A stretch of 33,929 nt of DNA, from positions 1-33,929 of IMG/VR virus record IMGVR_UViG_3300005581_000065; one strand, 5' to 3'. The stretch comes from a virus. Shown piece by piece: positions 1-33,929 of this stretch. Within the stretch, counting starts at the first letter, position 1. Each line of letters opens with the position of its first letter. A program made the translations under genes and the position numbers. Under the pieces are notes generated by a model. It did no database searches. It saw only the letters and a program-made list of their open reading frames with translations, and was not told the DNA's origin.

Positions 1-50
1 ATGCCGAAACATCACGTCGAACTCCTATGAGTGCCCATATAAAAAATGTA

Positions 51-98
51 CGCAGGATACGGACTTGCACCGTGAAACTTTTGAACGCTCGCCCTGCG
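51..98 (-). other. tRNA-like remnant: acceptor stem plus T-arm only
   Basis: On the minus strand a CGCAGGG / TCCTGCG pair forms a full 7-bp acceptor-like stem. Just before its 3' side is a T-arm-like hairpin, ACGG-TGCAAGT-CCGT. Only about 17 nt lie between the 5' acceptor strand and the T-arm, too few for a D-arm plus anticodon arm, and they do not fold into a good anticodon stem. It is best read as a decayed tRNA at the end of the cluster, or as an unrelated structured RNA. Confidence 0.3.
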
Positions 99-129
99 CA
101 GACGTGTCTCGTTCCGTGTTCTGATAGGG

Positions 130-141
130 AGGCTGCAGCCT
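130..141. repeat. 12-bp perfect palindrome
   Basis: AGGCTGCAGCCT is its own reverse complement and lies between two degenerate tRNA-like elements. Flanking GGAG and CTCC bases can lengthen the stem slightly. It may be a processing or stabilising hairpin in the tRNA transcript; no U-run follows on the minus strand. Confidence 0.35.
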
Positions 142-153
142 ACTCCTAAAAAT

Positions 154-228
154 TGGCGGGCAGGCAGGAATCTAACCCACGATCTTTAGCCTATGGGGCT
201 AACGCTTTATACACTAAGCTACTGCTCC
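154..228 (-). tRNA. degenerate tRNA-like gene, anticodon CAT (probable pseudo-tRNA)
   Basis: A cloverleaf can be drawn: acceptor GGAGCAG with partial pairing (A-C and G-G mismatches), D-stem GCTT/AAGC, anticodon stem TTAGC/GCTAA with loop CCCATAG, T-stem GTGGG/CCTGC, and an encoded CCA. Several conserved bases are lost. Position 33 is C not U, the T-loop reads TTAGATT (C56 lost), and the D-loop AGTGTATA lacks the GG pair. The first acceptor pair is missing, so a discriminator base is hard to place. It is likely a decaying CAU tRNA. Confidence 0.4.
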
Positions 229-236
229 AATAAAAA

Positions 237-322
237 TGGTGGGTAGAGATGGATTCGAACCAACGTAAGCTTACGCTAGCAGATTTACAATCTGCCCCCT
301 TTAGCCACTCGGGCATCTACCC
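237..322 (-). tRNA. tRNA-Tyr(GTA)
   Basis: This 86-nt class II tRNA has an encoded CCA and discriminator A. The acceptor stem GGGTAGA/TCTACCC is perfect. The anticodon stem GCAGA/TCTGC encloses loop TTGTAAA, giving anticodon GTA. The long variable arm (AGCGTAAGCTTACG region) is as expected for bacterial tRNA-Tyr, and the T-loop TTCGAAT is canonical. It is transcribed in the cluster led by the promoter near 1,398. Confidence 0.95.
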
Positions 323-330
323 ACATAAAT

Positions 331-407
331 TGGTTGCGGAGGCGGGATTCGAACCCACATGCTTAACGTTATGAGCGTTACGTCTCCCAGTCGACATTCA
401 CTCCGCG
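331..407 (-). tRNA. tRNA-Met(CAT), initiator-like (C1:A72 mismatch)
   Basis: This 77-nt tRNA has encoded CCA and discriminator A. The acceptor strands are CGCGGAG and CTCCGCA, so pair 1-72 is C-A, the unpaired end that marks bacterial initiator tRNAs. The anticodon loop CTCATAA gives CAT. Unlike a standard initiator, the anticodon stem TAACG/CGTTA lacks the three consecutive G-C pairs. The D-arm is odd: TGTC/GACG pairs only if four bases separate it from the acceptor stem. It is either a phage initiator tRNA or a divergent CAU tRNA. Confidence 0.8.
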
Positions 408-466
408 ATTAAAAAATTTGAACGGCTTTAACAAGCATACAACCACGGCAGTCCGAAGACAGGAAC

Positions 467-544
467 TTAATCCAAACCGAGAGCATCGCTACCGTTCCTG
501 AGTGCAGTTGCAATTGTTACCCGTTTAATGGTAGGCTTTTTCAT
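467..544 (-). CDS. possible 25-residue ORF inside the tRNA cluster
   Basis: An ATG ORF reads MKKPTIKRVTIATALRN and ends in GLD before TAA. An AGGG sequence lies about 9 nt before the ATG and could serve as a weak ribosome-binding site. It sits in the roughly 260-nt gap between the CAT tRNA and the initiator-like tRNA, on the same strand. The composition looks protein-like and basic, but I recognise no family. A chance ORF in a tRNA spacer is equally possible. Confidence 0.3.
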   Translation of the reverse strand: MKKPTIKRVTIATALRNGSDALGLD

Positions 545-598
545 GTTATAATCCCTACGCCGTCAAGCAGTTTCAGGATCTTTATTCATTTACAGCAC

Positions 599-613
599 GG
601 GGCATGAAGCCCC
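599..613. repeat. hairpin GGGGC-ATGAA-GCCCC in tRNA spacer
   Basis: A 5-bp all-GC stem with a 5-nt loop lies between the CAT tRNA (671-746) and the small ORF at 467-544. On the minus strand it is followed by GTGCTG, not by U residues, so it is not a standard terminator. It may be an RNA-processing or stability element. Confidence 0.4.
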
Positions 614-670
614 TTGTCCCATTAAAGGGTAGAGTTTAATAGCATCAAACCAAGATGCACTAATATAAAG

Positions 671-746
671 TGGTGGGCCCGGTTGGGTTCGAACCAACGA
701 CCAAGGGTTTATGAGACCCCTGCTCTTACCACTGAGCTACAAGCCC
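671..746 (-). tRNA. tRNA with CAT anticodon (Ile2- or elongator-Met-like)
   Basis: This 76-nt tRNA has encoded CCA and discriminator A. Acceptor GGGCTTG/CGGGCCC pairs with two G-U wobbles. D-stem GCTC/GAGC, anticodon stem GGGGT/ACCCT (outer pair G-U) with loop CTCATAA, and T-arm TTGG-TTCGAAC-CCAA are all regular. From memory, the stretch after the anticodon stem resembles E. coli tRNA-Ile2 (lysidine-modified CAU) more than elongator tRNA-Met, but identity cannot be settled from sequence alone. Confidence 0.93.
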
Positions 747-752
747 GAAAAG

Positions 753-832
753 TAGCCATGGTCGGACTCGAACCGACAAGCTTACGCGAGCGATTTTAAG
801 TCGCTTGAGTTTACCAATTTCTCCACACGGCC
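753..832 (-). tRNA. tRNA-Leu(TAA)
   Basis: This class II tRNA has acceptor GGCCGTG/CATGGCT and anticodon stem AGCGA/TCGCT with loop CTTAAAA, giving anticodon TAA. A long variable arm (CGCGTAAGC region) is present, and the T-arm is GTCGG-TTCGAGT-CCGAC. The discriminator is A and CCA is not encoded, so the 3' end must be added after transcription. It reads UUA codons, which are common in this AT-rich genome. Confidence 0.94.
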
Positions 833-895
833 ATTTAGAAAATTTGAAGGTTGCCGTTACGTAATCGGGCTTTAGGGACCTTCCGCTCCTGTAAG

Positions 896-914
896 CGATA
901 CCACCACGGTATCG
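896..914. repeat. hairpin CGATACC-(5 nt)-GGTATCG between tRNAs
   Basis: A perfect 7-bp inverted repeat with a 5-nt loop sits between tRNA-Trp and tRNA-Leu. On the minus strand the loop is GTGGT. Related GTGGTTGTA sequences occur near 435-447 and 1,278-1,290, also in tRNA spacers. It may be a processing hairpin. Confidence 0.4.
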
Positions 915-919
915 AAATT

Positions 920-993
920 TGGCACGTTGTGTAGGAATCGAACCCACGTTTATTGGTTTGGAATCAATAGTCTTGCCATTAGACGAACAACGC
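920..993 (-). tRNA. tRNA-Trp(CCA)
   Basis: This 74-nt tRNA has encoded CCA and discriminator G. Acceptor GCGTTGT/ACAACGT, D-stem GTCT/AGAC and T-arm GTGGG-TTCGATT-CCTAC are all well formed. With the D-arm fixing the frame, the anticodon stem is ATTGA/CCAAT (one A-C mismatch at the loop edge) and the loop TTCCAAA gives anticodon CCA. A one-base shift would give Gly(UCC) but destroys the anticodon stem. G73 also fits tryptophan. Confidence 0.82.
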
Positions 994-999
994 ATTTTG

Positions 1000-1072
<73 letters not shown>

Positions 1073-1078
1073 TAAAAG

Positions 1079-1153
1079 TGGTCCTCCTGGTTGGTGCTGA
1101 CCCAACTACCCGCCCCTTATAAAGGAGCCGCTCTTCCGATGAGCTACAGGAGG
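1079..1153 (-). tRNA. tRNA-Ile(TAT)
   Basis: This 75-nt tRNA has encoded CCA. Acceptor CCTCCTG/CAGGAGG is perfect, the D-stem is GCTC/GAGC, and the anticodon stem GCTCC/GGGGC encloses TTTATAA, giving anticodon TAT, which reads AUA. The T-stem GTTGG/CCAAC is perfect but the T-loop is GTCAGCA: G replaces T54 and G replaces A58, both unusual. It is the first tRNA after the promoter near 1,398. Confidence 0.88.
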
Positions 1154-1365
1154 AAAAAATGTATCGGTTATACTGCTTGGCTTTTTGATGTGGAGCGTTT
1201 GCTGCGACACATCAAAGCAGATTTTATAGGGACCGAAAACTCCTATTTAATCCTTGTCATTGCATCACTGAGTGATCCAAGCCGTACAACCACGGACGTA
1301 TTCAACTTTCAGTAGCAGTTGATGGGGCGTTATGTTTTAAAGATTTTACTCTTTGTTGCTTACAA
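1154..1365 (-). other. leader of the tRNA transcript, no gene seen
   Basis: About 210 nt separate the expected transcription start of the promoter at 1,370-1,398 from tRNA-Ile. I see no ORF longer than a few codons on the minus strand. Short features are the hairpin TCACT-C-AGTGA near 1,265-1,275 and a GTGGTTGTACGG motif near 1,279-1,290 that recurs in other tRNA spacers. Confidence 0.5.
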
Positions 1366-1369
1366 GGTT

Positions 1370-1398
1370 ATTATACACTAAAAATCAAATAATGTACA
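1370..1398 (-). promoter_or_regulatory. early sigma70-like promoter of the tRNA cluster
   Basis: On the minus strand TGTACA (1,398-1,393) is followed after exactly 17 bp by a perfect TATAAT (1,375-1,370). The same -35/spacer/-10 pattern recurs at 32,508, 25,472, 8,790, 5,530 and (with TAGAAT) 2,795. It points into the tRNA cluster and lies just after the HNH gene stop. Confidence 0.85.
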
Positions 1399-1416
1399 CA
1401 TCTTTTGTAAATTTAT

Positions 1417-2010
1417 TTATAGAAGAAAAAGTTTCCATTCACTGCGAATCGTAATTTTTTCACTGAGTGCAGTAAACTCAATGTCCCTTAGTGCCTTTGG
1501 CTTTACTTCCGAGCCGTGAATGTTATGATATGGAAAGTTGTTTGATTTTTTCGTGTTACACTTTTTGCATGACAACACAATATTATCGTCTTTATTTCCA
1601 CCACCCTTGCTATGAGGAATTAGATGATCCCGCGTCGCTGCAGTATATGGAATCTTTTTAAGACAATACTGGCACTCGCCGTCATAGATATAGTAGAGTT
1701 GACGCAAGTTAACCGGGCGAGACTTTGTCTTTCCGTTCTTTTTGTCATGTCCAAAATAACCAGGAACAATTACAATTGTCGGTACTGCCCATAGTGTATC
1801 AACACTACGAAGTGCCGGGTGAGAGTCGTCAAGGTTGTGGTCATGCGCAATCCAACTGTTCCAGTTATGGATGTTTCCATACGAGTCATAGGCCTTTACA
1901 CCGCCGACAATCAAATTCCTAATACTCGACCGGGCAGAAAAAAATCCGCATGGCCGAAATGACGCATTAAGAACGAGTGTAGTTTTTGATGATGGCGCAA
2001 CTGGAACCAT
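1417..2010 (-). CDS. HNH endonuclease with paired-cysteine zinc site
   Basis: A 197-residue protein predicted to cut DNA, probably a free-standing homing-type nuclease. Its C-terminal half carries a classical HNH module: CQYC (113-116), the catalytic DHLIP (128-132), a GGG turn, the conserved Asn at 143, then CKKC (148-151) followed by NTKKSNN. The two CxxC pairs should bind structural zinc. The N-terminal 100 residues are of unknown role. The frame is open back to 2,076, but I prefer the ATG at 2,010, right after the upstream stop (TAA, AA, ATG... spacing), because the longer form overlaps the neighbour by 65 nt. It is followed by the tRNA promoter, a common place for phage HNH insertions. 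Confidence 0.88.
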   Translation of the reverse strand: MVPVAPSSKTTLVLNASFRPCGFFSARSSIRNLIVGGVKAYDSYGNIHNWNSWIAHDHNLDDSHPALRSVDTLWAVPTIVIVPGYFGHDKKNGKTKSRPVNLRQLYYIYDGECQYCLKKIPYTAATRDHLIPHSKGGGNKDDNIVLSCKKCNTKKSNNFPYHNIHGSEVKPKALRDIEFTALSEKITIRSEWKLFLL

Positions 2011-2011
2011 T

Positions 2012-2404
2012 TTATCGAGCCCGCAGCCTAAAGCCTCCATACTGAGAACGAACTGTGTCATTATAATATACTGCAATATACTGCGAGTCTTCTAGAGGGA
2101 TTCGAATAGCGCGGCCAAATGGAGACCTCAACCCCGCACGGGAATATTTTCCACGATTTGGATTATTGCGGCCAAGTCGGCCAAAAAGATCAACCCTCTT
2201 AAAGACTGCCTCATATGCGGGGTCAAGCAATTCTTTCGCTCTCTCCATAAGGTTATGCGCCTTTGCTTTGTTTCTCAACTCATCAATAATTTGCTTGCCG
2301 TGCGCGTTGTTGTCTATGTGTAGTACTGTTCTCATGTTGATGTATATAAAGTTGTTTGCTCTAGGCTCGTTGACTCGCGGATAGCTGATCCCGCCGGATT
2401 TCAT
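2012..2404 (-). CDS. hypothetical protein, last gene before the HNH endonuclease
   Basis: Family not recognised. The first ATG gives 130 residues, but residue 24 (ATG at 2,335, MRTVLHIDNNAHGKQ) is an attractive alternative start, since the first 23 residues look unlike a folded domain and neither ATG has a clear Shine-Dalgarno sequence. The body is basic, with a helix-rich stretch (IIDELRNKAKAHNLMERAKE) and a C terminus rich in Arg and Gly (GRLGRNNPNRGKYSRAG). A GC-rich hairpin (2,410-2,423) lies just before the upstream ATG and could control access to it. It belongs to the early operon that starts at the promoter near 2,800. Confidence 0.6.
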   Translation of the reverse strand: MKSGGISYPRVNEPRANNFIYINMRTVLHIDNNAHGKQIIDELRNKAKAHNLMERAKELLDPAYEAVFKRVDLFGRLGRNNPNRGKYSRAGLRSPFGRAIRIPLEDSQYIAVYYNDTVRSQYGGFRLRAR

Positions 2405-2409
2405 CGAGC

Positions 2410-2423
2410 CGGACTAATCCGGT
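2410..2423. repeat. hairpin CCGGA-CTAA-TCCGG upstream of gene 2012-2404
   Basis: A perfect 5-bp stem with a 4-nt loop, GC-rich against an AT-rich background, ends about 6 nt before the first ATG of the next gene on the minus strand. It may act on translation or RNA stability; no U-run follows. Confidence 0.4.
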
Positions 2424-2444
2424 TCCCTTTGTCAGCAAAAATTA

Positions 2445-2531
2445 TTACCAGTTGCCATTCATGTTTTGCACGAAGATGACAAGCCAGACGATGGCATTAA
2501 TTCCAATAAGTATTCCAAGTGTTTCTTTCAT
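2445..2531 (-). CDS. 28-residue single-pass membrane peptide
   Basis: The ORF reads MKETLGILIGINAIVWLV then IFVQNMNGNW. Residues about 5-22 form one hydrophobic transmembrane segment, so a small inner-membrane peptide is expected. It lies 12 nt after gene 2544-2765 in the same early operon. Tiny single-span proteins of this sort are common among T4-like early genes, often with host-takeover roles. No family is assigned, and no strong ribosome-binding site is visible. Confidence 0.6.
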   Translation of the reverse strand: MKETLGILIGINAIVWLVIFVQNMNGNW

Positions 2532-2543
2532 ATTTTTTGTTGA

Positions 2544-2765
2544 TTAGTCAATCCAACCTTCGCTGATCAACTTGCCAGCCCGCTCAAAGCGGATGAAGGT
2601 AAGTTGAGGACAGTCACAATCACCGCGGACGGTGCGAACGATGGTGCCCATTAGAGCAGCTGCCAGTTTTGGTGACCGACTGAATGAAACTTTAGTTTCG
2701 ACTCCGGTACCGCCGCCCATCGAAGGAGGGGTGTGGCAATATTCTGTCTTAGTGAACTTGTACAT
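2544..2765 (-). CDS. early hypothetical protein, 73 residues
   Basis: First gene of the early operon served by the promoter at 2,795-2,823. An AAGGA Shine-Dalgarno sequence lies about 16 nt before the ATG. The protein has a glycine-rich turn (SMGGGTGVETK), a CDCP pair and an otherwise soluble composition. I do not recognise the family. Its place directly behind a strong sigma70-like promoter suggests expression at the start of infection. Confidence 0.75.
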   Translation of the reverse strand: MYKFTKTEYCHTPPSMGGGTGVETKVSFSRSPKLAAALMGTIVRTVRGDCDCPQLTFIRFERAGKLISEGWID

Positions 2766-2794
2766 ATTTGGTGGTTGCTGTTCCTTACATAATT

Positions 2795-2823
2795 ATTCTA
2801 ACATAAAACCGGCCGAATGTACA
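2795..2823 (-). promoter_or_regulatory. early sigma70-like promoter for gene 2544-2765
   Basis: Minus strand TGTACA (2,823-2,818), 17-bp spacer, TAGAAT (2,800-2,795), one base off consensus. Directly upstream (2,824-2,880) are an AACTATTTT...AAAATAGTT hairpin and a CCGGG-TATACG-CCCGG hairpin. Both are also found, nearly unchanged, upstream of the promoter at 5,530-5,558. Confidence 0.82.
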
Positions 2824-2875
2824 CAACTATTTTCGAGAAAGTAAAAATAGTTGCCGGGCGTATACCCGGTATAGA
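2824..2875. repeat. copy 1 of a duplicated promoter-upstream module
   Basis: This stretch matches 5,559-5,614 closely. Shared elements are a TACACAACTATTTTC block, an A/T-rich inverted repeat, and the CGTATACCCGGTATAGA core within a CCGG...CCGG hairpin. The shared part continues through the -35 box, so the whole early promoter region appears duplicated. Confidence 0.7.
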
Positions 2876-2887
2876 AAAGTCGCGTCT

Positions 2888-3028
2888 CTATTCAGACTTC
2901 CATAGGTTCAGTGTCCGTAGAAATGCTTCTGCGCGTTGGGCGGCGGTTGCATGTATAGCTAATAAGCATGCTGACTTAAAACCATATTTTGGTCTCATCA
3001 TATCTACTAGCTCTCCTCGGAATTTCAT
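2888..3028 (-). CDS. small early protein, 46 residues (or 37)
   Basis: ATG at 3,028 opens an ORF reading MKFRGELVDMMRPKYGFKSA and ending NLWKSE before TAG. It begins 5 nt after the stop of the repeat protein 3033-3416, suggesting translational coupling. A strong GAGGAG sequence (3,018-3,013) lies about 11 nt before a second ATG at 3,001, so the 37-residue form starting MMRPKYGFKSA may be the real product. The body looks like a short amphipathic helix (IHATAAQRAEAFLRTL). Function unknown. It is the last gene before the 2,8 kb promoter module. Confidence 0.6.
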   Translation of the reverse strand: MKFRGELVDMMRPKYGFKSACLLAIHATAAQRAEAFLRTLNLWKSE

Positions 3029-3032
3029 ATGA

Positions 3033-3416
3033 TTATTGTTTGATACGTAGTTGCTCTACGCTGATACCTAACTTGGTAGCAATATCTTTTAGTGTTAATT
3101 CAACGATAGCTTTTGGACGTTTGTCAATGATGACACCATCGGAATTTTCAAAATAGATTTTATTGCCATCGATATCATATTCGCATTTATACCAAAAACC
3201 TCCAGAATCTACGAGATAGATTATCTTTCCATTGGTATCATGTTGACGTTTCCTCCAATAACCACCACCATTTTCATAATAGATTTCATTGCTATTAGTA
3301 TCATATTCGCGTTTCCTCCAATAACCATCAGAATCTTCATAATAGATTTCATTGCAGCCTTTATCTTTAACGGTGAATGGAAAGTCTTTGATCTTTAATT
3401 GTTGTGCAATTGTCAT
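3033..3416 (-). CDS. 21-residue-repeat protein, copy A
   Basis: A 127-residue protein in three parts. It opens with MTIAQQLKIKDFPF (also found in the neighbour 3421-3804). About four repeats follow of the form GNEIYYEDSDGYWRKREYDTN, whose Tyr/Trp/Gly pattern recalls MORN_2 or YD repeats. It ends with a helical tag, LKDIATKLGISVEQLRIK, which resembles a helix-turn-helix. Such repeats usually make an elongated beta surface for binding a partner; the partner is unknown. It is a tandem paralogue of 3421-3804. In this copy the repeats have diverged more, with CNEIYY at the start and IIDKRP at the end. Confidence 0.82.
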   Translation of the reverse strand: MTIAQQLKIKDFPFTVKDKGCNEIYYEDSDGYWRKREYDTNSNEIYYENGGGYWRKRQHDTNGKIIYLVDSGGFWYKCEYDIDGNKIYFENSDGVIIDKRPKAIVELTLKDIATKLGISVEQLRIKQ

Positions 3417-3420
3417 AAGG

Positions 3421-3804
3421 TTAGTCTTTGATTCTCAGTTGCTCTACGCTAATTCCTAACTTGGTTGCGATATCTTGCAAGGTTAGTTCTATTGGCTTTG
3501 GTCTCTCGCACATGATGAGACCATTGGAATCTCCGTAATAGATTTTATTGCCATTGGTATCATATTCGCGTTTCCTCCAATAACCATCGGAATCTTCATA
3601 ATAGATGTCATTGCCATCGATATCGTATTCGCGTTTCCTCCAATAACCATCGGAATCTTCATAATAGATGTCATTGCCATCGATATCGTATTCACTTTTA
3701 CTCCAAAAACCTCCGGAATCTTCATGATAGATTTCATTGCCGCCTTTATCTTTAACGATGAATGGAAAGTCTTTGATCTTTAATTGTTGTGCGATTGTTT
3801 TCAT
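3421..3804 (-). CDS. 21-residue-repeat protein, copy B
   Basis: A 127-residue paralogue of the gene at 3033-3416, with the same MKTIAQQLKIKDFPF opening, four 21-residue units (two are nearly identical in DNA as well) and the same LTLQDIATKLGISVEQLRIK tail. The start overlaps nothing: the upstream stop TAA is followed by TATG. The near-identity of units at the nucleotide level (63-bp period, about 3,588-3,714) points to recent unit duplication, or to gene conversion between copies. Function unknown; MORN/YD-like partner binding is an inference. Confidence 0.85.
   Translation of the reverse strand: MKTIAQQLKIKDFPFIVKDKGGNEIYHEDSGGFWSKSEYDIDGNDIYYEDSDGYWRKREYDIDGNDIYYEDSDGYWRKREYDTNGNKIYYGDSNGLIMCERPKPIELTLQDIATKLGISVEQLRIKD
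3588..3776. repeat. 63-bp tandem repeat array coding 21-residue units
   Basis: The sequence CGGAATCTTCAT recurs at about 3,588, 3,651 and 3,714, exactly 63 bp apart. The first two units are almost identical over their whole length. The array lies in frame inside gene 3421-3804. Confidence 0.8.
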
Positions 3805-3805
3805 A

Positions 3806-3913
3806 TTAGTCTTTGATTCTCAGTTGCTCTACGCTAATTCCTAATTTGGCGGCGATTTCTTCAAGTGTCATATCGGCTACTTGACTATAGAGATCTTCAA
3901 GCGCTTCATCCGA
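3806..3913 (-). pseudogene. orphan copy of the LGISVEQLRIK tail module, out of frame with the gene before it
   Basis: Just after the TAA stop of gene 3915-4223, the +1 frame reads KSDEALEDLYSQVADMTLEE and continues into IAAKLGISVEQLRIKD. This is the same C-terminal module that ends both repeat proteins downstream. No good start codon with a ribosome-binding site precedes it. It could be a fusion partner lost by a one-base indel, the end of a +1 frameshift product (GTT TAA A context), or a remnant of a third paralogue. Confidence 0.5.
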
Positions 3914-3914
3914 T

Positions 3915-4223
3915 TTAAACTGGTTGTGAGTCCATTGGATCGGTGAACGGAATGATAATCTCTCCATCGACGAACGTGGCCACTTCAGGTGCAAAATAGA
4001 ACTCGATTTCTTTTGCCTCGTATCGAAAGAACCGACCAACACGATCGTACTTTGCGTTGAACTGTTTGATCAACGTTCGGTCCTGCGTATACAAGCCGTC
4101 AACGCCCTCGAAGATAAACTCCTGCGCTCCCTTGTTTTTGTAGCGACCATGCTCTGGATTGCCAATATGGCCGGTGTCGCCATACCACTCTTTAACCCGC
4201 GTGTAAATGATAAACTTTGTCAT
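3915..4223 (-). CDS. early hypothetical protein, 102 residues
   Basis: Starts MTKFIIYTRVKEWYGDTGH. The body has a beta-rich look (EFIFEGVDGLYTQDRTLIKQ, then EIEFYFAPEVATFVDGEIII), and no known motif was found. The stop is followed in the +1 frame by a module shared with the two repeat proteins, so the gene may originally have been about 137 residues long. It sits in the run of small genes from the 5,530 promoter, with a GGAACTC ribosome-binding stretch upstream that is the end of the previous gene. Confidence 0.75.
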   Translation of the reverse strand: MTKFIIYTRVKEWYGDTGHIGNPEHGRYKNKGAQEFIFEGVDGLYTQDRTLIKQFNAKYDRVGRFFRYEAKEIEFYFAPEVATFVDGEIIIPFTDPMDSQPV

Positions 4224-4235
4224 GTCATTATTTTA

Positions 4236-4367
4236 TTAGAGTTCCTTAACACTCACTTTAAAGCCCTGCTGTCGATAAGCTAAGGCACATTCTGCTGCAT
4301 TACCATAATCATCATAATATACAGAGAACTGCTCATCTCCTTCACCGACTTCAACGCTATAAGTCAT
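4236..4367 (-). CDS. small early protein, 43 residues
   Basis: Reads MTYSVEVGEGDEQFSVYYDD, continues through GNAAECALAYRQQ and ends KVSVKEL. It is acidic at the N terminus with an amphipathic helix after it. Its ATG overlaps the TGA of the preceding gene (ATGA), a mark of translational coupling. The codons for its last residues, AAGGAACTC, also serve as the Shine-Dalgarno stretch of the next gene. Function unknown. Confidence 0.7.
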   Translation of the reverse strand: MTYSVEVGEGDEQFSVYYDDYGNAAECALAYRQQGFKVSVKEL

Positions 4368-4510
4368 AGCAATAGGAGTGCTTGTTTGCGTTGAGCTTCT
4401 TCAACACGTCGCGTAAGACCAATCTTGTCGTCAAGAGCAAAGATTGTAATTCCGTAATGCACAGTATTTTTTTGCTTGCGCCCAATTAGTTTTAGTAGTT
4501 TTTGCATCAT
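4364..4510 (-). CDS. small basic early protein, 48 residues
   Basis: Starts MMQKLLKLIGRKQKNTVHYG and ends EEAQRKQALLLL before TGA. The N terminus is strongly basic, and the middle TIFALDDKIGLTRRVEEAQ looks like a helix. An AAGGAACT ribosome-binding stretch lies upstream. The stop overlaps the next start by ATGA. Family not recognised. Confidence 0.68.
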   Translation of the reverse strand: MMQKLLKLIGRKQKNTVHYGITIFALDDKIGLTRRVEEAQRKQALLLL

Positions 4511-4544
4511 ACAGTTTTTTATTATAGTTCCTTTACCCACAGTG

Positions 4545-4652
4545 TTACATCAAGATGGCAATGATCCACGACCAGCACGCCAGGCAAATCACAATCATTA
4601 GTATCCATGCGATGAATACGTCCCAAGTCTTAGGTTGCTTCTTATTGGTCAT
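4545..4652 (-). CDS. 35-residue membrane peptide
   Basis: Reads MTNKKQPKTWDVFIAWILMI followed by VICLACWSWIIAILM. After a short basic N terminus, residues about 12-34 form one long transmembrane helix. Longer same-frame forms exist, but the ATG at 4,652 is preceded by AAGGAACTCC, the same ribosome-binding stretch that precedes neighbouring genes, so it decides the start. Probably an inner-membrane early protein; role unknown. Confidence 0.7.
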   Translation of the reverse strand: MTNKKQPKTWDVFIAWILMIVICLACWSWIIAILM

Positions 4653-4674
4653 ACAATTATTATATTGGAGTTCC

Positions 4675-4869
4675 TTAATTAAACAGTTTGTTGTGGTGGC
4701 GGACGATCCAGACATCAGCCGCACCCCCTTTGAGCGCAGCATAGACTTCCTCGCCCTTGCCTGTGGTGGCGCGGACAGTTTCCTTGTCCTTCTCAATCTT
4801 GAACAACTTAGTGTTCTCGAGCGCCTTGGTCATTGCCTTAACGTGTGTGGTTGTTAGTAGTTTTGTCAT
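4675..4869 (-). CDS. early hypothetical protein, 64 residues
   Basis: Starts MTKLLTTTHVKAMTKALENT and has a compact alpha/beta look (KLFKIEKDKETVRATTGKGE, then EVYAALKGG and DVWIVRHHNKLFN). The stop is followed at once by the AAGGAACTCC ribosome-binding stretch of the membrane-peptide gene. It belongs to the early gene string from the 5,530 promoter. Not recognised. Confidence 0.75.
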   Translation of the reverse strand: MTKLLTTTHVKAMTKALENTKLFKIEKDKETVRATTGKGEEVYAALKGGAADVWIVRHHNKLFN

Positions 4870-4876
4870 ACAATTA

Positions 4877-5038
4877 TTATATTAGAGTTTGGGTAAACAT
4901 CATCTCCATAATATCTTTGATGATATCTTCCTTGGTCATTGCATCCTCTTCCCCAGTGATAAAACTATTGAGGTCCCCCTCGTAGAAATTAGCGAAGGTT
5001 TGAGTCATCAACATGTCTAAGATTTGTTCAGCTGTCAT
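4877..5038 (-). CDS. small acidic early protein, 53 residues
   Basis: Reads MTAEQILDMLMTQTFANFYE, then GDLNSFITGEEDAMTKEDII, and ends MEMMFTQTLI before TAA. It is acidic, methionine-rich and probably all helical. The ATG follows the stop of the gene at 5048-5251 closely, and the end abuts the next gene in the repeated AACTCTAATATAATAATTG junction. Function unknown. Confidence 0.7.
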   Translation of the reverse strand: MTAEQILDMLMTQTFANFYEGDLNSFITGEEDAMTKEDIIKDIMEMMFTQTLI

Positions 5039-5047
5039 ACTATTATA

Positions 5048-5251
5048 TTAGTGGCCCGAGTAACTCACTGGCTCGCCCTCTTCCATTTCCTCAGCCACGC
5101 ACCAGCCCTTCTTAGCTGATTGTTTCTGCCATTTGGTCCAAGGTTTTGGACCAAATGCATCCTCCCAAGCAGCCTTTTCAGTGAGGCCATCGCCAAGGTT
5201 ACAGGTTCCATAGTGTGCACCGCTCTCTGATTTGATAATGTATCTCTTCAT
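5048..5251 (-). CDS. early hypothetical protein, 67 residues
   Basis: Starts MKRYIIKSESGAHYGTCNLG and contains AWEDAFGPKPWTKWQKQSAK and a C-terminal acidic run EEMEEGEP. The many aromatic residues suggest a small folded domain. It is the second gene of the early operon. I recognise no named family, although proteins of this kind recur among T4-like early genes. Confidence 0.75.
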   Translation of the reverse strand: MKRYIIKSESGAHYGTCNLGDGLTEKAAWEDAFGPKPWTKWQKQSAKKGWCVAEEMEEGEPVSYSGH

Positions 5252-5284
5252 ATCTTTATTTGTTATGCAATTTTGGGGTGGAGT

Positions 5285-5503
5285 TTACCATTCCTTATAG
5301 GAGCCAGCGTCCTCATTGTCAGAATAGCCAGCATTATATTCAGCTCGCTCAGAGGCATCAAGATCAGTTATCCGCGTACCCTTATACGTTCCTCCTGGAT
5401 ACCAGTGTGGCGAGCATGAGCGGCGATAGTATGAATCACATGAACCGCGATCATATAGAGATCCATGCAGTTTGCGATCGAATTGTGGTTTAGTAGCAGT
5501 CAT
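5285..5503 (-). CDS. conserved early phage protein (YDRGSCDSYY motif), 72 residues
   Basis: First gene after the strong promoter at 5,530-5,558, so probably among the earliest proteins made. The motif HGSLYDRGSCDSYYRR followed by PHWYPGGTYKG, and a tail EYNAGYSDNEDAGSYKEW, matches from memory a short protein widespread in T4-like marine phages with no assigned role. Rich in Tyr, Ser and Arg. Not membrane-bound. Confidence 0.82.
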   Translation of the reverse strand: MTATKPQFDRKLHGSLYDRGSCDSYYRRSCSPHWYPGGTYKGTRITDLDASERAEYNAGYSDNEDAGSYKEW

Positions 5504-5529
5504 ATTGTGGTTGGTTGGCTTACATAGTC

Positions 5530-5558
5530 ATTATAGCATGATTCTCGGCAAATGTACA
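5530..5558 (-). promoter_or_regulatory. strong early sigma70-like promoter
   Basis: Minus strand TGTACA (5,558-5,553), 17-bp spacer, perfect TATAAT (5,535-5,530). The spacer and flanks (TTTGCCGAGAATCATGC, then TATAATGACTATGTA) are almost the same as at the 32,508 promoter, so the two share a recent origin or strong constraint. It drives genes 5285-5503 down to about 2.9 kb. Confidence 0.9.
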
Positions 5559-5614
5559 CAACTATTTTCATAGGTGTGAAAATAAGTCCCGGACGTATAC
5601 CCGGTATAGAGAAA
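5559..5614. repeat. copy 2 of a duplicated promoter-upstream module
   Basis: Near-copy of 2,824-2,875. It has an ATTTTCA-TAGGTG-TGAAAAT hairpin, then CCGGACGTATACCCGGTATAGA. Both copies sit immediately upstream of a TGTACA -35 box. The module may be an UP-like element or the binding site of a regulator. Confidence 0.7.
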
Positions 5615-5642
5615 AATAGACTGGTTATCGTAATTTCAGCAT

Positions 5643-5684
5643 AAAAATACCCAATACCCCGTTATGAGAGGGGTATTGGGCGGT
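5643..5684 (-). terminator. intrinsic terminator after the ClpP-like gene
   Basis: A 10-bp stem CCAATACCCC/GGGGTATTGG with a 9-nt loop. On the minus strand it is followed by GTATTTTTAT, giving a U-rich tail. It lies about 45 nt after the stop at 5,724 and separates the replication operon from the early genes. Confidence 0.85.
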
Positions 5685-5723
5685 ATTTAAATAAAAGTAG
5701 ATTATACGAGTTGTGCGTGTCTA

Positions 5724-6365
5724 TTATGCTTTTTTCTTTTTTTCCTCAGCCTGGATACGCTTCTGAATAGTCTTTCCTCGTTTTTCTAACCGATCGAGTA
5801 CCTGTACAGCGTCCATCCAAATATCTTTGTCTTCAAGCATGTCTTTAATTTCAGACTCCGTGAGAAAGTCTGAATACATATCCTTAAAGAGGTTTGCACT
5901 CCACTTATGTTCATGCAGGATTCCACGATACATTTCTCCACCTTTACCAGCAGTGCCTGCACTGTAGTTATGGAATAAGAACATACTATGATCCGTTATC
6001 ATATACTCATCAGCCATTAAAAAGATAAGAGTCGCCGCGCTCATACATGCGCCCTCAACACTTACCAAGATGCGTGCAGGAGTTTCAGAGAGAGCCTGCA
6101 TAAATTGAATTGTAGTAAATAGGTTGCCGCCAGGGCAATTGATATGAATTTTAATAATATCAGACTCGCGACTGTTTCGTATGTCGTGAAACCACTCTAT
6201 ATAGTCGGTCGCGTCACCAATCTCGTCTGATAGGTAATATTCCTTAACTGATCCATATTCGCTTGTAAAGCAATCAGTAACACCACCCTTTAGCAAATCG
6301 ATTAGGCCTTTATTTTGTATAGTTTGTTTATGCATGTCCAAATAATTTTTTCGTGTTGTATTCAT
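5724..6365 (-). CDS. ClpP-like serine protease
   Basis: A 213-residue member of the ClpP/SppA fold, a cytoplasmic peptidase that in T4-like phages is thought to act in prohead or regulatory proteolysis. Visible features are an INCPGGNLFTTI segment (75-86, matching the ClpP N-P-G-G strand), the nucleophile Ser in GACMSAATLIF (Ser109), and the catalytic His in MFLFHNYSAG (His132). The third triad member, an acidic residue, probably lies in SEIKDMLEDKDIWMD. The C terminus is Lys-rich. The ORF overlaps the RecB-like gene by 38 nt; a second ATG at 6,335 (MHKQTIQNKG) leaves only an 8-nt overlap and may be the true start. No AAA partner gene is adjacent. Confidence 0.88.
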   Translation of the reverse strand: MNTTRKNYLDMHKQTIQNKGLIDLLKGGVTDCFTSEYGSVKEYYLSDEIGDATDYIEWFHDIRNSRESDIIKIHINCPGGNLFTTIQFMQALSETPARILVSVEGACMSAATLIFLMADEYMITDHSMFLFHNYSAGTAGKGGEMYRGILHEHKWSANLFKDMYSDFLTESEIKDMLEDKDIWMDAVQVLDRLEKRGKTIQKRIQAEEKKKKA

Positions 6366-7023
6366 TTATAATTTCTAATAAAGCTGTTGTCCAAACATCT
6401 CGTTTTTGCACAAAGACCAGTGGTTCTGGATGACTTTCTACAGCCATAACAATTACACCCTGATCCACTGGAACGCCCGTGCGCTCCTCGCACATAATTG
6501 CATATGCTGCCATTTGAATAAAGTAATTATCAATCTCACTGACAGTCTTTACTCGAGAGCTTGTCTTAAAATCAATTATGCTCTTACGCCCATCAAACTC
6601 CGCAACAAGATCAACACGTCCAGCCAAACCCAGGTGGTCAGAGTAGAGCGGAGACTCTTGAAGATATATGTTGTCAACCCTAAGATCTAGAATTGGCTTT
6701 ATGACATTAAACATATCCTTTACATGCGGCATCTCAGTGTCAGAAAAATACTTTTCTTCATTGTCAATATACCGTTCAGCAACTAGATGTAATGCAGTAC
6801 CTCGTGCACTGGCGTGTCGTGACACTCTATTTGCTTCGGCCTCACCAACACGAGCACGCCACTCGTGCAATGCATCTTTGCCTCGAACACCAAGTACTGT
6901 AGTAATACTAGGGTATGACTTTCCAGTTGGTGTCTTATAGACTCGCCCAGACGCAGATGTTACTGCCTCGAGATCTGAATACCCTAAATCAATTGGGGTA
7001 TGAGTGAAAATCTTTCTATTCAT
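6328..7023 (-). CDS. RecB-like PD-(D/E)XK exonuclease
   Basis: A 231-residue Cas4/RecB-type nuclease expected to degrade or process DNA ends. It shows the family order: GTALH (75-79, motif with the metal-binding His), an acidic residue near 123, AGRVDLVAEFDG (134-145), IIDFKTSS (149-156, the D-x-K core) and the QMAAYA helix (170-175). No iron-sulphur cysteines are seen, so it is closer to simple RecB-like phage nucleases than to Cas4. Its start overlaps the preceding small gene by one base (TAATG), and it is followed by the ClpP-like gene, an order I recall from marine T4-like phages. Confidence 0.9.
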   Translation of the reverse strand: MNRKIFTHTPIDLGYSDLEAVTSASGRVYKTPTGKSYPSITTVLGVRGKDALHEWRARVGEAEANRVSRHASARGTALHLVAERYIDNEEKYFSDTEMPHVKDMFNVIKPILDLRVDNIYLQESPLYSDHLGLAGRVDLVAEFDGRKSIIDFKTSSRVKTVSEIDNYFIQMAAYAIMCEERTGVPVDQGVIVMAVESHPEPLVFVQKRDVWTTALLEIINEYNTKKLFGHA

Positions 7024-7187
7024 TATATGGCATCCCAGTCAACAAACATTTTTTGTTGTATTTCCTTGTCTTTTCGACTGTTGTCAAAGCGACTCTTCTT
7101 ATGTTTTTTGTTATTTGCCTGATCATTATTGTCATCATAATAACCATTTTGCTTTTTCTTATCTCTATTTTTTCTGCTTCGTCCCAT
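7023..7187 (-). CDS. small Lys/Asn-rich hydrophilic protein, 54 residues
   Basis: Starts MGRSRKNRDKKKQNGYYDDN and ends KEIQQKMFVDWDAI. The N-terminal two thirds are charged and probably disordered; the short conserved-looking tail could be a binding peptide. It begins 3 nt after the zinc-ribbon gene's stop and its TAA shares one base with the next ATG (TAATG), so it is translationally coupled in the operon. A basic composition suggests nucleic-acid or DNA-nuclease contact, but the function is unknown. Confidence 0.78.
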   Translation of the reverse strand: MGRSRKNRDKKKQNGYYDDNNDQANNKKHKKSRFDNSRKDKEIQQKMFVDWDAI

Positions 7188-7190
7188 AAC

Positions 7191-7448
7191 TCAACGGGTT
7201 TCTATTTTAGTTTGTCTTCCACTTGCTTTTTTTACTTTGTTTAATACATCATTCCAACCAGAACCGGCTCGCTGAAGGACGGTCTTTCCTCCCTCATAAG
7301 ATACAGCAAGGGAAACTACTCCTCGCTTAACGCAATTCGTCTTGCTACATTGCGGGCACGGCAGAGCGATCGGAGCATCACGATCATTCATAAACTGTGT
7401 TTCTTCCCAGCGTGCGTTGCATTCGGTGCAAAAGTAATCGTATCTCAT
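7191..7448 (-). CDS. FmdB-type zinc-ribbon protein
   Basis: An 85-residue protein opening MRYDYFCTECNARWEE with a second pair CPQC near residues 31-34, the CxxC...CxxC layout of the FmdB putative regulatory family. The zinc ribbon is expected to bind nucleic acid. The C-terminal half (GSGWNDVLNKVKKASGRQT) is basic. It sits between a DUF6433-like gene and the small Lys-rich gene, within 2-5 nt of each. Confidence 0.85.
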   Translation of the reverse strand: MRYDYFCTECNARWEETQFMNDRDAPIALPCPQCSKTNCVKRGVVSLAVSYEGGKTVLQRAGSGWNDVLNKVKKASGRQTKIETR

Positions 7449-7449
7449 A

Positions 7450-7902
7450 TTATTCTATTCCTAAATTTGGAAAAGCTTTTTTAACCAATGAAGTTGTAAG
7501 TAATGGATATTTCTTATGCAGCTGTTTATCCTTCATTGCTATCAAAATTTCGGCGTCGAGTGCATGCACGTTTTCAAGTAGCTTAATAAACGCTGACTCT
7601 TTTTTAATCTTATTGTATGTATTGTTGCCAACTACTAGTCGAACTAGCACATCAATTTGTTTTCTAAGAGGAGAATAGTTTACGCCCGCCGGGTTTGGAC
7701 TTGGGGTGTATGGTGGAGCTCCTAGAGGAAGGTCAAATTTAATATCAGATCTGAATGCAGCCTGAAGTATAGTCTTTAACTCATACGACGCATTTTGCTG
7801 GAGAATGAGTATACGTTCTGCGGATTTTCCCGCTGCCTGTACCTTTTCAAAAATTTCAAAGGGGTGTTTTGCTTTGTTGTTTGATGCTGTTTGAGTTCTC
7901 AT
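7450..7902 (-). CDS. conserved T4-like phage protein (DUF6433-like)
   Basis: A 150-residue soluble protein. Segments such as HPFEIFEKVQAAGKSAERI, DLPLGAPPYTPSPNPAGVNY and ILIAMKDKQLHKKYPLLTTS match my memory of a family conserved next to RNase H in T4-like marine phages (DUF6433, from memory). No catalytic motif is visible. It is mostly helical and may be a replication accessory protein, judging only from its place between RNase H and the RecB-like nuclease. Confidence 0.75.
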   Translation of the reverse strand: MRTQTASNNKAKHPFEIFEKVQAAGKSAERILILQQNASYELKTILQAAFRSDIKFDLPLGAPPYTPSPNPAGVNYSPLRKQIDVLVRLVVGNNTYNKIKKESAFIKLLENVHALDAEILIAMKDKQLHKKYPLLTTSLVKKAFPNLGIE

Positions 7903-7913
7903 AATGTATGTTT

Positions 7914-8783
7914 TTATTTATGTGTAAAAAATTCTTCTGCGCAGGACATAAGCATATTGCAACGTTTTGTAATAAGATAGTTGAGTACCTTAGAATTTCC
8001 AACATTTGGGCATGCCGAATAAGCAGACGAGATTGCAGACTTTATATTTTCTGGTGTTTTACTAAGGTCAATTACAGTACTATTTCGGATATAATTGCGA
8101 TACACAACTTCTGGAAGAACTGTTTCTAATTTGCCCTCAATTGCTGCGGTGACCCATGTAGCCATCTTTGTTGAACTTAGTGGAGTTTGGCGGGTGCCAT
8201 CAACAAATACGGTATCACCCGACAAGACATTTGGAATGCCGTCACCACTATCGCCACGGAAAATATGCTCATACAAATATCGAGCAGGATCTTTATCATT
8301 AAGTAATTTTTTAGTCATTGGACTGTACTGAGAAACATTATCATATTTTTGAAGTTGAATAAAGTCTTTGTCTGCGCTGATAATCATTACCGGCTCGTGT
8401 TGTCCAAATTCCTGAGTAGACTCTACTAGTGTACCAATAATATCATCTGCTTCTGCGCCTTGTACAGTTACGACCGGATAAGGCATATGCTCAGTTATTT
8501 CATCACGTACCTTATTTACAATTGTAAAAATTTCTTTCCAGTCAAGGTCAGATGCCTCACGACTTTTCTTACGTGATGCCTTATATTGTGGGTAATAATC
8601 TTTACGCCAACTGCCGCCATCACATGCTATAATCATACGACCATACTTTTCTCTATACTTGAGATTATACATTCTCAGCGAGTTTAAGATAATATGCCGC
8701 ATAAAATCTTCAGTGATTTTCCCAGGTCGTGATTGAGAAAATACCGCGGAGATTGCGATTCCAGAATAGTCGATTAGTAGCAT
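7914..8783 (-). CDS. rnh: RNase H / 5'-3' flap exonuclease
   Basis: A 289-residue T4 RNase H-type FEN nuclease that removes RNA primers and adjoining DNA from Okazaki fragments. Metal-binding acidic residues are in LLIDYSG (Asp5), ACDGGSW (Asp55, followed by KDYYPQYKASRK), GAEADDIIG (Glu111, Asp113, Asp114) and SADKDF (Asp138, Asp140). An upstream in-frame TTG (8,798) would add five residues, but it lies within a perfect -10 box, and the ATG at 8,783 matches the family start MLLIDYSG. The promoter at 8,790-8,818 would start RNA at about this ATG. Genes for gp41, UvsX and NrdAB are in the same window. Confidence 0.95.
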   Translation of the reverse strand: MLLIDYSGIAISAVFSQSRPGKITEDFMRHIILNSLRMYNLKYREKYGRMIIACDGGSWRKDYYPQYKASRKKSREASDLDWKEIFTIVNKVRDEITEHMPYPVVTVQGAEADDIIGTLVESTQEFGQHEPVMIISADKDFIQLQKYDNVSQYSPMTKKLLNDKDPARYLYEHIFRGDSGDGIPNVLSGDTVFVDGTRQTPLSSTKMATWVTAAIEGKLETVLPEVVYRNYIRNSTVIDLSKTPENIKSAISSAYSACPNVGNSKVLNYLITKRCNMLMSCAEEFFTHK

Positions 8784-8789
8784 AATGTG

Positions 8790-8818
8790 ATTATACAATA
8801 TAGTGACTTAAATGTACA
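8790..8818 (-). promoter_or_regulatory. early sigma70-like promoter for RNase H
   Basis: Minus strand TGTACA (8,818-8,813), 17-bp spacer, perfect TATAAT (8,795-8,790), then CACATT and the RNase H ATG at 8,783. The normal start point, about 7 bp after the -10 box, falls at or next to the A of the ATG, implying a leaderless or nearly leaderless mRNA. The stop of the GIY-YIG gene is at 8,819, so the promoter fills the gap. Confidence 0.8.
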
Positions 8819-9250
8819 CTACTTTTTCCATAAAACTTTAACGTGAGCGCTGTGTATTTTAACGCCAATAAATTCGTTGTAAAAATCGTCAGTTAGCAAC
8901 ACTTCTCTATCAAATTGTTCCTTTGCTTCCATATAAGACAACTCCCCCTTAGACTTGCCGAGATATATTATTCGTCGAATAAAGTCTGATTTACGAGTCT
9001 CTACAAGTTCCTTTACCTTTTCACTACTGCCATAATATTTCTCCCAATCACTCTGAACACACTTTTTTCTCTTACGAGTTTGCCCCTTTAGGGGAGCTAG
9101 TTTTTTCACACTGGATATCAGCTTTTTTCCGATATATTTTTTACCGTTTGCGCTATCAGTTATTTCATACACAAACCCGATGTATCCTTCATCAATTTTA
9201 TCTTGGGCGAGTTCACGAGTAAATGGAAGTTCATTGTATAACCAAGTCAT
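8819..9250 (-). CDS. GIY-YIG domain protein
   Basis: A 143-residue protein with a GIY-YIG nuclease signature: GFVYEITD (25-32, the GIY strand), KYIGKK (38-43, the YIG strand) and downstream acidic/aromatic residues in DWEKYYGSSEKV. No NUMOD or zinc module follows, unlike the homing endonuclease at 30179-30808. Similar short proteins are conserved in T4-like phages at fixed positions, so this may be a resident phage nuclease rather than a homing enzyme. It overlaps nothing and is followed by the RNase H promoter. Confidence 0.8.
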   Translation of the reverse strand: MTWLYNELPFTRELAQDKIDEGYIGFVYEITDSANGKKYIGKKLISSVKKLAPLKGQTRKRKKCVQSDWEKYYGSSEKVKELVETRKSDFIRRIIYLGKSKGELSYMEAKEQFDREVLLTDDFYNEFIGVKIHSAHVKVLWKK

Positions 9251-9260
9251 AATCTATATA

Positions 9261-9461
9261 TCAAAGGTCATCATCACTAGAGTCATCTTCTGTTCCATAG
9301 GCTCGATGAGTTCCACAAAATGGGCAATATTCTGGGTATAACTCCTCGGGTTCTAGATCTTCAAAATCTTCTTCATCGTCACAATAATATTTATCAGTTT
9401 CGTCGTCCCAAGAGACTTCATAGACATATTTACATTTGGGGCATCGATTATTTTCTATCAT
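9261..9461 (-). CDS. acidic zinc-ribbon protein, 66 residues
   Basis: Two CxxC knuckles, CPKC (7-10) and CPFC (46-49), are separated by a very acidic loop with many Asp and Glu, and the C terminus is again acidic (EDDSSDDDL). A single zinc ribbon is expected. Strong acidity argues against direct DNA binding and for a protein partner, such as RNA polymerase or a nucleotide enzyme. It is encoded between nrdA and the GIY-YIG gene. No name is assigned. Confidence 0.78.
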   Translation of the reverse strand: MIENNRCPKCKYVYEVSWDDETDKYYCDDEEDFEDLEPEELYPEYCPFCGTHRAYGTEDDSSDDDL

Positions 9462-9476
9462 GAGTAGTGTTATTTA

Positions 9477-9662
9477 TCAATTAAAATTTTCATCGTTATA
9501 TTCGTCACGTCTTTCAAAATAACAACACATTGTCACAATTGGCCAACATGTCAGCATTAAAAGAGCAGCCACTATCATGAGTATTGCTGCAAATGGTATT
9601 ACTATAAACACACCAAGGGCATACCAAAGGGGTGGAAGTTTTATACAGTTTTTACCCCTCAC
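9477..9662 (-). CDS. small membrane protein after nrdA, 61 residues
   Basis: Starts with GTG at 9,662, overlapping the end of nrdA by 11 nt. Residues about 12-47 are strongly hydrophobic (LWYALGVFIVIPFAAILMIV, then ALLMLTCWPIVTMCCYF), enough for one long or two short membrane spans, followed by an acidic tail RRDEYNDENFN. Role unknown. Translation is likely coupled to nrdA. Confidence 0.7.
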   Translation of the reverse strand: MRGKNCIKLPPLWYALGVFIVIPFAAILMIVAALLMLTCWPIVTMCCYFERRDEYNDENFN

Positions 9663-11307
9663 ATGTACTACAAGTTAATATTGAACGAGCAAGTTCCTGA
9701 GAAGGGTTTGCGCTGCGTTGATAGTATAATGATTTAATCCCTTGTTGCCAAGCAAAGATCATCAATTCGCTGACTTCCTTTGGTTTGGTGTTGGGTGGGA
9801 TCATTAAGTTCAGCGACTGTCCTTGATCAATAAACTTCTGACGAGACGCGGCCTGAATAACAATCTCTTTTTGAGAAATTTCACCAAATGTTTTAAAGAC
9901 ATCCTTCTCGCCCTGAGTCAAAAATTCTAGATGTTGAACAGAACCGCCATGAGACAGCACATCCTTCCAAACTTCAAGAGTATCTTGCCCTTTGCTCTTA
10001 AGAAGCTTAGAGAGGTAAGGATTTTTAAAGGTAAATTTACCTTTAGCAAGGTCTTTTGTAAAGTAATTACTATTTAGCGGTTCGATTGACGGGGACACCT
10101 GTCCGAGGATAAATGAACTTGAGGTTGTAGGCGCTACAGCCAACGTAGTAGTGTTACGACGGTTATAACCAGTCAATAATGGAGGCTCTCCATACATCGT
10201 TGCCATTTGGGTAGAGGCCGAGTCGCTTTCGCTGCGAAGAGTGGAAAAGATTTCGGTATTGAGCAGTTTGGCTTCCATCGATTCAAACGCGATCATCTTA
10301 CTTTGCAGTAACGAGTGCCAACCAAGAACACCAATCCCGATCGCGCGCTGATTGATTGCGAACTTACGCGGCGCGTCCATAAATGGAACATCGGCAGTCT
10401 TGTCAATAAACTCAGTAATCACTGAATCCAGGAAAAGGTTAAGCGTCACAATAGCATCAGTGTCTTTCAATTCGTCCCAGCGCTCAAGGTTAATTGATGA
10501 AAGGCAACAAACAAATGATTCGTCAACGCCATTTGACAAAAAGATTTCAGTGCAAAGGTTACTATGATTAATCTTAAGACCCTTATCCTTATAAACCTGA
10601 GGAGCCGCGTTGTTAGCAGCATCAGTAAAAAACAAGTAGGGATAACCAGATTCGAAACGCTTTTTGATGACCTGACCCCAAATCTTACGCTTGTCTTTAT
10701 CACCCTCAAGCATACTATTCATCCAATCATCTGTGATGGTAACACCAATCGAGAGGTCTTGAATTGAGTTGCCTTCTCCACGAATCTTCAAAAATTCTTC
10801 AATATCGCCGTGGTCAATTGGCAAATAAGCAGCAAATGATCCTCGACGAACGTTTCCCTGTGATACGACATTCATCAACTTATCATAGAGTTCCATAAAA
10901 TGGACAGATCCAGTAGATGTTCCACCCGTCGAAATAGGTGCTCCGCGAGGACGCAAGGCTCCAAAATAAGCCGATGTACCACCACCAGATTTTGTCATCA
11001 TGCCAATCTCGGCAAGCTTATTTCCTACAATTTCCTCGAGGCGGTCATCGATATATGAACCAAAGCAAGAGATTGGGAGGCCACGCTCACGACCAAAGTT
11101 ACTCCAAACAGGTGAAGACAACGAGAAAAATCCCGCATGCATATAAGATTCAAACTTATCTGCAAATCCAGGAATATGTAGATATCGTTCAGCAGCCTCG
11201 GCAATATCGCGAATTCGCTGTTCTGGTGTTTCTCCCTCAATTAAATATCCACGCTCTAAAAATTTTAGCGAATCTTTGTTTAGCCAATAAATGTCCTTGT
11301 TACTCAT
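9652..11307 (-). CDS. nrdA: ribonucleoside-diphosphate reductase, large subunit (class I)
   Basis: Reduces ribonucleoside diphosphates to deoxy forms with NrdB, feeding phage DNA synthesis. At 551 residues it is far shorter than T4 NrdA (about 750), because the N-terminal ATP-cone and adjoining region are absent, so the usual dATP overall-activity control is probably missing. Active-site landmarks are all present: Cys81 in PISCFGSYIDD, the NLCTE motif (Asn250, Cys252, Glu254), a partner Cys at 267/268, the radical-transfer pair YY at 528-529 in LYYQRSANPS, and a C-terminal CSTC (546-549) that passes electrons from thioredoxin or glutaredoxin. No intein is visible. Confidence 0.96.
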   Translation of the reverse strand: MSNKDIYWLNKDSLKFLERGYLIEGETPEQRIRDIAEAAERYLHIPGFADKFESYMHAGFFSLSSPVWSNFGRERGLPISCFGSYIDDRLEEIVGNKLAEIGMMTKSGGGTSAYFGALRPRGAPISTGGTSTGSVHFMELYDKLMNVVSQGNVRRGSFAAYLPIDHGDIEEFLKIRGEGNSIQDLSIGVTITDDWMNSMLEGDKDKRKIWGQVIKKRFESGYPYLFFTDAANNAAPQVYKDKGLKINHSNLCTEIFLSNGVDESFVCCLSSINLERWDELKDTDAIVTLNLFLDSVITEFIDKTADVPFMDAPRKFAINQRAIGIGVLGWHSLLQSKMIAFESMEAKLLNTEIFSTLRSESDSASTQMATMYGEPPLLTGYNRRNTTTLAVAPTTSSSFILGQVSPSIEPLNSNYFTKDLAKGKFTFKNPYLSKLLKSKGQDTLEVWKDVLSHGGSVQHLEFLTQGEKDVFKTFGEISQKEIVIQAASRQKFIDQGQSLNLMIPPNTKPKEVSELMIFAWQQGIKSLYYQRSANPSQELARSILTCSTCEG

Positions 11308-11323
11308 AATCTAAAGTTATATA

Positions 11324-11377
11324 TCAATTTTCTAAAGCCAATTTTGCAGCCTTTCGACGAGCCCATGCTTCACTCAT
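11324..11377 (-). CDS. possible 17-residue ORF between nrdB and nrdA
   Basis: An ATG ORF reading MSEAWARRKAAKLALEN ends in TGA just before nrdA. A run of nine A residues precedes it on the minus strand, but there is no Shine-Dalgarno sequence. It could be a short leader peptide or chance. It lies in the only gap between the two reductase genes. Confidence 0.25.
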   Translation of the reverse strand: MSEAWARRKAAKLALEN

Positions 11378-11387
11378 TTTTTTTTAC

Positions 11388-12386
11388 TCAATCACCAAAT
11401 ATCGAATCTTCGTCAAAACATTGATTTTTCTTAGAATATTCTACTGGTCTAGACGAGAAAAAATCGGTCATATTGTTTCCGAGTAATTCTTCATCAAACC
11501 ATACTGTCTTTGAGAGCAGCTCTTGATCTATATCTACGAATGGCGCTGGCATTGAGATTTGTTTCATGGACTCATTGATACGATTCTTGATAAACTCTTT
11601 TAGAATAGGTGCTGACAAAGATTTTTCATCTATACCATTCACCATCCAATCCACAATCTTACTCTCAGCCGAGAAAGCCTCTTGGGCTGCACCATGAATA
11701 CGCTCTTCAAGTTCAGCATCAAACAATTCAGGATGCTCTTGACGAATAGTATTAATAATTTGAACACCAACCAATGCATGAATGTTTTCTTCATTACGAG
11801 TATATTTTACCTGTTGATCAGTATCCTTCATCACATTCTTAAAACGAGCAAAGTGATTAATTACATAGAATTGAGAGAAGAGCGAAACATTTTCAACAAA
11901 GAGCGTAAAGAGGATAATCGCATACAAGTATTGCTTTTTAGAATCCTTATAGAAGCGATGAGTGTATTTACGAAGATACTTAACGCGCCCTTGAATCCAC
12001 TCAAGCTTAAGATTTTCCTCGAAAATATCCTCTAATTCCAAGACTGAAAGGAGGCGTTCATATGCGTTGTTATGAATTACCTCAGTATTTGCCATAACAT
12101 AACCAAGATCTTGAAGGGCAGGATGTGGCAGGTTCTCGCCAAGTTTAGCCCAAAACGTTTTTACCGCAACTTCAATTTGACCGATAGCCGAAAGGGTACG
12201 TACAACAATTTCACGCTCTTGATCGCTTAAGTCAACTTTAAACTGCTGAACGTCACTCTTAAAATTAAACTCTTTGTCGGTCCAAAAACCGTTGTGCATG
12301 GCCTCGATAAACTGTTCTGTCCATGGATAATAGTTGGGTTTACGACTTATTTGTTCTTCAAAGATGCTGTGTTGTGTGGTATTCAT
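11388..12386 (-). CDS. nrdB: ribonucleoside-diphosphate reductase, small subunit (class I)
   Basis: The 332-residue R2 subunit that holds the di-metal site and radical for NrdA. Likely ligands are Glu72 (QIEVAVKTFW), Glu102 and His105 (TEVIHNNAYE), Glu165 (FVENVSLFS), and Glu199/Glu200 with His203 (RNEENIHALVG). The first ligand is Glu instead of the Asp of E. coli R2. A Tyr (109) lies 4 residues after His105, as in tyrosyl-radical enzymes. The acidic C-terminal tail (FDEDSIFGD) is the part that normally docks on NrdA. A good promoter lies 28-60 nt upstream. Confidence 0.95.
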   Translation of the reverse strand: MNTTQHSIFEEQISRKPNYYPWTEQFIEAMHNGFWTDKEFNFKSDVQQFKVDLSDQEREIVVRTLSAIGQIEVAVKTFWAKLGENLPHPALQDLGYVMANTEVIHNNAYERLLSVLELEDIFEENLKLEWIQGRVKYLRKYTHRFYKDSKKQYLYAIILFTLFVENVSLFSQFYVINHFARFKNVMKDTDQQVKYTRNEENIHALVGVQIINTIRQEHPELFDAELEERIHGAAQEAFSAESKIVDWMVNGIDEKSLSAPILKEFIKNRINESMKQISMPAPFVDIDQELLSKTVWFDEELLGNNMTDFFSSRPVEYSKKNQCFDEDSIFGD

Positions 12387-12420
12387 ATTGGAAAATGTTT
12401 ATGCAGTGTTGCATATATGT

Positions 12421-12449
12421 ATTATATACAAAAAAAGGTAACGTGTAAA
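12421..12449 (-). promoter_or_regulatory. sigma70-like promoter for nrdB-nrdA
   Basis: Minus strand TTTACA (12,449-12,444), 17-bp spacer, perfect TATAAT (12,426-12,421). The -35 box lies inside the 3' arm of the terminator hairpin of the upstream gene, so one sequence serves both functions. The expected start is near 12,414, giving a leader of about 28 nt. Confidence 0.82.
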
Positions 12450-12464
12450 TCTTTTTTTACACGT
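12430..12464 (-). terminator. terminator-like hairpin after gene 12457-12753
   Basis: A 9-bp perfect stem ACGTGTAAA/TTTACACGT with a 6-nt loop. On the minus strand it is followed by TACC and seven T residues (12,436-12,430). The stop codon of the upstream gene lies in the 5' arm. The gap of 4 nt between stem and U-run makes it weaker than a textbook terminator. Confidence 0.65.
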
Positions 12465-12753
12465 CGTGTGATTCATTCATAGCACGCTTACGTATACTAC
12501 GAAGTGCGCCATTTGTAGAGTCACGTAGCACAATTGTATGTTTGCTATTATTTTTAGCATAACTATACAGCGCCTGCTGTTCTTCATCTTCCATATTTAG
12601 ATACTTACTCCAACGTTCAAATTTATTTCGTCCCGTTTCGAAACGCCTAAAAATATCAGTGGGTACATTAAACAGTCTCCATGTTGCTCCACTTTTAGGA
12701 TAGTTTGACGCTGGCATTGCAACGTCACCAGTAACTACTTCTTCATTTTTCAT
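12457..12753 (-). CDS. conserved phage hypothetical protein, 98 residues
   Basis: Starts with ATGA overlap on the previous gene. The segment FRRFETGRNKFERWSKYLNM followed by a C-terminal VLRDSTNGALRSIRKRAM looks like a compact basic helical domain conserved in marine T4-like phages; I recall no function. Its stop lies inside a terminator-like hairpin, so it ends the operon that starts near 18.8 or 23.5 kb. Confidence 0.78.
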   Translation of the reverse strand: MKNEEVVTGDVAMPASNYPKSGATWRLFNVPTDIFRRFETGRNKFERWSKYLNMEDEEQQALYSYAKNNSKHTIVLRDSTNGALRSIRKRAMNESHDV

Positions 12754-13334
12754 TGAGTAATATCGTGTTGAGTTATGAGTACCTTTTGCTTTGTTTTACA
12801 ATGTGTGGCGCAAAATACATTTACGCCAAAAATATTTCCAACTGGAGTCGAGTTTTCCTCTACAAATATTGACGTTTTCTTATAGGCCAATACTTCTCCA
12901 GTTAATCTTAACGGCAGGTCTCGTACAAGTGTGTATGTTCCAGACCGCAAGCTGTTGTCTTCATTTAGATACCACATGGACTCTTCAAGTTGCATAGCAC
13001 GAGGATCAACCCCGGTGGTTTCCTTTAAAGCTTTCGCCAGCGCTCTATCAGAAATTCCAGTGGTTTCTTTTATTAGGTAGAGTGCCGCAAAATATGAAGC
13101 AAGTGTAGTTTTACCAAATGGAAGTACATTAAGCATTCGCTTAAGATTAAACACTAGCTTATGAAAAATGTTATACTTGCTTTTCTCTTCACTAGTTTCG
13201 GGCTTTCGTAATACTTTACCGTCCGCATCTATAAGTCCCATTTTATAAGCTCCAGTTTTTATCCATGGTGTGGTGAGTAGACGCAAAAATCTAAATGCGT
13301 AAACTGTGTCTGTTGTGCGTGTTAGGAGTCCCAT
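12750..13334 (-). CDS. conserved T4-like phage protein (MGLLTRTTDTVYAFRFLRLL), 194 residues
   Basis: The N terminus, with VYAFRFLRLLTTPWIKTGAY, matches a protein family I remember from marine T4-like phages, always annotated hypothetical. The middle contains a hydrophobic, possibly membrane-associated helix (TLASYFAALYLIKETTG), and the C terminus is beta-rich. A TATAAATA box at 13,383-13,390 lies about 50 nt upstream inside the preceding gene and may give late expression. A structural or assembly role is plausible from location only. Confidence 0.78.
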   Translation of the reverse strand: MGLLTRTTDTVYAFRFLRLLTTPWIKTGAYKMGLIDADGKVLRKPETSEEKSKYNIFHKLVFNLKRMLNVLPFGKTTLASYFAALYLIKETTGISDRALAKALKETTGVDPRAMQLEESMWYLNEDNSLRSGTYTLVRDLPLRLTGEVLAYKKTSIFVEENSTPVGNIFGVNVFCATHCKTKQKVLITQHDITQ

Positions 13335-13338
13335 ATTT

Positions 13339-13707
13339 TTAAATTCTTTGAAGTGTTCGAGCTACGTATAGGTCAATAGGTATATTTATATACTCTCCTT
13401 CTGGAATATAATTTAAGTATAGCAAGAAGGTTTTTAATGCGGGCCAGCTGTGTTCATTTACTCGGTTAAAACACATACGAGTTGCAGCTTCAGGATAAAA
13501 CATATTATGAAATATAATAATATGGTTTAATATTAATCTTTCTTGAAGTATGTTCTTGTCCTGATACTTCTTAAATAATTTTTTAATATACTTTAAATGA
13601 GATAGGTCATCATGAAACTCCTTTATGTCTAAGCAACGGGGGTTGTTATAATGTTTAGCCGCATAGACTAAAAAATTTTTATCATTTAACTCATTTACCA
13701 ACTGCAT
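13339..13707 (-). CDS. conserved phage hypothetical protein, 122 residues
   Basis: A mainly helical, basic protein: LVYAAKHYNNPRCLDIKEFH, then KYIKKLFKKYQDKNILQERL, then LNHIIIFHNMFYPEAATRM. I recall the same layout, including ERLILNHII, as a conserved T4-like cyanophage-type hypothetical. A variant late box TATAAATT ends 5 nt before the ATG. No catalytic motif is seen. Neighbours on both sides are also conserved virion-region genes. Confidence 0.78.
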   Translation of the reverse strand: MQLVNELNDKNFLVYAAKHYNNPRCLDIKEFHDDLSHLKYIKKLFKKYQDKNILQERLILNHIIIFHNMFYPEAATRMCFNRVNEHSWPALKTFLLYLNYIPEGEYINIPIDLYVARTLQRI

Positions 13708-13712
13708 ATTAT

Positions 13713-13720
13713 AATTTATA
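13713..13720 (-). promoter_or_regulatory. late-promoter-like box TATAAATT
   Basis: One base off the T4 late box TATAAATA, ending 5 nt before the ATG of gene 13339-13707. The close spacing matches boxes at other genes in this window. Confidence 0.4.
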
Positions 13721-13727
13721 TCGCTTT

Positions 13728-14042
13728 TTATTTCGACAATAAATCAGTCACAGTCTGTCCCTTTTCCCAAAATTTGCAACTCCAATAACGAGCTTTCCAC
13801 TTTGGACCGATATCAGTGTCGCACTGATGCCGGGCACGAAAGTTTTTTAATCTCTCTGGGTCGTCTCGTTTAATTTCTGCCTTTGGATCACCAAACCCAA
13901 GTTTAATTACATTGCCCTTTTCGTTACGCACATAGACATAAAACTTATGCTTTTCGTCATCACTACGAAATGGGTTGTTAAGGCTTACCTTTCGGCCATC
14001 ATACTCAGCCTCTTCAAATATATATTGCTTAAAACTCTTCAT
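13728..14042 (-). CDS. conserved phage protein with capsid-targeting-like N terminus (DUF5872-like)
   Basis: A 104-residue protein. It opens MKSFKQYIFEEAEYDGR, similar to the T4 internal-protein signal MKTYQEFIAEA, with an I-F-E site where a gp21-type protease would cut. The remainder, GFGDPKAEIKRDDPERLKNF, RARHQCDTDIGPKWKARYWS and CKFW, matches from memory a small family (DUF5872) with conserved RARHxC and WSC motifs; the two Cys and His could bind zinc. Its ATG overlaps the stop of the structural gene (ATGA). A packaged role is inference. Confidence 0.8.
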   Translation of the reverse strand: MKSFKQYIFEEAEYDGRKVSLNNPFRSDDEKHKFYVYVRNEKGNVIKLGFGDPKAEIKRDDPERLKNFRARHQCDTDIGPKWKARYWSCKFWEKGQTVTDLLSK

Positions 14043-15298
14043 ACGACACTATTCCAATTAAGAATGCCATAGACATTGCCACCAGTAACAAGTGCTCGGG
14101 CAGCAAGAGTGACCGTATCAGAAACTCCAGCTATGCTACGACCAAGCTGTTGGTCTAACACATACCCAAGTTGTGTATTTACTAGTGATGCCGCCTGGTT
14201 AGAACTAGCAAATAATCCGCCATCTTCTACATTTCCTCCCGATATACTTGTCGAGGTTATATTATATTCCACTGCACCGCCACTGGCTGAATGAGTCTCC
14301 CAATTTCCGCCAGTAATTGTAGAGTTTCGAAAAATACCATACTCATATATTGCATTGTTTCCAGTGCCGACAATATGAACTTGTGATGGTATAACAATGC
14401 TATCGAGTCGAGTTGAAGCAAGCCTTATACTTACAACGGGGACCCAGGTTCCTACTTCAGTTGCTGCGATTGTAGTTGATCGTGTTGCTGCCCACTGCTT
14501 TGTTATCTGGTCATAGCCTCCTTCTGAAATAACTGTTGAGCATATTTGCTTCATTGTACCACCAGACCCATTAGTATTTTTAATCTCGTATCGAAGTGGC
14601 AAGCAAGCAGTGGTCATGTATGCCGTAGTCCGAACATTATCATTATGAAAAATATGTGCAACAGTTGGCCTACCATTTACTACAAATCCACAACGTAAGT
14701 CTCCCACGCCGAGCCATTCAATGTCTATCCAAAATATTTGAGTTTTAGTAACATCCATGGTTCTGTCAGAAAGACCAGAGCCGTCACACTTATCAACGTT
14801 CCAATTGTCCTGACGAACTCTAAATTCGGTAGCTAAGCTTGCTGAGCGCAGTACAAAATAGTTATGCTCACCGTCATTTTCTAAAAATATCCCATTCTCT
14901 GCTCCAAAATAACCAACGCGCTGTCTTAATCCAATTGCTGGAGTTGCCATTGCAAATGTTGACATAATCAACAAGCTTTTACCAGGTTGATATTGCATTA
15001 CGCGGCGAGACTCTCGAATTACCTCGCTATTTGTCGTTGAAGTAACAGTTAAGTTTACAGCACTCTCTATTGGAATGTGAGTCTTGGTGCCGCCATTTGC
15101 AGTAGATGTATCCCATTTGTCGTTTTCTACATATCGATGCTGACTATCAAATAGTGTATGCGGAGTTGAGATACGCAGGCGTCCAAATGCGTCAGTAATA
15201 CTTCCACTTGGAGTAATTCGATCTGAAAGCATGCCAACCTCATATCGAGCCGCCTTGCGAGTTAGCGTGCTATCAGTTGTTAAAAATTGGGTTGGCAT
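14039..15298 (-). CDS. virion structural protein of T4-like phages, 419 residues
   Basis: A large beta-rich protein. The segments ITDAFGRLRISTPHTLFDSQ, QPGKSLLIMSTFAMATPAIG, TQIFWIDIEWLGVGDLRCGF and MKQICSTVISEGGYDQITKQ match from memory a structural protein repeated in marine T4-like phages, often several paralogues per genome. It is likely to be a capsid or baseplate decoration, fibre or collar component. There is no transmembrane part and no protease motif. The upstream gap of 140 nt lacks an obvious TATAAATA box. Which particle part it belongs to cannot be told from sequence. Confidence 0.85.
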   Translation of the reverse strand: MPTQFLTTDSTLTRKAARYEVGMLSDRITPSGSITDAFGRLRISTPHTLFDSQHRYVENDKWDTSTANGGTKTHIPIESAVNLTVTSTTNSEVIRESRRVMQYQPGKSLLIMSTFAMATPAIGLRQRVGYFGAENGIFLENDGEHNYFVLRSASLATEFRVRQDNWNVDKCDGSGLSDRTMDVTKTQIFWIDIEWLGVGDLRCGFVVNGRPTVAHIFHNDNVRTTAYMTTACLPLRYEIKNTNGSGGTMKQICSTVISEGGYDQITKQWAATRSTTIAATEVGTWVPVVSIRLASTRLDSIVIPSQVHIVGTGNNAIYEYGIFRNSTITGGNWETHSASGGAVEYNITSTSISGGNVEDGGLFASSNQAASLVNTQLGYVLDQQLGRSIAGVSDTVTLAARALVTGGNVYGILNWNSVV

Positions 15299-15301
15299 AT
15301 T

Positions 15302-15437
15302 TTATTATTTACATTTTAGATTTGTTTGATATAATAATATAGATTCCATTCAATAAAAGCTTCCTAAATATCCTATATAAAACCAGCATCCCAACGGTTC
15401 CGGAACGGATGATCTAATACTTATTAAGGCAAGATAG
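15302..15437. other. 140-nt intergenic gap
   Basis: AT-rich, with one perfect 10-bp palindrome GTTCCGGAAC at 15,397-15,406. A 26-codon ORF (15,309-15,389) lacks a ribosome-binding site and I do not call it. No clear promoter or terminator is visible, although the gap before a structural gene would be a natural place for one. Confidence 0.4.
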
Positions 15438-15439
15438 GA

Positions 15440-16168
15440 TTAATTATTAGCAATGTTACTTTTTACCTTTGTAAGAATACTAGTATCGCCAGTTATAACG
15501 GCAATGAGAGATTGAAAAGTTGAATTTATAAGATCTTTTTGCAACAATGATAGAGGCTTATCAGCATCCAACGAACGCATAGCAAGTATAAGTTTAGGAA
15601 GATCCTCCTTTGATACAAGTCCAGTTGATGCCAATTGCTTAAAGCGATTCATATCAATTTCTTCGTCGAGGGACTCAGCCTCTTCAGCAGCAATGCTTTC
15701 AGAAACTTCATAGTCATCATCTACTTGTATGTCATATTTAGCATCAATTGATGCATACGCATTATCAATTGACATATAGATTTGAGAAACTAGGGCATGG
15801 GTTTCGTCATCAATCTCTTCATACTCAGAGAGGGTATTATAGATTTCATCAATCATTTCGCCGATATCTTCTAGAAATGTAAGCGTTTCGCCAGTTTTGT
15901 CACTTGGCTCCATATCTTCAGCTTCTCTTAAACCGTGAAATACTGCTTTCCAAGCGTTGGCTCTCGCGGTGCGATCAACCTTATCTGCTGCGCGAATCGA
16001 TGCAGTGGTATCAGCATTTGAATATTTTTCCCATGCAGCCTTTATTTGTACTTCGGTATGTGAAGGATACATCTTTTTGTGCTGGGTACTAAAATCATTA
16101 TAATTAGTATACACCTTTTCAGTAATGACTGCGTCGTTCGACGCTAATATTTCAGATAATTTTTTCAT
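15440..16168 (-). CDS. acidic core-like protein, 242 residues
   Basis: Starts MKKLSEILASNDAVITEKVY. The middle is very acidic and helical (EDIGEMIDEIYNTLSEYEEI, then SESIAAEEAESLDEEIDM), and the C terminus LISTFQ-like helix ends SLIAVITGDTSILTKVKSNI. A related ITGNT segment occurs near the end of the neighbouring gene 16165-17100. Acidic helical proteins in this region suggest a prohead scaffold or internal core, but that is inference. Coupled to the upstream gene by ATGA. Confidence 0.72.
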   Translation of the reverse strand: MKKLSEILASNDAVITEKVYTNYNDFSTQHKKMYPSHTEVQIKAAWEKYSNADTTASIRAADKVDRTARANAWKAVFHGLREAEDMEPSDKTGETLTFLEDIGEMIDEIYNTLSEYEEIDDETHALVSQIYMSIDNAYASIDAKYDIQVDDDYEVSESIAAEEAESLDEEIDMNRFKQLASTGLVSKEDLPKLILAMRSLDADKPLSLLQKDLINSTFQSLIAVITGDTSILTKVKSNIANN

Positions 16169-17100
16169 GCGTCTTGAATGTATTTATTAAAGTTTTCCTT
16201 TAGGTCTACCAATGATGAGTATGTAGGAGAAGTGAGTGCATACTCATAGAGTGCGTCAGCGTCAGTATTTCCAGTTATGAGGGCAACTATCTTCATCATG
16301 CGACGTGTTTGAAGACTAATTTCTCGTTGGTCCTCTTTAAGCTCAACATCTTCAGTAAAACTAATTCTACGACGCTTAGCTTCTTTTTTAGCAGCCAAGA
16401 TTTGGGCTCCAAAGACGGGAGACACGCTATCATCGGTATCATTTTTACTTAACCATTGCTTAAGACTGTCATCTTTCATAGTACGAAAATCGACGGCTTC
16501 TCCAAGGTCAACTGACTCGTTCTTGCTAGCTTTATCATTACTTATCATTTCTTCTGTCATCCACTTAAGACCGCGTTTCTTGGCCTCAGCAGCAGCAGCT
16601 TTAAGCTCCTTTGCAAACTGATCACCTACACGAGCGGTTGTCCAGTTTATATTTAACCACATCTTAAGGTGTTTATCATCAAACGTTTCAAAACTACGAG
16701 CTTCACAAATATCAGACTCGTCCATTTTACCTTCTTTAACATATGTACCCTTAACTGGAACCCTAGGCTCGCTAATACCACGAGCATACTGATCCAAGTA
16801 GTTTTCAGCATGTTCCTTGGCTTCAGCTGGAGTGTTATAAGAAGCTGCTCCAAGATACGTCGTTTTACCGGTCCACTTATTAGTAATAAGCGGACGATAA
16901 CCGCCAAATTGAGATTTTTCTGAACTACATTTATAATCCGTAGGACTAATTTTAAATGTTGATTTCATTTTAAATGTTGATTCGTTTTTATCCATATATT
17001 TTATTATTTTTTGACCTGGTGTATCTTTTAGATATTTATACAATAATGCTTTTGTGCCCTCAAAGCCAGCACCATATTCTTCAGCGAGTTCCGAATTCAT
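16165..17100 (-). CDS. hypothetical protein with two internal repeats, 311 residues
   Basis: Two similar segments of about 40 residues, SFETFDDKHLKMWLNINWTT and DFRTMKDDSLKQWLSKNDTD, are each followed by a Lys/Ala-rich helix (KELKAAAAEAKKRGL and ILAAKKEAKRRRI). An N-terminal part with GGYRPLITNKWTGKTTYLGA has a beta look. The end, MMKIVALITGNTDADALYEY, resembles the tail of the next gene. The start overlaps the NMNAT-like gene by 20 nt. Probably a virion or core protein by context; no enzyme motif is seen. Confidence 0.72.
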   Translation of the reverse strand: MNSELAEEYGAGFEGTKALLYKYLKDTPGQKIIKYMDKNESTFKMKSTFKISPTDYKCSSEKSQFGGYRPLITNKWTGKTTYLGAASYNTPAEAKEHAENYLDQYARGISEPRVPVKGTYVKEGKMDESDICEARSFETFDDKHLKMWLNINWTTARVGDQFAKELKAAAAEAKKRGLKWMTEEMISNDKASKNESVDLGEAVDFRTMKDDSLKQWLSKNDTDDSVSPVFGAQILAAKKEAKRRRISFTEDVELKEDQREISLQTRRMMKIVALITGNTDADALYEYALTSPTYSSLVDLKENFNKYIQDA

Positions 17101-18139
17101 GACCTGCTACTCTTTTCATTTGTGCTGTATATTCTGTAAAGTCTGGCTTTTTCTCGTAATATTTGATTGTACGAGCAGAGTCGTCTTTACCCTTAATTCT
17201 CCATTTGTGACCCATTTTAATATGTTCTGGGTCTGTAACTTTTACAACACGCCGATCATAACCTGCTTCCCAGGTTTCAGACTTCTCGTCTAATGCTGTT
17301 TCCATAATGTCATGTATAAAAAATTTAACGCTTTTTTCAGATTCAGACAAAACACATGTTACATAGTTTGGGCCGCGACTTTCAATTGTATATCTGCAGT
17401 TATCCTTTTTATAAATTACAACGTCACCAACATTAAAAATTTTACCAGAGATGTAACGTTCACGCTGTTCGCTTAATGTATCAAATTGAACATGCTTTCT
17501 AAAGTTATGGCTTTCTTTAAGTCCCATACCTTTACGAACAGCATTAAAAAGTTCTTTAGCATCGCCAAATGTTTTCGGTAATCCCTTTGCAAATGTTTCA
17601 AGATCATTTTCAGCAGCTGCACTTCTCATTTTACTAGCACTAACAGCAAACGTACTTGTACCAGTACGGGAGTCAACATCAGGGTCACGTTGTCCAGTTG
17701 ATACTACATTTATGCCATCAGGAAATTTATAGTAGCCATGAGTGCCTTTTACTCCGTCATACTTACGCAGCAGGCCTTTAAACTCTTCAACGCGGTCGCT
17801 TCCAACAGCAACAGTGAAACGCGTGTATCCCTCATCATATGTGCTTGTAGCCACATCAAATATATTTTTAACAGATCGATCAAGTATAATGTTACGCCCA
17901 TACTGAGGAAACATTTTACGCATAAACTTAACCTTTTCTTCGTAACCAAGTGGATTTTTCTTTGGATCTTCACTTTGAGACGCATATATTCTAAACGGTT
18001 TCCCCTTAGCAAGCTTTGCTATAGCCTCAATATTTTCTTCATGGCCCTTTGTAGGTGGGTTAAAGCGACCAAAGGACACTATAATTTCTGAAGTCTTTTC
18101 TTCAGTATATGTCTTAAACGATTTTAATTGAATGCCCAT
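17081..18139 (-). CDS. NMNAT-like nucleotidyltransferase with capsid-targeting-like N terminus
   Basis: A 352-residue protein of the HxGH nucleotidyltransferase superfamily. Visible motifs are GRFNPPTKGH (24-33, the nucleotide-binding HxGH-type loop), VGSDR (112-116) and SASKMR (167-172, the S-x-S-x-M-R loop corresponding to ISxTxxR). The best-known relatives are NMN/NaMN adenylyltransferases, so an adenylyl- or cytidylyltransferase acting on NMN or a similar substrate is likely. Before this domain is MGIQLKSFKTYTEEK, which resembles a T4 capsid-targeting peptide. The C-terminal 170 residues contain an extra beta domain (FNVGDVVIYKKDNCRYTIES). The frame is open upstream to 18,337, but the ATG at 18,139 follows the previous stop by 4 nt. 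Confidence 0.85.
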   Translation of the reverse strand: MGIQLKSFKTYTEEKTSEIIVSFGRFNPPTKGHEENIEAIAKLAKGKPFRIYASQSEDPKKNPLGYEEKVKFMRKMFPQYGRNIILDRSVKNIFDVATSTYDEGYTRFTVAVGSDRVEEFKGLLRKYDGVKGTHGYYKFPDGINVVSTGQRDPDVDSRTGTSTFAVSASKMRSAAAENDLETFAKGLPKTFGDAKELFNAVRKGMGLKESHNFRKHVQFDTLSEQRERYISGKIFNVGDVVIYKKDNCRYTIESRGPNYVTCVLSESEKSVKFFIHDIMETALDEKSETWEAGYDRRVVKVTDPEHIKMGHKWRIKGKDDSARTIKYYEKKPDFTEYTAQMKRVAGHEFGTR

Positions 18140-18143
18140 AATA

Positions 18144-18830
18144 TTATTTTTGACTAAAACGTTTAGCTTCGCGAGCCCGTATTTGAGGTAGTAGTTTTGA
18201 AGCCATTGCCTGTATAAGATTTTTTCTATTTTTAAGCGCCTTTTCCACTCGTGCCCGAGCGGCAAATGAAACTTCTGATTTGCTTTTTCCGCCAAGCAAG
18301 CGCTTTGCAATTTCAGCGCGCGCTGCACGGTTGGCACGTGCTCTTAAAACTGCAAGTGAAGCCCGTCGGCGAGACGCCCTGATACGACCCATCTTTATAC
18401 GACTCTTAAGTCGCTTCATTATTTGACGACGCTTTAAGCGTTGCTGAGGAGTTAACTCTTCAGCTACCACGTCTTCCTTTAACATACTTAAAACTGAGTC
18501 ACGAGCATTTGTTAAAATACTAATTTTATTAGCGTTTGCTTTGTCATCATCTTGCTTTTTAAGAGCTTCAATTTCTTTGTTAATGCGACGTAGTTCTGCA
18601 CCTAACTCATACTTTGACATTGTATCATAGACGGACTCTTCTATGTTATGACATTCACATTTACAGTCGCAGTCTTCTGGGCATTCACACTCTGGGTCAG
18701 TTTCACTTATCATCCAGTCACGTTTACGTTTCTTGTATGCAGTGACCATAATGTCAAGAGGATCATAGTCATATGAACCGTCTGTCGGGTCAACAGTTAA
18801 CAAATCTTTTAAACGTAATTCTTTTTTCAT
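18144..18830 (-). CDS. very basic core-like protein with Cys-rich N-terminal patch
   Basis: A 228-residue protein. The N-terminal part contains the cysteine cluster CECPEDCDCKCECH (about 48-61), a likely metal site. A central helix (ELGAELRRINKEIEALKKQD) leads into a C-terminal half that is extremely Arg/Lys/Ala-rich (LKRRQIMKRLKSRIKMGRIR, RASLAVLRARANRAARAEIA, KNLIQAMASKLLPQIRAREA). I recall the latter as a conserved T4-like marine phage family. DNA binding or internal core function is likely. A perfect TATAAATA box lies 12 nt before the ATG. Confidence 0.8.
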   Translation of the reverse strand: MKKELRLKDLLTVDPTDGSYDYDPLDIMVTAYKKRKRDWMISETDPECECPEDCDCKCECHNIEESVYDTMSKYELGAELRRINKEIEALKKQDDDKANANKISILTNARDSVLSMLKEDVVAEELTPQQRLKRRQIMKRLKSRIKMGRIRASRRRASLAVLRARANRAARAEIAKRLLGGKSKSEVSFAARARVEKALKNRKNLIQAMASKLLPQIRAREAKRFSQK

Positions 18831-18842
18831 ATGTAGATTATA

Positions 18843-18850
18843 TATTTATA
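18843..18850 (-). promoter_or_regulatory. T4-late-like box TATAAATA
   Basis: A perfect match to the T4 late promoter octamer on the minus strand, ending 12 nt before the ATG at 18,830, in the short gap between genes 18856-19134 and 18144-18830. Confidence 0.7.
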
Positions 18851-18855
18851 CTTAT

Positions 18856-19134
18856 TTAACCCTTATGCTGTGCCCACAAGTCAGCGTCTGTAGTAGTACG
18901 CGTTTTGCCACCATCTATAAAACTGTTAACACGTGCAAATGCCCATTGATGTTGGCCTATGCCAGGACGATGGCTGGTTTCCCATGCGCCCATGCCGCGA
19001 TCATATACCTTTTTAAGTATAGCATATGAGATGCCACTTTCTTCCGCTTTATTTACAAGACCAACAATCTTTTCTTCAAGTATCGTGCGTGCAATCTCGA
19101 CTAATTTGTCGTCTTGTATGTTGTATGTTTGCAT
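18856..19134 (-). CDS. conserved phage protein (DUF5824-like), 92 residues
   Basis: The segment GISYAILKKVYDRGMGAWET followed by HRPGIGQHQWAFARVNSFID and GGKTRTTTDADLW is very close to a family I recall as DUF5824, found in many phages with no known function. A GGGAG Shine-Dalgarno sequence lies before the ATG. It is downstream of the KxDG protein in the same operon. Confidence 0.85.
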   Translation of the reverse strand: MQTYNIQDDKLVEIARTILEEKIVGLVNKAEESGISYAILKKVYDRGMGAWETSHRPGIGQHQWAFARVNSFIDGGKTRTTTDADLWAQHKG

Positions 19135-19138
19135 ATGT

Positions 19139-20377
19139 TTATTTCTCCCACCCTTTCAATATTCCGGGGTCAAAATTATTCTTTGAAAAGGTCATACGAT
19201 CCACAAGTTTAACAACGTTTTGTTTGATATGGTCGTTGATAGCAAAGCCTTCCTGTCCAGACACCCTAAATCCATCAGTCGTACGCACAAATGTTGCCAT
19301 CTTTTTAAGTGTTTCAAGCTTGCCTATAATCATAAGCTTTGCTTCAACAATTGCATTTTGCAGTGCATAGACAAGCTCTAGATTTTTCTTATTTTCATCA
19401 GAGAAAAACTTCAAAAATTCGTCACGCTTTGACGTTGCACTTGCTTTTCCTGCTTCACTCTTTTTAGACTCAATGTCCTTTGCATACTTGTCACCTATCC
19501 ACGTTAAAAGGTTACGAACGTGAGCAACTGGATCTGTTATAGTTTCACCTCGACGAACAAGTGTATTATTAAATGTTTCTAATGTTTGTGCGAGAGTTTG
19601 GTCTGACTCAATTTGACGAAGAGTTGATCCACTTATCTTTTGAAAGATTGTTCCGGCGCGGCTTAACGCGGCAGACAGTGCAGTCGTTTCTTGCGCAGTC
19701 AGGGTAGCCTTGCCAGACAAGTCACGTATATATGTATCAGAAAACCAGACGCTAGGTGTACGTTTAAGTGTGCTTGAGTCAAAACCATAGGATGCTCTCA
19801 TGCTTTCAAAAGTATCTCCAGTGTATTGTGTGTGAAACATCACACCTATCTTTGAAGCCTTTATAGTTTTTGCGAGAACACTGTCTGCTGGAATTGCATA
19901 GACGATTGTGTTTGGTTGAAATGTAAGATATTCAACACCATCAAAGCGTTCAACCTTTAAATCTTTTTGGGTGTATGCAAGGTCACCTTGTAAGACACCC
20001 TTGATGCCCAGCTTTTTAAATTCGTTGAATGCTACAGTTAGTTTTTCTGCAAGGTCGCCACTGGTATCAGCCTTTATATCACTTTCGCTCTTATAGACTT
20101 TTGGATTTTTATTAAATATTCCCTTTTTAGCTACAAAAAATGCTCCATCCGTTGGGTCAGTGCCAACAAAGATTGCTGGGGCGCCGTCAAACTTTGCAGC
20201 GACGTCATATGACTGCGCGCTGTTTCCTGCCAACATATCTCTCATGCTACGAAGCGCAATAATTGCTTCACGAGCACCCTTGATACCACCATAAAGCACC
20301 TGATCGTCGATATGCACCATGTGTAAATTTTTGCCTTCAGTTGAGGCTTCGTTTAAATATTGTTTAAATGATTTCAT
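19139..20377 (-). CDS. KxDG ligase-like nucleotidyltransferase with capsid-targeting-like N terminus
   Basis: A 412-residue protein conserved in T4-like marine phages without a named role. It opens MKSFKQYLNEASTEGK, close to T4 MKTYQEFIAEA, with a predicted cut after L-N-E. The body shows an order typical of covalent nucleotidyltransferases (DNA/RNA ligases, capping enzymes): KFDG (62-65, nucleophile Lys), GVLQGDL (127-133), EGFAI (376-380, motif IV-like) and VKLV (389-392, motif V-like). If correct, it would form an enzyme-AMP or -GMP intermediate and join or cap nucleic-acid ends. The distance from motif I to IV (about 310 residues) is long, so an inserted helical domain is likely. Coupled to its upstream gene by ATGA. 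Confidence 0.75.
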   Translation of the reverse strand: MKSFKQYLNEASTEGKNLHMVHIDDQVLYGGIKGAREAIIALRSMRDMLAGNSAQSYDVAAKFDGAPAIFVGTDPTDGAFFVAKKGIFNKNPKVYKSESDIKADTSGDLAEKLTVAFNEFKKLGIKGVLQGDLAYTQKDLKVERFDGVEYLTFQPNTIVYAIPADSVLAKTIKASKIGVMFHTQYTGDTFESMRASYGFDSSTLKRTPSVWFSDTYIRDLSGKATLTAQETTALSAALSRAGTIFQKISGSTLRQIESDQTLAQTLETFNNTLVRRGETITDPVAHVRNLLTWIGDKYAKDIESKKSEAGKASATSKRDEFLKFFSDENKKNLELVYALQNAIVEAKLMIIGKLETLKKMATFVRTTDGFRVSGQEGFAINDHIKQNVVKLVDRMTFSKNNFDPGILKGWEK

Positions 20378-21432
20378 ATAAGTTTTAACTCTTTACCAGT
20401 TGAAGATATTTTATCGACGATAACAATTCGTAAATTTGGTTTGTTATTATTTGGGTTTACAAATAGCAAAGGATAGCCTTCTTTATTTTTCTTAGAATAT
20501 GTAATTTTAATATTATTACTATTATCAATATCTCTTTTACGTATTCTAAAAAAGAAATTTGGTATTTTTTTCATATATTCTGATATTGAATAAAATTTAC
20601 CATTAATTTTTAACTCACCAGTTTTTTCCAACGTAGATGTTACATCCATTTTACCTATATACATATAGTCAACCGGTCCGCCCATCTGTTTATTGCCGAT
20701 TAATATTTTTTTGACATATTCGTCAGGTATGCGTATAAAAATATCTGGAATAAAGTCCGCGCTAATTACAGAATTTTCTTTTAGCTTTAATGTAGTTTTT
20801 AAATACTTGTCAATAGTTGAATATAACCTTTTCATTAAATCTGGAACGGTTACATTTAAACCGACAAGTCCACCACCAGCAAGCGATGGCGCGCTTTCTC
20901 CTTTATTTGAAATTCCATATTTTTTACCAGCCTGTGTTTCAATAAAAATATCAATATATGGTTCTTGACCGGCAGGACTCAGTCCTTCGTTTTTGTAAGC
21001 AGATTTTATGTGAATGTTTTTTCCTAATGACGATACAAATGCTTTTGAATTTTTAAACGCAGCTGCGTTTAGTGCAGCTATTAAGCCTAACTCTTGTCTC
21101 TCTGAACCCAATCCAGTAGACTTTCCAGCAACTCCACCAAAATCTTTATCTTTATAGAGGTCCGATAATTTATAAAGTTTTTTATCAAGTTCTATTTGTA
21201 ATGTAGCCTGTGAAGTGCTATTTACAAATAGTCTTAAAGCAGCATCGGTTAATTTATTTTTACCATCATACTTTATTATAGAATTACCAATCTTTATTAT
21301 TACTTTGCCATTGCATGCATGTAATTTAGACTTTTCATCCTTTATTTTAAAAGAGCCGCCGTTATTAACGCGCTCAACAAAAACAGAAATATTATTTCTC
21401 TTTAGTAAATCATTTTTGCTTATTACGGCCAT
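20374..21432 (-). CDS. hypothetical protein, 352 residues, unusually AT-rich
   Basis: No family recognised. Notable segments are SERQELGLIAALNAAAFKNS, QEPYIDIFIETQAGKKYGIS, NKGESAPSLAGGGLVGLNVT and NFFFRIRKRDIDNSNNIKIT. The second has a D...(E)...K strand layout that could be a PD-(D/E)XK core, but that is weak. The gene is richer in Asn, Lys and Ile codons than its neighbours, hinting at separate acquisition. A perfect TATAAATA box ends 6 nt before its ATG and there is no Shine-Dalgarno sequence. Its stop overlaps the KxDG gene start (ATGA), suggesting that they work together. Confidence 0.72.
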   Translation of the reverse strand: MAVISKNDLLKRNNISVFVERVNNGGSFKIKDEKSKLHACNGKVIIKIGNSIIKYDGKNKLTDAALRLFVNSTSQATLQIELDKKLYKLSDLYKDKDFGGVAGKSTGLGSERQELGLIAALNAAAFKNSKAFVSSLGKNIHIKSAYKNEGLSPAGQEPYIDIFIETQAGKKYGISNKGESAPSLAGGGLVGLNVTVPDLMKRLYSTIDKYLKTTLKLKENSVISADFIPDIFIRIPDEYVKKILIGNKQMGGPVDYMYIGKMDVTSTLEKTGELKINGKFYSISEYMKKIPNFFFRIRKRDIDNSNNIKITYSKKNKEGYPLLFVNPNNNKPNLRIVIVDKISSTGKELKLI

Positions 21433-21437
21433 AATAT

Positions 21438-21902
21438 CTATTTATAACTATCTAACAATGCACTGCAATTGAAAAAGCGCAAGTAGAGCTCAATTTCTCG
21501 CCCGTCTGCTTCCTTTTCCCATGGCGCGAGTTCATAGTCATAGTCTGGGCAGTATACTCTTTTCCAGCGAACTGCTGAATGATTGTGTACATAAAAGGAT
21601 AGCTCTTTACGCACATACTGTTTCAAGTGGACAAATTCGTGTGCAAGTGTGGTAAGCATCATATGGTATGATTCGCAGTTATCAAGGCGTATTATATAGT
21701 CAAAGTCTGGCTCTTCTTCTCCGCAATATCCACAATCACCATATACATTTTCTTTTTTGAGTAAACCTGGAATGCATTGTACCTTTATACGTATTTTACG
21801 TACTCGTGGAAGTAACTCCTGCAAATAATTTGCGGCTGCTGCACTTAAAAGTTTTTTTAGGCGAAGATCTGATCGTGGCCCATAAATTTTTATCTTTATC
21901 AT
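21438..21902 (-). CDS. SprT/zincin-like metallopeptidase, 154 residues
   Basis: Contains the zinc-protease motif HEFVH (88-92) in LTTLAHEFVHLKQYV, and a likely third ligand in APWEKEADG (Glu129 or Glu131). A CGYC pair (57-60) may hold another zinc. The size and the PWExEA third motif are like phage zincins of the SprT/DUF45 neighbourhood. In a phage this could process host proteins or virion precursors. There is no signal peptide, so it is cytoplasmic or packaged. A strong hairpin lies just upstream. Confidence 0.82.
   Translation of the reverse strand: MIKIKIYGPRSDLRLKKLLSAAAANYLQELLPRVRKIRIKVQCIPGLLKKENVYGDCGYCGEEEPDFDYIIRLDNCESYHMMLTTLAHEFVHLKQYVRKELSFYVHNHSAVRWKRVYCPDYDYELAPWEKEADGREIELYLRFFNCSALLDSYK
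21439..21446 (-). promoter_or_regulatory. T4-late-like box TATAAATA, 6 nt before the ATG of gene 20374-21432
   Basis: Perfect octamer on the minus strand, then GATATT and ATG. With the usual late start 5-7 bp after the box, RNA would begin at the start codon. It lies inside the end of the metallopeptidase gene. Confidence 0.62.
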
Positions 21903-21924
21903 GACTGCTATTACTTATAGACAA

Positions 21925-21960
21925 CTCTGGGGTCTTAATACGATTACCAAGACCCCAGAG
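21925..21960. terminator. strong 12-bp hairpin between ATPase and metallopeptidase genes
   Basis: Perfect stem CTCTGGGGTCTT/AAGACCCCAGAG with a 12-nt loop. On the minus strand TTGTCTATAAG follows, which is poor in U, so it may be an attenuator, RNase barrier or weak terminator rather than a standard one. It is the strongest hairpin in this operon. Confidence 0.6.
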
Positions 21961-21981
21961 ATTTAAATTTATATCAGCAGA

Positions 21982-23514
21982 TTACGCGTATGAAGCAATC
22001 ATTCGAGCAAGGTCGCCATCGGAAACATCAACGCCAGCGGCAAGTGCTCCTGCAGCCATGTTTAATCCGCGTGATAATTTACGAAGGTTAGCACTTTGAG
22101 CGCTTTTACCTTGACGAAGTAGATCGACAACGTGGACGCGTGACTTTTGATCAAGTGTGAGTCCGCCTTCAAGTTTCATATCGCCTACAATCTTTTCCAT
22201 AAAGTCGTAGATTTCTACTTCGGTAGGGTCAATGTTGATAATAAATGCACGTGTACGAAGTGCACCGTCTGGATCAAGTTTATCAAGGTTCAGGTTTGAG
22301 ATAAAGATAATCTTACCAGTAAATTCGAAATAGCGAGGAATTAACCCTTGATCAAGTATTTCTTCGTCACTCATGTCATCCTCAGGATCAACAACGTTTT
22401 TACCCATCTTGTTCCATACAAGCTTACGAATCTTTTTCGTATCGGTAGCAGCCTTTAGTAGGTTACGAGCCTCTTGATCGCCGAGGGCGTCGTCACTGTC
22501 ATCAAAGAAAATAATGTCATTCTTATATCTAAAGAGAAGCGAGTATAGACCAGCCGCACTCGCAGAACCAGTATTTTTAAAGTATCCATTGCCGTCACGA
22601 AGTCCCATATCAGCTAAGATTTTTTCGGTTGTATGGGTCTTTCCTACACCACCTTTGCCGGATACAAAGAGTGCATTTGCCGAGCCGCTTATAGTAAGTT
22701 TAACGAGGTTTTCAAGGTCTTTTAATTGGGCCTCGAATGACAGACGCTCTTTGTCTGCTTCAATTTGTTGTACTTCTGGGGAATAGGTATATTTTTCCTT
22801 TGCAGCTCCTTTTGAAACAATGCCAGACACAACTCCAATACGAGCCATAATCTTACCCTTTTCAGACTTTATTTGCTTTAAGTCTTTTGCCTTGCCAACC
22901 CAGACATACTTGATGCCTTGCTTTTCAATAAAGTTTGGATATGCAGTTGAAAGAGCATCAAAAATCTTAACGCCTGGACTGCCATACATGTTATAGATTT
23001 TGCTTTTTACAAAGTTTGGGTCAGTCAAATAATCTGCAATTTCGTCAAAAATTGCTTCAAAGTCATGTTTATTTGCTGCTTCATTTAACACCCCTTCATA
23101 GAGTGCAACTTCGTCAGGCATTGACATAATCTTTCCAAGTGTGGCAGTGCCGGCACTTATAATATCAGCAACGATTGGTAGAGTTTTTACGAGTGATACG
23201 CTCTCATCAAATTCAATGTGAAAAGGAACTTCACTTTTTCCATTCCAATAATCAATCGAAGTTAAGTTATTTAGGCCAACGAGGGAGCTTTGCACCCAGT
23301 TGAAACGAATACTTTGATTGCGCTTTGTCGTATAGAGACGCAAGCCAAAACCAGTGCCATTTGAATTTGTATATTTTTCTAATCCAGGATATTGGAAAAA
23401 TGTAGTTCCAGTCTTTTTCTTAAGATAGCGCTGAATAATAAATGCAGCTTTTTCTACAGATGACGTAGAGAGTGCCTCGGTTAGGTAACTTTTAAATTCG
23501 GTTAGTTTTGACAT
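21982..23514 (-). CDS. AAA-type ATPase with capsid-targeting-like N terminus
   Basis: A 510-residue protein. The first residues MSKLTEFKSYLTEALSTSS resemble T4 internal-protein signals and contain an L-T-E cut site. Residues about 20-250 are of unknown fold. The ATPase core follows: Walker A GKGGVGKT (286-293), Walker B IIFFDDSDD (334-342), and a sensor-like strand GKIIFISNLNLD. The C terminus is Ala/Gly-rich and helical. Such ATPases can remodel proteins or DNA; the partner is unknown. Two TATAAATA boxes lie upstream, the nearer ending 7 nt before the ATG. Confidence 0.82.
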   Translation of the reverse strand: MSKLTEFKSYLTEALSTSSVEKAAFIIQRYLKKKTGTTFFQYPGLEKYTNSNGTGFGLRLYTTKRNQSIRFNWVQSSLVGLNNLTSIDYWNGKSEVPFHIEFDESVSLVKTLPIVADIISAGTATLGKIMSMPDEVALYEGVLNEAANKHDFEAIFDEIADYLTDPNFVKSKIYNMYGSPGVKIFDALSTAYPNFIEKQGIKYVWVGKAKDLKQIKSEKGKIMARIGVVSGIVSKGAAKEKYTYSPEVQQIEADKERLSFEAQLKDLENLVKLTISGSANALFVSGKGGVGKTHTTEKILADMGLRDGNGYFKNTGSASAAGLYSLLFRYKNDIIFFDDSDDALGDQEARNLLKAATDTKKIRKLVWNKMGKNVVDPEDDMSDEEILDQGLIPRYFEFTGKIIFISNLNLDKLDPDGALRTRAFIINIDPTEVEIYDFMEKIVGDMKLEGGLTLDQKSRVHVVDLLRQGKSAQSANLRKLSRGLNMAAGALAAGVDVSDGDLARMIASYA

Positions 23515-23521
23515 ATACGTA

Positions 23522-23554
23522 TATTTATAATAATATTTATTATTATTATTTATA
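23522..23554 (-). promoter_or_regulatory. two T4-late-like TATAAATA boxes upstream of the ATPase gene
   Basis: Perfect octamers at 23,547-23,554 and 23,522-23,529 on the minus strand, 32 and 7 nt from the ATG. The farther one gives a normal leader. The stretch between them is almost pure A/T. Confidence 0.68.
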
Positions 23555-23558
23555 CAAT

Positions 23559-25355
23559 TTACACCTTTATGTCGCTATAGTCTCGACTTTTTCGTTGGCT
23601 ACTAAACGGGGTGTGCACAGCTGGAGAGGAGTCGCTGTCATTTGTAATGTTTGCCATTGGATCAGAAATATCATATAGTCTCATTTTAGAAAGGTCAATG
23701 CCAACAGTAAACCGTTTATTTGTTGTGGGGTCATTATATCTATTCTTTAGCTGTTTGACCATAATCTGATTCATCTTATCAAGTTGCTCGGTGCGTATAA
23801 ATGCAAGCATGAGGTCGGCAGTAGCCGGCAATCCGAAACTTTCTGAGGTGTCAGTAATTTCGACATCCGACGAATTAAATCCCCCACGAGTAACTTGAGT
23901 CGCGCTCCAAATTGGAACATTAAACTCCACGGCAAGTCCACGAAGTTCTTCAGCAATACTCTTAATAAAGCTATAGGTATTAACACTTCCACTTAATCCT
24001 TTAATTCGCGAACTTGCACAAATATTAAGATAATCAACATAGACAATATCAGGCTCAAACTTCTTTTTAAGTTTTAGTTCAAGTAGCAATGCGCGAAAGT
24101 GACCAACATGTGCAGCTGCTGTAGGATATTCCTTCACGATTAGTTTACCACGGGTACGTTTAGACACGCCTTCTACTTTAGACTTAAATTCATGCTGAGA
24201 GAGATCTTTAATCTTATCAATACGAATATCAAGTAGATTTGCATCAATACGTTCTGCGATCTTTTCTTCAGCCATTTCAAGCGTAATATAGAGTACATTT
24301 CGCCCTTGAGCAAGGGCTGCAGACGCCATATGACACATTCCAAGACTTTTGCCGCAACCAGTATTATGCGAAGAAACTCCATCAGTATAATAACGGTGAT
24401 TTTCATGATCAACTGTGATATCTACAATTGGAATTTGCTTTCCAGTTTTCGTAACGATACCAATTTGATACCCGTCTTCAGTTAAGTATTCTTGTTTTTT
24501 ATGTACGAGATCTTTAGCATATTGCCAACCATCAACGGTTTCAAACAAATGATTTTCATTAACTCTGATAACTTTGCCGCTATTGAGAAGTAGAATATAC
24601 TCTTCCCACATTCCTTTATCAACGAATGCTGATACTGGAACAAATCCATCTGGAGAATCTACTTCTATAGTATATCCTTCATTTAGCAAAGTTTCAACTT
24701 CTTTAATTTTAATAGTTTCCACTTTGCAATTTGAATGTCTTACTCGAATTGGAGTCTCAGGGTGAACACAACCAGCGAGGATAATATTTAACGTTTTACG
24801 AGGTATGCCGCCACCAGTAATTGTGTTAAACATTTCCAAGTCAAATGGAATTTTATCCTCAGTCTTGTGATAAAACTCATATCTCTGATTTATATTTTCG
24901 AGATAGTCATGACCTACATTTGTATCAAACGTTACGCTTAGTGCCTTACTAAGTATGCTTGGAATTGCTCCTTCAGCCTGGTCTGGGGAGCGACCATCAA
25001 TAATAGAAACTGCCTCTATAATCGCGAGATGAACTGCGCGGTCTTTACACCACTTTTCCGTCTGCGTTAGCAGCCACTCGTGCTCTACAGAATAATTCTC
25101 GTTTAGTGTAGTAATTGTGTGGGCAATCGCGCCAGAGTCTCCACGATTAACATGCTCAGACTGTTGAAACTCGATTGCAAGTGCTGAAGAGTTTGGTAAC
25201 TTATTATACTTTGTAATAAATTGTAGTACGAGGCCGTATATTGCTTTATGATGCCCTTCAAAATATTCTGGTTTTAGGTGTGGTAATGTTTTACGACAAA
25301 ATGGTTCGTTGTTTACTAAATTTTTAATTATGATGTCTTGAAGGCTATTCTCCAT
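23559..25355 (-). CDS. 41: replicative DNA helicase gp41 (DnaB family) containing an intein
   Basis: Hexameric helicase that unwinds the replication fork and partners the primase. The ORF codes 598 residues, but residues 196-331 are an intein; the spliced enzyme would be 462 residues, close to T4 gp41 (475). Splicing joins NIILAG to TGCGKSLG, rebuilding Walker A. Walker B is DIVYVDYLNIC, and the C-terminal KQLKNRYNDP is typical of the family. Until the intein leaves, the ATP site is split and the helicase should be inactive. The start overlaps the previous gene by 11 nt, and an internal promoter lies near 25,490. Confidence 0.95.
   Translation of the reverse strand: MENSLQDIIIKNLVNNEPFCRKTLPHLKPEYFEGHHKAIYGLVLQFITKYNKLPNSSALAIEFQQSEHVNRGDSGAIAHTITTLNENYSVEHEWLLTQTEKWCKDRAVHLAIIEAVSIIDGRSPDQAEGAIPSILSKALSVTFDTNVGHDYLENINQRYEFYHKTEDKIPFDLEMFNTITGGGIPRKTLNIILAGCVHPETPIRVRHSNCKVETIKIKEVETLLNEGYTIEVDSPDGFVPVSAFVDKGMWEEYILLLNSGKVIRVNENHLFETVDGWQYAKDLVHKKQEYLTEDGYQIGIVTKTGKQIPIVDITVDHENHRYYTDGVSSHNTGCGKSLGMCHMASAALAQGRNVLYITLEMAEEKIAERIDANLLDIRIDKIKDLSQHEFKSKVEGVSKRTRGKLIVKEYPTAAAHVGHFRALLLELKLKKKFEPDIVYVDYLNICASSRIKGLSGSVNTYSFIKSIAEELRGLAVEFNVPIWSATQVTRGGFNSSDVEITDTSESFGLPATADLMLAFIRTEQLDKMNQIMVKQLKNRYNDPTTNKRFTVGIDLSKMRLYDISDPMANITNDSDSSPAVHTPFSSQRKSRDYSDIKV
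24363..24770 (-). other. 136-residue mini-intein in the helicase Walker A motif
   Basis: It starts with Cys (CVHPETPIRV) and ends GVSSHN before Thr. Block B resembles VNENHLFETVDGWQYAKDL, and block F is IVDITVDHENHRYYTDGV. No LAGLIDADG or HNH endonuclease is present, so it is a minimal splicing element. The last two residues His-Asn are standard, and the +1 nucleophile is Thr. Confidence 0.9.
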
Positions 25356-25671
25356 GTTTTCCTATTTTGTATTCTTGATTTGAAAGTATATCAGACAATA
25401 CGTCTCCAATGTAATTTTTAAAGACGCTGTCGCGATGTAAAGATTCTTTGCTATGCTTCTCTGTTGTAGATATTATATTATATGCATACGATAATGTACA
25501 CACGTCTTTTTGCGAGTCTTCATTTAGTTTTATTTTTGCATACTTGTATACTGTGCCAACATACGGCCCACTAACGAGTCGTATTGCATACACCTTATCA
25601 TTTGTTGAGTCGTCTACAAATATATAGTCAGTTATTTCGCTTGGCATAAATTTAGTCGCATGAATTTCCAT
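25345..25671 (-). CDS. hypothetical protein between oxygenase and gp41, 108 residues
   Basis: Not recognised. The first half looks beta-rich (SEITDYIFVDDSTNDKVYAI, then GPYVGTVYKYAKIKL); the second half is helical (ESLHRDSVFKNYIGDVLSDI). It overlaps the oxygenase end by 20 nt and the helicase start by 11 nt, so translation is tightly coupled. It contains the promoter that may drive gp41. A helicase-loading or accessory role is only suggested by location. Confidence 0.7.
   Translation of the reverse strand: MEIHATKFMPSEITDYIFVDDSTNDKVYAIRLVSGPYVGTVYKYAKIKLNEDSQKDVCTLSYAYNIISTTEKHSKESLHRDSVFKNYIGDVLSDILSNQEYKIGKHGE
25472..25500 (-). promoter_or_regulatory. internal sigma70-like promoter ahead of gp41
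   Basis: Minus strand TGTACA (25,500-25,495), 17-bp spacer, perfect TATAAT (25,477-25,472), the same layout as the intergenic early promoters. It is inside gene 25345-25671, about 110 nt before the helicase start. Confidence 0.62.
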
Positions 25672-26251
25672 ACTTCTGTGGCAACCAGACGTATGATGAA
25701 ATTACATATTTGGGGTTAGAGATTGGAGTCGCTCCTTTATGTGGATACATATAGTAGGGCGGAAAACATAACACATTGCCGGCTTCTGGCTTTATAGCAA
25801 TCTCGGTACCAATATCAAACAGGGTCTCGCCGCCCTCAGCTACGTCATTAAGGTACCAAAACATTACAACTGCGCGCTTGCTTGATGGAACATCGCAGTG
25901 ATCAGTATGCCAATCAAATATACCAGTTCCAGGTTCATACCGTTTTATACGCGGTGCCTCGTAATCTTTTAGAGGTTCATAACATGGCAGTCTGTCACGC
26001 AGTATATTACATGTCTTTTCTAGGTAATGGTTATTTACAGCAGACATCAATGCTCCCATCGGGGCCCTGAACTCTTCAAACCCCGGGTGGTCGAGCATAT
26101 TAATCTCGTCAAAATCGAGAATCTTATTTTTACGACGCACCTTTAGCGGGTCATTTTCTGATATTGAATCATATCGAGAGATCAAAGCCTGACACATATC
26201 AAGGGGCATTGCGCCCCTCAATAGGAGTATATAGTCAGCCAGGGTTTTCAT
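25652..26251 (-). CDS. 2-oxoglutarate/Fe(II) oxygenase (prolyl-4-hydroxylase-like)
   Basis: A 199-residue non-haem iron dioxygenase. The facial triad is His115 and Asp117 in FDWHTDHCD and His171 in YMYPHKGATP; Lys181 replaces the usual 2-oxoglutarate-binding Arg. The strands RAVVMFWYLND, EGGETLF and IKPEAGNVLCFPP are typical of the P4H branch. Substrate unknown: protein or nucleic acid. The frame is open to 26,287, but the ATG at 26,251 follows the UvsX-C stop at once, whereas the longer form overlaps it. Such oxygenases are frequent in marine T4-like phages. Confidence 0.9.
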   Translation of the reverse strand: MKTLADYILLLRGAMPLDMCQALISRYDSISENDPLKVRRKNKILDFDEINMLDHPGFEEFRAPMGALMSAVNNHYLEKTCNILRDRLPCYEPLKDYEAPRIKRYEPGTGIFDWHTDHCDVPSSKRAVVMFWYLNDVAEGGETLFDIGTEIAIKPEAGNVLCFPPYYMYPHKGATPISNPKYVISSYVWLPQKYGNSCD

Positions 26252-26252
26252 A

Positions 26253-26783
26253 TTATTCGGCATCGCCAACCTCTTCAACGCCGTCACTAATCATGTCTCG
26301 CAGTCCAATCGTATATTTTTTCTTAATATGCGCAGCAAATGTAGTTTTAGTAAACACAGTTTCCCAAAATTCCTTTGTCATTGTTTGTGCCGCGCGGGTA
26401 TTTCCAGTCAATTCAGTTTTTGTTGCGGGATCATAGGCGACATACCAACCATTTTTAGGCTTAATTACAAACCCCCCTTCCGTGGCAATATCAAGTAGGC
26501 CACTCCATTTTTGGACGCCACCTTCCCAACTTACGCTAATTGGAATCTTACTTTTTTCTTTTACAAACCGAGACTTTTCAACATTAATAATAAAGTGATA
26601 CCCTTGGATTTCAGTGCCATCTTTATCTTGTTGACGACCAATAATCCAAACATTGTCGGCACTATACATAATTCCGGTATTTGATACCACAAGCCCATTA
26701 CTAAGAACATATTCATGATTTCCCGCAACGGTTATGTCATAGACTTTTTTCTTACCTACTTTAGTTATTGATTTTAGTTTCAT
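26253..26783 (-). CDS. uvsX: UvsX recombinase, C-terminal half with C-intein
   Basis: The second gene of a fractured uvsX. Residues 1-35 are the C-part of a split intein, MKLKSITKVGKKKVYDITVA through NGLVVSN; residues from Thr36 are the UvsX C-extein (TGIMYSADNVWIIGRQQDKD), which directly continues the N-half ending KAVVSGG. After trans-splicing the recombinase would be 211 + 141 = 352 residues. UvsX coats ssDNA and performs strand exchange in recombination-dependent replication. The ATG overlaps the last 23 nt of the HNH gene in another frame. The penultimate intein residue is Ser, not the usual His. Confidence 0.94.
   Translation of the reverse strand: MKLKSITKVGKKKVYDITVAGNHEYVLSNGLVVSNTGIMYSADNVWIIGRQQDKDGTEIQGYHFIINVEKSRFVKEKSKIPISVSWEGGVQKWSGLLDIATEGGFVIKPKNGWYVAYDPATKTELTGNTRAAQTMTKEFWETVFTKTTFAAHIKKKYTIGLRDMISDGVEEVGDAE
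26679..26783 (-). other. C-terminal fragment of split intein (35 residues)
   Basis: Block F, VYDITVAGNHEYVLSNGL, and the terminal VVSN precede Thr+1 of UvsX. It pairs with the N-fragment at 27,676-27,951. It has its own ATG. Confidence 0.9.
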
Positions 26784-27630
26784 TGTATATTTTTCTAATT
26801 TGATGCTTCGTTAAATTTAAATCGAGTTGAGCCTGACGTAATGATTTGTATTCTTTTCCCTTTATTGTTATTCTTATTGCCTTTTTGCCCGTTTTTCTAA
26901 TTTTTGATGAATCTATATAAACACCTGTTTCTTTATACTTACAGTTATCATTATGCCAACGAATAATGTTAGATAATCCTGTTGTCTTTAAACCACAATG
27001 TTTACATTCATATCTTTTTCCATTTTCTTTTACTGATAATGAATATGGGTTGACCCATTCATCCATATTATATAATATTAAATCGGTTTTGTAAATACGA
27101 ATTGTTTCATTTGTATGAATGTTTTTAAGCATCATCATACCTTTTCTCCCCATTTTCTTTTTCTGTTCTTCTGATTTTGGAACACCCTTAAATATAGCTG
27201 AAACTAATTTTTTATGTTCTTCGGTACAAATTCGACCTGAATTTTTTTCCGAAATTTTTCTTTTAGTTTCATCGCTATGTTTTTTACCATAAAAATTATT
27301 ACCCGAACCTTTCATAGTTTCTTTTAATGCTTCAATATGAGCTTTTTTAGCAATTTCATATTGAGTAGTAGTTACATTTCTTTCTTGACCCGAACTGCAT
27401 CTTAACATTGAAAAGAATGCATGTGCAAGTTGCGGTGTTCTATAATGTTTCCACAATAACTGATGCGCTAAAAAATGTTCACGAAAAGATAATCTTATAA
27501 TATTAGATTGATCATCATTTCCACCCAAACATCTTGGTATTATATGATGATTTTCACCGTATTCGGATTTACTTAATGGTGTATTTTTTCTTTTTTCGAT
27601 TAAATTGTTGTATATTTTAATATGATCCAT
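26761..27630 (-). CDS. free-standing HNH homing endonuclease inside fractured uvsX
   Basis: A 289-residue HNH enzyme. ENHHIIPRCLGG (26-37) and Asn43 form the HNH core; two or three NUMOD3-like motifs follow (GKKHSDETKRKISEKNSG, TEEHKKLVSAIFKG), then a zinc-knuckle-like C-HCG...HNDNC element (209-230) and a C-terminal NUMOD1-like helix pair (KEYKSLRQAQLDLNLTKHQI). It should cut alleles lacking the insertion and spread the fracture. The AT-rich, Lys/Asn-rich codon use differs from uvsX on either side. A perfect TATAAATA box ends 6 nt before its ATG. It belongs to neither half of the intein. Confidence 0.93.
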   Translation of the reverse strand: MDHIKIYNNLIEKRKNTPLSKSEYGENHHIIPRCLGGNDDQSNIIRLSFREHFLAHQLLWKHYRTPQLAHAFFSMLRCSSGQERNVTTTQYEIAKKAHIEALKETMKGSGNNFYGKKHSDETKRKISEKNSGRICTEEHKKLVSAIFKGVPKSEEQKKKMGRKGMMMLKNIHTNETIRIYKTDLILYNMDEWVNPYSLSVKENGKRYECKHCGLKTTGLSNIIRWHNDNCKYKETGVYIDSSKIRKTGKKAIRITIKGKEYKSLRQAQLDLNLTKHQIRKIYNETKINN

Positions 27631-27636
27631 ATAACC

Positions 27637-27644
27637 TATTTATA
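27637..27644 (-). promoter_or_regulatory. T4-late-like box TATAAATA for the HNH endonuclease
   Basis: Perfect octamer in the 42-nt gap between uvsX-N and the HNH gene, then GGTTAT and ATG. In T4, td-intron I-TevI is also known to be expressed from a late promoter just upstream. Confidence 0.68.
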
Positions 27645-27672
27645 TAACAGATAACATCTGGATCAAAATATT

Positions 27673-28584
27673 TTAAATAATGTCACATTCAATGCCAACG
27701 GTAAGATCCTGTGCTTGAACCCACTGACCATTAACAGCAAATGGGTGAGTATCAGAGCAAACAACCTTATGTCCATCTTCAAATTCCAATTCGTAACAAT
27801 CTGGCTCTCCTTCCAACAGAGTATCCGGATCCCAAGTATGAGTGACATCTCGCACACCATCACGAGTAATCACAAGATCACCAACCACAATTTCATTAAT
27901 TGGTTTATTGGTACCATCGGCAAAACGAACTAGTGTTCCTTCTTCAAAGCAGCCACCAGACACCACTGCTTTGCTAAACATTTCTTGAGTCTGATAGGTA
28001 TGGTTAATTGCAAGAAGTGGAATGTTTTTCATTGTCAGGTATGGAGTTACCATACGAAACAATCCTTTGAGTGCTTTGGCGCGAGTCATATCGGCCACGC
28101 TCTTTTCATTCATTGCATCTTCCAATTCCTTCTTAGAAGCAAGGTTACCAACGCTGTCAATAACAATAATTACCTTGTCCTTACGCTCCATCTGCTCAAG
28201 CTGATTGACAATATCAAATTTGAGTTCTTCAATGTTTTTAATTGGAATATGCAGCACTCGTTTAGTGTCAATACCAAAGCTTTCAAAATATTGCTGAGGC
28301 GAACCAAATTCGCTATCATAAAACATAAGGCAAGCGTCTGGATGTTTTTTGAGGTATGCACCTGCCATAAGCAGCGCAAAGCTCGTCTTAAAGTGCTTTG
28401 ATGGACCAGCAAGTACTGTAAGACCACTTGTTAATCCGCCGTCAATACTGCCACTTAGTGCGACATTAACCATTGGTACGCTTGTACTGGTAATATCTTT
28501 TTCAGCATAAAAGTCGCTATCAGCGAGGACGTCGGCTTCTTTAATTCGGCAATTCTTTTTTAGTTTTTCAAGTACAGATGACAT
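27673..28584 (-). CDS. uvsX: UvsX recombinase, N-terminal half with N-intein
   Basis: Residues 1-211 are UvsX: the phage-type Walker A GPSKHFKTSFA (60-70), Walker B VIIVIDSVGNLAS (138-150), and the L2-side KAVVSGG end. From Cys212 the sequence becomes an N-intein, CFEEGTLVRFADGTNKPINE through SDTHPFAVNGQWVQAQDL, which stops at IECDII. This half cannot act alone because it lacks the C-terminal DNA-binding part; it must splice in trans with the protein from 26253-26783. A sigma70-like promoter lies 20-50 nt upstream. Confidence 0.95.
   Translation of the reverse strand: MSSVLEKLKKNCRIKEADVLADSDFYAEKDITSTSVPMVNVALSGSIDGGLTSGLTVLAGPSKHFKTSFALLMAGAYLKKHPDACLMFYDSEFGSPQQYFESFGIDTKRVLHIPIKNIEELKFDIVNQLEQMERKDKVIIVIDSVGNLASKKELEDAMNEKSVADMTRAKALKGLFRMVTPYLTMKNIPLLAINHTYQTQEMFSKAVVSGGCFEEGTLVRFADGTNKPINEIVVGDLVITRDGVRDVTHTWDPDTLLEGEPDCYELEFEDGHKVVCSDTHPFAVNGQWVQAQDLTVGIECDII
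27676..27951 (-). other. N-terminal fragment of split intein (92 residues)
   Basis: It begins with Cys1 in block A (CFEEGTLV) and has a block B with the conserved T-H pair in SDTHPFAV. The fragment ends in a stop codon instead of continuing into an endonuclease domain. Confidence 0.9.
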
Positions 28585-28603
28585 AGTTTGTTTTCTTTTG
28601 TAT

Positions 28604-28632
28604 ATTATATATTGTTCGTGCTAAAAAGTAAA
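28604..28632 (-). promoter_or_regulatory. sigma70-like promoter for uvsX
   Basis: Minus strand TTTACT (28,632-28,627), 17-bp spacer, perfect TATAAT (28,609-28,604). It fills the gap after the glycosyltransferase stop at 28,640. The -35 box is less good than in the TGTACA group. Confidence 0.65.
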
Positions 28633-28639
28633 TAAGAAA

Positions 28640-29668
28640 TTACGCATTTAGCACAGCATTTAGTTCTTGACGCGCAACATCCTTATCAAGGGGGTGATTA
28701 CGATAAATCGCTTCTCGTTGTGCCTGTGCAATTTCTGTTAGTTGGGAGTCGCTGAGGTGTGCGATATCAACTGCACGAATGTTTGCAAGTGACTCGTCAC
28801 GATAATACAACATCATTTCTTTAGGCTCACCAATGAGAATAGACTCAACGTCTGCAATTTGTAGTGGGCGAGCTCTCCACCAGCCAGAACCAGCATGGAA
28901 ATAGCCCGGCATAAGAATCCCCCATTGAGATGCATAGACATTCATCATTTCGCCCTCAACGACCCGATCTTGACCGTCTTTACGGGAGCCATATTGCTTG
29001 AGTGACCAATCAGTAGATTCAACCCCTTGTTTTGCAAGCCACTTTTTAGTTTTGTCCTGCATAAGTCCAGCAAAATTAAATACGCGCTGTTTCGGATCTG
29101 GGAAAAGTGTGAGTGCTGGTTGACGATTAAGGTGATATGGATTTGGGTTATATCCAAACAACAACTCCTTTGGCCAATCTAGTAGCAGACTCAAGTCTCC
29201 TCCTGAAAAGGCTGGCATACACATTCTGTTTGTCTTACTCTTTATTTTTTGAATCGATCCAATAAAGGTGTCAGCATACGACTCAATGTTTTCTGGAATA
29301 TGTGTATGACTGTCTACTACAAATTTTCTAAACAATTTGGTTGGGTCATCAAGTGCAGAGAGACCAGCAAAAATACTATCAGTTTGCCAGTCGTCAAATG
29401 CAAAGATGCAGTTTGGCTTTTGCGAAATTGCCCATAGCGCATTGTATACATAACCGGCAAATCCAGCCGGGTTGTGTAGAAACACAAACACTTCATCATA
29501 TTCATCTAAGCTTTCACCAATAACAGTCGGGCGCATATCAACGACGTGACCCATGTCTCGAAGTATTCTTGGCAAACTATATTGGCACATTGCAACCTGC
29601 AGTTGTTGCTGCAAGTAAAAGTCATAGGTGCACTGCGCCTTATTACATCCGGTAATTAAGATTCTCAT
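28640..29668 (-). CDS. GT-B-type glycosyltransferase, probably DNA hydroxymethylcytosine glycosylation
   Basis: A 342-residue protein with a Rossmann-like opening (MRILITGCNKAQ), a central linker, and a C-terminal domain ending in AGSGWWRARPLQIADVESIL followed by IGEP. The latter resembles the donor-binding part of T4 beta-glucosyltransferase (LRVWETMASDAVMLID). The context supports a role in DNA modification: gp42 and an Nmad1-like gene are two and four genes away. The sugar and linkage cannot be inferred. The frame opens at a TTG (29,680), but ATG at 29,668 follows the upstream stop directly. Confidence 0.75.
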   Translation of the reverse strand: MRILITGCNKAQCTYDFYLQQQLQVAMCQYSLPRILRDMGHVVDMRPTVIGESLDEYDEVFVFLHNPAGFAGYVYNALWAISQKPNCIFAFDDWQTDSIFAGLSALDDPTKLFRKFVVDSHTHIPENIESYADTFIGSIQKIKSKTNRMCMPAFSGGDLSLLLDWPKELLFGYNPNPYHLNRQPALTLFPDPKQRVFNFAGLMQDKTKKWLAKQGVESTDWSLKQYGSRKDGQDRVVEGEMMNVYASQWGILMPGYFHAGSGWWRARPLQIADVESILIGEPKEMMLYYRDESLANIRAVDIAHLSDSQLTEIAQAQREAIYRNHPLDKDVARQELNAVLNA

Positions 29669-29669
29669 A

Positions 29670-30011
29670 TTATGATTCAAAACGTTTACGATTCAAAAAG
29701 TCGCGGGTGCTATCTTGACCTTCAATTCCTTCGCGACACCATGCAACAAGAAAGCTGCCATAATTGATCAAATCTTTTCCGCTGTCTTCAATACTCTCAA
29801 AGTTTGGGACATAGTTTGGATCATTTTCCATAGCTTCAAGCACACTTTGCATACGAAGTACCTTTGCGTGTATAACATCAAGTATACTTGCTGCGCCGCG
29901 AGGATAATAGTCCGCTTGACGAATCCTACTATGAGGATTCTGATAATCATTCGATTTTTTGAGTTGCAACTCTGCGCACTCTTCAAGAACTGTGATAGAT
30001 ACTTTTTTCAT
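29670..30011 (-). CDS. Nmad1/DUF1599-like nucleotide-modification-associated protein
   Basis: A 113-residue all-helical protein. LQLKKSNDYQNPHSRIRQAD and ESIEDSGKDLINYGSFLVAW match the pattern of the DUF1599 (Nmad1) family from memory, with KKxxDYxN and EDxxxDLxNY as the conserved acidic positions; these can hold metal as in all-alpha NTP pyrophosphatases. A possible job is cleansing the pool of unwanted dNTPs so that only modified nucleotides enter DNA. It lies between the glycosyltransferase and a small basic gene. Confidence 0.72.
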   Translation of the reverse strand: MKKVSITVLEECAELQLKKSNDYQNPHSRIRQADYYPRGAASILDVIHAKVLRMQSVLEAMENDPNYVPNFESIEDSGKDLINYGSFLVAWCREGIEGQDSTRDFLNRKRFES

Positions 30012-30014
30012 ATA

Positions 30015-30140
30015 TTAACCTTGGCCGCGGGAAAGCTTTTTGTAATTTTTGCTTTGTTTCAAATGCGAAGTTTTGCTTTTTGCATGAATTCCCTTACGCT
30101 TAATTTTCTTTGGTTTTACCTTGGGGTTGTTGTTTTTCAT
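30015..30140 (-). CDS. very small basic protein, 41 residues
   Basis: Reads MKNNNPKVKPKKIKRKGIHA followed by KSKTSHLKQSKNYKKLSRGQG. About one third of residues are Lys or Arg, so nucleic-acid or ribosome binding is likely. Its stop lies 3 nt before the next gene's ATG. A sigma70-like promoter lies directly upstream (30,147-30,174), giving it a short leader. I recall similar small basic ORFs in T4-like phages but no name. Confidence 0.75.
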   Translation of the reverse strand: MKNNNPKVKPKKIKRKGIHAKSKTSHLKQSKNYKKLSRGQG

Positions 30141-30146
30141 ATGTTT

Positions 30147-30174
30147 ATTATATATCGAATATAGTTTTTGTAAA
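30147..30174 (-). promoter_or_regulatory. sigma70-like promoter for the small basic gene and modification genes
   Basis: Minus strand TTTACA (30,174-30,169), 16-bp spacer, perfect TATAAT (30,152-30,147). It lies just after the GIY-YIG endonuclease stop. Confidence 0.72.
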
Positions 30175-30178
30175 TGTT

Positions 30179-30808
30179 TTATTTTTTATTTTTGCAATTA
30201 TCAAAATGATATCTTGTCATATTTGGACCCTTACCAATTTTATTGCAATGTGGACATTCGACACTATTCCAATTTTTTTTCTTTCCTCTATGTATATTAG
30301 ATAATTTTGTTTTTATTTCTTTAGCAAATTCTTCTCCATGAATTTCTTCATATGTTTTATTAAGATTGTTATTAGAATATTTTTTTAAGCCATGAGTATG
30401 ATCATTTTTCCCAAACATCGGATTATTTTCTCCACTCATTTTTTCAGAATGATCTGGTCTACTTTTTCCTCTAAATCCTTTACCACATTTATATTTTTGT
30501 TCTTCGGATAATTTTTTACCCCACATTCCATTTTTATCTCCGGAAAATGATCCTCCCATTGCTTCATTTTTCATATTATATGACATTGGATCATTTGCCG
30601 CATCATATTCTTTTAATATCATTTCTTCAACAATTCTATAATCTTCTCCAGTATATAGAATTTCTTTTATAAAGGAATCTAATCCATATTTAATTTTAGC
30701 TTTAGCGAATAGTAAACCGCTTCCAGAATAATATGGTTTATTTCCATTATGACTTCCTATGTACCATTTTCCCGTATGTTTATTTGTGTATTTGTAAACG
30801 TATCCCAT
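30179..30808 (-). CDS. GIY-YIG homing endonuclease (Seg-like)
   Basis: A 209-residue free-standing homing enzyme. GYVY (2-5) and WYIG (15-18) form the GIY-YIG core. NUMOD3 motifs follow (GKKLSEEQKYKCGKGFRG, DHSEKMSGENNPMFGK), then a C-terminal zinc-knuckle-like CPHC...HFDNC element (about 187-205), almost the same as in the HNH gene within uvsX. Codons are much more AT-rich than neighbours. It is inserted between gp42 and the small basic gene and has its own TATAAATA box 6 nt before its ATG. Confidence 0.93.
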   Translation of the reverse strand: MGYVYKYTNKHTGKWYIGSHNGNKPYYSGSGLLFAKAKIKYGLDSFIKEILYTGEDYRIVEEMILKEYDAANDPMSYNMKNEAMGGSFSGDKNGMWGKKLSEEQKYKCGKGFRGKSRPDHSEKMSGENNPMFGKNDHTHGLKKYSNNNLNKTYEEIHGEEFAKEIKTKLSNIHRGKKKNWNSVECPHCNKIGKGPNMTRYHFDNCKNKK

Positions 30809-30814
30809 GTAAAG

Positions 30815-30822
30815 TATTTATA
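30815..30822 (-). promoter_or_regulatory. T4-late-like box TATAAATA for the GIY-YIG endonuclease
   Basis: Perfect octamer on the minus strand, then CTTTAC and ATG. It lies in the 26-nt gap after the gp42 stop. Confidence 0.66.
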
Positions 30823-30834
30823 CCAAATACTACG

Positions 30835-31572
30835 TCATTGATTATATAATTTATTATAGTCTTCTTTACTAATTGCAAAATCGGTTTTTCCTGATTTTAT
30901 GTAATGATCAATCAAATAAAATTGTCGATCGTACACGTGTAAATTTCCAACTTGCCAAGTAATATTGCCCGCAACAATTTTATCGGCTTTTTTAGTGCCG
31001 CAGTTATAATCATAGACTAGTTTGTTCTGAACATACTTTTGCCATGCATAGTCATTGCGATATCCTGCCCATGCATCATTGCTGCGCATCTGTACAATAA
31101 CTTGCAACTCTCCATCGCGAATAAGATATTGAACCGCATTTGTACAAATAAAGTCGCTCATACCACCCTTGTGCCAATCGTCATGCATAGTAGGACGAGT
31201 ATAGATCATAATCGCACGGCGCGAATTTGGATTGAGGACAAGTTCGTTTAGAGTGTTTTGATACTGATTGTGATTCTTAGAATCGAGGGTAAGATAACCG
31301 TAATTCGAGTTGATAAATCCGGCTGGAGTTGCCACTGATTTCCAAATTGCTGGAACTTTACCTGGAATGTCATTGACGTTCAGCGAACGCGATAGGTACC
31401 AATCCAACTCATGTTGAATATACTCATGATTGAGTTCACCAAAAATGCTTGGCTCATCTGCACAAAAAGAAGCGCCTACTAGTTCTAGAGTAGACACCCC
31501 AGTTTTATCAACTACAAAGGCCTTCGCATTATATTGTTCAACAAAGTAATTTCTGATTTGATTGATTGTCAT
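30835..31572 (-). CDS. 42: dCMP hydroxymethylase (T4 gp42 homologue)
   Basis: Converts dCMP to 5-hydroxymethyl-dCMP with methylene-tetrahydrofolate, so the phage DNA probably carries hydroxymethylcytosine. The 245-residue protein aligns with T4 gp42 along its length: FVVDKTGV, ASFCADEPSIFGELN, INSNYG, RRAIMIYTRP, MSDFICTNAVQYLI (catalytic Cys) and RSNDAWAGYRNDYAWQKYV. The Asp in RNDYAW occupies the place of the thymidylate synthase Asn and gives cytosine preference. The longer frame begins at 31,602 but overlaps the previous gene; ATG at 31,572 (MTINQIRNYF) matches the T4 start and follows the stop at once. Confidence 0.94.
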   Translation of the reverse strand: MTINQIRNYFVEQYNAKAFVVDKTGVSTLELVGASFCADEPSIFGELNHEYIQHELDWYLSRSLNVNDIPGKVPAIWKSVATPAGFINSNYGYLTLDSKNHNQYQNTLNELVLNPNSRRAIMIYTRPTMHDDWHKGGMSDFICTNAVQYLIRDGELQVIVQMRSNDAWAGYRNDYAWQKYVQNKLVYDYNCGTKKADKIVAGNITWQVGNLHVYDRQFYLIDHYIKSGKTDFAISKEDYNKLYNQ

Positions 31573-31573
31573 A

Positions 31574-31933
31574 TTATCCAAAGATGATTTTGCGATGTTC
31601 AATGATTAGTTTAAGGTAGTAATTGTCTTGTGTGTCTAACTCACACTCAAGTTCAGTAGAGTCTGCGTCTTGAAGCAATTCGGCTTCAATAATTTTATTC
31701 ACTTGGAGTTTACGGTCATTAGAGATATAGATATATGCATCTGAAATACAATCTTTAATACTGTGCCCGTTTTCGAATGATGACCAAGAAAGTGTATTAA
31801 AACAATCATCGCATTCCACAAAATTTACAAGTTGGGAAAATAGGGCATGCCGGAGTGGATCACTAATATTGTCGGCCGGCGCGGACGTAAACATAGAATG
31901 TAGACGATTAATAATTGGAATTGCAGTTGTCAT
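31574..31933 (-). CDS. hypothetical protein upstream of gp42, 119 residues
   Basis: Not recognised. Starts MTTAIPIINRLHSMFTSAPA. A CDDC pair (about 41-44) and an acidic C-terminal part (AELLQDADSTELECELDTQD) are notable. Ends KLIIEHRKIIFG. It is the first gene after the terminator at 31,961-31,996 and is coupled to gp42 by a TAATATG junction. A TATAAATC box ends 5 nt before its ATG. A role in nucleotide metabolism is only suggested by location. Confidence 0.72.
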   Translation of the reverse strand: MTTAIPIINRLHSMFTSAPADNISDPLRHALFSQLVNFVECDDCFNTLSWSSFENGHSIKDCISDAYIYISNDRKLQVNKIIEAELLQDADSTELECELDTQDNYYLKLIIEHRKIIFG

Positions 31934-31938
31934 AATAC

Positions 31939-31946
31939 GATTTATA
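31939..31946 (-). promoter_or_regulatory. late-promoter-like box TATAAATC
   Basis: One base off TATAAATA, ending 5 nt before the ATG of gene 31574-31933. A TTTACA also lies upstream, but no -10 box is at the right distance from it. Confidence 0.42.
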
Positions 31947-31960
31947 CTGAGATTTAGATG

Positions 31961-31996
31961 TAAAAAAGCCGAGGCAATATTTTCTATTGCCTCGGC
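31961..31996 (-). terminator. intrinsic terminator after the AT-hook-like early gene
   Basis: A perfect 11-bp stem GCCGAGGCAAT/ATTGCCTCGGC with a 7-nt loop, followed on the minus strand by six T residues. It begins 8 nt after the stop of gene 32004-32471. It is the clearest terminator in the window. Confidence 0.93.
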
Positions 31997-32003
31997 GAAG
32001 TGT

Positions 32004-32471
32004 TTAGGAAACTTTTACCTTACGTTGTTTTGGCGGAGCCTTTCGCTTTGGAGGGGCTTCAACCTCAAAGTCTTCAGCAATTTCTTCGGGGCTCGCAATA
32101 AAGCAGCAACCATCATCGCTACTTTCAGGGGCTTCAACTGCTTCAAAGTCTTCAGCAATTTCATCCTCAACTTCAGGCTCAATTGCCTTTGCGAGCTTTT
32201 TAGCAGTTGCCTTTTTAGCTGCGCCAGGTTTGCGACCGCGTTTGGTCGGGCCTGCCGTAAGAGCCGCTGTGATCACCTCAAGCGGGAGGTTTTGCGGCAA
32301 GTAGCGGCTGTAGCCAATACACTTGGCCTTTCCAAGGAAATTTTGGCCAATTTCGCGGCAAGTCAAGCCATATTCGCGGCCGACCTCATATACTTCTTTA
32401 GCAGTAAACCCAGCAGTGGCATTAGTGCGGGAATGCAAGTCGTCAATCATTTCTTCTACTCGTGTTAGCAT
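32004..32471 (-). CDS. early protein with AT-hook-like motif and acidic tail, 155 residues
   Basis: N-terminal helices (MLTRVEEMIDDLHSRTNATA, then AKEVYEVGREYGLTCREIGQ) may form a small DNA-binding fold. A basic linker follows with KRGRKPG, an AT-hook-like motif, then AAKKATAKKLAK. The C terminus has two copies of EIAEDFE and ends with a basic PPKRKAPPKQRK. The frame extends to 32,549, but the promoter at 32,508-32,536 would start RNA near 32,501, so ATG at 32,471 is the start. It is a monocistronic unit: strong promoter, one gene, strong terminator. A host- or phage-transcription regulator or nucleoid binder is likely. Confidence 0.8.
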   Translation of the reverse strand: MLTRVEEMIDDLHSRTNATAGFTAKEVYEVGREYGLTCREIGQNFLGKAKCIGYSRYLPQNLPLEVITAALTAGPTKRGRKPGAAKKATAKKLAKAIEPEVEDEIAEDFEAVEAPESSDDGCCFIASPEEIAEDFEVEAPPKRKAPPKQRKVKVS

Positions 32472-32507
32472 AATTATATTATTTGTGTTGTTTAGCTGTA
32501 CATAGTC

Positions 32508-32536
32508 ATTATAGCATGAATCTCGGCACTTGTACA
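32508..32536 (-). promoter_or_regulatory. strong early sigma70-like promoter
   Basis: Minus strand TGTACA (32,536-32,531), 17-bp spacer, perfect TATAAT (32,513-32,508). Flanks resemble the 5,530 promoter (CCGAGATTCATGC spacer, GACTATGTA downstream). Phased A-tracts lie directly upstream. Confidence 0.92.
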
Positions 32537-32544
32537 CAACATAA

Positions 32545-32574
32545 TTCACTTTTTTTCACTTTTTTTCACTTTTT
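32545..32574. repeat. three phased A-tract repeats (10-bp period)
   Basis: TTCACTTTTT recurs three times at a 10-bp period; the two central 10-mers (32,551-32,560 and 32,561-32,570) are identical. On the minus strand these are A5-A7 tracts in helical phase immediately upstream of a -35 box, as in curved UP-element regions. Confidence 0.8.
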
Positions 32575-32614
32575 ATGTCTCTGGAACGTAAAAAAGGCAC
32601 ATTTTAAACAAATT

Positions 32615-32628
32615 TTTGCATCTATCGA
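32615..32628. repeat. 14-bp inverted repeat, downstream copy
   Basis: TTTGCATCTATCGA, the exact reverse complement of 33,088-33,101. The two copies flank the 3D-domain gene. Confidence 0.75.
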
Positions 32629-32639
32629 ATGTTTATGGT

Positions 32640-33047
32640 CTACTTCAGAATATAAACATCCATCCAAGTGTGAGTGGATGCTACAAGCTGACGCAACGTT
32701 GCGCGTGAAGGCACAAATACGTCGAATACGTATCCATTACCCCCAGCGGCACTTTTGCGAGTAACTGCCGAACCACGGTCTTGAACGACGAAACTCCCGT
32801 TTCCTAATTTATTTTCTAATTCGGGAATAAAAATTTTAGTCCCGAATGCAAAATCTGGATGCGCTGCTACAGTCACACCAGATTTTGCTTCATTTGTTTT
32901 TGAACACGCAACCTGTCTCCACCATGGAGCTTCAGGATAGTAATATGTAATGCGTGCTCTTATTTTAGTAGCGTTCTGTGGAGCAAGTGCATACATGTCT
33001 CCACAGAATAATAATGATAATAGTATTATATACGTAATTTTATTCAT
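32640..33047 (-). CDS. exported 3D-domain (double-psi beta-barrel) protein, possible peptidoglycan lytic enzyme
   Basis: A 135-residue protein. Residues 1-20 (MNKITYIILLSLLFCGDMYA) form a Sec signal peptide with a likely cut after Ala20. The mature part has a 3D-domain pattern: ARITYYYPEA, then AAHPDFAFGTKIFIP (61-75), VVQDRGSAV (87-95) with an acidic pair, and VFDVFV (107-112). The three Asp positions define the fold seen in MltA lytic transglycosylases and in resuscitation-factor-like proteins. A role in cell-wall opening or lysis in the periplasm is likely. A GGAAA ribosome-binding site precedes the ATG. Confidence 0.82.
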   Translation of the reverse strand: MNKITYIILLSLLFCGDMYALAPQNATKIRARITYYYPEAPWWRQVACSKTNEAKSGVTVAAHPDFAFGTKIFIPELENKLGNGSFVVQDRGSAVTRKSAAGGNGYVFDVFVPSRATLRQLVASTHTWMDVYILK

Positions 33048-33087
33048 TATGTTTGTTTCCTTTCTATCTTTAGTATTTTTTATATCT

Positions 33088-33101
33088 TCGATAGATGCAA
33101 A
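33088..33101. repeat. 14-bp inverted repeat, upstream copy
   Basis: TCGATAGATGCAAA, partner of 32,615-32,628. It lies in the leader of the 3D-domain gene, next to a TATAAT at 33,104-33,109 that lacks a good -35 box. Confidence 0.75.
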
Positions 33102-33120
33102 TTATTATAGGCAAATGCCT

Positions 33121-33807
33121 TTAAGCTTTTCGATGCTCTTTTATTTCTTCAATCGCCAAAATTGTAGAATAGCATTCAGCAAAGTCAACCCAGTGACTCG
33201 CATGAAAGTGTCCGTGATACGATTTTGACGGCTGGCAGAGTTTAATCAATTCACTATGTTCAATACGCTCTTTATAGCATAAATCCCAGAGTGTTGGATC
33301 TTTTTCACACCAACTGCCAATACTCTCTTTATCAAAAGGCCCAATCCAACTTGGTGCAGAATGCGTAATAAGAACGTCACATTTTTCAACCAACTCTGGT
33401 TTTAGTACAAACCCCTCATCACTCCAGTAGCTTAAGCCTTCCTTTCGCCATGCTCGATCAATACTTACTGCACCTCCAACAAACAAAAACTTTTCTCCGT
33501 TGATGGTTTCAGTGTAGTAGTCAGGCAGCAATTTAAAGTGGCTAAGATCAATTTGATATTCTCCACTAAAATAGATTGGGTCATCATGATTGCCACGAAT
33601 CGACATAAACACAATATTTCGCTCACTGAAAAATTCATTCATACGAACGCACCCCTCACGTTCACCATCAGGTGAAAAGTGAAATCCCATACCAAGATCA
33701 CCGACACAAATAAGTGTGCAGTCTTTTAAATCGAGATCGCTTACCTTTTTCATCAGGCGATTAAATGCTCCGTGAATGTCTCCGATAATGTAGATTGGGT
33801 TGTTCAT
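33121..33807 (-). CDS. calcineurin-like metallophosphoesterase
   Basis: A 228-residue two-metal phosphoesterase. All signature blocks are present in order: GDIHG (9-13), GDLG (36-39), GNHD (72-75), THSAP (148-152) and GHFH (199-202). It may act as a serine/threonine or nucleotide phosphatase; the lambda PP type is similar in size. The extra aromatic-rich part (SYWSDEGFVLKPELVEKCDV) is family-specific. The ATG overlaps the stop of the upstream gene by ATGA. Cytoplasmic. Confidence 0.93.
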   Translation of the reverse strand: MNNPIYIIGDIHGAFNRLMKKVSDLDLKDCTLICVGDLGMGFHFSPDGEREGCVRMNEFFSERNIVFMSIRGNHDDPIYFSGEYQIDLSHFKLLPDYYTETINGEKFLFVGGAVSIDRAWRKEGLSYWSDEGFVLKPELVEKCDVLITHSAPSWIGPFDKESIGSWCEKDPTLWDLCYKERIEHSELIKLCQPSKSYHGHFHASHWVDFAECYSTILAIEEIKEHRKA

Positions 33808-33929
33808 GATGTGATGTATTTTTGTTCTTTTAAATAGTGGATGATGTCATCCTGTTGTGATTTTGTATAGCTCCTTTTTAGCTTTCGTCTAGCGTTTATT
33901 GTAGAATAATTGCGGTATGCTTCTCCAAA
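33804..33929 (-). CDS. C-terminal end of an unknown gene (partial)
   Basis: The frame is open from the window edge and reads FGEAYRNYSTINARRKLKRS, then YTKSQQDDIIHYLKEQKYIT before Ser and TGA, 41 residues. The sequence is basic and helical. The stop overlaps the metallophosphoesterase start (ATGA), so they are in one operon. Family cannot be judged from this fragment. Confidence 0.75.
   Translation of the reverse strand, partial: FGEAYRNYSTINARRKLKRSYTKSQQDDIIHYLKEQKYITS

What the first reader, a model, noticed from the sequence alone, without database searches (positions are those of the whole stretch)
26253..28584. uvsX is broken into two genes by a split intein with an HNH endonuclease gene between them
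The N-half ends KAVVSGG then Cys1 of an intein fragment and a stop; the C-half starts with its own ATG, an intein C-fragment, then Thr and the rest of UvsX. Between them is a complete HNH homing endonuclease with its own late box. This fits the 'fractured gene' architecture known from environmental phage data for other genes (gp41, nrdA/J, terminase; Dassa and colleagues). I do not recall uvsX as a standard example. The recombinase then depends on trans-splicing of two separately translated proteins.
Basis: partly seen in the sequence, partly recalled or inferred. Interest (0 to 1): 0.85.

Follow-up and report, generated by a model that had tools for sequence, protein, structure and literature searches.

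The report
Phage recombinase gene fractured by split intein
In this phage the gene for the DNA-recombination protein UvsX is cut into two genes by a self-splicing protein element with a DNA-cutting enzyme gene in the middle, and relatives show the same spot empty, occupied by different cutters, stripped of the cutter, or fused back into one gene, which lets one follow how such split elements come and go.

Summary
uvsX is split at G211|T212 into uvsX-N (27673-28584) and uvsX-C (26253-26783). A complete HNH/NUMOD3/zinc-finger endonuclease gene (26761-27630) with a T4-type late box (27637-27644) lies between them. The intein fragments (92 + 35 aa) carry the splicing residues. The same stop recurs in contigs from six other metagenomes, so it is not a sequencing error. 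A close relative (L121, 89% nt) has an intact uvsX with the site empty, so no extein residue is lost.

The arrangement is not unique. At least 25 GenBank records of isolated T4-like phages have it, annotated as two proteins, and the IMG/VR search confirmed 194 stretches related to the intein N-fragment. It fits the known 'fractured gene' class (Dassa 2009), with UvsX as a host gene I could not find described; that paper could not be read.

Relatives form an allelic series at one site: empty; fractured with HNH, GIY-YIG or probable Vsr-like nucleases; fractured with a decayed nuclease gene; and re-fused contiguous inteins that keep the former ribosome-binding site and start codon. Intein and extein trees conflict, and one cassette is about 98% identical in UvsX genes only about 67-78% identical. 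The cassette therefore moves. Trans-splicing and homing are inferred, not shown.

The parts
27952..28584 (-). uvsX N-extein, aa 1-211 (RecA-like ATPase core, ends KAVVSGG)
   Evidence: Pfam RecA 6.1e-9; PHROG 97 UvsX-like; 98% aa identical to intact UvsX of L121
27676..27951 (-). intein N-fragment, 92 aa (Cys1 ... IECDII), stop at 27673-27675
   Evidence: Hint families; C1 and H69 invariant in 61 distinct inteins; dN/dS 0.05 against L020
27637..27644 (-). T4-type late promoter box TATAAATA upstream of the endonuclease gene
   Evidence: sequence; present in 24 of 39 distinct loci against 0.8 expected by shuffle
26761..27630 (-). HNH homing endonuclease, 289 aa: HNH nuclease (about aa 1-95) + NUMOD3 + C-terminal zinc finger and helix-turn-helix-like tail
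   Evidence: PHROG 655 homing endonuclease 8.5e-54; NUMOD3 6.6e-10 and weak HNH 0.04; dN/dS 0.14 against L020
26761..26783 (-). overlap of the endonuclease 3' end with the start of uvsX-C
   Evidence: ORF coordinates; the endonuclease ORF overlaps the uvsX-C start in 52 of 71 related loci
26679..26783 (-). intein C-fragment, 35 aa (MKLKS...GLVVSN) with its own ATG
   Evidence: Pfam Intein_splicing 9e-4, NCBIfam intein_Cterm 9.4e-7; terminal Asn 61/61; dN/dS 0.00 against L020
26256..26678 (-). uvsX C-extein, aa 212-352 of the spliced protein (starts TGIMYSADN), stop at 26253-26255
   Evidence: Pfam T4_UVSX_C 1.9e-12; junction peptide identical to intact UvsX of L121

Best explanation
This is a fractured uvsX gene. 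A canonical-site split intein sits at the GG|T position of UvsX, which aligns with the GG of the RecA L2 DNA-binding loop region, and a free-standing HNH homing endonuclease gene lies between the intein fragments. uvsX-N and uvsX-C are translated separately; the C-half probably by coupling to the overlapping endonuclease gene. The fragments associate and splice in trans to give one 352-aa UvsX. The endonuclease most likely cuts intein-free uvsX alleles in co-infecting phages, so that repair copies the whole cassette (intein-N, endonuclease, intein-C) into the cut gene. Shown here: anatomy, precise empty-site allele, selection on each part, horizontal exchange of cassettes. Inferred: trans-splicing, cleavage, homing.
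For: Motifs C1, B-block H69, terminal Asn and +1 Thr/Ser are kept in all 61 distinct inteins. The empty-site allele L121 is 89-90% nt identical across about 2 kb on each flank, with gap 0 and an identical junction peptide. dN/dS against L020: 0.05 (intein-N), 0.00 (intein-C), 0.14 (endonuclease), 0.04 and 0.08 (exteins). Nearest solved relatives by sequence are gp41-1 (4e-8) and Npu DnaE (8e-7). A natural contiguous relative folds as a Hint domain (pLDDT 85) with gp41-1 as best PDB match. Same split in isolated T4-like phages. Mobility: L084 and L086 share intein-N and endonuclease at about 98% nt while exteins are 78% and 67%; AU tests show intein and extein histories conflict (p = 0.015 and 0.005). 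Net charge of intein-N is -15 and of intein-C +4, as expected for fragment association.
Against: No splicing, cleavage or homing was measured. The window intein has Ser instead of the usual penultimate His (3 of 61 inteins), which could slow splicing, although Npu DnaE ends the same way. The Shine-Dalgarno sequence of uvsX-C in the window is weak. The HNH domain is only weakly recognised by Pfam.
Confidence: 0.9

Rival explanations
1. The two UvsX halves work as a non-covalent two-subunit recombinase, as split NrdA of phage Aeh1 or split gp43 does, and the intein pieces are relics.
For: Such two-polypeptide enzymes exist in T4-like phages split by endonuclease genes (PMC2988022).
Against: Catalytic intein residues are invariant and the fragments are under strong purifying selection. 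In the re-fused alleles the intein is contiguous and must be excised (or tolerated) in cis, with DNA almost identical to the split allele. The site aligns with the DNA-binding loop region, where retained intein tails should hinder function.
Confidence: 0.05
2. uvsX is simply broken: a decaying pseudogene with an inserted selfish endonuclease.
For: UvsX is not strictly essential in T4 (general knowledge).
Against: Extein dN/dS 0.03-0.08 against close relatives, split or intact; the same split is kept across many phages.
Confidence: 0.03
3. The split is an assembly or sequencing artefact.
For: The window is a single metagenome contig.
Against: Independent contigs from other metagenomes and many isolate genomes show the same arrangement.
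Confidence: 0.01

Closest known systems
Fractured genes with split inteins and free-standing endonucleases (Dassa et al. 2009, NAR 37:2560; known from memory and citations, text not held)
   Same: Conserved DNA-metabolism gene broken by a canonical split intein with an endonuclease gene between the intein parts, in phages; control elements brought in with the endonuclease gene.
   Different: Host gene is uvsX. Endonucleases here are mainly HNH or GIY-YIG with a shared NUMOD3/zinc-finger half; one locus (L070) has a probable Vsr-like nuclease (by motif; Pfam match only E 0.04), the type reported there. I could not check whether UvsX is among the eight enzymes of that paper.
gp41-1 split intein (PDB 6qaz)
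   Same: Closest solved relative by sequence and fold; same split site and fragment lengths.
   Different: In gp41 helicase; about 24% identical to the modelled relative; ends in HN rather than SN.
Npu DnaE split intein
   Same: Same split site; C-terminal end ...SN as in the window.
   Different: Cyanobacterial chromosomal gene halves far apart, no endonuclease (general knowledge).
Split polB of Pseudomonas phage MIJ3 with HNH endonuclease (PMC6892783)
   Same: Split intein with HNH endonuclease ORF between gene halves in an isolated phage.
   Different: Host gene is DNA polymerase B; Ser1-type intein.
T4 SegA
   Same: GIY-YIG endonuclease that cuts uvsX (PMC2988022).
   Different: Free-standing next to uvsX, no intein; gene not interrupted.

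Membership tests
Fractured gene (Dassa type) | conserved enzyme gene broken in two by a split intein | tested here: met
Fractured gene (Dassa type) | free-standing endonuclease gene between the intein parts | tested here: met
   HNH/NUMOD3, PHROG 655 homing endonuclease
Fractured gene (Dassa type) | halves ligated by protein trans-splicing | not testable with these tools
   residues and selection are consistent
Canonical split intein | Cys1/Ser1, B-block His, C-terminal Asn, +1 Cys/Ser/Thr | tested here: met
   C1, H69, N127, T+1; invariant in 61 distinct relatives (+1 is Ser once)
Canonical split intein | penultimate His in block G | tested here: not met
   Ser in the window clade (3 of 61); not strictly defining, Npu DnaE also has Ser
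Canonical split intein | split at the endonuclease insertion site (IntN about 90-100 aa, IntC about 35 aa) | tested here: met
   92 + 35 aa
UvsX recombinase | RecA core and T4 UvsX C-terminal domain, complete when joined | tested here: met
   T4 UvsX 3io5 matched at 9e-114 with the intact L121 homologue
HNH homing endonuclease | HNH nuclease domain with NUMOD-type DNA-binding modules | tested here: met
   NUMOD3 6.6e-10, weak HNH, PHROG 655 8.5e-54
HNH homing endonuclease | cleaves intein-less allele and promotes homing | not testable with these tools
   indirect: cassette exchange and empty allele

The most novel reading that the evidence does not exclude
The uvsX site is a living evolutionary cycle for split inteins: empty, then fractured with a homing endonuclease whose nuclease class can be exchanged while its DNA-binding half is kept, then decay of the endonuclease leaving only its 3' end because that end supplies the ribosome-binding site and start of the essential C-half, then in-frame deletion that re-fuses the intein into a contiguous one carrying the fossil ribosome site and start codon. 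Split-to-contiguous reversion thus occurs repeatedly in nature.
Probability: 0.6. Interest if true: 0.75.

Novelty: new member of a known kind. Interest (0 to 1): 0.6.

Why it matters
The recombinase that phages use for recombination-dependent replication, and that supports homing itself, is in these phages probably made only after two proteins are joined. Nearly identical phages carry the split, endonuclease-less and re-fused forms of one intein, so the origin and fate of split inteins can be tested with natural alleles. Isolated laboratory-grade phages (for example coliphage HY03) carry the arrangement, so the experiment is easy. It also gives a family of new orthogonal split inteins, and it corrects the annotation of UvsX halves that databases list as two unrelated families (PHROG 8337 and 18112).

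Tried and rejected
Sequencing or assembly error: rejected by independent contigs and isolates. Second intact uvsX: none found in the records searched. Pseudogene: rejected by dN/dS. A first AU test did not reject one clade of the window inteins with L026/L036 when L024 was included (p = 0.66), so I do not claim those inteins are unrelated; the narrower tests that place L024 show the conflict. A drop of identity in the 60 nt upstream of the site in L026 looked like co-conversion, but the intact allele L134 has the same flank, so it is allelic variation and was dropped. Site-specific conservation of the endonuclease DNA-binding half is suggestive only, because more distant versions occur in endonucleases at other sites. 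The contiguous gp41 intein of the window looked at first like a re-fused one (an HSNCK stretch); there is no good evidence for this. Dassa 2009 is not held in the paper library; searches for uvsX with split intein found no paper and with intein none relevant. A nucleotide search of the phage collection found no near relative.

Full report
Check of the observation. All genes lie on the minus strand. uvsX-N (27673-28584, 303 aa) is RecA-like and ends KAVVSGG, followed by a 92-aa intein N-fragment beginning with Cys and ending IECDII-stop. uvsX-C (26253-26783, 176 aa) starts with its own ATG, a 35-aa intein C-fragment ending VVSN, then TGIMYSADN and the UvsX C-domain. Between them is a 289-aa ORF with NUMOD3, a weak HNH match and a PHROG homing-endonuclease match of 8.5e-54. 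It overlaps the uvsX-C start by 23 nt and has TATAAATA 14 nt upstream of its ATG.

Is it real? L018 is identical here. L019-L023 from five other metagenomes keep the same split although their endonuclease is only 82% identical in protein. Between the window and L020, dN/dS is 0.05 for intein-N, 0.00 for intein-C, 0.14 for the endonuclease and 0.04/0.08 for the exteins. Every part is therefore under selection. A single UvsX is found in the window record and in ten related records up to 143 kb.

Empty site. L121 has an intact uvsX. Over about 2 kb on both sides it is 89-90% identical to the window in DNA, the insertion leaves a gap of 0 and the junction peptide is identical. On the UvsX tree, L121 is the nearest row to the window, ahead of other intein carriers. 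T4 UvsX and mycobacterial RecA align at the site as GG|T and GG|K, that is, at the end of the RecA L2 DNA-binding loop (general knowledge).

How widespread. tblastn of the phage collection shows the same two halves, including the intein fragments, in 25 listed records covering 93-100% of the N-half: Proteus Pm5461 and PM2, Salmonella CF-SP2 and SEA1, Klebsiella Lion_ER11, Enterobacter EnC07, Pseudomonas PspYZU05, coliphages such as HY03, Shewanella Thanatos-1, Yersinia TG1 and Vibrio phages. They are annotated as two recombination proteins, often with 'homing endonuclease' between. Their endonucleases are GIY-YIG-like by motif (YIGS) or annotation, most with NUMOD3, unlike the HNH of the window. 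In IMG/VR 194 stretches encode a relative of the intein N-fragment. PHROGs holds the two halves as separate families, 8337 and 18112. The Thanatos papers do not mention an intein.

Intein. In 61 distinct inteins Cys1, His69, the terminal Asn and +1 Thr/Ser are kept. The window clade has Ser for the penultimate His; Npu DnaE, which aligns to it, also ends SN. The closest solved relatives are gp41-1 and Npu DnaE. A contiguous natural relative (L072) is predicted as a Hint fold with pLDDT 85 and gp41-1 as best PDB match.

Allelic series at one site. (a) Empty: L121 and many others. (b) Fractured with HNH, GIY-YIG, divergent GIY-YIG (L036, L098) or a probable Vsr-like nuclease (L070, by motif). 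(c) Fractured with a decayed endonuclease: L024, L033, L043, L051, L053-L055, L087, L089, L090, L092; these keep the 3' end of the endonuclease gene. (d) Contiguous: L047/L049, L072, L076, L079, L080. In L072, L079 and L080 the stop codon and nearly the whole endonuclease gene are gone, and the intein reads through GAGGAAATTATG, the former ribosome site and start codon. L072 (fused) and L096 (split with HNH) are 99.9% and 98.2% identical on the two sides; L080 (fused) and L087 (split, no endonuclease) are 98.6% identical over 5.5 kb. Here the direction is split to fused, since the fused form keeps the end of the endonuclease gene as a scar. On the UvsX tree the endonuclease state changes at least 23 times, decayed alleles fall in 10 places and fused ones in 3.

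Ribosome site. In 52 of 71 loci (not deduplicated) the endonuclease ORF overlaps the uvsX-C start, usually by 4-32 nt; in many the sequence TGT AAA AGG AAA, which encodes the last zinc-finger residues, is also the Shine-Dalgarno sequence of uvsX-C. I infer that the endonuclease end cannot be lost without losing uvsX-C expression, unless the reading frame is re-fused. In the window this site is weak and translational coupling through the 23-nt overlap is more likely.

Mobility. L084 and L086 share intein-N and endonuclease at 97.7% and 98.3% nt, while the exteins are 78% and 67%. L026 and L036 share exteins (97/93% aa) and intein (84/89%) but have unrelated endonucleases. Extein data reject a clade of window + L019 + L024 (p 0.005), and intein data reject window + L019 + L026 + L036 without L024 (p 0.015). 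The cassettes therefore move between phages. The DNA-binding half of the window HNH enzyme matches GIY-YIG enzymes at the same site (42%, 8e-33), while the nuclease half does not match; more distant versions occur at other sites.

Mechanism. Most likely: two precursors, association of an acidic N-fragment (-15) with a basic C-fragment (+4), trans-splicing to UvsX; late expression of the endonuclease from its own box (24 of 39 loci, 0.8 expected); cleavage of intein-free uvsX and copying of the cassette by recombination repair. Splicing, cleavage and homing are inferred.

Known or new. It works like, and belongs to, the fractured-gene class. In the library searched, no paper held 'uvsX' with 'split intein', and none with 'intein' was relevant; Dassa 2009 could not be read, so prior listing of UvsX remains possible. 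Comparable split polB with HNH is published (PMC6892783). I call the window a new member of a known kind; the re-fusion series and nuclease exchange are what make it interesting.

Noticed in passing
window 23559-25355 (minus strand); L121 4402-6121; L134 3796-6174: gp41 helicase of the window carries a contiguous 136-aa intein at Walker A (aa 196-331) without endonuclease. In L121 and L134 the same intein (92-99% aa) is split near its N-end (IntN about 18 aa) by an insert of about 830 nt that reads as an HNH-like endonuclease in antisense, and IntC has its own ATG; L020, L021, L024, L026, L027 and L122 lack this intein. An atypical split with an antisense endonuclease deserves its own study.
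   Followed up: partly
window 30179-30808 (minus strand): A second homing endonuclease, GIY-YIG type (group I intron endonuclease family 3.6e-11) with NUMOD3 and a C-terminal zinc finger distantly like that of the uvsX HNH enzyme (25%), next to the thymidylate synthase gene.
   Followed up: partly
loci L028, L034, L038: The late box upstream of the endonuclease sits in a perfect hairpin (GTAGTATAATAG...CTATTATACTAC) that would hide the ribosome site in early transcripts, as known for I-TevI.
   Followed up: no
window 25652-26287 (minus strand): A 2OG-Fe(II) oxygenase gene overlaps the end of uvsX-C if its GTG start is used.
   Followed up: no
PHROG 8337 and PHROG 18112: Two PHROG families are the fractured halves of UvsX with intein fragments attached, named 'DNA repair protein' and 'recombinase'.
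   Followed up: partly
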